Positions 1-42,766 of a stretch of 42,766 nt of DNA are shown here, piece by piece. The stretch comes from an uncultured Eudoraea sp. GTDB lineage: Bacteria; Bacteroidota; Bacteroidia; Flavobacteriales; Flavobacteriaceae. Position 1 is the first letter of the stretch, and every line of letters starts with the position of its first letter. The DNA lies in assembly GCF_947258525.1 (NCBI RefSeq), contig NZ_CAMYIP010000152.1:36183-78948 (forward strand), in the 5' to 3' direction. The notes beneath the pieces are model-generated. The model made no database searches and was not told where the DNA came from. It saw only the letters and a list, made by a program, of their open reading frames with translations. The translations under genes were made by a program, and so were the position numbers.

Positions 1-1107
1 TCTTTAGGTGGTTTACGAGATGAAGCTGAAATAAGAGGGCACCGTAAAACTTATATAGGCGCCATGCCAGGCAGGATTTTACAAAGTATTAAAAAAGCAG
101 GGACTTCGAACCCCGTTTTCATTTTAGACGAAATAGACAAATTGGGTGCTAGTCACCAGGGCGATCCTTCTTCCGCCATGTTAGAGGTATTGGATCCTGA
201 ACAAAACAATGAATTCCACGATAATTTCCTTGAGCTGGGTTATGATCTTTCTAAAGTCATGTTTATAGCAACAGCCAATAATCTTTCTACGATTCAACCT
301 GCCTTGCGCGATAGAATGGAGATAATAAATGTTACCGGATATACCATTGAAGAAAAAGTAGAAATTGGGAAACGACATTTGCTGCCCAAACAACTCAAAG
401 AGCATGGGCTCTCGTCGAAAGATTTAAAAATTGGGAAACGCCAGCTGGAAAAAATTGTTGAAGGGTATACACGAGAATCCGGTGTAAGAGGGCTGGAAAA
501 ACAAATAGCGAAAATGGTCCGATATGCTGCTAAATCAATTGCTATTGAGGAGTCATATAATGTAAAGATTAGTAATGATGATATAGAAAAAGTATTGGGT
601 CCGGCCAGGTTGGAACGCGATAAATATGAAAATAATGATATAGCCGGAGTTGTTACAGGATTGGCCTGGACCAGTGTAGGTGGAGATATTCTTTTTATAG
701 AATCTATCCTTTTTGGTATAAATCCTTCAGTTTTTGATAAGTATAATGTTCATATTCACGTACCTGAAGGAGCAACACCCAAGGATGGTCCTAGTGCAGG
801 TATTACAATGCTGACATCGCTGGTTTCTCTTTTTGCTCAGAAAAAGGTTAAAAAAAGCCTCGCTATGACTGGTGAGATTACTTTAAGGGGCAAAGTTTTA
901 CCTGTAGGCGGTATTAAAGAAAAAATACTTGCGGCTAAAAGGGCAAGGATAAAGGAGATAATACTATCTGAGGAAAACAGAAAAGATATCCTGGATATTA
1001 AAGAGGAATACTTAAAAGGGCTCACATTTCATTATGTTACCGATATGAGTGAGGTAATAGATAAAGCCATCACTGACCAAAAAGTAAAAAACGCCAAGAA
1101 ATTATAA
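1..1107 (+). CDS. lon: Lon ATP-dependent protease, 3' part
   Basis: This is the C-terminal part of Lon, the cytosolic AAA+ serine protease that degrades misfolded and regulatory proteins. The reading frame is open from base 1 ([25 protein letters not shown]), so the gene starts upstream of the window. Visible are the Walker B box ([10 protein letters not shown]), the sensor/arginine region ([20 protein letters not shown]), and the protease domain with the catalytic serine in [11 protein letters not shown] (codon 793-795) and the catalytic lysine in PVGGIKEK (codon 916-918). Both residues of the Ser-Lys dyad are intact, and the C-terminus ends where the family normally ends. A 99-base gap separates it from cmk. 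The identity is certain; only the N-terminal domain and Walker A lie outside the window. Confidence 0.97.
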
Positions 1108-1117
1108 TATGATAATA

Positions 1118-1176
1118 CGAAACTAAATTTGCGCTTGCTTTCTTAGGATTAAGTAAAAAGGGATTTTTTAGTTTCG
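1118..1176. repeat. 10-bp inverted repeat between lon and cmk
   Basis: The arms CGAAACTAAA (1118-1127) and TTTAGTTTCG (1167-1176) are perfect reverse complements separated by 39 bases. The loop holds a smaller CTTA/TAAG match. There is no T-run after the second arm, so it is not a standard intrinsic terminator. It could be an RNA fold at the lon 3' end or a regulatory site for cmk. Confidence 0.4.
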
Positions 1177-1194
1177 CTTTAAATCATTTCTCTC

Positions 1195-1202
1195 TACTTT
1201 TA
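1195..1202 (+). promoter_or_regulatory. weak candidate -7 box for cmk
   Basis: TACTTTTA differs by one base from the Bacteroidota -7 consensus TAnnTTTG, and TTTC lies 19 bases upstream in the -33 position. The box ends only four bases before the cmk ATG, so use of this promoter would give an almost leaderless transcript. Low confidence because neither box is exact. Confidence 0.25.
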
Positions 1203-1206
1203 ACAT

Positions 1207-1911
1207 ATGGGAAAGATTACTATTGCAATTGATGGTTATTCTTCGACAGGAAAAAGTACCATTGCCAAAGAATTGGCCAAATCATTGAATTACGTATATG
1301 TTGATACCGGTGCAATGTACCGTGCAATTACCTTATTTGCTATAGAGAACAATTGCATTGTTGACCATGAAATTGATTTTAAGAAGTTAATTGGTCTACT
1401 TCCCAAAGCAAAACTCAAATTTCAGTTTAATGATGAATTGGGATTCTCGGAAATGTTTCTCAATGGGAAAAATGTGGAGAAGGAAATTAGAAGTATGCGA
1501 GTTTCCAAAGAGGTAAGTAAAATTTCTGTAATACCCGAAGTCCGTGAGAAATTAGTCAACATGCAACGAGAAATGGGAAATTCCAAAGGGATAGTGATGG
1601 ATGGCCGAGATATTGGAACTATTGTTTTTCCTAATGCAGAGCTCAAAATATTTATGACTGCTTCTCCTGATATTAGGGCATCAAGACGCTATAAGGAATT
1701 GATTTCACGAGGAGAAAATGTTGAATTTGAAGAGGTGCTAAAAAATGTTCGTGAACGTGATTATATTGATTCAAACAGAGCATCTTCACCTCTTGTTAAA
1801 GCTCAGGATGCAATATTGTTTGATAATAGCGACATGGGCTTAAAGGAACAGTTTGAAAGAATTCATTATTACGCGCTGCAGGTCATTGATAAAAACAAAA
1901 AGAACGCTTAA
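1207..1911 (+). CDS. cmk: cytidylate kinase
   Basis: Cytosolic (d)CMP kinase that uses ATP to make (d)CDP in pyrimidine nucleotide recycling. The 234-residue length is normal. The P-loop GYSSTGKST is at about residues 10-18, followed by YVDTGAMYRA, the CMP-binding MDGRDIGTIVFPNA region, and the C-terminal lid and DxxD region RRYKELISRG...RERDYIDSNRASSPL. The ATG at 1207 is the only start that gives the standard N-terminus MGKITIAIDGYSSTGKS. The stop codon lies inside a strong terminator hairpin. The gene converges with the LysM gene. Confidence 0.97.
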   Translation: MGKITIAIDGYSSTGKSTIAKELAKSLNYVYVDTGAMYRAITLFAIENNCIVDHEIDFKKLIGLLPKAKLKFQFNDELGFSEMFLNGKNVEKEIRSMRVSKEVSKISVIPEVREKLVNMQREMGNSKGIVMDGRDIGTIVFPNAELKIFMTASPDIRASRRYKELISRGENVEFEEVLKNVRERDYIDSNRASSPLVKAQDAILFDNSDMGLKEQFERIHYYALQVIDKNKKNA

Positions 1912-1924
1912 AAAGCGTTCTTTT
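1898..1924. terminator. bidirectional intrinsic terminator at the cmk stop
   Basis: The arms AAAAGAACGCTT (1898-1909) and AAGCGTTCTTTT (1913-1924) form a perfect 12-bp stem with an AAA loop. A-tract and T-tract flank the stem on either side, so it can stop transcription of cmk from the left and of the LysM gene from the right. The cmk stop codon (1909-1911) sits at the top of the stem. Confidence 0.9.
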
Positions 1925-1942
1925 CTAAGATAAATATGTTAA

Positions 1943-2323
1943 CTAAGCATTGGGAATAATCAAAACCTGGTCCGGATGGATTACATCCGGGTTACTTAGA
2001 ATATTTGTATTTGCATTAAAGATCTGTTTGTATTTCATTGGATCGCCATAGTAGTGCTTAGCTATTTTACTAAGAGACTCTCCGCTTTTAACAACGTGGC
2101 GATGATAAACAGAAGTATCCGCAACTGTAATATTTGCCTTAATATCGGTTGGGTGTTCACCTCCAATTTCTTTTATTTTATCCCAAATCAGATCTTTTTC
2201 ATATTGGGTATTAGCTTCGCCTTTGACCTTTAAAACCCCTTCTGATTCGCCTACATCCCCATCTTTTATTCCAAGTTGCTCACCCAAATTAAGGACTGAC
2301 TGATATTTCTCTTTGACACTCAT
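1943..2323 (-). CDS. BON-LysM protein (YgaU/Kbp-like)
   Basis: A 126-residue protein without signal peptide. Residues about 20-75 look like a BON-type fold (GVLKVKGEANTQYEKDLIWDKI), and residues about 75-125 are a LysM motif (HVVKSGESLSKIAKHYYGDPMKYKQIF...NPDVIHPDQVLIIP). This order and size match E. coli YgaU/Kbp, a cytoplasmic K+-binding protein. Whether this protein senses potassium or binds peptidoglycan cannot be told from the sequence. It is transcribed alone, divergent from rpsA, and shares the cmk terminator. Confidence 0.85.
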   Translation of the reverse strand: MSVKEKYQSVLNLGEQLGIKDGDVGESEGVLKVKGEANTQYEKDLIWDKIKEIGGEHPTDIKANITVADTSVYHRHVVKSGESLSKIAKHYYGDPMKYKQIFNANTNILSNPDVIHPDQVLIIPNA

Positions 2324-2343
2324 GTTGTATATTTTAATTGTTA

Positions 2344-2373
2344 GTATTTTGTGATCACGAAGTTACAAAATAC
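2344..2373. repeat. 9-bp inverted repeat between the LysM gene and rpsA
   Basis: GTATTTTGT (2344-2352) and ACAAAATAC (2365-2373) are perfect reverse complements with a 12-base spacer. Each arm contains TATTTTG, one base short of the TAnnTTTG -7 box, on opposite strands. The repeat lies 20 bases before the LysM start, where an operator or the LysM promoter would be expected. Confidence 0.4.
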
Positions 2374-2436
2374 CTTCTGATTTTGCTAAGAAACATGTAA
2401 ATCCAGACCCTTATTTTAAACCTTCCCTTTCACAAC

Positions 2437-2467
2437 TTTGTAAAACAACAATTTAATTGTATTTTTG
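2437..2467 (+). promoter_or_regulatory. rpsA promoter, Bacteroidota consensus
   Basis: TTTG (2437-2440), exactly 19 bases, then TATTTTTG (2460-2467) matches the TTTG / TAnnTTTG consensus without error. Transcription should begin near 2474, giving an rpsA leader of about 110 bases. The leader has a CTCCT/AGGAG pairing (2470-2474 with 2489-2493) and a CAGGA/TCCTG pairing (2533-2537 with 2548-2552). Confidence 0.85.
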
Positions 2468-2584
2468 CACTCCTTTTTGCAAATAATCAGGAGAAAAAAG
2501 GAAGAACAAAAAAAATTAAATAACAACTTCTGCAGGAATTGCTTAGGTCCTGAAAGTACTGCGGAATACAAATTTAATCAGCAC

Positions 2585-4420
2585 ATGGCTGAAGAAAAAG
2601 CAATAACAGAAGCAGTAGAAACTGCTGAAGTAAAAGAAGAACAAAAAGTAGAAACTCCAAAACAGGATCCTAAAGAGTTTTTGGAGAATTTCAATTGGGA
2701 GAAATACGAAGAAGGAATAGAGCGTGTTGAAGATTCCAAACTTGAAGAATTTGAAAAATTAGTTGCAGAAAATTTTGTTGATACAGCAGATGAGGAGGTT
2801 GTAGAAGGTGTGGTAACACATTTGACAGACCGTGAGGCAATTATTGATATTAACGCCAAGTCTGAAGGAGTTATCTCGCTCAATGAGTTCCGATACAACC
2901 CTGATCTGAAGATTGGTGATAAAGTTGAGGTTCTAATTGATATCCGTGAAGATAAAAGCGGACAATTGGTATTATCTCATAGAAAGGCCAGAACTATTAT
3001 GGCCTGGGATAGAGTTAATGCGGCTCATGATAAGGAAGAAGTAGTTACAGGTTTTGTAAAATGCAGAACTAAGGGAGGAATGATTGTGGATGTTTTTGGA
3101 ATTGAAGCATTCTTGCCTGGTTCACAGATTGATGTAAAACCTATTCGTGATTACGATCAGTATGTGGGCAAGACTATGGAGTTCAAGGTTGTTAAAATTA
3201 ACCACGAATTCAAGAATGTGGTGGTTTCACACAAAGCTCTGATCGAAGCAGATATTGAAGAACAGAAGAAAGAGATTATCAGTCAGCTCGAAAAAGGTCA
3301 GGTACTAGAAGGTATAGTTAAGAACATTACTTCCTACGGTGTCTTTATTGACCTTGGTGGAGTTGATGGTCTGGTTCATATTACGGATCTTTCCTGGAGC
3401 AGGATAAATCATCCTAACGAAGTTGTGGAATTAGATCAAAAACTCAATGTAGTTATTCTCGATTTTGATGATAATAAATCCAGAATTCAACTAGGTCTTA
3501 AACAATTGGAAAAACATCCCTGGGATGCTCTGGGAGATGAAATAAAAATTGGAGACAAAGTAAAAGGAAAAGTAGTTGTAATTGCAGATTATGGTGCCTT
3601 TTTAGAAGTAGCTGAAGGAGTAGAAGGATTGATTCATGTATCCGAAATGTCCTGGTCAACGCATTTGAGATCTGCACAGGATTTTGTGAAAGTTGGTGAT
3701 GAACTCGAAGCCGTTGTTTTAACTCTCGACAGAGAAGATCGTAAAATGTCACTGGGGATCAAGCAATTAACACCAGATCCTTGGACAGATATCACTTCTA
3801 AGTATCCTGTTGGTTCACGACATAAAGGTATTGTCCGAAACTTTACCAATTTTGGTGTTTTTGTTGAACTTGAAGAAGGAATAGATGGATTAATTTATAT
3901 CTCAGATCTTTCCTGGACCAAGAAAATTAAACACCCTTCAGAATTTGTAACAGTTGGTGATACTCTTGAAGTTGAAGTCCTTGAGCTCGATGTAGAAGGT
4001 CGTAAATTAAGTTTAGGCCACAAACAAACTACTGAAAATCCATGGGACAAATATGAAAAGGAATTTGCCCTTGGAACGGTTCACAAAGCTGCCATTTCTG
4101 AAATAGTAGATAAAGGTGCTGTTATAGACTTTAATGAAGACATAACCGCGTTCGTACCTCAGCGTCATATGGAAAAAGAGGATGGTAAAAAGTTGAATAA
4201 AGGCGAAGAGGCTGAATTCAAGATTATTGAATTCAATAAAGAATTCAAACGAGTAGTAGCAAGTCACACTGCTATTTTCAGAGAAGAAGAACAACGTAAT
4301 GTAAAGGCGGCTAAAAAGAAAGCAGCTGCTTCAGCAGAAGAGGCTAAACCAACTTTGGGGGATGCCAATGAGCAGTTACAAGCGTTGAAAGACAAGATGG
4401 AAGCCAATAAGAAAAAATAG
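2585..4420 (+). CDS. rpsA: 30S ribosomal protein S1
   Basis: Ribosomal protein S1 binds mRNA on the 30S subunit. This copy is 611 residues with an acidic N-terminal extension (about 1-70), followed by six S1 domains beginning near residues 70, 155, 240, 325, 412 and 500. Domains 3-5 are the best conserved (for example ITSYGVFIDLGGVDGLVHITDLSW), and domain 6 is degenerate. The tail is Lys/Ala-rich. I chose the ATG at 2585 (MAEEKAITEAVE). The same frame is open back to a TTG at 2465, but that codon overlaps the -7 box and cannot be translated from this promoter. A strong terminator follows, so rpsA is monocistronic. Confidence 0.96.
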   Translation: MAEEKAITEAVETAEVKEEQKVETPKQDPKEFLENFNWEKYEEGIERVEDSKLEEFEKLVAENFVDTADEEVVEGVVTHLTDREAIIDINAKSEGVISLNEFRYNPDLKIGDKVEVLIDIREDKSGQLVLSHRKARTIMAWDRVNAAHDKEEVVTGFVKCRTKGGMIVDVFGIEAFLPGSQIDVKPIRDYDQYVGKTMEFKVVKINHEFKNVVVSHKALIEADIEEQKKEIISQLEKGQVLEGIVKNITSYGVFIDLGGVDGLVHITDLSWSRINHPNEVVELDQKLNVVILDFDDNKSRIQLGLKQLEKHPWDALGDEIKIGDKVKGKVVVIADYGAFLEVAEGVEGLIHVSEMSWSTHLRSAQDFVKVGDELEAVVLTLDREDRKMSLGIKQLTPDPWTDITSKYPVGSRHKGIVRNFTNFGVFVELEEGIDGLIYISDLSWTKKIKHPSEFVTVGDTLEVEVLELDVEGRKLSLGHKQTTENPWDKYEKEFALGTVHKAAISEIVDKGAVIDFNEDITAFVPQRHMEKEDGKKLNKGEEAEFKIIEFNKEFKRVVASHTAIFREEEQRNVKAAKKKAAASAEEAKPTLGDANEQLQALKDKMEANKKK

Positions 4421-4455
4421 GTTTTTAAGAAGTCTTCTTCACTAGAATTAAATAT

Positions 4456-4488
4456 AAAAGTCCTGATATACACATCAGGACTTTTTTT
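4456..4488 (+). terminator. intrinsic terminator of rpsA
   Basis: AAAAGTCCTGAT (4456-4467) pairs perfectly with ATCAGGACTTTT (4474-4485) around a 6-base loop, and a T-run continues to 4488. It lies 35 bases after the rpsA stop. Confidence 0.93.
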
Positions 4489-4558
4489 ATTTCTTTTAAA
4501 ATGAGAGACTAAGATCCTTACAATTTTGGATCCTTCATTTAAATTAAGTAGAAATCCC

Positions 4559-4566
4559 TACTTTTG
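4559..4566 (+). promoter_or_regulatory. -7 box upstream of pyrR
   Basis: TACTTTTG matches TAnnTTTG exactly and lies 28 bases before the pyrR ATG. No TTTG is found 19 bases upstream; the nearest ends 30 bases before the box. This is the likely start point of the pyrR-pyrB transcript. Confidence 0.5.
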
Positions 4567-4594
4567 TAGTTGAAAAGAGTAGGTTATCTAGCCC

Positions 4595-5134
4595 ATGAGT
4601 CAAAAAGTATTGCTTTCTTCTAAAGAGATTAACATTATACTACACCGCCTGGCTTGTCAACTATTAGAACATCATTTAGATTTTTCGGAGACTGCATTAA
4701 TAGGAATACAACCCCGCGGAATTTTTCTGGCTCAACGACTTTCAAAAATTCTTAAAGAAGATTATGGGGTAAGCCAAATTAATCTGGGACTTCTCGATAT
4801 AACTTTTTACAGGGATGATTTTAGACGAGGAGAAAAAACCCTCGAGGCCAGCAGTACTAAAATGGATTTTCTTGTGGAAGGTAAAAAAGTTGTCCTTATA
4901 GATGATGTTCTCTATACAGGCAGGAGCATTCGTGCAGCCTTAACGGCGATCCAGTCTTTTGGAAGACCCAGGGAGATAGAATTATTAACCCTTATTGATC
5001 GTCGCTTTAGCAGGCATTTGCCAATTCAGCCTAACTATCGTGGAAGACAGGTAGATGCTATAAATGAGGAGAAAGTAAAGGTTATGTGGAAGGAAAATGA
5101 CGGAAAAGATATTATTTATTTGGTAAGTAAATAG
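4595..5134 (+). CDS. pyrR: PyrR-type phosphoribosyltransferase / pyr regulator
   Basis: A 179-residue type I phosphoribosyltransferase. The PRPP-binding loop is VVLIDDVLYTGRSIRAAL (about residues 94-111), and the N-terminal hood has IGIQPRGIFLAQRL. Family members regulate pyrimidine mRNA by attenuation and/or act as uracil phosphoribosyltransferases. Its position seven bases before pyrB supports a pyrimidine role. I found no convincing PyrR-binding attenuator in the short leader, so regulation of its own operon is not shown. Confidence 0.92.
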   Translation: MSQKVLLSSKEINIILHRLACQLLEHHLDFSETALIGIQPRGIFLAQRLSKILKEDYGVSQINLGLLDITFYRDDFRRGEKTLEASSTKMDFLVEGKKVVLIDDVLYTGRSIRAALTAIQSFGRPREIELLTLIDRRFSRHLPIQPNYRGRQVDAINEEKVKVMWKENDGKDIIYLVSK

Positions 5135-5141
5135 GGAACAG

Positions 5142-6068
5142 ATGAGCGAATTGAGTGTAAAACACTTGTTGGGCATAAAATATCTTAAAGAAAAAGATAT
5201 CCAACTAATTTTTGAGACCGCTGATCACTTCAAAGAGGTTATTAACCGATCAATTAAAAAAGTCCCTTCTCTCCGTGATATAACCATTGCAAATATTTTC
5301 TTCGAAAGCAGTACCAGAACTAAGCTGTCTTTTGAACTTGCCGAAAAACGGTTATCTGCTGATGTGATTAATTTTTCTGCAGCTCAGTCATCGGTTAAAA
5401 AAGGAGAAACACTAATTGATACGGTCAATAATATCCTTTCTATGAAAGTAGATATGGTGGTAATGAGACATCCCAGTCCCGGAGCAGGCATATTTCTTTC
5501 ACAACATGTAGATGCAGCAATTGTAAATGCAGGTGATGGCGCCCATGAACATCCAACTCAGGCTCTTTTGGATTCTTATTCTATTCGTGAAAAATTGGGT
5601 GATGTCTCCGGAAAAAATGTAGTTATTGTCGGAGATATTCTTCATTCCAGAGTGGCCTTGTCAAATATTTTTGCCTTAAAATTACAAGGCGCAAATGTAA
5701 AAGTGTGCGGTCCTCGTACCTTGCTGCCAAAGTATATAGAATCTTTAGGGATAGAGATAGAGACCGATCTTGTAAAGGCATTAAATTGGTGTGATGTGGC
5801 CAATATGTTGAGGATTCAGAATGAACGCTTAGATATAAGTTATTTTCCAACAACCAGGGAATATACGCAACAATACGGAGTTAATAAGGCAATTCTGGAT
5901 GGTCTGGATAAGGAAATTGTAATTATGCACCCCGGCCCAATTAATCGAGGCGTTGAGATAACCAGCGATGTAGCCGATTCTAAACAATCCATAATTCTTA
6001 ATCAGGTTGAAAACGGAGTGGCTATTCGTATGGCCGTAATATATTTATTAGCTTCGAAAATAAAATAG
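5142..6068 (+). CDS. pyrB: aspartate carbamoyltransferase catalytic subunit
   Basis: Condenses carbamoyl phosphate and aspartate, the first committed step of pyrimidine synthesis. Its 308 residues contain the carbamoyl-phosphate loop FFESSTRTKLSFE (about 50-62), the K-containing SSVKKGE loop, HPTQALLD, and the aspartate-side HPGPINRGVEI. All expected catalytic motifs are present. No pyrI regulatory subunit follows, so the enzyme is probably an unregulated trimer. It is tightly spaced with pyrR upstream and with the small gene at 6075 downstream, which suggests one operon through rnz. Confidence 0.97.
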   Translation: MSELSVKHLLGIKYLKEKDIQLIFETADHFKEVINRSIKKVPSLRDITIANIFFESSTRTKLSFELAEKRLSADVINFSAAQSSVKKGETLIDTVNNILSMKVDMVVMRHPSPGAGIFLSQHVDAAIVNAGDGAHEHPTQALLDSYSIREKLGDVSGKNVVIVGDILHSRVALSNIFALKLQGANVKVCGPRTLLPKYIESLGIEIETDLVKALNWCDVANMLRIQNERLDISYFPTTREYTQQYGVNKAILDGLDKEIVIMHPGPINRGVEITSDVADSKQSIILNQVENGVAIRMAVIYLLASKIK

Positions 6069-6074
6069 TGAATT

Positions 6075-6407
6075 ATGATTTTTGATAAAAAGGGTAATAC
6101 TACTATAGTTTACCAGGAAAACATTTCCTTGAGAAAATTCATAGAGAATCTGAACAGATCATACAAGAATATTAAAAACGATCATTTAATTATTAACCTA
6201 TTTTCGTTCTCTGAGATTACTTCAAATGATATCCTGGAGTTTCTTCAGCTATCTAACACACACCGGGCGGACAATAAATCATTTGTGTTGGTAACCAATA
6301 AAGTGGAATATGATCAGGTACCTGATGAGATATGTCTGGTACCAACGATCCAGGAGGCCAATGACATTATTGAAATGGAAGAAATTGAACGTGATCTTGA
6401 CTTGTGA
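6075..6407 (+). CDS. small STAS-like protein upstream of rnz
   Basis: A 110-residue soluble protein. The alternating pattern (IINLFSFSEITSNDILEFLQLSNTHRADNKSFVLVTN, then IPTIQEANDIIEMEEIERDL) resembles a STAS/anti-sigma antagonist fold: a strand, a helix, a strand with hydrophobic core, and a C-terminal helix beginning with an EA dipeptide. No conserved phosphorylatable serine can be assigned confidently. It lies six bases after pyrB and three bases before the DUF3291 gene, in the pyr-rnz operon. Proteins in this position are sometimes labelled ribonuclease Z by neighbourhood, but it has no metallo-beta-lactamase motif. Confidence 0.7.
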   Translation: MIFDKKGNTTIVYQENISLRKFIENLNRSYKNIKNDHLIINLFSFSEITSNDILEFLQLSNTHRADNKSFVLVTNKVEYDQVPDEICLVPTIQEANDIIEMEEIERDLDL

Positions 6408-6410
6408 TTA

Positions 6411-6893
6411 ATGAATTATAACCTTGCCCAAATTAATATTGCCCGTATGCTGGCCCCTTTGGATAGCCCGATTATGAAAGATTTTGTAGATAATCTGGAT
6501 CGAATTAACCAAATAGCGGAATCAAGTGATGGTTTTGTTTGGCGATTAATTGAGGACGATACCAGTGATTCGGCCGTTGAGGTGTTCCATGATGATTTTA
6601 TTGTTGTAAATATGTCTTTATGGAAATCAATTAAAGCACTTTTCGACTTCACTTATAAATCTGATCACAAGGATATATTTAAAAGGAGAAAAGAATGGTT
6701 CTCAAATATGAAAGAAATGCATATGGTCTGCTGGTATATACCTGAAGGTGATTATCCTACGCCTCAGGATGGAAAGGACAGGCTTGAATATCTCAATAAG
6801 TACGGGGAAAGCCCTTATGCCTTTACTTTAAAGAGCAATTTTACACCAATACAGGCCAGCCTCTATAAATTGGAAACCAGGAAACAACGATGA
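6411..6893 (+). CDS. DUF3291 domain protein
   Basis: A 160-residue protein beginning LAQINIARMLAPLDSPIMKDFVDNLDRIN, with VWRLIEDD and a late MHMVCWYIPEGDYPT segment, the usual features of DUF3291 (a dimeric alpha+beta barrel-like family). The function of the family is not known to me; the fold often occurs in heme-degrading and monooxygenase-like proteins. Its stop overlaps the rnz start (ATGA at 6890-6893), so translation of the two is probably coupled. Confidence 0.8.
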   Translation: MNYNLAQINIARMLAPLDSPIMKDFVDNLDRINQIAESSDGFVWRLIEDDTSDSAVEVFHDDFIVVNMSLWKSIKALFDFTYKSDHKDIFKRRKEWFSNMKEMHMVCWYIPEGDYPTPQDGKDRLEYLNKYGESPYAFTLKSNFTPIQASLYKLETRKQR

Positions 6894-7795
6894 AGCTGCA
6901 CATCCTCGGTTGCTATGCTGCTACCCCTAGAACATTGACTAACCCTACATCTCAGGTATTAGAAATAGAAAACCACTTATTTCTAATAGACTGCGGTGAA
7001 GGAACACAGGTGCAGTTAAGAAAGAATAAAATAAAATTCTCGAGGATTGAACGTATTTTTATTTCGCATTTACATGGGGATCACTTTTTCGGGTTACCGG
7101 GACTAATTTCAACTTTTAGATTGCTGGGTAGAGAAAAAGATTTGCATATATATGGCCCCAAAGGCATTCAAGAGGCTATTACCTTACTACTTAAACTTGG
7201 CAATTCCTGGACGAATTATAAACTTATTTTTCATGAATTATCTTCCAGTAAATCTGAAGTTATTTTTGAAGATACAAAAGTGAAGGTTAAGACAATTCCT
7301 ATGGATCATAGGATTTATACTAATGGCTTCTTATTTAGTGAATTACCCGGTGAGCGCAAATTAAATGTACTTGCAACATCAAAGCATAAAATTGACAAAG
7401 CGTATTTCAGGAGTATAAAACAGGGTAAGGATATAAAACTGGATGATGGTTCAGTCATTGCAAATTCACAACTAAGTCTGGATCCACCTCCGCCAAAACA
7501 CTATGCTTATTGCAGTGATACCGGGTTTAATAGGGATGTGATACCGCTTATAAAGGAAGTTGATCTATTGTATCACGAATCCACTTTTTTAGAATCCGAA
7601 GCACATTTAGCAAAAAAAACAAAGCATTCTACTGCAACAGATGCCGCAACAATAGCAAAAGAAGCCAAAGTATTTAGACTAATCCTGGGACATTTTTCTA
7701 CCAGGTATAAGTCCATACAGCCATTCAAAGAAGAAGCTATCAAGGTTTTTAATAATGTTGATCTGGCGGATGACGGTAAGATATTCGAAATTTGA
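6890..7795 (+). CDS. rnz: ribonuclease Z
   Basis: Zinc endoribonuclease that trims tRNA 3' trailers. The 301-residue size is that of the short RNase Z form. The metallo-beta-lactamase motif SHLHGDHFFGLPGL is at about residues 61-74. Further metal ligands are in MDHRIYTNGF, CSDTGFN and the HFSTRY region, and the KHSTATDAA segment also fits the family. The start is fixed by the ATGA overlap with the DUF3291 gene. Confidence 0.95.
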   Translation: MKLHILGCYAATPRTLTNPTSQVLEIENHLFLIDCGEGTQVQLRKNKIKFSRIERIFISHLHGDHFFGLPGLISTFRLLGREKDLHIYGPKGIQEAITLLLKLGNSWTNYKLIFHELSSSKSEVIFEDTKVKVKTIPMDHRIYTNGFLFSELPGERKLNVLATSKHKIDKAYFRSIKQGKDIKLDDGSVIANSQLSLDPPPPKHYAYCSDTGFNRDVIPLIKEVDLLYHESTFLESEAHLAKKTKHSTATDAATIAKEAKVFRLILGHFSTRYKSIQPFKEEAIKVFNNVDLADDGKIFEI

Positions 7796-7915
7796 TCAAA
7801 GTAGTTTTCAAAAAATGGGTCTCAACCTTCCAATTCTGGCAAAAGAAGATTGTTCAAAGCTTTCCGACCATTTTATAAAAATTCAATAACACTTCACTTT
7901 TATACATCTTTTCCC

Positions 7916-7923
7916 CAACTTTG
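7916..7923 (+). promoter_or_regulatory. possible -7 box for pdxH-sixA-ppk1
   Basis: CAACTTTG is one base from TAnnTTTG and lies 26 bases before the pdxH ATG. TTCA, not TTTG, occupies the -33 position. It is the only candidate in the 154-base gap after rnz. Confidence 0.25.
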
Positions 7924-7949
7924 TAGAGTTAATGTTTGTCTTTTAAGAA

Positions 7950-8597
7950 ATGCATAGAGATTTAGGGAATAATCGGAAATCATATAATAAAAGTGCCCTT
8001 ACGGAAGAGGCCATATCAGACAATCCTCTGGAATTATTTCAGAAATGGTTTTATGAAGTTGAGGCTACAGAAGGAATAGATGAACCTAATGCCATGACGA
8101 TTTCGACTCTGGGTTTGGATGGGTTTCCAAAAAGCAGGGTAGTCCTTCTCAAAAAGTATACGTTTGAGGGGTTTATTTTTTATTCTAATTACGAGAGTGA
8201 AAAAGGCAAGGCAATTCAGGCAGATCCAAGAGTTTGTTTGTCATTTTTTTGGCCCATTATGGAACGCCAGATTATTATTAAAGGCAAAGCTGAGAAAATT
8301 GCCAAAAATCTTTCCGATGGTTATTTTGAGTCCAGACCTGAAGGAAGTAAATTAGGAGCCATTGTATCCGATCAAAGTAGTGTAATTGAGTCCAGAGAAG
8401 TCTTGGAAATTGAATTGAAGAAATTAGAAGAAAAATATAAAGGAAAGGAAATTGAACGCCCGGATTATTGGGGTGGTTATCTTGTCAGGCCGGTATCTAT
8501 GGAATTTTGGCAGGGCAGGGATAATAGGTTACACGACAGAATCCGATACTCCCTACAAAAAGATTTTGATTGGAAAATTGAGCGACTGGCTCCATAA
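7950..8597 (+). CDS. pdxH: pyridoxamine 5'-phosphate oxidase
   Basis: FMN-dependent oxidase that makes pyridoxal 5'-phosphate from pyridoxine or pyridoxamine phosphate. The 215-residue length is normal. Seen are the FMN-binding PKSRVVLLKKYTFEGFIFYSNY region (about 51-72), the SFFWPIMERQIIIKG strand, and the family signature WGGYLVRPVSMEFWQGR followed by RLHDRIRY at the C-terminus. It begins a likely three-gene transcript with sixA (13-base gap) and ppk1. Confidence 0.96.
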   Translation: MHRDLGNNRKSYNKSALTEEAISDNPLELFQKWFYEVEATEGIDEPNAMTISTLGLDGFPKSRVVLLKKYTFEGFIFYSNYESEKGKAIQADPRVCLSFFWPIMERQIIIKGKAEKIAKNLSDGYFESRPEGSKLGAIVSDQSSVIESREVLEIELKKLEEKYKGKEIERPDYWGGYLVRPVSMEFWQGRDNRLHDRIRYSLQKDFDWKIERLAP

Positions 8598-8610
8598 AAC
8601 TATTTTAATT

Positions 8611-9096
8611 ATGAAAACAGTTATTCTGGTTAGGCATGGGAAATCATCCTGGGAATACCGAGTAAGCGACCAGGACAGGCCCTTACAGAAGAGGGGAATT
8701 AATGATGCTCATCTTGTAAGCGCTGAATATAAGAGGCTATCCCAGAATATAGATTCAGCATATTCTAGTCCGGCAAACAGGGCTCTTCATACCTGCATGA
8801 TATTCCTAAGGACTTTTAATTATCCTTTGGAAAAATTAAGGATCAGGGATCAATTGTATGATTTTTCGGGAGAAGCCGTAATGTCCTTTATAAAAGAACT
8901 GGATGATAAACATAACAAAGTACTGATTTTTGGCCACAATTATGCACTAACCAACGTTGTAAATCATTTGGGTAACAAGGCTATTGATAATGTACCTACT
9001 TCGGCTTTGGTACAAATCAGCTTTGATGTCACCAGTTGGAAAGAGATTAAAAATGGTGTAACTGAACATGTCCTTATTCCAAAACAACTCAGATAA
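8611..9096 (+). CDS. sixA: SixA-type histidine phosphatase
   Basis: A 161-residue member of the histidine phosphatase (RHG) superfamily. The catalytic RHGKSSW box begins at residue 8, the central arginine is in YSSPANRALHTC, and the second histidine is in FGHNYALTNVVNH. Family members of this size include SixA, which dephosphorylates phosphohistidine proteins. I chose the ATG at 8611; the frame is open upstream into pdxH but only this start puts the RHG box at the N-terminus. The stop overlaps the ppk1 start by one base, which suggests coupled translation. Confidence 0.9.
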   Translation: MKTVILVRHGKSSWEYRVSDQDRPLQKRGINDAHLVSAEYKRLSQNIDSAYSSPANRALHTCMIFLRTFNYPLEKLRIRDQLYDFSGEAVMSFIKELDDKHNKVLIFGHNYALTNVVNHLGNKAIDNVPTSALVQISFDVTSWKEIKNGVTEHVLIPKQLR

Positions 9097-11240
9097 TGAT
9101 TAAGACTAAAAATCAATACATCAACCGGGAAATTAGCTGGTTGATGTTTAATGATCGTGTATTACAGGAGAGTGCGGATAAAAACGTTCCATTGATAGAA
9201 CGACTTCGGTTTTTAGGAATTTTCTCCAATAATTTGGATGAGTTTTTTAAAGTAAGGTACGCTACTATTAAAAGAATTGTCCTGGCAGGTAAAAAAGGGA
9301 AGAGTGCCCTGGGAGGGGAGAAGGCAAAGGACTTGCTAGCAGAAATTACCAAAATTGTAATTGATCAACAAAGTAAAAGCCTTGAAATTCATGGCGATAT
9401 TGAGCAAGAGTTAGAAAGTCAGGGTATTTTTCTTATCAATGAAACTGAAGTATCTGAAAGCCAGGCTGAATTCCTTAAAAATTATTTCATAGAAAAGGTT
9501 AGCCCCCTGTTAATGACTATCGTTCTAAATGATCTTAACCAATTCCCTCTCTTAAAGGATACTGAAGCTTACCTGGCTGTAAAAATGGTTCTTAAGGATT
9601 CCGAAGAAGATCAAAAGGACCAAAGTATTGAGAAGAATCGGTATGCGCTGATAGAGATACCCACAGGCACGGACCGCTTTGTGGTTTTGCCACCTGAAGG
9701 AAATAAAAATTTTATCATTATACTAGATGACCTGATCAGGTTTTGTTTGGATCGCATATTTCCCATGTTTGACTATAAGTCAATTTCTGCTCATATGATT
9801 AAAATAACAAGAGATGCGGAATTAGACATTGACAATGATTTGAGCAAAACATTTATAGAAAAAATATCTTCAAGCGTTCAAGGAAGAAAAATTAGTGACC
9901 CGGTTCGGTTTGTATATGATAAAAGTATAGGTGAGGATACCCTGGAATTTCTAAAAGGTAAAATGGGTATCAAGGATACAGATAGTGTAATTCCGGGAGG
10001 TCGTTATCACAACAGACGGGATTATATGAGCTTCCCAAGTTTAGGAAGACAAGATCTTATGTATGACAAAATCACACCTCTTCCCGTAAAAGGTCTGAGT
10101 CTGGAAGCAAGCTTATTGGAGCACATAGCTGAAAAGGATTTCCTTATGTACGCGCCATACCATACTTTTTCTTATATCATCAAATTCCTAAGGGAAGCTG
10201 CATTGGATCCGAAGGTAAAAAGCATAAAAATCACTGTATATCGTCTTGCAAAAGATTCACAAGTGGCAGCATCTTTAATAAATGCAGTAAAAAATGGTAA
10301 AAAAGTTACCATGCAGATAGAATTACGGGCTCGTTTTGACGAACAGGCGAATATTAAATATGCGGAAGAATTACAAGCCGAAGGTGTAAAGCTGATCTTT
10401 GGAGTCCCCGGTTTAAAAGTTCACAGCAAAATTTGCGTAATTGAACGGGAGGAGGGAGATTTAATTAAGCGGTATGGATTTATTAGTACCGGAAACTTCA
10501 ATGAATCAACAGCTAAAATATATACAGATTATACGCTTTTTACGGCTAACGAAGCTATTTTAAAAGAACTCAAGATTGTCTTTGATTTTTTTGAAACCAC
10601 TTACAAAATATACAAATACAAACATTTGATTGTTTCTCCCCACTATACAAAAAGTTTGTTTAAGAAGTTTATTGACAAAGAAATAGAATCTGCAAAACAA
10701 GGGAGAGATGCTTACATAAAAATAAAGATGAACAGCTTTACCTCCTATGAAATGGTGGATAAATTATATGAGGCTAGCAGGGAAGGGGTCAAAATCCAGG
10801 TAGATAAATTATATGAGGCGAGTAGGGCAGGGGTCAAAATCCAGCTTATTATCAGAGGTGTGTGTTGTCTTATCCCCGGGGTTGAAGGTATGAGTGAAAA
10901 TATTGAAGCTATAAGTATTGTTGATAAATTTTTGGAGCATCCGCGGGTCTTTATTTTTGGCAATGACGGTAACCCTAAAATCTATATTTCATCGGCAGAC
11001 TGGATGACACGTAATTTGGATAATAGGGTGGAGGTTGGATGCCCAATTTATGATGAAGATATTAAACAGGAATTAATAGATACTTTTGAAATTTCCTGGA
11101 GGGATAACGTAAAAGCCCGAATTTTTAATGGAGAACAGAACAATATTTATAGGAAGAATGAATTACCTAAGTTGCGCTCTCAATTCGCAATTTATGATTA
11201 TTACCGTAATAAATTGAATCAGAAAAATATAGAAATTTGA
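9096..11240 (+). CDS. ppk1: polyphosphate kinase 1, with internal 15-residue duplication
   Basis: PPK1 reversibly polymerises the gamma phosphate of ATP into polyphosphate. All parts are present: N-terminal domain (NREISWLMFNDRVLQES), head domain, and two phospholipase D-like catalytic domains. The autophosphorylated histidine is in GLKVHSKICVIE (His443) and the second active-site histidine in FLEHPRVF (His615), followed by SSADWMTRNLDNRVEVG. Residues 554-568 (VDKLYEASREGVKIQ) are repeated at 569-583 with one amino-acid change, just before the core strand LIIRGVCCL. This accounts for the length of 714 against about 690-700 in relatives. The extra helix turn sits between the two catalytic histidines; activity is likely but unproven. 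Confidence 0.95.
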   Translation: MIKTKNQYINREISWLMFNDRVLQESADKNVPLIERLRFLGIFSNNLDEFFKVRYATIKRIVLAGKKGKSALGGEKAKDLLAEITKIVIDQQSKSLEIHGDIEQELESQGIFLINETEVSESQAEFLKNYFIEKVSPLLMTIVLNDLNQFPLLKDTEAYLAVKMVLKDSEEDQKDQSIEKNRYALIEIPTGTDRFVVLPPEGNKNFIIILDDLIRFCLDRIFPMFDYKSISAHMIKITRDAELDIDNDLSKTFIEKISSSVQGRKISDPVRFVYDKSIGEDTLEFLKGKMGIKDTDSVIPGGRYHNRRDYMSFPSLGRQDLMYDKITPLPVKGLSLEASLLEHIAEKDFLMYAPYHTFSYIIKFLREAALDPKVKSIKITVYRLAKDSQVAASLINAVKNGKKVTMQIELRARFDEQANIKYAEELQAEGVKLIFGVPGLKVHSKICVIEREEGDLIKRYGFISTGNFNESTAKIYTDYTLFTANEAILKELKIVFDFFETTYKIYKYKHLIVSPHYTKSLFKKFIDKEIESAKQGRDAYIKIKMNSFTSYEMVDKLYEASREGVKIQVDKLYEASRAGVKIQLIIRGVCCLIPGVEGMSENIEAISIVDKFLEHPRVFIFGNDGNPKIYISSADWMTRNLDNRVEVGCPIYDEDIKQELIDTFEISWRDNVKARIFNGEQNNIYRKNELPKLRSQFAIYDYYRNKLNQKNIEI
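10755..10844 (+). repeat. 45-bp in-frame tandem duplication in ppk1
   Basis: Copy 1 (10755-10799) and copy 2 (10800-10844) differ at four of 45 bases: GTG/GTA, GCT/GCG, AGC/AGT and GAA/GCA. Three changes are silent and one is Glu to Ala. The second copy flows directly into the conserved LIIRG strand, so the first copy or its equivalent is the insertion. The divergence between copies argues against a simple assembly duplication. Confidence 0.95.
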
Positions 11241-11272
11241 ATATAGGGAGGTTGTTTTCCAATTTAAGCGCA

Positions 11273-11309
11273 GGCCATAACAATTTCAGGTCCTGAAATT
11301 CATCTGGCC
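11273..11309. repeat. compound palindrome between ppk1 and miaE
   Basis: AATTTCAGG (11282-11290) and CCTGAAATT (11292-11300) are perfect reverse complements around a single T. Outside them GGCCA (11273-11277) pairs with TGGCC (11305-11309) across a 4x4 internal loop. The structure lies between convergent genes, but no T-run follows on either strand, so it is not a textbook terminator. It could be a terminator of another type, an mRNA 3' end stabiliser or a protein site. Confidence 0.6.
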
Positions 11310-11418
11310 GATAGAATTATAAAACCTGGTAGCGTGAAAAGGATCTATTCCTAAAATAATTTGATAAGAAAACAATTGGATTTTATATTAGTGGTCGCAA
11401 ATATGTATTGGTTTTGGG

Positions 11419-12000
11419 CTAACCGTGAATAGTCTCTTTCTTCCCAAGATTTTTCATAATCTCTGCTTCATAAAGTAAAAGCTCCTGCCATTTTTTATCT
11501 ACTTCTTCCTTTTGGCCATATTTTCTGGCAAATTTCAAAAACATGCTGTAATGTCCTGCTTCACTAACCATGAGTTTGTGATAAAAAGCTGCCAATTCCT
11601 TGTCCTGAAGTTGCTCTGAAAGCAACCTGAACCGCTCACAACTCCTGGCTTCAATTAATGCGGCATATAAAAGGCGATGCACAAGCTGTGTAATCCGATT
11701 TCCTCCTTTCGGAAAAAATTTCATAAGTTGAATGACGTATTCGTCCTTGCGATACCTCCCCAGGGTTTTACCTCGATTAAGGATCTTGTCATGTACCATT
11801 TTAAAATGACCCATTTCTTCCCGTGATAATGCTATCATTTCCTGTACCAACTCTGGATATTCCGGAAAATTAATTATCAATGAGATAGCCGTACTTGCAG
11901 CCTTTTGTTCACAATAGGCATGATCAGTCAGAATTTCATCAATATTTTTTTCCACAATGTTTACCCATCGGGGATCAGTTGGTAATTTGAGTCCTAACAT
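11419..12000 (-). CDS. miaE: tRNA 2-methylthio-N6-isopentenyladenosine-37 hydroxylase
   Basis: MiaE is a non-heme diiron monooxygenase that hydroxylates the isopentenyl group of ms2i6A at tRNA position 37. The 193 residues form a ferritin-like four-helix bundle. Carboxylate and histidine ligands are visible in CEQKAAS, SREEMGHF, EARSCERF and VSEAGHYSMF (two ExxH pairs). The N-terminal LGLKLPTDPRWVN is typical of the short MiaE family. It is divergent from eboA with a 163-base shared region and probably transcribed alone. Confidence 0.93.
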   Translation of the reverse strand: MLGLKLPTDPRWVNIVEKNIDEILTDHAYCEQKAASTAISLIINFPEYPELVQEMIALSREEMGHFKMVHDKILNRGKTLGRYRKDEYVIQLMKFFPKGGNRITQLVHRLLYAALIEARSCERFRLLSEQLQDKELAAFYHKLMVSEAGHYSMFLKFARKYGQKEEVDKKWQELLLYEAEIMKNLGKKETIHG

Positions 12001-12099
12001 AACTTGAATTTTTGCTAAATTAAAAAGAACCTGTGAAACACTTGTGCTAATTAAAAACTATATCCGAATTATAATAGAAGAGGTTTGTAGTTATCTTAA

Positions 12100-12107
12100 T
12101 ATATTTG
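12100..12107 (+). promoter_or_regulatory. -7 box candidate for the ebo operon
   Basis: TATATTTG matches TAnnTTTG and lies 56 bases before the eboA ATG. A TTTG at 12084-12087 is only 12 bases upstream, short of the usual 19, so the -33 element is unclear. Confidence 0.4.
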
Positions 12108-12163
12108 TACAGTCAAAGAATTCCCTTTTGTTTAACTCCTTATTTACTTAGTAGATAGAATAT

Positions 12164-13021
12164 ATGCTGCATCTGGATACATGTAAAGAATTGTCTAAAA
12201 TACTTGGCGACAGTTTAGATGAAGAAACACGTGCCTGGATAAAGAACAAATTAGACATTATTATTGAATCAAAATCTGCAAAGGAATTATATCTATCCTA
12301 TAGTTTAATAGCCGGTAAAATTGATTCTGCAATAAAACCAAAAATCCAGGGAGTAAATCAGGAATTGACCCAATACTTAATCGCACATAATGCAGACCTT
12401 CTCCAAATTGCCCGGATTTATCTGCTCACCAGAGTGCTTGAATCAGATAAAGCATATTTTTCATCTAAGGTGGCAAATCTTATTCAGGTAGCTGATACTA
12501 GTGAGCTTGAAACTTTTTTGAAGTTTTTAATACTTTTACCAAATGCTGGGGACTTTAACCAGGTAGGAGTTGAGGCATTGCGAACTAATATTGGGACTAT
12601 TTTTGACGCCATTGCATTAAACAACCCATATCCTTCGAAATACTTTAATGATCAGCAATGGAATCAGATGTATTTGAAAGCGGCATTTATGGAACGTAAT
12701 TTGGGAGAGATTGTTGATATAGATAAAAGAGCTAATAGCGATTTAGCCAGAATTATATCAGATTATGCCCATGAGCGCTGGGCGGCTTCAAGGGATATTG
12801 ATCCCTTGTTCTGGAGACCTGTATCAGGATTTTTGGAAGGTATATTGCTAAAAGATATGGATCATTTGTTTAAAAGTGAAAATAGGATTGAGAATTTGGC
12901 TGCTGCACTTTGTTGTTATTATTCTCCGCAACCAGAAGCCATTGAACTCTTGAACAAGTATCCTCATTTAAAGGAGAAGGTAGCGAATAATGAGGTTACC
13001 TGGGAAAATTTAAAAAAATAA
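12164..13021 (+). CDS. eboA: EboA family protein
   Basis: First gene of the ebo operon. The 285-residue protein is predicted soluble and largely helical, and it has no motif that assigns an enzyme activity. Conserved-looking features include the N-terminal DEETRAWIKNKLD, a central RIYLLTRVLESD helix, and a DYAHERWAASRDIDPLFWRPV segment rich in aromatic and charged residues. Assignment rests on position (directly before a TatD-like and a UbiA-like gene in the exact ebo order), size, and general resemblance to EboA. EboA is essential to the signature of the cluster, but its function is unknown to me. It is followed after three bases by eboB. Confidence 0.85.
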   Translation: MLHLDTCKELSKILGDSLDEETRAWIKNKLDIIIESKSAKELYLSYSLIAGKIDSAIKPKIQGVNQELTQYLIAHNADLLQIARIYLLTRVLESDKAYFSSKVANLIQVADTSELETFLKFLILLPNAGDFNQVGVEALRTNIGTIFDAIALNNPYPSKYFNDQQWNQMYLKAAFMERNLGEIVDIDKRANSDLARIISDYAHERWAASRDIDPLFWRPVSGFLEGILLKDMDHLFKSENRIENLAAALCCYYSPQPEAIELLNKYPHLKEKVANNEVTWENLKK

Positions 13022-13024
13022 ACT

Positions 13025-13933
13025 ATGCAGGAAAAAATGATGATAATTGACCCTCATATACATATGACTTCGAGGACAACCGATGACTACGAAGCTATGG
13101 CAGCATCCGGAATTGTTGCAATTATTGAGCCCTCTTTCTGGTTAGGTCAGCCGCGTACTCAAGTTGGATCATTTCAAGATTATTTCAGTAGCCTTGTAGG
13201 GTGGGAACCATTTAGGGCAAGTCAGTTTGGGATTAAACACTATTGTACCATAGGATTGAATTCTAAAGAGGCCAATAATGAAGCCCTGGCTGAACAGGTA
13301 ATGGAACTTTTGCCTTTATACCTTCACAAAGAAAATGTTGTTGCCATTGGAGAAATAGGCTATGATGATCAGACGCCTGCCGAGGATAAGTATTTTAGAG
13401 AACAACTTGAACTTGCCAAGGAACTAAATATGACGGTTCAGGTTCATACGCCACATAGGGATAAGAAAGCCGGAACTCTCAGGAGCATGGAAGTATGTAT
13501 TGAACATAAACTGGATCCCGGTAATGTAATAATTGATCATAATAATGAGGAAACCGTAAAAGACGTCTTAGATAAAGGTTTTATAGCCGCTTTTACCATT
13601 TATCCCAAAACCAAAATGGGTAATGAACGTATGGTAGAAGTAGTCCGTAAATATGGCAGTTCCAATATAATAGTAGATAGTTCTGCAGACTGGGGCGTCA
13701 GTGACCCGTTGGCTGTACCGAAAACAGCGGCCCTAATGTTAAAGCGAGGTATAGCCCGTGAAGATGTTGTGAAAACCTGTTATCAAAATGCATTGGATGC
13801 TTTTAGCAAAAATGGGAAAATGAAAGAATCAGACTGGTTGAATCCGCAGGGGATCAATCAATCTATTCTTTTTAATGATAATAGTGTTTTAAGGGGACAG
13901 GAACCTCGTATAGATGCAGATCAAATAAATTAG
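13025..13933 (+). CDS. eboB: EboB, TatD-like metal-dependent hydrolase
   Basis: A 302-residue TIM-barrel hydrolase of the TatD/amidohydrolase superfamily. Candidate metal ligands occur in order: the HIH of DPHIHM (about residue 10-14), Glu in IGEIGYD, His in QVHTPHRD, His in VIIDHNNEE, and Asp in VDSSADWG. The substrate is not known. It shares the spacing pattern of the operon, three bases after eboA and one base before eboC, consistent with coupled translation. I kept the first ATG, though MMIIDPH (codon 5 or 6) is an equally possible start. Confidence 0.92.
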   Translation: MQEKMMIIDPHIHMTSRTTDDYEAMAASGIVAIIEPSFWLGQPRTQVGSFQDYFSSLVGWEPFRASQFGIKHYCTIGLNSKEANNEALAEQVMELLPLYLHKENVVAIGEIGYDDQTPAEDKYFREQLELAKELNMTVQVHTPHRDKKAGTLRSMEVCIEHKLDPGNVIIDHNNEETVKDVLDKGFIAAFTIYPKTKMGNERMVEVVRKYGSSNIIVDSSADWGVSDPLAVPKTAALMLKRGIAREDVVKTCYQNALDAFSKNGKMKESDWLNPQGINQSILFNDNSVLRGQEPRIDADQIN

Positions 13934-13934
13934 A

Positions 13935-14837
13935 ATGAACATGGTGCTCCTCGGGTACGCAAAGCTTACCAGGCCAGCAAACTTGCCCACCGCCATGGCC
14001 GATATATTGGCTGGTGCCTGTATTTCCGGACTAACTTTCTTAATTACAGCAGACACTTCCTTAAACGGACCTGCATACCTAAATTTAATCTTACTTATAT
14101 TTTCCTCGATTTTCCTTTATGCCGGGGGAGTTGTTCTAAATGACGTGTTTGATTTTAAAATTGACGAGATAGAACGACCAGAAAGGCCGATTCCAAAAGG
14201 AGACGTATCTCTAAAAGGAGCTTCATTATTTGGAACCGGATTATTGCTGTCAGGAGTCTTCTTATCATTCTTTGTGAATCAACTTAGTGGTATTATAGCT
14301 GTTATTCTGGCTTTGATGATCCTACTTTATGATTCTTTTACCAAAAAATATCAATTCCTGGGTCCTCTAAATATGGGGCTATGCAGAGCATTAAACCTTA
14401 TTTTAGGAATGTCTTTATTCGGTGAAATATTTCATTGGATGTATGCCGTAATTCCTCTTTTGTATATTTTTGCCATTACGCTAATTAGCAGGGGAGAGGT
14501 TTATGGGGAAAATAAAAAGCATATAATTTGGGCAGGACTATTATATGCAATGGTTGTTTTTATCATTTTGATGATTACACCGGATATACGGACACAGTGG
14601 ATTAGTTTATTTCCTTTCATGGGTTTGTTTATATTTCTGATTTATAGGCCATTAATTAGAGCATATAAAGTAAATTCACCTGAAAACATTAAAAAAGCTG
14701 TAGTCAGTGGTGTGCTTTCAATAATTGTTTTGGATGCATCACTCGCTGTAGCATTTGACGGATGGCAGTTTGGTTTAATTGTTTTACTATTGCTACCCTT
14801 GTCATACATACTCGCTAAGATATTTGCGGTAACATAA
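13935..14837 (+). CDS. eboC: EboC, UbiA-family prenyltransferase
   Basis: An integral membrane protein of 300 residues with about eight to nine hydrophobic helices. The first Asp-rich motif NDVFDFKIDEIERPERPIPKG (about residues 70-90, shown here in one run of 20 plus G) matches the NDxxDxxxD of UbiA enzymes, and the second is LLYDSFTKKYQFLGPLNMG with RALNLILGM. These enzymes transfer a prenyl chain to an acceptor at the membrane. Here the acceptor is presumably made by the cyclase and isomerase encoded next to it, which is inference. The ATG at 13935 is used; MVLLGYAKLTRPAN two codons later is a possible alternative start. Confidence 0.93.
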   Translation: MNMVLLGYAKLTRPANLPTAMADILAGACISGLTFLITADTSLNGPAYLNLILLIFSSIFLYAGGVVLNDVFDFKIDEIERPERPIPKGDVSLKGASLFGTGLLLSGVFLSFFVNQLSGIIAVILALMILLYDSFTKKYQFLGPLNMGLCRALNLILGMSLFGEIFHWMYAVIPLLYIFAITLISRGEVYGENKKHIIWAGLLYAMVVFIILMITPDIRTQWISLFPFMGLFIFLIYRPLIRAYKVNSPENIKKAVVSGVLSIIVLDASLAVAFDGWQFGLIVLLLLPLSYILAKIFAVT

Positions 14838-14846
14838 ATTAGAAGC

Positions 14847-16013
14847 ATGCAATTAAAACCCATAGAACGGTCTTTTGCTGTAAACTTTAAATATAGTTTA
14901 CATTTTACAAGCGGCTTATTTGAGAGCAACAACGATTTGTTCAAGGAGGTCATACAGTCTTACAAACCAAATGAAAAGGTAAAACTACTATTCGTCATAG
15001 ACGATGGGGTACTTAAAAATCATCCTAAGTTAAGTGAAAGCATAAAAGAATATTGTCTTCTGCATAATAATCAATTGCTGTTAACAGAGTGTTTGGTAAC
15101 TCCCGGTGGAGAAAAATCCAAAAACGACCATAATAATGTCGATAAGATAATAGCCGCAATTAACAATAATGCAATTTGCAGGCACTCCTTTGTGATTGTC
15201 ATTGGGGGTGGCGCAGTAATAGATATGGCCGGGTATGCCGCTTCAATTGCTCACAGGGGGGTTAAACTTATTCGTATTCCAACTACAGTACTTTCTCAAA
15301 ATGATGCAGCGATTGGGGTCAAGAATGGAATAAATGCTTATAACAAAAAGAATTTTATAGGCACTTTTGCCCCACCTTACGCCATATTAAATGACAGCAA
15401 ATTTTTGGCAAGCCTTGAACAGCGCGATTGGATTGCGGGTCTGGCCGAGGCCATTAAGGTTGCTCTTATCAAAGATGAAGTTTTCTTTAAAACAATTAAG
15501 GAAAATGCAATTAAATTGAAAGAACGCGATATGGATGCCATGCTTAACACTATTTACCGGTGTGCCGAAATGCATATGGAACATATTGCCAAAGGTGGCG
15601 ATCCATTTGAAAGTGGATCTTCCAGACCGTTGGATTTTGGTCATTGGTCCGCTCATAAATTGGAACAGATGAGTGACTATTCTTTGAGGCATGGTGAAGC
15701 CGTGGCAAAGGGCATTGCACTCGATTTGACATATTCTCAGCTCATGGGTTTTATTTCAGTTGATATTTTGGAAGAAATATTGGCTGTAATGACAGAAATT
15801 GGCTTTGATTTATCTATTCCTATTTCAGGATACAATGAAATACAAGAGTTATTAAAGGGGATCCAGGAGTTTCGGGAGCATCTTGGAGGGGAATTGACAA
15901 TAACATTAATAAATGGCATTGGCAAGAAAATAGATGTTCACCAAATAGATATGGAATTAATGAAGAAGGCAGTAAATTCCCTGAATAGTAAATATAAAAT
16001 TAATGTAGCATAA
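14847..16013 (+). CDS. eboD: EboD, 3-dehydroquinate synthase-like sugar phosphate cyclase
   Basis: A 388-residue member of the sugar phosphate cyclase superfamily. The NAD-binding GGGAVIDMAGYAAS, the PTTVLSQNDAAIGVKNGIN loop and KNFIGTFAPP align with DHQ synthase. The metal ligands are kept: Glu in GLAEAIKVALI, His in DFGHWSAHKLE and His in LRHGEAVAKG. The usual VDSSVGGKTG-like loop is replaced by DAAIGVKNG, so the substrate is probably not DAHP. It is therefore best read as a dedicated ebo cyclase rather than the shikimate-pathway AroB. It lies nine bases after eboC and three before eboE. Confidence 0.93.
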   Translation: MQLKPIERSFAVNFKYSLHFTSGLFESNNDLFKEVIQSYKPNEKVKLLFVIDDGVLKNHPKLSESIKEYCLLHNNQLLLTECLVTPGGEKSKNDHNNVDKIIAAINNNAICRHSFVIVIGGGAVIDMAGYAASIAHRGVKLIRIPTTVLSQNDAAIGVKNGINAYNKKNFIGTFAPPYAILNDSKFLASLEQRDWIAGLAEAIKVALIKDEVFFKTIKENAIKLKERDMDAMLNTIYRCAEMHMEHIAKGGDPFESGSSRPLDFGHWSAHKLEQMSDYSLRHGEAVAKGIALDLTYSQLMGFISVDILEEILAVMTEIGFDLSIPISGYNEIQELLKGIQEFREHLGGELTITLINGIGKKIDVHQIDMELMKKAVNSLNSKYKINVA

Positions 16014-16016
16014 ACT

Positions 16017-17210
16017 ATGCTGATCAATGATAAATACCATCTGACTTATTGCACCAATATTCATCCGGGACAGGATTGGGCCAGCACTTTTCAGAGTATA
16101 GTCGACTACCTGCCTGTTATAAAGAAGAATATTTCAAAGGAACAACCATTTGGTATAGGATTGCGACTATCCAATAGAGCAAGTGAAGAACTTGCAATGA
16201 ATGATAATCTTCCACAATTTAAAAGTTGGTTAATTAAAAACGGTCTTTATGTATTTACTATGAACGGTTTTCCTTACGGAAATTTTCATGATGAAGTTGT
16301 AAAAGATAAAGTACACGAGCCCGATTGGACAACAAGAGAAAGGGTCAATTATACCGTAAGACTGTTTGAACAGTTAGCTTTTCTTTTACCTGAAGGTATT
16401 TCCGGAGGTATTTCTACATCGCCAATTAGCTACAAGCATTGGCATGCAAGTGCAAAAGAGAAAAAAGCTGTCATGGAGAAGGGAGCGATACATTTGTCTG
16501 AGCTCATACTTAAACTCCATGAACTTGAAGAAAGTACATCCAAGTATCTTCATATAGATATTGAACCGGAACCGGATGGGATGCTTGAAAATACTGAAGA
16601 TGTGTTAACTTTCTATGCCAAAATTCTTTTACCAATTGCAAAGAAAGAGCTGATAAAAAAGCTTAATGTAGGTGAAGAAAAGGCTGAAAATTTGGTTTTG
16701 CGCTATTGTACGCTTTGTTATGATATCTGTCATTTTTCACTGGCCTTTGAAGAACCCACGTATACGTTTGAAAAATTAAAGAATGCCGGAATCAAAATTG
16801 GAAAAATACAGGTCAGTGCTGCGTTAAAAGCTAAATTTAATACCTTACATAAGGATAAAATATGGGAAACGCTGGGGAAATTTGATGAGCCTACCTATCT
16901 GCATCAGGTGACTGTAAATTCAAATGAGGGGGTTAAAACTTATAATGACCTGCCCATTGTTCTCAAGAACAAACCAGATGTGGAAGAATTAAGAGCTCAT
17001 TTTCATGTGCCTATTTTTCTTGAATCTTTTGAAGAACTATACTCTACTCAGGATCATATCCTCAAGGTGATAGCTATTCTCAAGCAACATCTTATTTCAG
17101 AACACCTGGAAGTTGAGACATACACCTGGGATGTTCTTCCTGGTTATCTTAAAAAAGACCTTTCAGAATCCATAATCCGGGAAATGAAGTGGCTAATAGA
17201 CAAACTATAA
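16017..17210 (+). CDS. eboE: EboE, xylose isomerase-like TIM barrel protein
   Basis: A 397-residue soluble protein of the sugar phosphate isomerase/epimerase type. Visible landmarks are the opening YHLTYCTNIHPGQDW, a TMNGFPYGNFHDE strand-loop, the candidate metal-binding HIDIEPEPDGMLENT, CYDICHFSLAFEEP, and GKIQVSAALKAK. These Glu, Asp and His positions fit a xylose-isomerase-like metal site. The substrate is unknown; as part of ebo it may act before or after the cyclase. The stop is five bases before the eboF ATG. Confidence 0.9.
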   Translation: MLINDKYHLTYCTNIHPGQDWASTFQSIVDYLPVIKKNISKEQPFGIGLRLSNRASEELAMNDNLPQFKSWLIKNGLYVFTMNGFPYGNFHDEVVKDKVHEPDWTTRERVNYTVRLFEQLAFLLPEGISGGISTSPISYKHWHASAKEKKAVMEKGAIHLSELILKLHELEESTSKYLHIDIEPEPDGMLENTEDVLTFYAKILLPIAKKELIKKLNVGEEKAENLVLRYCTLCYDICHFSLAFEEPTYTFEKLKNAGIKIGKIQVSAALKAKFNTLHKDKIWETLGKFDEPTYLHQVTVNSNEGVKTYNDLPIVLKNKPDVEELRAHFHVPIFLESFEELYSTQDHILKVIAILKQHLISEHLEVETYTWDVLPGYLKKDLSESIIREMKWLIDKL

Positions 17211-17215
17211 AAGGT

Positions 17216-18589
17216 ATGAATAAAACCGTTGTTCTGAATGTTGTTGGTTTGACCAAAAGATTAATTGGTGAGCATACGCCTTTTATTAAATCGTTTCTTG
17301 CAAATGGTAATTCGGCCTCAATTACACCGGTTCTTCCAGCGGTCACTTGTACTTCTCAAACAACGTATCTTACAGGTAAATGGCCAACAGAACACGGTAT
17401 TGTCGGCAATGGATGGTATTTTAAGGATGAATGTGAGGTAAAATTCTGGAGACAATCTAACAAACTAATTAAAAGTGACAAGTTATGGGATGAGATGAAG
17501 CAACTGGATAGTAATTTTAGTTGCGCTAATCTTTTCTGGTGGTATAATATGTATTCCACAGTCGATTTCAGTGTTACACCACGTCCTAATTATCTTGCAG
17601 ATGGCAGGAAGATTCCCGACATCTATTCACATCCTCCTGAATTAAGGGACCAGTTGCAAAATAAGCTTGGTACATTTCCATTATTTAATTTTTGGGGTCC
17701 TAAAACTTCAGTAAAATCTAGTCAGTGGATAGCAGATGCCGCCATTAATACTGACAAATTATATGATCCTACGCTCACATTGGTTTACCTGCCGCATTTG
17801 GATTATAATTTACAGAGACATGGTATTGACTTCCCAAAAATTAGCAAGGATCTTAGGGAAATTGATGAGGTTGTGAAAAAGCTGGTAAATTACTATGATA
17901 AAAGAAATACGAATATAGTGCTACTCTCCGAATATGGTATTACCAATGTAAACAATCCAATTCACATTAATCGTATTCTACGCTCTGAGGGTTTAATAAG
18001 CGTAAGGGAGGAAAGAGGCCTTGAGCTATTAGATGCAGGTGCCAGTAAAGCATTTGCCGTAGCCGATCATCAAATAGCGCATGTTTATTTGAATGATCCT
18101 GCTACAAAAAAGAGAGTCAAAAAATTATTGGAAGGTATTGATGGTATTGAAAGAGTTTTGTCGACAAGTGAACTGGAGGCAACAAATCTAAATCATGACA
18201 GGTGTGGTGATTTAGTCTTGATTGCCGAAAAAAATTCATGGTTTACCTATTACTTCTGGATGGATGATGCAAAAGCTCCGGATTATGCAAGAATGGTAGA
18301 TATACACAAAAAACCCGGGTATGATCCGGTAGAAATGTTTACAGATCCTGATGATAAATTTGTCATGCCAAAAGTTATATTGAAGCTTTTGAAGAAGAAA
18401 CTTGGATTTAGGACAGTAATGAATATAATACCTCTAAAAGCAGATTTGGTTAAGGGTTCTCATGGCAGACTCCCGGAGGACATGACAGATTACCCAATAT
18501 TTATTACAAACAATAGAAGTTCATTAAATCGAGAACTTTATAAATCTACGGAAGTTTATGGGCTTCTGGCTAAACTGTTAACCGGATAA
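17216..18589 (+). CDS. eboF: EboF, alkaline phosphatase / nucleotide pyrophosphatase superfamily
   Basis: A 457-residue enzyme of the phosphodiesterase (NPP)/alkaline phosphatase superfamily. The nucleophile loop is PAVTCTSQTTYLTGKWP, followed by TEHGIVGNGW. Further metal-site candidates are YLPHLDYNLQRHG and, near the C-terminus, KGSHGRLPEDM. Where classical NPPs have a DHGM motif, this protein has LLSEYGITN, so one metal ligand is Glu-Tyr rather than Asp-His. The ATG at 17216 gives the natural N-terminus MNKTVVLNVVGLTK; a GTG at 17189 lies inside eboE and is unlikely. No signal peptide is seen, so it acts in the cytoplasm or at its inner membrane face. Confidence 0.92.
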   Translation: MNKTVVLNVVGLTKRLIGEHTPFIKSFLANGNSASITPVLPAVTCTSQTTYLTGKWPTEHGIVGNGWYFKDECEVKFWRQSNKLIKSDKLWDEMKQLDSNFSCANLFWWYNMYSTVDFSVTPRPNYLADGRKIPDIYSHPPELRDQLQNKLGTFPLFNFWGPKTSVKSSQWIADAAINTDKLYDPTLTLVYLPHLDYNLQRHGIDFPKISKDLREIDEVVKKLVNYYDKRNTNIVLLSEYGITNVNNPIHINRILRSEGLISVREERGLELLDAGASKAFAVADHQIAHVYLNDPATKKRVKKLLEGIDGIERVLSTSELEATNLNHDRCGDLVLIAEKNSWFTYYFWMDDAKAPDYARMVDIHKKPGYDPVEMFTDPDDKFVMPKVILKLLKKKLGFRTVMNIIPLKADLVKGSHGRLPEDMTDYPIFITNNRSSLNRELYKSTEVYGLLAKLLTG

Positions 18590-18600
18590 AATCTTAAATT

Positions 18601-18960
18601 ATGAAAAACCTCTTCAAAATTCTTTCTCTGATATTTACACTGCTGTTTATTTGGGCCGCATATGTTCAGTATAATGATCCTGACGCTTTGTTGTGGTATG
18701 CTATCTATGGAGTTGCCGCTGCGGCCTCCTTGTTATTTTATCTGGGCAAATTAAATGTTACAGGTGCAGTTATTCTAAGTGGTATTTATTTTGTTAGTAC
18801 TTTCCTTATGTGGCCAGAACAATATGAAGGGGTAACTATTGGTAATGGTGATATTGACAATATTGAAAGGGGTAGAGAATCCTTAGGACTGCTCATTGTG
18901 GCAGTAATAATGCTCATTTATGCCTTTAGGCTCCGATTGACTAATAAGTCAAAGGTCTAG
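18601..18960 (+). CDS. TMEM220-family small membrane protein
   Basis: A 119-residue membrane protein with three to four hydrophobic segments (about 5-22, 33-48, 55-66 and 96-110). The sequence WAAYVQYNDPDALLWYAIYG near residues 19-38 is the hallmark of the TMEM220 family, which has no known function. It lies 11 bases after eboF on the same strand, so it is probably part of the ebo transcript. Its last 12 bases overlap the dnaX 3' end, which is encoded on the other strand. Confidence 0.85.
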   Translation: MKNLFKILSLIFTLLFIWAAYVQYNDPDALLWYAIYGVAAAASLLFYLGKLNVTGAVILSGIYFVSTFLMWPEQYEGVTIGNGDIDNIERGRESLGLLIVAVIMLIYAFRLRLTNKSKV

Positions 18961-20763
18961 ATCAAACTCTTTTCTTAGGAGATCAATGGCAGGGTTTATT
19001 TCCCTTAATTTTTGGTACTTCTCTTCGGGGGTATAGGCAAACTTTTTGGCAATTTCTTCGTTGACGCTTATTTTCAGCTCAATGCTATAATTATTGAGTT
19101 CTTTTCTTAGAAACTTCAAAAGTTGAAATTGTTCCCTTTCTATTTCTTTTTTCATTGTACCATTCGGGAGCTCAATAAATATCTGTGTTTGATCAACTAT
19201 TTTGGGCTTGTCGGAACTTAGATTCGAAGCCATTATCTTTTTACCTGCCTTATCCAACTTTTGAATATATGACTCCCAATGTTTTAATAAATCCTCTTTT
19301 GTAAAACTTTCTTTAGGTAGATCATCTTCATCAATGACTACTTCAATCTTTTTGAGTTGATGCTCTTTTTTTGCCTTTAAACTGGATAATGATAACCCGG
19401 AAATTCTTTTAGATCGCTCTTTAATTTTAATTTTTCTATTAGGATCTGATATCAATACTTCCTCTGCCATTATTTCTGTTAGAGGCTGGGCATCAATTTT
19501 TTCTGTTATTGGGGATTCATTGGAGTAATTGATTTCTGCTTCCTTCTCTTCTGGGATGACTTTTTTTATTTTCTCCGAGATTTCAGCAGATTCTACAGAT
19601 GCCTTCCCTTGGCTGATAGGCATGGTATCCATAAAAAAGGAAGTAGGAATTAATTGAATTTCACCGCTCCATTCTGAGCTGAGGTTTTCAAGATTTTTTT
19701 TTTCACCATTAAAATCTATGGAGGCTAGTTTCATCAGGGTCAATTCAACCAATAATCTATGGTTTTTACTGGCTTTGTAATTAAGATCACATTCATTAGC
19801 GATAGATATCCCTTTTAATAAAAAAGATTCAGAAGTCTTTTTAGATTGCTCCAGATACTTTGTTTTAGCCTTTTCACCAACTTCTAAAAGAGCAATGGTA
19901 TCTTCATGCCTGCAAACCAAAAGATCTCTGAAATGTGAAGCCAGACCATTAATAAAATGGTGCCCCTCAAAACCCTTAGCCAGCGTATTATTGAACAAAA
20001 CCAGTAACTGAGGGATATTATGTTCCAGAATTAAATCTGTAGTCGTAAAGTATGTATCATAGTCCAGGACATTTAAATTCTCTGTAACAGCGGCTCTTGT
20101 AAGCTCCTTTCCCGAGAAACTTACTACACGGTCAAAAATAGACAAGGCATCTCTCATAGCGCCATCTGCCTTCTGAGCAATGATGTGCAGCGCGTCATCT
20201 TCTGCCTCAACTCCTTGCTGTTCGGCAATATATTTGAGATACTTGGCGGCGTCTTTAACGGTTATCCGTTTAAAGTCAAATATCTGGCAACGAGACAAAA
20301 TAGTTGGTATTATTTTGTGCTTTTCAGTAGTTGCTAAAATGAAAATAGCATGTTTGGGTGGTTCTTCAAGAGTTTTTAAAAATGCGTTGAAAGCAGATTG
20401 AGATAGCATATGTACCTCATCTATGATATACACTTTGTATTTTCCAACCTGAGGTGGAATACGCACCTGATCTATCAAACTCCTGATATCATCAACGGAA
20501 TTGTTGGATGCCGCATCCAGTTCAAAAATATTGAATGCAAAATCTTCATCTTCTTTTTCAGTACCGTCCTGATTTATCTTTTTGGCCAAAATCCTTGCAC
20601 ATGTCGTCTTACCAACACCTCTGGGACCGCAAAATAAAAGCGCTTGTGCAAGATGGTTATTCTCAATAGCATTCTGCAGCGTGTTTGTAATGGCTTCCTG
20701 ACCCACAACATCCTTAAAGGTCTTGGGTCTGAATTTACGTGCCGATACAATAAATGGTTCCAA
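18949..20763 (-). CDS. dnaX: DNA polymerase III subunit tau (gamma)
   Basis: Clamp-loader ATPase, 604 residues. The AAA+ motor is complete: P-loop CGPRGVGKTTCARILAKK (about 45-62), Walker B YIIDEVHMLS, SRC arginine finger in TILSRCQIFDF, and sensor 2 in GAMRDALSIFD. The cysteine zinc module normally found between P-loop and ELDAAS is absent (the stretch reads KINQDGTEKEDEDFAFN). Residue 352 ends domain III (LVELTLMKLASI), then an A10 tract at residues 354-357 precedes the tau-specific part, which is charged and low in conservation. The -7 box at 20812-20819 fits its start. See the separate slippery-site entry. Confidence 0.96.
   Translation of the reverse strand: MEPFIVSARKFRPKTFKDVVGQEAITNTLQNAIENNHLAQALLFCGPRGVGKTTCARILAKKINQDGTEKEDEDFAFNIFELDAASNNSVDDIRSLIDQVRIPPQVGKYKVYIIDEVHMLSQSAFNAFLKTLEEPPKHAIFILATTEKHKIIPTILSRCQIFDFKRITVKDAAKYLKYIAEQQGVEAEDDALHIIAQKADGAMRDALSIFDRVVSFSGKELTRAAVTENLNVLDYDTYFTTTDLILEHNIPQLLVLFNNTLAKGFEGHHFINGLASHFRDLLVCRHEDTIALLEVGEKAKTKYLEQSKKTSESFLLKGISIANECDLNYKASKNHRLLVELTLMKLASIDFNGEKKNLENLSSEWSGEIQLIPTSFFMDTMPISQGKASVESAEISEKIKKVIPEEKEAEINYSNESPITEKIDAQPLTEIMAEEVLISDPNRKIKIKERSKRISGLSLSSLKAKKEHQLKKIEVVIDEDDLPKESFTKEDLLKHWESYIQKLDKAGKKIMASNLSSDKPKIVDQTQIFIELPNGTMKKEIEREQFQLLKFLRKELNNYSIELKISVNEEIAKKFAYTPEEKYQKLREINPAIDLLRKEFDLDL
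19694..19703 (-). other. A10 slippery tract in dnaX
   Basis: On the dnaX coding strand ten consecutive A follow the G of codon 354 (GAA AAA AAA AAT). Adding one A, or a -1 ribosomal slip, changes the reading to Lys-Ser and a TGA after codon 358. Loss of one A leads to a stop about 16 codons later. The tract comes directly after the last helix of domain III, where the shorter gamma form would end. Only a 4-bp GCTC/GAGC stem is seen downstream. Confidence 0.7.
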
Positions 20764-20811
20764 ATAAACAAGCTTTTGTAGACTAAATATAAGCGCCTAA
20801 CGGGTTATATA

Positions 20812-20819
20812 CAAATATA
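20812..20819 (-). promoter_or_regulatory. -7 box of dnaX
   Basis: On the minus strand TATATTTG matches TAnnTTTG and lies 48 bases before the dnaX ATG. No TTTG is present 19 bases upstream. The space between here and rnpB (20820-21000) contains nothing further that I can identify. Confidence 0.5.
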
Positions 20820-20997
20820 GAAATAGCCGTTCATTTTGGCGTTTATTTTAGACATAGATGCCCAATTTTTATCAACAATTAATTGGTTGAGGTACTATTG
20901 GCCAGGGGCAAGATTCCAAAATGCTTTTATTTTGTTGTGGGTATTTTTGAAACAATACAAGAATTATGCTATAAACCTTAATAATTGTTTAAATCTT

Positions 20998-21026
20998 TTT
21001 GGCTTAAAAGGGATGTTGTACCTTTG
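20998..21026 (+). promoter_or_regulatory. rnpB promoter
   Basis: TACCTTTG (21019-21026) is an exact -7 box, with TTTG at 20998-21001 and a 17-base spacer. Initiation six or so bases downstream would fall at about 21031, which agrees with the start of the P1 helix of RNase P RNA. Confidence 0.6.
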
Positions 21027-21030
21027 CATT

Positions 21031-21348
21031 AAACAGGTCACCTTATCGCGCTCGCATTTTATGTGGGTGAGGAAAGTCCGGACACCATAGTGCAGCATAG
21101 CGGGTAACCCCCGTCTATTCCCCCATGTGGGGAAGAAGGACAAGTGCAACAGAAAGGAAGTACAGGTAATGCTGTAGTGAAATCAGGTAAACTCTATGCG
21201 GTGAAACGCCATGTATATCAGCGTCTGAGAGCGGCACGTTCAAGCTGAAGGGTAGGCGGTTAGAACTTTTGGGTAACCACAGGTCCAGATAAATGATAAG
21301 GGGGGTCTCTTTGAGGCTTTACAGAATCCGGCTTACGACCTGCTTTTA
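21031..21348 (+). ncRNA. rnpB: RNase P RNA, bacterial class A
   Basis: Catalytic RNA of RNase P, which makes tRNA 5' ends. The universal 5' core GAGGAAAGTCCGGAC is at 21069-21083 and its 3' P4 partner ACAGAATCCGGCTTA at 21321-21335. The AGATAAATGATAAG segment near 21287 is also typical. P1 is formed by CAGGTC (21034-21039) and GACCTG (21337-21342), which sets both ends to within a few bases. Length of about 318 is slightly shorter than in E. coli. A terminator follows immediately. Confidence 0.93.
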
Positions 21349-21349
21349 G

Positions 21350-21406
21350 AAAAAATCCTTTATTTTTTACGATTTATTTTAAATCTTAGGAGTAAGGGAT
21401 TTTTTT
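21350..21406 (+). terminator. terminator after rnpB
   Basis: AAAAAATCC (21350-21358) pairs with GGATTTTTT (21397-21405), and the T-run continues to 21406. A small GATTT/AAATC hairpin lies in the loop. It also stands at the 3' end of rsmD, which converges from the other strand. Confidence 0.65.
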
Positions 21407-21416
21407 ATTCTGAGCT

Positions 21417-21956
21417 TTAATCTAATTCAAAAAAACTAAAAATACTTCCTCCGTATTTCTTCATGTATTTAAAATGTTCAAGAGCAGATAAATCTGTGTG
21501 CTTGGAATGCTCTATTATCAAAATACCATTATCATTCAATAATTGCCTTTCAAAAATAATTGAAGCAATCCTTGAACAATCGTCAACAGTAAAGCTATAC
21601 GGAGGGTCAACAAATATTATATCAAAATTCAGGGTTACTTTTTCAATAAATTTAAAAACGTCATTTTTTATAGCAGAAATGTTGAAGTCAAGTTCATTAG
21701 CCGTTTTAGCTATAAACTTTATACATCTGTAATCTTTATCAACTGCTACAATTTCTTTGCTGCCCCTGGAGGCAAACTCAAAACTTATATTTCCTGTTCC
21801 GGAAAATAAGTCAAGTACCTTTAAATCCTCAAAGTAGTAGTTGTTATTTAAGATGTTGAATAAAGCTTCTTTAGCCATGTCCGTAGTAGGACGTACCGGT
21901 AGTCCTCTAGGCGCATTAATGCGGCGACCCTTATGTGAACCGGATATAATTCGCAT
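21417..21956 (-). CDS. rsmD: 16S rRNA (guanine966-N2)-methyltransferase
   Basis: SAM-dependent methyltransferase acting on G966 of 16S rRNA. The 179 residues start with MRIISGSHKGRRINAP, followed by RPTTDMAKEALFNIL, the SAM motif LDLFSGTGNISFEFASRG (about 50-67), and the catalytic VDPPYSF. Its ATG overlaps the DUF3822 stop by one base, so it is translated with that gene. RsmD and its neighbours form a minus-strand operon of three genes. Confidence 0.95.
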   Translation of the reverse strand: MRIISGSHKGRRINAPRGLPVRPTTDMAKEALFNILNNNYYFEDLKVLDLFSGTGNISFEFASRGSKEIVAVDKDYRCIKFIAKTANELDFNISAIKNDVFKFIEKVTLNFDIIFVDPPYSFTVDDCSRIASIIFERQLLNDNGILIIEHSKHTDLSALEHFKYMKKYGGSIFSFFELD

Positions 21957-22777
21957 TAAAGTGCATTTAGAACAGTGAAATCTACTACATCTTTCTCAAG
22001 TTCTTCTGTAGAATAAATATCACTTGGTGGAATAAACAATGAAATATGATGTATATATTCATAAGCAATATTGTAGAGCTCATCTCTCATATCTACTTCT
22101 CCGAAAAGTCTTAATTTGATAGTTTCTGTATCCAGTTTCAGTTGTTCCAAAGTAAAAAGCAGGTAATAAATAAAATCTTCCTTGGTTTTAAATGGAAAAC
22201 TATTGAAGAACAATAATTGTTTTTGATTAAGTACAGTAATATCCATTTGATTATCTGCCACGTGCACATAACAAATGGTCTCATTTCCGTTACTGTGTGA
22301 ATTTAACAACGATTGGACCATGACTGTCCCATGGTGCATGAATTCAAATTCCCCAAAAAGGTCATAAATATAATTGTTGATATTTACAAAAGGCACATAA
22401 ACATTTACCATATCATAACTGGCTATCTCATCATATTCAATAAGGTCATTGGCGAGTATTTTGACATTAAACTTTAGATAATTGGCAAGTTCTGCGGTAT
22501 CAAATAATGCTTTAGGAACAAGACTAAATAAATTATTCCTGTGGATGACCACAACTTCAGAAAACGAATAATCTTCAACCTCTGAATCCCGGAAAAGCTG
22601 CTTTAATTCATTTAGCATCTCATAAGGACTTAGCTCTTTTCCGAAGCTAAGCCGCTTGAAATCTTTTATCGTGTTAGCTATAGTATCCACGATACAAAAA
22701 GAAAGTCCATTCAAGCTAACCTGAATGGACAATTTATGATAATCTTCAATATTGTTATAGGTCTCCTTTTTTGTCAT
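21956..22777 (-). CDS. DUF3822 family protein
   Basis: A 273-residue protein of a Bacteroidota family with unknown role. The N-terminus KLSIQVSLNGLSFCIVDTIANTIKDFKRLSF and later CYVHVADNQMDITVLNQKQLLFFNSFP have the two repeated strand patterns of an actin/Hsp70-like (RNase H-type) fold, similar in outline to PilM-like proteins. That comparison is inference from pattern only. I chose MTKKETYN (22777); the upstream frame begins inside the preceding gene. It overlaps the pilin-like gene by 23 bases and rsmD by one. Confidence 0.8.
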   Translation of the reverse strand: MTKKETYNNIEDYHKLSIQVSLNGLSFCIVDTIANTIKDFKRLSFGKELSPYEMLNELKQLFRDSEVEDYSFSEVVVIHRNNLFSLVPKALFDTAELANYLKFNVKILANDLIEYDEIASYDMVNVYVPFVNINNYIYDLFGEFEFMHHGTVMVQSLLNSHSNGNETICYVHVADNQMDITVLNQKQLLFFNSFPFKTKEDFIYYLLFTLEQLKLDTETIKLRLFGEVDMRDELYNIAYEYIHHISLFIPPSDIYSTEELEKDVVDFTVLNAL

Positions 22778-23405
22778 AAATAGGTGGCCAGTTCCCATTA
22801 GTACTCACATCTGTAAGCGAACCTACTTTAATTTCTGATCCGTTTACTTCTTCAACACTTATTTGAGCATTTTCTTTCGTCAAAAGATCCTTTGGCTGGT
22901 CGTATAAAATTACATCCTTTTTAACTTTGGCTTCAAAAACCGGTGCTTTGTAACCTCCCTTATCAATAATATCTGCTTTCATGGTAAATGTTTCTCCACC
23001 TTGGGCATAAGGAACATTCATCATGCTTTTATAGCGATCATCACCTTTAAACAAAGAATCCTTTACGGAAACAAATCCAAGTGTGTCTATAATCGTTATT
23101 TCCCTTAATAAATCAATTCCATAAACCTTGTCAAATTCCATGTATGAAGAATCTCTTTGTTGGGTAATGGTATATTTTCCTGAGTCTACAAACGAAATAA
23201 GGCTTTTGAAGTCATTGGCAAATTTTCCATTCACAGTCCTGTAAGCTTCCTGTGAATTTCTAATATCTTTTAAAGTAGAAATAACTTTCGAAAAGCGATC
23301 TTCTTTTACCTTTTGAAACTCAATTGGCCCGGTTACAGATCTATATATCATGTATCCAAGTCCTACGCAAATTATCCAAAGTACTATCTGAAGTATGGTT
23401 TTCAT
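22755..23405 (-). CDS. membrane-anchored pilin-like protein, uncharacterised
   Basis: A 216-residue protein with a single N-terminal membrane helix (about 4-20: ILQIVLWIICVGLGYMI), then a long amphipathic stretch (VKEDRFSKVISTLKDIRNSQEAYRTV, the kind of helix found in type IV pilin-like and pseudopilin proteins), and a beta-rich periplasmic part. It has no prepilin peptidase signature, so it is pilin-like in shape only. It heads the operon with DUF3822 and rsmD. Function not recognised. Confidence 0.7.
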   Translation of the reverse strand: MKTILQIVLWIICVGLGYMIYRSVTGPIEFQKVKEDRFSKVISTLKDIRNSQEAYRTVNGKFANDFKSLISFVDSGKYTITQQRDSSYMEFDKVYGIDLLREITIIDTLGFVSVKDSLFKGDDRYKSMMNVPYAQGGETFTMKADIIDKGGYKAPVFEAKVKKDVILYDQPKDLLTKENAQISVEEVNGSEIKVGSLTDVSTNGNWPPIYDKKGDL

Positions 23406-23440
23406 TTTTAACTGGTATTAATTAACTTTAGTGGTCTTCA

Positions 23441-23448
23441 CAAATCTA
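23441..23448 (-). promoter_or_regulatory. -7 box for the pilin-like/DUF3822/rsmD operon
   Basis: On the minus strand TAGATTTG matches TAnnTTTG and lies 35 bases before the start at 23405. The -33 position holds CTTT rather than TTTG. Confidence 0.5.
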
Positions 23449-23493
23449 CAATTTTTTTTTAATCGTAAAAGGTTTTGTAGCAAAAATCCTCGT

Positions 23494-23501
23494 TATATTT
23501 G
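23494..23501 (+). promoter_or_regulatory. -7 box very close to the helicase start
   Basis: TATATTTG matches TAnnTTTG and ends eight bases before the ATG at 23509. TTTG is 16 bases upstream. Initiation at the usual distance would begin at or next to the start codon, which suggests a leaderless or nearly leaderless mRNA. Confidence 0.45.
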
Positions 23502-23508
23502 AAGGCTG

Positions 23509-24942
23509 ATGAAATTGCTTACCGCGCCTTCTTTTTATAAACTTCTTAAGGATAACTTTCCTCATTTGCCTACACCAAAACAAGAACTGGCATTACAACA
23601 ACTGGCCCATTTTGTATTATCAGACAAGAAAGATGAAATTTATTTGTTGAAAGGCTTTGCGGGAACCGGTAAAACTACGATAGTAGGTGATATTGTTTCG
23701 AACCTATGGAAAACAACTATGAAGGCAGTGCTGCTGGCACCTACCGGAAGGGCGGCTAAAGTAATGAGTAATTATTCAAAAAGTCAGGCCTTTACAATTC
23801 ACAGGAAAATCTACTTCCCAAAAAAGGAAAGAGGGGGAGGTATAAAATTTGTGCTCGCACCTAATAAACACAGGGATACAATTTTCATTGTAGATGAAGC
23901 TTCTATGATCCCCGATGCACCCTCAGATTCCAAGTTATTTGGAAATGGCTCATTACTAGACGATTTGTTAATGTATGTTTATTCCGGACATAATTGTAAA
24001 CTAATTTTAATTGGCGATACTGCGCAATTGCCTCCGGTTCACTTACAAATCAGTCCTGCTCTAGACAGCGAAAAACTAATATATAATTATAATAAAGAAG
24101 TAATAACCCTCGAATTAGACGAAGTAGTCAGACAGGCAGAGAACTCGGGAATATTGTTGAATGCGACCAATTTGAGGGAGCAGTTGCAATCCGACTACCT
24201 GGATGAGTTTAAATTTGATGTTGAACCATTTAAAGACATAATAAGACTTATTGATGGCCATGATATTCAGGAGGCAATTGACAATTCTTACAGGGAAAAT
24301 GGTAAGGAGGAGACCGTACTGATTGTGCGCTCAAACAAAAGAGCAAATTTGTACAATGAAAACATTAGGAATAGAATTTTATACCTGGAAAATGAATTGG
24401 CCCCTGGTGATTATATGATGGTTGTAAAGAACAATTACTTTTGGTTAAAACCCAATTCTGAAGCCGGTTTTATAGCAAATGGTGATATTATTGAAATACT
24501 GGAGATTTTTTCTATTAAGGAGCTTTATGGATTCAAATTTGCCGAGGTAAAGGTGAAAATGGTAGATTATCCAAACCAACGACCATTGGAGCCTGTATTA
24601 TTATTAGACACTATAAGAGCAGATACCCCATCATTGTCCTATGAAGAAGGCAATCGGCTATATCAGGAAGTGCAAAACGATTATGCTCATGAAAAATCAA
24701 AATATAAGCGTTTTCTGGGAGTAAAGAATAATAAATACTTTAATGCCTTACAGGTAAAGTTTTCTTATGCCATAACTTGTCACAAATCGCAAGGAGGACA
24801 ATGGAATACTGTATTTGTAGAGCAACCTTATCTTCCAAATGGAATAGATCGCGACTATTTGCGATGGCTTTATACAGCGGTAACCAGGGCAAAGGAAAAA
24901 TTATACCTGATAGGGTTTAAGAGTGATTTTTTTGTTGATTAG
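23509..24942 (+). CDS. RecD/Dda-like SF1 DNA helicase
   Basis: A 477-residue SF1B helicase. Motifs in order: Walker A LKGFAGTGKTTIVGDI (about 46-61), motif Ia LLAPTGRAAKVMS, motif II IFIVDEASMI, motif III LILIGDTAQLPPV, and the C-terminal AITCHKSQGGQW (motif V) and LYTAVTRAKEKLYL (motif VI). The size and order fit the AAA_30/UvrD_C_2 type found in RecD2 and phage Dda. It lacks a RecBC partner nearby, so it is probably a stand-alone repair or fork-associated helicase. First ATG used; the next methionine lies within the ATPase core. Confidence 0.92.
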   Translation: MKLLTAPSFYKLLKDNFPHLPTPKQELALQQLAHFVLSDKKDEIYLLKGFAGTGKTTIVGDIVSNLWKTTMKAVLLAPTGRAAKVMSNYSKSQAFTIHRKIYFPKKERGGGIKFVLAPNKHRDTIFIVDEASMIPDAPSDSKLFGNGSLLDDLLMYVYSGHNCKLILIGDTAQLPPVHLQISPALDSEKLIYNYNKEVITLELDEVVRQAENSGILLNATNLREQLQSDYLDEFKFDVEPFKDIIRLIDGHDIQEAIDNSYRENGKEETVLIVRSNKRANLYNENIRNRILYLENELAPGDYMMVVKNNYFWLKPNSEAGFIANGDIIEILEIFSIKELYGFKFAEVKVKMVDYPNQRPLEPVLLLDTIRADTPSLSYEEGNRLYQEVQNDYAHEKSKYKRFLGVKNNKYFNALQVKFSYAITCHKSQGGQWNTVFVEQPYLPNGIDRDYLRWLYTAVTRAKEKLYLIGFKSDFFVD

Positions 24943-24975
24943 GAATAACTTAATTTAGTACAACAGATTTTTGTA

Positions 24976-25548
24976 ATGACATCTGAAACAATAATTAGCA
25001 TATTTCTTGGAGTTGGACTTGCTGCCTCGGTCGGATTCAGGGTTTTCTTGCCTTTGTTTGCATTAAGCCTTGCGGCCTATTTCGGTGTCTGGGAATTGAA
25101 TCAAAACTGGGTATGGATTGGCAGTCTTGCGGCATTAATTGTACTTGGAGTTGCTACATTAGTAGAATTAATGGCCTATTTTATTCCATGGGTAGATAAT
25201 TTACTAGATAGTATGGCTATACCCCTTGCAGCAATTGCAGGCACTGCCGTAATGGTTTCTACTGTGGCAAATTTAGATCCTGTGGTAACCTGGTCTCTAG
25301 CTATTATAGCCGGAGGAGGAACTGCAACCGCCATAAAAGGTGCGTCGGCTGCAGGAAGAGTAGTATCTACCACAACCACAGGAGGACTCGCAAATCCTAT
25401 GGTATCGACTTTAGAATCCGGAACCGCTATAGTAGTTACAACTGCATCGATATTTGCTCCAATACTTGCTATGGTGCTGGTTATAATAATCCTGGTTTTT
25501 ATTTTTTCGATTTATCGTAAATTAAGACCAAGAATTAAACATAAATAA
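24976..25548 (+). CDS. DUF4126 membrane protein
   Basis: A 190-residue hydrophobic protein with five or so membrane segments and Gly/Ala-rich repeats. The start [31 protein letters not shown] and the [27 protein letters not shown] loop are characteristic of DUF4126. Its function is unknown. It lies 33 bases after the helicase and 11 before kdsB, so it may share the kdsB transcript. Confidence 0.85.
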
Positions 25549-25559
25549 ATAAGAAATCA

Positions 25560-26291
25560 ATGACTAAAATAATTGCTATGATACCTGCCCGCTACGCGGC
25601 AACCAGATTTCCAGGAAAATTGATGCAAGATTTGGCAGGTAAACCGGTCATTGTACGAACGAATGAGGCCGCTCTGCAGACTAATTTGTTTGATCAGGTT
25701 TACGTCGTTACAGATAGTCCTATTATTTTTGATGCTATCACCAAAGAAGGTGGCAAAGCTATAATGAGTATAGAAGAACACGAATGCGGGAGTGATAGAA
25801 TAGCGGAAGCTGTAAGCGACATGGAAGTAGATATTATAGTAAATATACAAGGAGATGAACCTTTTACAGATAAGGAGAGTTTAGTCAGTATGTTGAATGT
25901 TTTTGAAAATGATTTGAACGAAGAAATTGATTTGGCGTCATTAATGACAAAAATTACCGATTCTGACGAGATTAATAACCCAAATATTGTAAAAGTAATT
26001 GTCGATAACAGAAATTTTGCACTGTATTTTTCGAGGTCTACTATTCCTTATCTAAGGGCTACAGATATGGAAATTGACTATTTTAAACATAAAGGTGTTT
26101 ATGCTTTTAGGAAAAGAGCACTTATGGATTTTAGAAGTTTACCTATGTTAACCCTTGAAGCTGCAGAGAAAATTGAGGCCATACGATATTTGGAATATGG
26201 TAAGAAAATTAAAATGGTGGAAACAGAGGTAATTGGAATTGAAATTGACACTCCTGAAGATCTTGAGAAGGCTAAGGCGCTATGGAACTAG
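25560..26291 (+). CDS. kdsB: CMP-Kdo synthetase (3-deoxy-manno-octulosonate cytidylyltransferase)
   Basis: Activates Kdo with CTP for lipid A-core assembly in the cytosol. The 243 residues show the nucleotide-binding [15 protein letters not shown], the [12 protein letters not shown] and [13 protein letters not shown] segments, the metal-binding NIQGDEPF and, late, [11 protein letters not shown]...[12 protein letters not shown]. All match KdsB. Its end overlaps the HAD gene by ten bases. See the KdnB-like entry for a possible link to 8-amino-Kdo. Confidence 0.96.
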
Positions 26292-26983
26292 ATTTTAAGA
26301 ATATCAAAGTTGTTGGTTTCGATGCCGATGATACGCTCTGGGTAAATGAAACCTACTTTAGGGAAGCGGAAGAAAAGTTTGCCGATCTTCTTGAAAATTA
26401 TGAAACCAAAAATAAGGTAGATCAGGAACTTTTTAAAATGGAAATGAATAACCTCGAGCTCTATGGCTACGGGATAAAAGGTTTTATGCTTTCCATGATT
26501 GAATCTGCTATGGAATTGTCCAACAATAATGTTCCTCCCCAGACAATTACTGAAATATTAAATCTTGGAAAGGAAATGATTGCCAGGCCTGTAGAACTTT
26601 TAGAGGGTGTTGAGGAAGTATTGCAAAAACTCGCCAGGAAATACAGGTTAATAGTCCTTACAAAAGGAGATCTCTTAGATCAGGAGAGAAAATTGGAAAG
26701 ATCCGGACTAACCAAATATTTCCATCATGTTGAAGTGTTAAGTGACAAAAAAGAAGAGAATTATAAAAATTTACTGGATCATCTGGAGATTAAGACTAAC
26801 GAATTTTTAATGATTGGAAATTCACTCAAATCAGATGTATTACCTATTATGAATATTGGTGCCAAGGCGGTACATGTACCTTTTCATACGACATGGGCAC
26901 ATGAGCATATAGCTCCCGAAGAGCATAACAATGATCACCTCACTTTAAACACACTATCAGAAATTTTAAAATACCTTGAATAA
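26282..26983 (+). CDS. HAD-family hydrolase
   Basis: A 233-residue haloacid dehalogenase-type phosphatase. The nucleophile motif is [14 protein letters not shown] (Asp at about 15 and 17), motif II is LIVLTKGD, motif III has the lysine in SDKKEENY, and motif IV is [14 protein letters not shown] helical cap lies between motifs I and II, as in YjjG-like nucleotidases, so it is not the capless KdsC. Overlap with kdsB and a four-base gap to the dehydrogenase suggest a shared pathway, but the substrate is unknown. Confidence 0.88.
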
Positions 26984-26987
26984 ACAC

Positions 26988-28115
26988 ATGGAAGAAATGA
27001 AAGACTTAGAACTAGAAAAAAGTGCCAAGAAGACCAAAGGTCCTTACCGAAATTTTCCAATGGTGCCCCGTGTGGTATTCGGACAGGGTAGCTTTGACCA
27101 GTTAGGAGAAATACTACTACCTCATAGAAACAGTAATGACGCTCCAGTAATTTATCTTGTAGATGATGTTTTTAAAAACTCTGACTTAATCGATAGAATT
27201 CCCGTTTTATTTCAAGATAGGATTGTTCTGATTTCTGCGGATAAAGAGCCAAAAACAGGGCAAGTAGATGATTTGGTAAGTACGATAAAAGAGGATTTTA
27301 CAGAATTACCATCGGCTATTGTAGGCATTGGTGGAGGTACTTTGTTGGATCTTGCAAAAGCCGTTGCAATAATGTTAAATAATGAGGGCTCTTCGGCCAA
27401 TTATCAGGGCTGGGATTTAGTACATAATCAGGCAGTTTATCATGTTGGGATACCCACTATAAGTGGTACGGGAGCCGAGGTGTCCAGAACAACGGTTTTA
27501 CTTGGTCCTGAAAAGAAACTTGGTATTAATTCAGATTTTACTCCATTTGATCAGGTTATTCTGGATCCCGATCTTCTCCACGGTGTGCCTAAAGATCAAT
27601 GGTTTTATACCGGTATGGATTGTTTTATTCATTGTGTAGAATCCCTTAACGGGACTTACCTGAATGCGTTTAGTCAGAGTTATGGTGAAAAAGCTTTGGA
27701 ATTATGTGAAGAAGTTTTTTTAGGTGATATTTCAGATTCAGACTCCAGAGATAAGTTAATGATGGCTTCGTGGCATGGAGGCATGAGTATTGCCTATTCT
27801 CAGGTAGGTGTTGCCCATGCAATGAGTTATGGTCTTTCTTATCTTCTGGGGACAAGACATGGGATTGGAAATTGTCTTGTTTTTCAACATTTGGAAGAGT
27901 TTTATCCTGAAGGAGTGGCTAAATTTAATGAAATGATGGAAAAGCATGATATTCAGCTTCCTAAGGGAATATGTGCAAATTTAACTGATGAGCAATTCAA
28001 TACTATGATAAAGGTATCATTGGGTATGGTTCCGCTTTGGGAAAATGCTCTGGGCAAAAACTGGGCAAAATATATCACTCCTGAGAAATTAAGATCTATA
28101 TACGAGAAAATTTAA
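26988..28115 (+). CDS. iron-containing alcohol dehydrogenase, KdnB-like
   Basis: A 375-residue Fe-dependent dehydrogenase. NAD-binding GIGGGTLLDLAKAVAIM and ISGTGAEVSRT are at about residues 110-165. Metal ligands are in DPDLLHG, DCFIHCVESLNG, VAHAMSYG and TRHGIGNC. The nearest characterised role I would suggest is KdnB, which oxidises C8 of Kdo in 8-amino-Kdo synthesis, because it sits next to kdsB as it does in Shewanella. That is inference; KdnA, the aminotransferase, is not in this window. A TTG at 26976 is the other possible start, but ATG at 26988 fits better. Confidence 0.8.
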   Translation: MEEMKDLELEKSAKKTKGPYRNFPMVPRVVFGQGSFDQLGEILLPHRNSNDAPVIYLVDDVFKNSDLIDRIPVLFQDRIVLISADKEPKTGQVDDLVSTIKEDFTELPSAIVGIGGGTLLDLAKAVAIMLNNEGSSANYQGWDLVHNQAVYHVGIPTISGTGAEVSRTTVLLGPEKKLGINSDFTPFDQVILDPDLLHGVPKDQWFYTGMDCFIHCVESLNGTYLNAFSQSYGEKALELCEEVFLGDISDSDSRDKLMMASWHGGMSIAYSQVGVAHAMSYGLSYLLGTRHGIGNCLVFQHLEEFYPEGVAKFNEMMEKHDIQLPKGICANLTDEQFNTMIKVSLGMVPLWENALGKNWAKYITPEKLRSIYEKI

Positions 28116-28223
28116 CCTTCAGGGAGATTAACTTTGTAATTATTTGCTATTTCATTCTTTTCGGGATTAATAGATGTAATTGCATTTAAGCCTTTACATT
28201 GATAGAATTCCCACACTGTTTTT

Positions 28224-28760
28224 ATGCACCAACTTTCTAAATTTATATTCTTTAAAATACTAAAGTGGAAACTAATAGGCAAATTTCCGGATGTTGATAA
28301 ATGTGTTGTAATTGTAGCCCCTCATACCAGTTGGGTAGACTTTATTCTGGGTCTGTTGGTTAGGAGGGTATTTAATGAGGAAGTTAATTTTATCGGAAAG
28401 CATAGTCTCTTCAGTCCTCCATTTGGATGGTATTTTAGGTGGATGGGGGGTGCTCCAATAGATCGAAGTAAAAGCCAAAACAAGGTCGCTGCAATCGTAA
28501 AACTTTTTGATGAGCGCAAGCGATTTCGGTTGGCATTGGCTCCGGAGGGAACGCGCAAAAAAGTAACAAAATGGAAAACAGGATTTTATTATATAGCTAA
28601 AATGGCGAAAGTTCCCATAGTAATGGTAGCCTTCGATTTTGGTAAAAAGGAAGTTAAGATTTCAGAACCTAAATACCCTACAAATGATATGGAAGCTGAT
28701 CTTCAATCATACAGGGAATTTTACAAGGGCGTGGTAGGGAAAATCCCGGAATTTACTTAA
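28224..28760 (+). CDS. 1-acyl-sn-glycerol-3-phosphate acyltransferase-like protein
   Basis: A 178-residue lysophospholipid acyltransferase family member. The catalytic HTSWVDF (HxxxxD) is at about residues 34-40, and the glycerol-phosphate-binding APEGTRKK at about 110-117. It is short for PlsC and lacks a clear N-terminal membrane helix, like other short PlsC-domain proteins in Bacteroidota. The exact acceptor is unknown. It is separated from the dehydrogenase by 108 bases without an identifiable promoter and overlaps the lipoprotein gene end by four bases. Confidence 0.88.
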   Translation: MHQLSKFIFFKILKWKLIGKFPDVDKCVVIVAPHTSWVDFILGLLVRRVFNEEVNFIGKHSLFSPPFGWYFRWMGGAPIDRSKSQNKVAAIVKLFDERKRFRLALAPEGTRKKVTKWKTGFYYIAKMAKVPIVMVAFDFGKKEVKISEPKYPTNDMEADLQSYREFYKGVVGKIPEFT

Positions 28761-29245
28761 ACCCTTACAAACGTAAAGCTAATGCTTGCCGATTCAAAAT
28801 TACCATCATTGTCAAAATCATATTCTCCTGATCCAAAACCTCCATTTAGGGTGAATGTAGTGGCATTAAGCGTTGCACCATAAGTGTCCCAGTCTCCGGG
28901 GTAATTGGCCCATTCAATAGCGAAAAAATAATCTCCTTCGAATTCTTCCCAGAACATCTCACCGCTCGTTGTATATGATGGCCTGTCTGAAGGATCAATG
29001 GTTAAGGTAAATCTGCCACTACTTTGAACGGTTAAGGTTACGGTTCCTCCTTCGTCAATTAGATCAAGAAAATTCACATTTCCGTCGCTAAAACCGGCTG
29101 AGGTGGCCTCCCAACTACCTGCCAATTCACTAATTTCAAATGGTCCTCCTACTTTAACCAATTCTACAGGGTCATCTTCTGAACAGGAAAGTAATAAAAA
29201 TGCGAATAGGGGTACGAATAAAAATATATTGCTTAGTGTTTTCAT
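28757..29245 (-). CDS. lipocalin-like lipoprotein
   Basis: A 162-residue exported lipoprotein. The signal peptide is MKTLSNIFLFVPLFAFLLLSC with lipobox LLSC and the acidic residues SEDD after the cysteine. The rest is strand-rich with a WEATSAGF opening, then short strands (TVTLTVQSSGRFTLTID, GDYFFAIEWANYPGDW, TTFTLNGGFGSGEYDFDNDG), a pattern like bacterial lipocalin-type proteins that bind hydrophobic ligands or sit at the surface. No specific function can be given. It is monocistronic. Confidence 0.8.
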   Translation of the reverse strand: MKTLSNIFLFVPLFAFLLLSCSEDDPVELVKVGGPFEISELAGSWEATSAGFSDGNVNFLDLIDEGGTVTLTVQSSGRFTLTIDPSDRPSYTTSGEMFWEEFEGDYFFAIEWANYPGDWDTYGATLNATTFTLNGGFGSGEYDFDNDGNFESASISFTFVRV

Positions 29246-29398
29246 AATCCAAGGTTTTAAGGTTAAATAATAGATTTAATTCATCTTTAGAATGCTTTAT
29301 ACAGGCTAGTATTATAGTTAAAATTAGAGTGATCACTACCAATGTACAATGACCTTGGTCAGTCACTGGAATAATTAAGGTTACCATTGAATCCTTAA

Positions 29399-29419
29399 GC
29401 CTGATATTCTTAATCAGGC
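29399..29419. repeat. 7-bp stem hairpin downstream of yebC
   Basis: GCCTGAT (29399-29405) and ATCAGGC (29413-29419) form a perfect stem with a 7-base loop. It lacks a T-run on either strand. It stands between yebC and the lipoprotein gene. Confidence 0.4.
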
Positions 29420-29432
29420 AAGTCAGATCCCA

Positions 29433-29455
29433 ATTAATGATCGTGCATCATTAAT
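29433..29455. repeat. 9-bp stem hairpin downstream of yebC
   Basis: ATTAATGAT (29433-29441) and ATCATTAAT (29447-29455) form a perfect stem with loop CGTGC. It lies 35 bases after the yebC stop on the minus strand. The absence of a T-run leaves its role open; it could mark the 3' end of the yebC mRNA. Confidence 0.5.
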
Positions 29456-29489
29456 AATTTAAGGTATAAATGACTGTGCTAAGTTGTAG

Positions 29490-30200
29490 TTATTCCTGCA
29501 TAGTATGATATACATTTTGTACATCATCGTCTTGTTCAATTTTCTCCAGGAGCTTTTCAACATCTTCCGCTTGCTCAGGGGAAAGTTCTTTGGTGATTTG
29601 CGGAATTCTTTCAAATCCTGAAGAGAGAATTTCAATATTTCGAGATTCCAATTCCTTCTGTATGGCTCCAAAGCTCTCAAAAGGGGCATAGATTAATATG
29701 CCATCGTCATCAACAAAGACCTCTTCCGCACCAAAGTCAATCATGTCCAGCTCAATTTCTTCAGGATCTATTCCTTCTGCATTGATACGAAAATTGCAGG
29801 TATGATCAAACATAAACTCAACAGACCCGGAGGTGCCCAGGTTACCGTCGCATTTATTAAAATAACTGCGAATGTTGGCTACTGTCCTCGTATTATTATC
29901 TGTTGCTGTTTCTATTAAAATAGCTATTCCATGGGGGGCGTAACCTTCAAATAATACCTCTTTAAAATCGCCCTGAGACTTATCGGAGGCCCTTTTAATT
30001 GCTCTTTCAATATTGTCCTTGGGCATATTCACAGATTTGGCATTCTGAATAACGGCACGCAGACGTGAATTGGAATCGGGATCGGGTCCACCTTCCTTAA
30101 CAGCCATAACAATGTCTTTGCCAATTCGCGTAAAAGCTTTGGACATGGCTGACCATCGCTTCATTTTACGCGCTTTCCTAAATTCAAATGCTCTTCCCAT
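29490..30200 (-). CDS. yebC: YebC/PmpR family protein
   Basis: A 236-residue YebC/TACO1-type protein, described both as a transcription regulator and as a translation factor that helps ribosomes at proline stretches. The N-terminus MGRAFEFRKARKMKRWSAMSK...FTRIGKDIVMAVKEGGPDPDSN and NMPKDNIERAIKRA are diagnostic, and the later GTSGSVEFMFDH is the second domain. The variant starting MGRAFEFRK is the usual Bacteroidota form. A good promoter lies 28 bases upstream. Confidence 0.95.
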   Translation of the reverse strand: MGRAFEFRKARKMKRWSAMSKAFTRIGKDIVMAVKEGGPDPDSNSRLRAVIQNAKSVNMPKDNIERAIKRASDKSQGDFKEVLFEGYAPHGIAILIETATDNNTRTVANIRSYFNKCDGNLGTSGSVEFMFDHTCNFRINAEGIDPEEIELDMIDFGAEEVFVDDDGILIYAPFESFGAIQKELESRNIEILSSGFERIPQITKELSPEQAEDVEKLLEKIEQDDDVQNVYHTMQE

Positions 30201-30227
30201 AAATTAATGCATGCTATTTCCTGGAAG

Positions 30228-30258
30228 CAAATTTAACAATTTTAAATGGTGGGACAAG
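30228..30258 (-). promoter_or_regulatory. yebC promoter
   Basis: On the minus strand TAAATTTG (30228-30235) is an exact -7 box. CTTG, one base from TTTG, lies 19 bases upstream at 30255-30258. The box is 27 bases before the yebC ATG. Confidence 0.6.
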
Positions 30259-30282
30259 AGAGGTTACAACAAGACAAAGCAA

Positions 30283-30567
30283 TTAACTATTGACTATTTT
30301 TTCAATGCTTTCAGCAAGTTTAAAATCGTTTTCGGTTATACCACCAACGTCGTGCGTATTTAATCGAATGTTTAGAGAGCTATATACATTCGACCAATCC
30401 GGATGGTGATTTTGTTGCTCGCATTCAAACGCTATTCGTGTCATAATAGAAAAAGCATCTTTGAAGTTTTTAAACTTATAGCTACGTTCAATGGAGCCGT
30501 CTTTATATTCCCAACCTTTCAGATTTTTTAACCTGTTAGTTACTTCATCTTCGCTTAGTTTTTCCAT
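30283..30567 (-). CDS. phhB: pterin-4a-carbinolamine dehydratase
   Basis: A 94-residue enzyme that dehydrates 4a-hydroxytetrahydrobiopterin in pterin cofactor recycling. The signature EQQNHHPDWSNVYSSLNIRLNTHD matches the family: the HHP triad, an aromatic residue, and the final THD. No phenylalanine hydroxylase is close by, so it may serve pterin recycling generally, or act in molybdopterin metabolism. It starts 67 bases before the SDR gene end. Confidence 0.92.
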   Translation of the reverse strand: MEKLSEDEVTNRLKNLKGWEYKDGSIERSYKFKNFKDAFSIMTRIAFECEQQNHHPDWSNVYSSLNIRLNTHDVGGITENDFKLAESIEKIVNS

Positions 30568-30634
30568 AAGTTTTATTTTTCTTAAAGTTAGAAAAAATCG
30601 AATTGAAATTAAAAATAGGCAGATTTCTTATAAA

Positions 30635-31462
30635 TCATCCAATAACATGATGATCAATAATTTCCTGGCAACTAATTCGAAGGTTTTTGGGAAGTTTATT
30701 GTCTTTAGGTAAAACGGCCAGATAGCGCTCCTCATTTGTGGTGAACACCCGCTTAAAAATTGGATTAAAACTCCCAATCCTTTCAAGAATATCTTTTACA
30801 AAGTCTTCATGATGTACCAAATCATAACTACCCAAATGATAAATTCCAATTTTATTGCGATTAATGAGATAATGGATTTGCTGGGTAAGTTTATTGATGC
30901 TTATTACGTTAATTATAAGGTTTGGGAAAACTTCGATAGGCTCATTATTCCAAATAAATTTCTTCATTTCCTTTACCCGGGGGGAGGAATTCCCAAATAC
31001 CATAGGTACTCTTAAAATGGCCATTTTGGACCTGGGCAACCGCAAAAGCATATTCTCTATTCTTATTTTTAGTCTACCGTAGACACTCTCAGATAAGGTT
31101 TTATCATATTCGTATGATGGATATTTACTATATGCATCAAAGACGTTAGCAGAAGACAAGAAATATAGTTTGCAATCGTTTTTAACTAGATATTCCGCTA
31201 TATGCTGATGAGCCTGAATTTGAGCTCCGAAATTGCCTCTTAAAGCAGAAATAATTACTTGTGGACGTATTTGCTCCAGAAGTTGATAGATATCATCTTC
31301 CAGCATGTCATATCTTATAAATTGTTTATTGTCTTCAAAGGCCCTGCCAGAGGAACAATACGTAGCATAGGTATCAAAATAATTGCAGAGTTCCTTGTAA
31401 ATAGCATTCCCAATAAAACCGCTACCACCTAATATCAGTATTTTCTTTCCTCCGTCTTTCAC
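30635..31462 (-). CDS. NAD-dependent epimerase/dehydratase-like SDR protein
   Basis: A 275-residue extended short-chain dehydrogenase/RmlD-like protein. The Rossmann motif ILILGGSGFIGNAIYKEL is at about residues 8-25, and a YxxxK pair (YGRLK) follows the SSANVFDAYSKYP strand. The middle is related to dTDP-4-dehydrorhamnose reductase. The substrate is unknown. It lies 30 bases after gcvT on the same strand, so they are likely cotranscribed without an obvious metabolic link. Confidence 0.82.
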   Translation of the reverse strand: MKDGGKKILILGGSGFIGNAIYKELCNYFDTYATYCSSGRAFEDNKQFIRYDMLEDDIYQLLEQIRPQVIISALRGNFGAQIQAHQHIAEYLVKNDCKLYFLSSANVFDAYSKYPSYEYDKTLSESVYGRLKIRIENMLLRLPRSKMAILRVPMVFGNSSPRVKEMKKFIWNNEPIEVFPNLIINVISINKLTQQIHYLINRNKIGIYHLGSYDLVHHEDFVKDILERIGSFNPIFKRVFTTNEERYLAVLPKDNKLPKNLRISCQEIIDHHVIG

Positions 31463-31492
31463 CCTATTGCCCTCCTCGTTTCCAAAAGATAT

Positions 31493-32578
31493 TTAAGATT
31501 TATAAAATGGTAGTTTTACAACTTTTGCCTTTACTGTATTTTTACGTATTTGAATAAGAATCTCACTGCCCGGATCGGAGAATGTAGATTCTACATATCC
31601 CAAGCCAATACCTTTGTTCAAAGAAGGTGACATTGTTCCGGAGGTGACATAGCCAATTTTATTTCCTGTTCCATCTACTATTTCATAATCCTGTCTGGGA
31701 ATACCACGTTCCTGCAATTCAAAGGCAATTAATTTTTTCTTTAATGGTTGCTCCTTTTCTTTTGCCAGAGCATCACTGTTCACAAAGTCTTTGCTAAACT
31801 TTGTAATCCAACCCAGCCCTGCTTCTAAAGGAGAAGTTTCATCATTAATATCATTACCATAAAGGCAATAGCCCATCTCTAGTCTTAGCGTATCCCTAGC
31901 AGCCAAACCAATTGGCTTAATTCCATAAGCCGCGCCTGCTTCCAGAACACTATCCCAAATTTGTTTTGCTTCTTCATTTTTACAGTAAATTTCAAAACCT
32001 CCTGAACCTGTATAGCCTGTCGCCGAAATGATAACATGTTCTATCCCGGCGAAATCGCCAACTACAAAATTATAGAACTTAATAGCGGAAAGATCTACGG
32101 AGGTTAAAGACTGCATGGACTTTACCGCCTTAGGACCCTGAATAGCCAATAAAGAGTAGTTTTCTGATATATTCCTGAGTTGAGCACCTATAGACTCATT
32201 ATACCTGGAAATATGATCCCAATCTTTTTGAATATTTGAGGCGTTCACCACAAGGAGGTAAACTTCTTCTTTTACCCTGTAAACAATAAGATCATCCACA
32301 ATACCACCAGATTCATTTGGAAAGTAGCTGTATTGCGCCTTTCCAACCGCTAGTTTTGAAGCATCATTTGATGTGACTTTTTGGATAAGCGCTAAAGCGT
32401 TGGGTCCTTCCACTAAGAATTCTCCCATATGAGAAACATCAAAGACGCCCACCCCTTTTCTTACAGTTTCATGTTCAACATTAACACCTTCATAAGATAC
32501 TGGCATTAAATATCCTGCAAAAGGAACCATTTTTGCTCCAAGAGCTTCGTGAGTTTTAGTTAAGGCCGTATTCTTCAT
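31493..32578 (-). CDS. gcvT: glycine cleavage system T protein (aminomethyltransferase)
   Basis: Transfers the aminomethyl group from the H protein to tetrahydrofolate in glycine cleavage. 361 residues, normal length. Motifs: [17 protein letters not shown] (about 45-61), ILVNASN-type region ([10 protein letters not shown]), [11 protein letters not shown], and [21 protein letters not shown], which carries the folate-binding residues. gcvH and gcvP are elsewhere. The promoter at 32600-32630 suggests its own transcript. Confidence 0.96.
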
Positions 32579-32599
32579 ATTTCATGCTTTTGAGCTGGG

Positions 32600-32630
32600 C
32601 AAATTTATAGAAAATTAATAGATAGCTAAA
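32600..32630 (-). promoter_or_regulatory. gcvT promoter
   Basis: On the minus strand TAAATTTG (32600-32607) is an exact -7 box and TTTA (32627-32630), one base from TTTG, lies 19 bases upstream. The box is 21 bases before the gcvT start. Confidence 0.6.
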
Positions 32631-32672
32631 TCAGACTTCACAATGTTTTATGACTTAAAATATTGAAATGGC

Positions 32673-33968
32673 CTATTTTTTTAGCAAATAACTTTTAAGT
32701 TCATCGTACGTGTCAATCTTGAAAGAAACTTTATCTTTTTCCAATACACTTTGAATCTGGGAAGGAATAGGCAATTTCAATTTTAGAGTTTCTTCAACAA
32801 CGTCTAAAAATTTAACAGGGTGCGCAGTTTCTAAAAACACGCCTAAGGTATTAGATTTATCTTTTTGGTATTCTTTCAGACCTAAATATCCAACCGCTCC
32901 ATGAGGATCAGCTATGTAGTTAGATGAATTATAAATTTTAAGGATTGCGCGTTTTGTTTCCTTATCTGTAAAGGAATAGGAGGACAAGTTATTCTTTAAT
33001 TCTTCGAAATTATTTTTATAAAGATTCCTTATTCTAATAAAATTACTGGGGTCTCCTACATCCATAGCATTAGAAATAGTAGATTTTGAAGTTTTGGGAG
33101 TATATTCTTGTGTATGCATAAAACGAGGTACAGTATCATTTACATTTGTTGCTGCAATAAAATGTGCAACCGGCATGCCTAGTTTTTGTGCAACCATCCC
33201 TGCGCAGATATTTCCAAAATTACCGCTAGGAACAGAGAACACAATAGGCTGTTTCCTGCTTTTAAGTTTTTTATAAGTAAATAGAAAATAAAACATTTGT
33301 GGCAACCACCTGGCCACGTTTATTGAATTTGCGGATGTTAATTTTATTTCTGATTTCAGGTCCGAATCCAAAAATGCAGTTTTAACCATATTCTGGCAAT
33401 CGTCAAAATTCCCGTTAACCTCAAGGGCCGTTATGTTTTGTCCTAATGTTGTTAACTGACGTTCCTGTATATCACTGACTTTTCCGCTTGGATATAATAT
33501 AACCACATTAACACCCTTTACCCCTAGAAAACCATTAGCCACTGCACCACCGGTGTCTCCAGAAGTAGCTACCAGCACTGTCACCTCACTATTTTGACCT
33601 TCTGAGAAATAACCAAGGCAATGCGCCATAAATCTGGCTCCTACATCTTTAAATGCAAGGGTAGGTCCATGAAAAAGTTCTAAAGTTGCTACGTTTTTTT
33701 CCAATTCTACAACGGGAAAGGGAAAATCTAACACACTATGTATAATCTCTTTTAATATATTTTCCGGAATGCTATCACTTACAAATTGTTTTATTGCCTC
33801 AAAGGCAATTTCATGATCCGTAAGATCTTCAATATTTTCAAAAAAAGATGCAGGCAGCGGGTTTATTTCCCGTGGAAAGTATAAACCTCTGTCGGGGGCT
33901 ATGCCGTTAATCACAGCATCTTTAAACGATACTTCCGCAGCTTTTTTATTTAGACTATAAAATTTCAT
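32673..33968 (-). CDS. thrC: threonine synthase
   Basis: PLP enzyme converting O-phosphohomoserine to threonine. The 431 residues have the PLP lysine in TLAFKDVGARFMAH (about residue 108), the VLVATSGDTGGAVANGF phosphate loop, and ARWLPQMFYF and VPSGNFGNICAG typical of the family. It follows thrB after 30 bases, as third gene of thrABC. The 94 bases between its stop and gcvT hold the gcvT promoter but no clear terminator. Confidence 0.96.
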   Translation of the reverse strand: MKFYSLNKKAAEVSFKDAVINGIAPDRGLYFPREINPLPASFFENIEDLTDHEIAFEAIKQFVSDSIPENILKEIIHSVLDFPFPVVELEKNVATLELFHGPTLAFKDVGARFMAHCLGYFSEGQNSEVTVLVATSGDTGGAVANGFLGVKGVNVVILYPSGKVSDIQERQLTTLGQNITALEVNGNFDDCQNMVKTAFLDSDLKSEIKLTSANSINVARWLPQMFYFLFTYKKLKSRKQPIVFSVPSGNFGNICAGMVAQKLGMPVAHFIAATNVNDTVPRFMHTQEYTPKTSKSTISNAMDVGDPSNFIRIRNLYKNNFEELKNNLSSYSFTDKETKRAILKIYNSSNYIADPHGAVGYLGLKEYQKDKSNTLGVFLETAHPVKFLDVVEETLKLKLPIPSQIQSVLEKDKVSFKIDTYDELKSYLLKK

Positions 33969-33998
33969 TTGCAGGTATTAAGGAAGAAAAGGTCCAAA

Positions 33999-34919
33999 TC
34001 ATATTTTATGCATTCCTTTCGTATTTATTTTTGAAACATATACATCATAATCCACACCAATATTGACGTATACACTGCTCATAGCTTCTGCTACTTTTTC
34101 GGCAGTTGCCTTTCCTTTACTCAAGGCAAAAATAGAAGGCCCCGATCCGGAAATTCCGGTTCCCAAAGCCCCTGCTTTCATGGTTTCTGATTTTACATCA
34201 CTAAATCCGGGTATAAGCATGGATCGGATAGGTTCTATGATATGGTCTACTAAAGACCTGCCAATCAGGTCGTAGTCTTCGAGGAAAAGCCCTGATATAA
34301 GTCCTCCAACATTTCCCCATTGTTTTATTCCATCTTTTAAGGAAATTGATGTTTTAAGAATTTTTCTCGAATCTGATGTCTTTACTTCAATCTGAGGGTG
34401 GATCACCGTAGCAAACAATTCAGGGGGTGTATTTATTTTGATAATATCTAAGGGTTCATAACTACGCACCAGCGTAAATCCACCGTATAGAGCGGGTGCT
34501 ACATTATCTGCGTGGGCTACGCCGCTGGCTAATGCCTCTCCGAGCATGGCAAACTTTACCAGTTCAATTGGTGTAAATGGCCTATCCAGAAGTTCATTCA
34601 TAGCCCATACAGCACCGGCAGCACTTGCAGCGCTGCTGCCAATTCCACTTCCGGCTTTTATCTTTTTATGAATTTCAATCTCAAAGCCACCGGTATAATT
34701 GCTTTCTTTTAAAAAGGCCAATCCTGCTACGCCAGCTACATTATCTAATGTTGCCAGGGGTAGTGATTGTCCTGTTATTTTAGAGATCCTGATACCAGGT
34801 TCTTTTGCCTTTTGCACGATCATTTCATCGCCTATTGCCTCCAGGGCTAAACCAAGGACATCAAATCCACAGGAGATATTTGCTATTGTAGCCGGGCAAA
34901 AGACCTTAATTCTATTCAT
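33999..34919 (-). CDS. thrB: homoserine kinase
   Basis: GHMP-family kinase making O-phosphohomoserine from homoserine and ATP. 306 residues, with PATIANISCGFDVLGLALE at the start, the ATP loop KAGSGIGSSAASAAGAVWA (about 91-109), and the GTGISGSGPSIFAL C-terminal motif. It is four bases after thrA, which is typical for coupled translation within thrABC. Confidence 0.96.
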   Translation of the reverse strand: MNRIKVFCPATIANISCGFDVLGLALEAIGDEMIVQKAKEPGIRISKITGQSLPLATLDNVAGVAGLAFLKESNYTGGFEIEIHKKIKAGSGIGSSAASAAGAVWAMNELLDRPFTPIELVKFAMLGEALASGVAHADNVAPALYGGFTLVRSYEPLDIIKINTPPELFATVIHPQIEVKTSDSRKILKTSISLKDGIKQWGNVGGLISGLFLEDYDLIGRSLVDHIIEPIRSMLIPGFSDVKSETMKAGALGTGISGSGPSIFALSKGKATAEKVAEAMSSVYVNIGVDYDVYVSKINTKGMHKI

Positions 34920-34923
34920 TTAA

Positions 34924-37368
34924 TTAAAAATTTCCTATTCTGATTATATCTGCAAAAATTCCGGATGCTGTAACATCTGCCCCGGCCCCGGCGCCCTTGA
35001 TAATCAATGGTTGGCTAGGATATCTTTCAGTAAAGAAAAGTACAATATTATCACTTCCTTCTAAATTATAAAAATCATGACCCTTAGGGATGTGCTCTAG
35101 TCCAACACTCGCTTTTCCATTTGCATATTCTGCAACATATTTTAGCTTGCTTTCAACCGCCGCCGCCTTTGCATAAAGTTCCTGAAAGGATTTTTCATGG
35201 GTGATAAGAGAAGCATAAAAGTCTTCATTATTGTTGGTCGCCAAACTTTCTTCCGGCAAAAATGATTTGTTCTCTATTTCCTTTATATCCAGTTTATAGC
35301 CACTTTCTCTTGCCAAAATTAAAATCTTTCTCATTACATCAACCCCACTGAGATCTATTTTTGGATCCGGTTCGGTATATCCCTCTTCCTGCGCCCTTTT
35401 AACAACATCATGAAAAGTGGTGGTATCGTCAAAATTATTAAAAACAAAATTCAGACTTCCCGATAGTACAGCTTGTATTTTGTTGATTTTATCTCCGGAG
35501 GCTATCAAATGCTTTAGAGTGTCTATTATGGGCAATCCCGCACCCACATTTGTCTCAAATAGGAATGGTGAATTGTATTCTCTTGAAAGCTCTTTAAGAT
35601 CCCTGTATTTTTCATAGTCCGAAGAACAGGCAATTTTATTGCAGGTAACTACTGAAATACTTCGTTTTAAATAATCAGAATAAGTATCGGCTACAATTTC
35701 GCTGGCGGTATTATCTACAAAAATGCTATTGCGATAGTTGTATTTTAAGACGTTTTCATAAAACCTGGTCTTATCCGCTTTTTCTCCTTTTTCCAACAAC
35801 TCTTCCCAACGTTCCAATGGTATCCCATCCTCATCAAAAACCATTGTTCTCGAATTAGATAATCCAATGACCCGCGGATTTAGTTTAAGGTTCTTTTTAA
35901 GATATTTTTTCTGATTTTGGATTTGCTTAATAAACCTGGAACCCACATTACCCACGCCCATTACGTAGAGGTTTAATTGCTTAATGTTTTCCTCAAAGAA
36001 CTCTTCATGTAAGGTATTAAGGGCTTTTTTTATATCATCTTTTCTAATAACGGCCGAAATATTCCTTTCAGAAGCCCCTTGGGCAATGGCTCTGATATTT
36101 ACGTTATTCTTGCCTAATCCACTGAACATCTTTCCGCTTAGGCCTTGGTGACTTTTCATATTGTCTCCCACCAGAGCAATAATGGCGAGTTCAGTTTCTA
36201 CTATTACCGGCTTAATTTTTTGTGTAGCTATTTCATATTCAAAAGCTGTATTCACCAATGATTCTGCAATTACTGCATCATTATCAGAAATTCCAACGCA
36301 AATTGAATGTTCTGAGGATGCCTGTGTTATAAGTACAACACTAATACCGGCCTGAGAAAGCACCTCAAAAAATCGTTTTGAGATACCCGGTATTCCAATC
36401 ATACCCGGGCCTTCCAGCGAAAGGAGGGTAATATTCTCTACATTACTGATACCCCGAACAGACTTACCCAGGGCATTTTGGTTTTTGGCTATTAAAGTAC
36501 CCTGCTCGTCCGGTGCAAAAGTATTTTTAATGAGGATAGGTATATTTTTTGACAGCACAGGTTGAATGGTGGGGGGATACAAAACTTTGGCTCCAAAATG
36601 AGATAATTCCATTGCCTCTTCATAAGAGATCTGCGGAATTGCTTTAGCCTGTTTAACTATTCTGGGATTAGCAGTATACATTCCACTAACATCTGTCCAT
36701 ATTTGTAGTTCCTCCGCCTCTAATGCACCAGCTACTATTGCCGCTGTATAATCAGAACCACCTCTTCCTAAGGTTGTGGAATTACCTTTAGCTGATGAAG
36801 ATATAAATCCTGGAATGACAGTTATGTTGCTTTTAGAATTTGAAAAGTAAGTTTTACATAAACCATTTGTGCTATCAAAATCTACTCCGGCCATGCCATA
36901 CGCATCATCAGTTTTAATTAACTCTCGACTATCTTTAAACGCAGAGTTCATACCTTCTGATATGAAGAATTCACTAATAATAAAAGACGACAAAAGTTCA
37001 CCAAAACTTACTATCTTATCTGTTAACTGCGGGGTCTTTTCAGCAATTAGAAATGCACCCTCGGCAAGGGTATCCAAAGTGTTTAATTCACTTTTTACTT
37101 TACTTAAAATGGCACTTTGTAATTGAATTGGAATAAGTTCTTTAATGGTCTTAATATGCCGGGCCTCTATTTCGCGGAGACAATCTTTATAGCTCTCATC
37201 CTGCTTCGATGCCAAATCAACCGTTTTTAAGAGTAAATCAGTAATTCCCCCAAGAGCTGATACGACAACAACCATCTTATTTCCATCTAAATTTTTGACG
37301 ATATTCTGAACCTGCTTAATGTGTGCTGCATTGGCTACTGAAGTACCTCCAAACTTTAAAATCTTCAT
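34924..37368 (-). CDS. thrA: bifunctional aspartokinase / homoserine dehydrogenase
   Basis: An 814-residue fusion. The aspartokinase part starts with KILKFGGTSVANAAHIKQV and has the substrate-binding TLGRGGSDYTAAI (about 202-214). Two ACT-like regulatory repeats follow (ITLLSLEGPGMIG..., LAIIALVGDNM...), normally the site of threonine feedback. The homoserine dehydrogenase part has NAD-binding LYVMGVGNVGSRFIKQI at about 465 and catalytic-region ETNVGAGLPIIDTLKHL. The gene starts 78 bases after the end of a Thr-rich leader ORF and heads thrABC. Confidence 0.97.
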   Translation of the reverse strand: MKILKFGGTSVANAAHIKQVQNIVKNLDGNKMVVVVSALGGITDLLLKTVDLASKQDESYKDCLREIEARHIKTIKELIPIQLQSAILSKVKSELNTLDTLAEGAFLIAEKTPQLTDKIVSFGELLSSFIISEFFISEGMNSAFKDSRELIKTDDAYGMAGVDFDSTNGLCKTYFSNSKSNITVIPGFISSSAKGNSTTLGRGGSDYTAAIVAGALEAEELQIWTDVSGMYTANPRIVKQAKAIPQISYEEAMELSHFGAKVLYPPTIQPVLSKNIPILIKNTFAPDEQGTLIAKNQNALGKSVRGISNVENITLLSLEGPGMIGIPGISKRFFEVLSQAGISVVLITQASSEHSICVGISDNDAVIAESLVNTAFEYEIATQKIKPVIVETELAIIALVGDNMKSHQGLSGKMFSGLGKNNVNIRAIAQGASERNISAVIRKDDIKKALNTLHEEFFEENIKQLNLYVMGVGNVGSRFIKQIQNQKKYLKKNLKLNPRVIGLSNSRTMVFDEDGIPLERWEELLEKGEKADKTRFYENVLKYNYRNSIFVDNTASEIVADTYSDYLKRSISVVTCNKIACSSDYEKYRDLKELSREYNSPFLFETNVGAGLPIIDTLKHLIASGDKINKIQAVLSGSLNFVFNNFDDTTTFHDVVKRAQEEGYTEPDPKIDLSGVDVMRKILILARESGYKLDIKEIENKSFLPEESLATNNNEDFYASLITHEKSFQELYAKAAAVESKLKYVAEYANGKASVGLEHIPKGHDFYNLEGSDNIVLFFTERYPSQPLIIKGAGAGADVTASGIFADIIRIGNF

Positions 37369-37446
37369 TATTCTATCTTGTTAATTATGTAATTGATACA
37401 GGTGTTGTTACTGAATATATATGAATACGGACGTATATGTAGAATC

Positions 37447-37542
37447 TTACCCCTTAGGGGTAGTAGTGGTAGATGTAACAGCAAAATGGCGCTGGTTAGG
37501 TTGGGAAGGAGCCCATTTGTTTATGTCCGATATGCTTTTCAT
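37447..37542 (-). CDS. thrL: threonine operon leader peptide
   Basis: A 31-codon ORF: MKSISDINKWAPSQPNQR, then HFAVTSTTTTPKG and a TAA. Residues 23 and 25-28 are Thr, giving five Thr codons in six. It begins about 13 bases after the predicted start of a consensus promoter and ends 78 bases before thrA. The last codons (CCT AAG GGG TAA) lie in a 6-bp hairpin. The composition and position match leader peptides of amino-acid attenuators such as thrL of enterobacteria, though the sequence is unrelated. I see no intrinsic terminator with a T-run between it and thrA. Confidence 0.85.
   Translation of the reverse strand: MKSISDINKWAPSQPNQRHFAVTSTTTTPKG
37448..37462 (-). promoter_or_regulatory. hairpin at the leader-peptide stop codon
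   Basis: On the minus strand TACCCC and GGGGTA form a 6-bp stem with loop TAA. It covers leader codons 27-31 and the stop. A ribosome halted at Thr codons 25-28 would occupy its 5' arm. A second pairing, ATTCTA just downstream with TAGAAT just before the thrA ATG, is possible but weak. Confidence 0.55.
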
Positions 37543-37559
37543 AATGCCTATGATAACAA

Positions 37560-37580
37560 TTCAAAAGTATGACTTTTGAA
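37560..37580. repeat. 8-bp palindrome overlapping the thr promoter
   Basis: TTCAAAAG (37560-37567) and CTTTTGAA (37573-37580) are perfect reverse complements around a 5-base centre. The left arm contains part of the -7 box of the thr promoter and the right arm lies in the spacer. It is placed where a repressor could block the polymerase. Confidence 0.5.
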
Positions 37581-37592
37581 CCCCTTATCAAA
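37562..37592 (-). promoter_or_regulatory. promoter of the thrL-thrA-thrB-thrC operon
   Basis: On the minus strand TTTG (37589-37592), exactly 19 bases, and TACTTTTG (37562-37569) match the Bacteroidota consensus without error. Initiation about seven bases downstream (near 37555) would place the leader-peptide ATG 13 bases into the transcript. The remaining gap to nnr (37593-37774) has no recognisable plus-strand promoter. Confidence 0.85.
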
Positions 37593-37774
37593 TAATTCAT
37601 GCTATTTTTACGAAGTCATCAAACTTTTTCAAATATTTTTACAAAAAATAGTTCTTTTAGGTAGATTGATTAGTATACCGTAGAATTCATAATTACCAAC
37701 ATAATTAAAATGGCTATTATAAATAGGGTTATGACTAAATAGGGATAATCAAAACTCTAAGCTTAAATGGGGAA

Positions 37775-39256
37775 ATGAAGATATTCACAGCCAAACAGAT
37801 TTACGCAGCTGACCAATTTACATTGGCAGAGCAGAAAATTACTAGTGATGAACTTATGGAGAGGGCGTCTGTTCAACTTTTCAACTGGCTTCATCACAGG
37901 CTGCAAGGGGCACAGGTAAAAATTAAGTTGTTTTGTGGGATTGGAAATAATGGTGGGGATGGATTGGCTCTGGCCAGACACTTAATGGAGCATGGCTATA
38001 ATATAGAAGTAATTGTTGTAAACTATAGCGAAAAGAGGTCTGCTGATTTCCTGGTTAATTTGAAACGATTAAAAGATCGTAAGATTTGGCCATATTTTAT
38101 GAACCCGGATACTGAACTTCCTTCGTTAAGTTCAGAAGATATAATTATTGATGCCCTTTTTGGGATTGGTTTAAACAGATCGCCAGACCAATGGGTTGCA
38201 CAGATTATACATCATCTCAATAAATCTGGTGCTTTTGTAGTTTCGGTTGATGTGCCATCGGGTTTGTTTTTAGATCAGGCTGTTAATAATTTAGAATCGG
38301 TCGTAAAAGCTAATTATGTTCTTAGTTTCCAGTTTCCAAAACTTATTTTTTTCTTGCCGGAAACAGGGGTATTCTCTAATCAATGGCAAATTTTGAATAT
38401 TGGTTTGTCCCAAAAATATACTGAACAAACTCATGCCAGCTTCGAACTTATTGGCAAAAATGAAGTTTTGAAATATTACATTCCGAGAGAAAAATTTTCG
38501 CACAAAGGCACTTACGGCCATGCGTTGATTCTTGGTGGCAGCTATGGAAAAATTGGAGCTGTTTCTCTTGCTTCACGGGCCTGTATTACCACCGGTAGTG
38601 GATTGGTTTCGGCTTATGTGCCTCAATGTGGGTATATACCATTGCAGAGTTCATTGCCTGAAATTATGGTTATTACGGATAAGGGCGAAAAAGAAATTAT
38701 GAATATTTCTTTGAACATGGAGCCCAATGTAATAGGGTTGGGAATTGGAATGGGAACCGGTAAAAACGGAATTAATATTCTTGCCCAAAAAAAATCCCTT
38801 TTAAAAAGACTTCAGCCAAAAACGGTACTTACACCACATCCGGGGGAATTGAAGCGTTTGTTGGGTGCCTGGGAGAATGATTTTGACAAGCTAAAAAAAG
38901 CAAAGGAATTTTCTAAGAAATATGATTGCATCCTTGTACTTAAAGAAGCCCACACAATTGTGGTCTATGATGAACAGGGATATGTTAATACAACGGGAAA
39001 CCCCGGTATGGCTACTGCTGGAAGCGGGGATGTGCTGACCGGTATGATAACTTCATTAATTGCGCAGAAATATGAACCTTTAAAAGCGGCTATTTTTGGA
39101 GTATACCTTCATGGCAGGGCTGCAGATTTAGCAATTGAAAACCTGGGATACCAAGCGCTTACAGCTACCGCTATAATTAATGGAATTGGCCCGGCTTACA
39201 TTGATTTGTTTAATGTTCCTCCTGTGGACACGGAAAATCAAACTAAAGAAGACTAA
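37775..39256 (+). CDS. nnr: bifunctional NAD(P)H-hydrate epimerase/dehydratase
   Basis: A 493-residue fusion that repairs damaged NAD(P)H. The N-terminal YjeF epimerase domain shows FTAKQIYAADQFT, the GIGNNGGDGLALARHL motif (about 52-67), and SVDVPSGLFLD. The C-terminal dehydratase domain (from about 230) shows KGTYGHALILGGSYGKIGA, VLTPHPGELKRLLG and the catalytic-region TGNPGMATAGSGDVLTGM. Domain order is normal. It is divergent from thrA, and its ATG at 37775 gives the standard start MKIFTAKQI. Confidence 0.95.
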   Translation: MKIFTAKQIYAADQFTLAEQKITSDELMERASVQLFNWLHHRLQGAQVKIKLFCGIGNNGGDGLALARHLMEHGYNIEVIVVNYSEKRSADFLVNLKRLKDRKIWPYFMNPDTELPSLSSEDIIIDALFGIGLNRSPDQWVAQIIHHLNKSGAFVVSVDVPSGLFLDQAVNNLESVVKANYVLSFQFPKLIFFLPETGVFSNQWQILNIGLSQKYTEQTHASFELIGKNEVLKYYIPREKFSHKGTYGHALILGGSYGKIGAVSLASRACITTGSGLVSAYVPQCGYIPLQSSLPEIMVITDKGEKEIMNISLNMEPNVIGLGIGMGTGKNGINILAQKKSLLKRLQPKTVLTPHPGELKRLLGAWENDFDKLKKAKEFSKKYDCILVLKEAHTIVVYDEQGYVNTTGNPGMATAGSGDVLTGMITSLIAQKYEPLKAAIFGVYLHGRAADLAIENLGYQALTATAIINGIGPAYIDLFNVPPVDTENQTKED

Positions 39257-39260
39257 ATCC

Positions 39261-39662
39261 TTACTTCTTTCTGACCCTTCTTTGCACCCAGGCAAGTGCA
39301 TTATTATAATCAATGTAAAATTTCATTGGTTTTTTGTAGAAAAGTTTTTCAATTTTAAAATTATGCATATCTACTTCCTTGACGGAAACAATAGCAAATG
39401 CTTTAAGATTATTTAACTCCCTTAAATAGCCGTAAATAGTGGGATCTATAGCATAGGAATTTTTTCTGAGACTGATAATGCCAAAGTTGGTATCTCTAAA
39501 ATGGATCTCTGAAATTCCAATAATTTGATAGGCCCTTTCCAGGGTAAGCGTTGCCCCTTCGTCAAACGTTACAACCATATGATTTTTAAATACCTGAACA
39601 GTACCAATATCTAAGTTGTATTCTTTGACTATAATTTTTTTCTTAGCCGGTCCGACTTTCAT
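39261..39662 (-). CDS. SpoIIAA/STAS-like protein, uncharacterised
   Basis: A 133-residue soluble protein. The core ERAYQIIGISEIHFRDTNFGIISLRKNSYAIDPTIYGYLR... and closing KPMKFYIDYNNALAWVQRRVRKK look like a SpoIIAA-type STAS domain: strands alternate with helices and the last helix is amphipathic. The start carries a basic segment (GPAKKKIIVKEYNL). No conserved phospho-serine is obvious. It converges with nnr, four bases apart, and is probably monocistronic. Not identified further. Confidence 0.65.
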   Translation of the reverse strand: MKVGPAKKKIIVKEYNLDIGTVQVFKNHMVVTFDEGATLTLERAYQIIGISEIHFRDTNFGIISLRKNSYAIDPTIYGYLRELNNLKAFAIVSVKEVDMHNFKIEKLFYKKPMKFYIDYNNALAWVQRRVRKK

Positions 39663-39810
39663 TTCATATAGTTTAGTGTGTCTAAAACGAAAGTATAGGC
39701 TTGTTCAAGTTTTGCGAAAAATATTAGACCAATGGCGTATATATCGTTTATACGGTTTCCGGTAAGTTTAAACTGTATTCTTATTCTTACTTGCTGTAAT
39801 CTATGGAAAT

Positions 39811-39841
39811 AAAAAAAGGAACCAATTAACTTGGTTCCTTT
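39811..39841 (-). terminator. intrinsic terminator of clpC
   Basis: AAAGGAACCA (39815-39824) and TGGTTCCTTT (39832-39841) form a perfect 10-bp stem with a 7-base loop. On the minus strand it is followed by a run of seven T (39811-39817), 23 bases after the clpC stop. Confidence 0.92.
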
Positions 39842-39863
39842 ATAACTAAATTCTTACAATCTG

Positions 39864-42413
39864 CTATGCTTTAGAGCCTTTCTTAGACTTTTTTATCTGA
39901 ATAGACAATTCTTCTTTCTTTTCATCTAAGTCCATATAGATACTATCCCCTTCTTCGAGTTTGGAATTCACTATTTCTTCTGCGAGGGCATCTTCAATAT
40001 ATTTTTGAATTGCTCTTTTCAGGGGTCGTGCACCGTATTGTTTATCAAAACCTTTATCGGCAATGTAATCTTTGGCTTTGTCTGTTAAATTCAGATCGTA
40101 TCCAATATCATTTATTCTTTCGTAAAGTTTATTTAATTCAATGTCGATTATCTTATGAATATGTTTGCGCTCCAACGGATTAAATACAACCACATCATCT
40201 ATTCTGTTAAGGAACTCCGGTGCAAAAGCCTTTTTAAGGGCATTTTCAATCACACTCTTATGGTGATCATGTTCCTGAGATTTTTTTGCAGCAGTACCGA
40301 AACCTACGCCTTGTCCAAAATCCTTGAGCTGGCGGGCACCAATATTCGATGTCATTATAATGATCGTATTTCTGAAATCTATTTTACGACCTAAGCTGTC
40401 TGTTAAAAATCCATCATCCAATACCTGAAGTAACATGTTAAAAACATCAGGATGCGCTTTTTCAACTTCATCCAAAAGAATTACAGAATAAGGTTTGCGT
40501 CTAACTTTTTCAGTCAGTTGTCCCCCTTCCTCGTAACCCACATAACCGGGAGGAGCTCCTACTAGTCTGGATATGGCAAATTTTTCCATATACTCACTCA
40601 TATCAATCCTGATCAGGGCATCTTCAGAATCAAAAAGTTCTTGTGCCAATACCTTGGCCAGCTGGGTTTTTCCTACACCAGTTTGTCCCAGGAAAATGAA
40701 AGAACCAATAGGTTTATTCGGATCTTTCAGACCTGCTCTGTTACGTTGTATTGCTTTTGCTACTTTAGCAACGGCTTCATCTTGTCCAATTACATTCCCT
40801 TTAATAAGAGCTGGTAACTCAGCGAGTTTGTTGCTTTCAGTCTGTGCTATTTTATTTACCGGAATTCCACTCATCATAGATACCACATCGGCAACATTAT
40901 CTTCACTTACCGTTTCTCTGTGGAGTTTACTGTCTTCTTCCCATTTTTCCTGGGCAACAGCAAGTTCCTTTTCTAATCTTTTTTCATCATCCCTAAGCTT
41001 GGCAGCTTCCTCATAACGCTGTTTCTTAACTACGCTATTCTTCAATTCACGCACATCTTCTAACTGATTTTCCAATTCAAGAATTTGTTTTGGAACATCC
41101 ATGTTTATTATATGCACCCGTGAACCAGATTCATCCATAGCATCTATTGCTTTATCCGGTAAAAATCTGTCGGTCATATATCGGTTTGTAAGCTTAACAC
41201 AGGCTACGATAGCTTCATCAGTATAATTTACATTGTGGTGATCTTCGTATTTCCCTTTAATATTCATTAAAATTTCAATGGTTTCCTCCACTGTTGTGGG
41301 CTCTACCATTACTTTTTGAAAGCGTCTCTCCAGGGCCCCGTCTTTTTCAATATACTGCCTGTATTCATCCAGCGTAGTTGCTCCTATACATTGAATTTCT
41401 CCGCGTGCCAAAGCCGGTTTAAACATATTTGAAGCATCCAGACTGCCTGTGGCACCACCGGCACCAACAATGGTATGGATCTCATCTATAAACAGAATAA
41501 CGTCATCATTCTTTTCCAATTCGTTCATTACGGCTTTCATCCGCTCTTCAAACTGTCCCCGATATTTGGTGCCGGCAACCAGTGAAGCCAGATCTAAAGT
41601 CACTACCCTTTTGTTATAAAGGATGCGAGATACCTTCTTGTTAATAATTCGCAGTGCCAAACCTTCTGCAATTGCACTTTTACCAACACCGGGTTCTCCA
41701 ATTAACAGGGGGTTATTTTTCTTTCTTCTGCTTAATATCTGAGATACACGTTCAATTTCTTTCTCCCTGCCAACAACAGGGTCCAATTTGTTTTCTTCAG
41801 CAAGTTGCGTTAAATCTCTTCCAAAATTATCCAAAACAGGTGTTTTGGATTTTTTGCTTCCTTTTTGACCCGAAGCCGACCCGAAAGATCCTTCTTTACC
41901 TTCTACAGGCTCATCAGAATCACTGGGAAACGACTCAGAGGTAGGCGAGTCAATATAGTCATCCTCGCTTGTGATCATAGATTTAAACTGATCTTTCACG
42001 CCGTCATAATCCACTTTAAGCTTATGAAGTAATTTCGTCGTAGGATCGTTTTCGTTTCTTAAGATGCATAAAAGTAAATGTGCTGTATTTATTGAAGAGC
42101 TTTGAAACAATTTAGCTTCAAGAAAGGTTGTTTTTAATGCACGTTCTGCCTGTCTGGTAAGATGAAGATTTTTTTTATCTTTTTGAATCCCTCCTGAATT
42201 TGGATTCGCCGGACTCAAAATTTCGACTTTTCGTCTTAAGTGATCCAGGTCTACATCCAGGGCATCCAAAATGCTGATTGCTTTGCCATTTCCATCACGC
42301 AGTAAGCCCAGCATTAAATGCTCGGTACCAATAAAATCATGTCCCAGCCTCAATGCCTCTTCCTTGCTGTAAGCAATTACATCCTTTACTCTAGGTGAAA
42401 AATTATCATCCAT
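39864..42413 (-). CDS. clpC: ClpC-type ATP-dependent chaperone/protease ATPase
   Basis: Hexameric AAA+ unfoldase that feeds ClpP. The 849 residues have the two Clp N-terminal repeats (MDDNFSPRVKDVIAYSKEE, and HLTRQAERALKTT), a Ser/Asp/Gly-rich linker, D1 with Walker A IGEPGVGKSAIAEG, a UVR motif in the middle domain (QRYEEAAKLRDDEKRLE) that marks ClpC rather than ClpB, and D2 with GQTGVGKTQLAK and RIDMSEYMEK. The MSEYMEKFAISRLVGAPPGYVGY region is standard. It has its own terminator. The 261 bases before it contain no promoter that I can assign for clpC or gyrA. Confidence 0.96.
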   Translation of the reverse strand: MDDNFSPRVKDVIAYSKEEALRLGHDFIGTEHLMLGLLRDGNGKAISILDALDVDLDHLRRKVEILSPANPNSGGIQKDKKNLHLTRQAERALKTTFLEAKLFQSSSINTAHLLLCILRNENDPTTKLLHKLKVDYDGVKDQFKSMITSEDDYIDSPTSESFPSDSDEPVEGKEGSFGSASGQKGSKKSKTPVLDNFGRDLTQLAEENKLDPVVGREKEIERVSQILSRRKKNNPLLIGEPGVGKSAIAEGLALRIINKKVSRILYNKRVVTLDLASLVAGTKYRGQFEERMKAVMNELEKNDDVILFIDEIHTIVGAGGATGSLDASNMFKPALARGEIQCIGATTLDEYRQYIEKDGALERRFQKVMVEPTTVEETIEILMNIKGKYEDHHNVNYTDEAIVACVKLTNRYMTDRFLPDKAIDAMDESGSRVHIINMDVPKQILELENQLEDVRELKNSVVKKQRYEEAAKLRDDEKRLEKELAVAQEKWEEDSKLHRETVSEDNVADVVSMMSGIPVNKIAQTESNKLAELPALIKGNVIGQDEAVAKVAKAIQRNRAGLKDPNKPIGSFIFLGQTGVGKTQLAKVLAQELFDSEDALIRIDMSEYMEKFAISRLVGAPPGYVGYEEGGQLTEKVRRKPYSVILLDEVEKAHPDVFNMLLQVLDDGFLTDSLGRKIDFRNTIIIMTSNIGARQLKDFGQGVGFGTAAKKSQEHDHHKSVIENALKKAFAPEFLNRIDDVVVFNPLERKHIHKIIDIELNKLYERINDIGYDLNLTDKAKDYIADKGFDKQYGARPLKRAIQKYIEDALAEEIVNSKLEEGDSIYMDLDEKKEELSIQIKKSKKGSKA

Positions 42414-42674
42414 AAAATTTTCTTATTCGGTAATAAAATTAGTAAATCTAATCTTAAGAACGTCAAATACCGTACCTATATTCGACAAACTTGGACTAAA
42501 TGACGAAAAAAACACCGATTTACAAAATAATTAACATCCTAATTATTAACGAAATCACTATCCGGATGTGTTAATAAATTCTTTAATAAACTGCTTTGAA
42601 AGAGCTTCACCTGCTATGATTTTACGTATATTGGCCTGATATTTTAATCACATCAAAAGCAATACGTTTTTTAT

Positions 42675-42766
42675 ATGGCTGAAGGAGAAAAATTGATCCC
42701 TATCAACATTGAAGATGAAATGAAATCAGCCTACATTGACTACTCAATGTCGGTCATTGTGTCACG
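42675..42766 (+). CDS. gyrA: DNA gyrase subunit A, 5' part
   Basis: The last 92 bases encode MAEGEKLIPINIEDEMKSAY and then IDYSMSVIVS, the start of GyrA, with the conserved EDEMKSAYIDYSMSVIVSR opening of the breakage-reunion domain. The active-site tyrosine lies beyond the window. Its neighbour clpC is on the other strand, an arrangement common in Flavobacteriia. Identity is certain despite the truncation. Confidence 0.95.
   Translation, partial: MAEGEKLIPINIEDEMKSAYIDYSMSVIVS

Follow-up and report, generated by a model that had tools for sequence, protein, structure and literature searches.

A putative ribosome-mediated threonine attenuator, apparently without an intrinsic terminator, upstream of thrABC in Eudoraea and its relatives

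Introduction

How might a ribosome stalled on a leader peptide signal to RNA polymerase when no intrinsic terminator appears to follow the leader? Leader-peptide attenuation as described in textbooks rests on terminator hairpins with U-tracts, and to our knowledge the role of Rho in the leaders of Bacteroidota has been little described. This question is raised by a stretch of 42,766 nucleotides from an uncultured Eudoraea sp. of the family Flavobacteriaceae (hereafter, the window), in which a short open reading frame (ORF) rich in threonine codons lies upstream of thrABC. An earlier note, made from the letters of the window, had proposed that thrABC is controlled here by ribosome stalling at these codons. 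In this study, we analyzed the promoter, the leader ORF, the RNA structures and the composition of the region before thrA, both in the window and in the corresponding regions of related genomes.

The thrABC locus and the sequences compared

The genes are arranged in the order thrA-thrB-thrC on the minus strand, with 174 nt between the leader ATG and thrA; the features discussed below are listed in Table 1. The thrA product of the window was 93% identical over the full-length protein to that of Eudoraea adriatica (L029), and 97% identical to a partial gene (residues 166-814) from a Eudoraea metagenome assembly (L034), which places the window within Eudoraea or next to it. Some neighboring features were also observed. 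A gene for the glycine cleavage T-protein (31493-32578) lies downstream of thrC on the same strand, which ties threonine to glycine metabolism, and an RNase P RNA of bacterial class A is found at 21030-21350. A second aspartate kinase-homoserine dehydrogenase is encoded elsewhere in the same genome (L013:511-3915), fused behind an alpha/beta hydrolase domain that we take to resemble homoserine O-acetyltransferase.

Three sets of upstream regions were compared with the window. The named near relatives comprised 80 loci, of which L034 and L039 were dropped as having too short upstream DNA, leaving 78; counts out of 79 refer to the window plus these 78 loci. For the family set, 130 genomes were searched, 97 had thrA and 80 upstream regions were used. 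For the phylum set, 198 genomes were searched, 140 had thrA, and 60 regions were hand-picked for diversity, seven of them from the same family. By a script rule for the stop-codon hairpin (P2), which overlooks some true copies (such as L142, L144, L154 and L158), 139 regions carried P2, and 102 of these formed the non-redundant set.

Table 1. Positions of the leader, its predicted RNA elements and the thrABC genes in the window
Feature	Position	Strand	Basis
Sigma-A promoter TTG-N19-TACTTTTG (-33 and -7 boxes)	37562..37591	-	19-base spacing in 74/79 regions
Leader ORF, 31 codons, MKSISDINKWAPSQPNQRHFAVTSTTTTPKG	37447..37542	-	Translation; conserved in relatives
P0 5' strand CGGAC, possible long-range helix	37525..37529	-	Predicted, near clade
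P1 hairpin, AUGGG..CCCAU type; window itself only GGG..CCC	37501..37516	-	Sister-clade helix covaries about there
Small second hairpin CAGC..GCUG within the ORF	37479..37494	-	Predicted fold
Control codons Thr Ser Thr Thr Thr Thr, residues 23-28	37459..37476	-	Leader ORF translation
P2, UACCCC-UAA-GGGGUA	37448..37462	-	Conserved hairpin; covariation in sister clade
P2-to-thrA gap, 79 nt, candidate Rho-binding region	37369..37447	-	Composition (C 0.177, G 0.089)
Conserved motif CUACAUAUACGUCC after P2	37429..37442	-	Near-clade conservation; YATAT count
P0 3' strand GUCCG, possible long-range helix	37428..37432	-	Predicted, near clade
thrA, bifunctional aspartate kinase / homoserine dehydrogenase I	34924..37368	-	NCBIfam equivalog match
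thrB, homoserine kinase	33999..34919	-	NCBIfam equivalog match
thrC, threonine synthase	32673..33968	-	NCBIfam equivalog match

Promoter

The consensus promoter with 19-base spacing claimed in the earlier note was found in the window: TTG at 37589-37591 is followed by exactly 19 bases and then by TACTTTTG at 37562-37569, and the same spacing was present in 74 of the 79 upstream regions. TACTTTTG is a perfect match to TAnnTTTG, the -7 box of flavobacteria, for which positions -12 to -5 are given in the promoter description of PMC9723704. This placement predicts that transcription starts near 37557, with about 15 bases left to the ATG; the ORF thus lies downstream of the predicted start as had been noted, although the distance noted had been about 13 bases. 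A sigma-70 scan was uninformative on this promoter type, as it used the E. coli consensus.

A perfect 9-3-9 inverted repeat, TTCAAAAGTCATACTTTTGAA (37560-37580), overlaps the -7 box and is one of two such perfect repeats in the whole window. CAAAAGTAC-TACTTTTG, or a form near to it, was retained in the 14 relatives compared. The repeat may be a regulator site, or it may represent a symmetric promoter that works in two directions, for thrA on one side and for the divergent NAD(P)HX repair gene on the other.

Leader ORF and its conservation

Translation of the minus strand confirmed an ORF of 31 codons, MKSISDINKWAPSQPNQRHFAVTSTTTTPKG, and the five Thr codons in six (residues 23 and 25-28) that had been read from it. 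When the same 300 bases of the window were shuffled 2000 times with dinucleotides preserved, an equal or better Thr/Ile-run ORF was obtained in 0.7% of the shuffles. Using a score of at least 4 per 8 residues, with Ile counted half, we found a Thr/Ile-run leader ORF in 65 of the 78 named near relatives (5.9% of shuffles) and in 25 of the 60 regions across the phylum (3.0% of shuffles). Further family regions had it in 51 of 80 cases (3.8% of shuffles), a count that is lowered by the omission of 17 genomes (the window's own, 15 others of at least 70% identity and one with a partial gene), 14 of which, besides the window's own, match the covariance model described below. Thus, conservation of the ORF and its Thr codons, on which the earlier note had made its proposal depend, was observed in the named relatives and in the family and phylum sets. 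With a like threshold, runs in the 80 family regions were found for Thr (Ile counted half) in 64%, for Leu in 36% and for Ser in 11%; shuffles are a better control than such runs of other residues.

These codons are concentrated next to P2. Among the 102 non-redundant sequences, the combined share of Thr and Ile was 93% at the codon in which P2 begins and 88, 62, 60, 64, 59, 45, 36 and 36% in the eight codons before it, compared with mostly 16-30% further upstream; the shape of this profile counts for more than its level, because Thr/Ile codons were both part of the P2 rule, which required some of them, and the basis on which the frame was selected. Thr/Ile codons occupy about nine codons immediately ahead of P2.

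At E values up to 0.01, a covariance model of the leader region matched 69 of the 299 family genomes; it missed G002, a genome of the window's own genus, which counts against the reading proposed below. In the window's own genome it gave a single convincing match. L110 and L111, considered as further copies in this genome, were rejected, having E values above 1 and ORF lists with no convincing leader.

Departures from this layout were observed at a few loci. By eye, two Pricia loci (L068 and L095) keep the promoter and an altered hairpin, in L095 of the form ATCCC-CTT-GGGAT, but no longer have the Thr codons, as would be seen after loss of the sensor. The thrA genes of L204, L205, L208 and L242 have no leader and lie downstream of another ORF, whose end seems similar to the C-terminus of threonine deaminase; the regulation of thrA at these loci may pass to an ilv operon.

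The hairpin over the stop codon

The GC-rich hairpin of 6 bp that had been seen over the end of the ORF was recovered as TACCCC-TAA-GGGGTA, running from the last Thr codon into the stop codon. A CCCC-N(2-4)-GGGG hairpin was present in 75 of the 79 upstream regions, the window included, and the stop codon started within -10 to +12 of the P2 end in 100 of the 102 non-redundant sequences. The C-terminus of the leader is variable (PLG, PKG, PWG, LWG, LWGC, FGV, TP-stop or R-stop) where P2 is kept, and the ORF stops inside P2 in L031, L032, L151, L222 and L233. Since the end of the peptide varies and P2 stays, comparison of these sequences suggests that selection acts more strongly on the RNA hairpin than on the peptide.

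Outside the family, the script's rule identified P2 in 12 of the 53 phylum regions, and six loci of another class of the phylum were among those with P2 by this rule (L233, L235, L236 and L238-L240). In three loci from another family of the window's own class (L243-L245), inspection by eye showed a hairpin with its strands swapped (ACGGG-GTAA-CCCGT or ACGGG-GTGA-CCCGT), which follows TTTTG or TTITG in the peptide and still lies around the stop codon.

Switching by an alternative partner of P2, of the 2:3 / 3:4 type, was considered and rejected: no partner for either P2 arm, in the leader or in the gap, was better than in shuffles.

Other RNA structures in the leader

Further structure was found in the sister clade. 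In an alignment of 21 hand-chosen sequences (L165 left out), RNAalifold recovered three helices unaided: P1, which precedes the Thr codons, P2 and, on its downstream side, P3. Double changes were found at 15 of 21 pairs. Pairing reached 87.0% compared with 75.9% in shuffles, double changes 43 cells compared with 14.5, and the covariation score 0.332 compared with 0.149; each of five structure measures was reached by none of 500 shuffles. Sliding the partner by 1-3 columns reduced pairing to 36-52%. The four inner P2 pairs were invariant in this clade and hence uninformative on covariation. Across the 102 non-redundant sequences, local folding energies were below those of shuffled sequences around P1 (z -0.94, se 0.14) as well as P3 (z -1.25, se 0.15); in the outer windows, z was near zero.

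For the near clade (six sequences), P1, the second small hairpin, P2 and a CGGAC:GUCCG helix (P0) were predicted, with one pair double-changed, and P3 was not seen in these sequences, which include the window's own genus. When the whole leader was aligned in 74 rows, P2 was the sole helix recovered. Folded alone, the leader RNA of the window was not unusually stable (z -0.33), as 74 of 200 shuffles folded equally well.

Long-range pairing was weak. P0 pairing with own rather than swapped partners gave z -0.51 (se 0.15) in 45 near-clade sequences, about zero in the remaining 57 as judged from the means, and a mean of -0.24 over all 102. A slight excess over shuffles was found between leader positions -80 to -45 and gap positions +3 to +35 (z -0.38, se 0.11; 102 sequences), and a scan for leader-gap pairing was likewise weak, with a best t of -3.3 among 44 window pairs.

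The gap before thrA and the output of the leader

The earlier note had suggested Rho-dependent termination or an action on thrA translation as possible outputs; the composition of the gap supports the former, and the latter found no support in the folding results given below. RNA sites bound by Rho are described as G-depleted, C-rich and weakly structured in the account of Rho-dependent regulation in PMC5021804, and a C-rich, G-poor gap is what would be expected of such a site. Between P2 and thrA, the mean composition was C 0.199 and G 0.080, with C exceeding G in 98% of the 102 sequences; the named loci gave C 0.217 and G 0.083 (n=74). By comparison, the 75 nt ahead of the divergent gene at the same loci had C 0.145 and G 0.132 (n=76), although this control is the upstream region of one gene in related genomes and not a set of independent genes. 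In the named loci the C excess stops at the thrA start codon. At the other end the bias does not begin at P2, because C is already in excess of G over the final 60 nt of the leader (0.21-0.28 compared with 0.09-0.16), partly via the Thr codons. The gap of the window taken alone shows a modest bias (0.177/0.089); of 14 regions that lie ahead of other genes in the window, 2 reach a similar difference between C and G. Five thrA gaps of the terminator type, which have no P2 (L211, L215, L249, L251 and L258), showed no or little C bias once the stem was removed (C/G 0.055/0.236, 0.036/0.164, 0.115/0.090, 0.096/0.115 and 0.113/0.141). Rho is encoded in the window's own genome.

The most serious rival, or partner, to Rho is suggested by a motif at a near-fixed distance from P2. 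In 65 of the 102 sequences, a YATAT has its first base 8-13 nt beyond the last G of P2, compared with 4.1% in single-base shuffles, and CTACATATACGTC is invariant in the six near-clade sequences. A distance of about 10-12 nt is that expected between a hairpin and the pause it stabilizes. P2 could therefore be a hairpin-stabilized pause signal at which RNA polymerase would halt about 10-12 nt downstream, at YAUAU, unless a stalled ribosome kept P2 open, so that the pause rather than the C-rich gap would decide, with or without Rho. We regard this as unlikely, if the strongest of the alternatives: a pause by itself would not reduce expression, it leaves the excess of C over G along the gap unexplained, and 21 of the 102 sequences have no YATAT within 36 nt after P2.

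It is less probable still that the leader targets the decay of the mRNA or the translation of thrA, and not transcription. There is a partial precedent in speF, where orf34, with its Arg codons, is described as controlling decay by RNase G as well as the ribosome-binding site of speF, besides Rho (in the account of PMC6386406), and many relatives have P3 as a conserved hairpin in the stretch that separates leader and gene. On the other hand, the last part of the gap, folded on its own, was no more structured than shuffles (z 0.21 for +40 to +80 after P2, n=85; z 0.02 for +50 to +90, n=41), and control of translation by structure near the thrA start was accordingly not supported. The variable length of the gap (65-97 nt as the 10-90% range) also argues against coupling by reinitiation.

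Absence of a terminator for thr and its presence for his and phe

The earlier note had seen no T-run terminator before thrA, and a scan of both strands from 37200 to 37900 agreed, finding no terminator-like site. Among the 139 P2-bearing regions, only three (L047, L074 and L240) had such a site between P2 and thrA. A T-rich tail directly after P2 occurred in 30 of these regions compared with 34.5 expected, the window not being among them, and a P3-like stem, which the script found in 74 of the 102 non-redundant sequences, was followed in the next 8 bases by a mean of 2.91 T compared with 3.12 expected. From these observations, we consider with high confidence that the thr leader has no intrinsic terminator.

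Classical attenuators do occur in the same phylum and in the same genome. The five thrA leaders of the terminator type mentioned above carry Thr/Ile runs followed by strong terminators with long U-tracts, which is the classical layout. Within the genome of the window itself, an 11-bp terminator with a T tail follows both MRNKNTHHHLYTCAQAR, the leader of hisG (L281), and MTRNYSWNGTYFYFFFKRSTGLF, the leader that precedes the prephenate dehydratase gene (L284); his and phe thus have classical attenuators and thr does not, which bears out the earlier suggestion that the mechanism may differ from that of enterobacterial thrL. The upstream region of one of the two ilvD-type loci of this genome (L282), inspected by eye, had no clear leader.

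These classical layouts, together with the three regions that have a terminator-like site besides P2 and the 14 of 74 sequences with at least five T in 8 bases after the best P3-like stem, might suggest that an attenuator like enterobacterial thrL was missed by the scans. We consider this very improbable and rejected it, as the window has no such site, the sites are rare among P2-bearing regions, and T after P2 and after P3-like stems is at background. Finally, that the ORF arose by chance or has decayed, with no regulatory role, is hardly credible and already largely refuted: 20 of the 80 family regions have no leader or P2 by the script criteria and the two Pricia copies have no Thr codons, but some of the script-negative regions (L195, L206 and L217) look leader-like by eye, frame and codon type are conserved, and the conservation of promoter (74/79) and CCCC..GGGG hairpin (75/79) makes a chance origin untenable.

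Proposed mechanism

The features present are a promoter, an ORF, a Thr/Ile run set against P2, P2 on the stop codon, and a C-rich, G-poor gap with no U-tract. Judged on these features, the element is very probably a ribosome-mediated threonine attenuator, and the best reading is that it senses charged tRNA-Thr and, by its codons, also tRNA-Ile in many relatives. When threonine is scarce, the ribosome would stall on the Thr run, its leading edge would cover P2, and RNA polymerase would proceed into thrABC. With threonine in ample supply, the ribosome would arrive at the stop codon in P2 and leave, P2 would close, and the ribosome-free gap of 79 nt would allow Rho to load and end transcription. 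We slightly favor this reading as a whole, namely an attenuator that has no terminator, works through closure of P2 and most likely has Rho as its output.

The part played by Rho by itself appears evenly balanced from the sequence evidence. In plain Rho polarity, a stalled ribosome normally favors Rho, which is opposite in sign to the proposed mechanism, and the mechanism therefore needs masking of the gap. In the window's clade, the stall may free CGGACAUA, close to the start of the leader, for pairing with UAUACGUCCG downstream of P2; this would mask some of the gap, in the way that the Rho site of mgtL is masked by a stall. It is this problem of sign, together with the weak P0 pairing, that holds Rho at such a balance.

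Comparison with known systems

The leader resembles enterobacterial thrL in having a short ORF with Thr codons (in relatives also Ile codons) before thrABC, with stalling at cognate codons as the expected sensor. It differs from thrL in that no intrinsic terminator and no antiterminator partner were found and P2 lies on the stop codon right after the control codons. No Rfam family, including Thr_leader (RF00506), matched the leader region at gathering scores or at E values up to 5. The Bacteroid-trp motif, which precedes trp genes as an attenuator, belongs to a different operon. It is listed as RF01692 among cis-regulatory motifs for Bacteroidetes in the motif list of PMC2864571.

With the his and phe leaders of its own genome, the thr leader shares a short ORF in which cognate codons form a run (HHH and YFYFFF, before hisG and the prephenate dehydratase gene, respectively), but these two have strong U-tract terminators and the thr leader has none. 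Attenuators have been proposed in Flavobacterium psychrophilum, a member of the same family as the window: its transcriptome gave strong clues for leader-peptide attenuation before amino-acid operons, with conserved 5' elements named at pheA and hisG, and neither thrA nor threonine occurs in the main text of that paper, whose supplements might list thr (PMC9723704). For Bacteroides thetaiotaomicron, short ORFs in long 5' UTRs were described as reminiscent of such leaders, in remarks that mention neither threonine nor thrA (PMC7366714).

Precedents for Rho come from other leaders. In tna and mgtL, the stalled ribosome is described as protective, covering the Rho site or leading to its masking (Rho account of PMC5021804), and speF orf34 with its Arg codons is a leader that likewise involves Rho (speF account of PMC6386406). 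The thr leader is like Salmonella mgtL, speF orf34 and E. coli tnaC in that the position of a ribosome on a short ORF would decide termination, which in those systems is by Rho and here putatively so. In mgtL and speF, as in the thr leader, the codons used are those for an amino acid in short supply; mgtL and speF switch between alternative structures, whereas no clear alternative structure was found here. A title-level search of the open-access literature found no paper on a thr leader in Bacteroidota. Thus, attenuation of this kind is known, and the layout with a stop-codon hairpin and no terminator appears to be undescribed in the open-access literature searched.

Implications

We tentatively suggest, with slightly less than even confidence, that this leader belongs to a separate class of attenuators found in at least two classes of Bacteroidota. 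Control codons, P2, YAUAU at a near-fixed distance and the C-rich gap would form one unit, in which P2 would serve as a sensor of ribosome occupancy with neither terminator nor antiterminator, and transcription would end by Rho or by a P2-dependent pause after the ribosome leaves. One genome appears to combine classical attenuators for his and phe with a terminator-less design for thr that is common to many relatives. This offers a natural comparison for how a stalled ribosome signals in the absence of an intrinsic terminator, with a pointer to Rho, and gives the study of threonine synthesis in Flavobacteriaceae a concrete regulatory element that can be tested.
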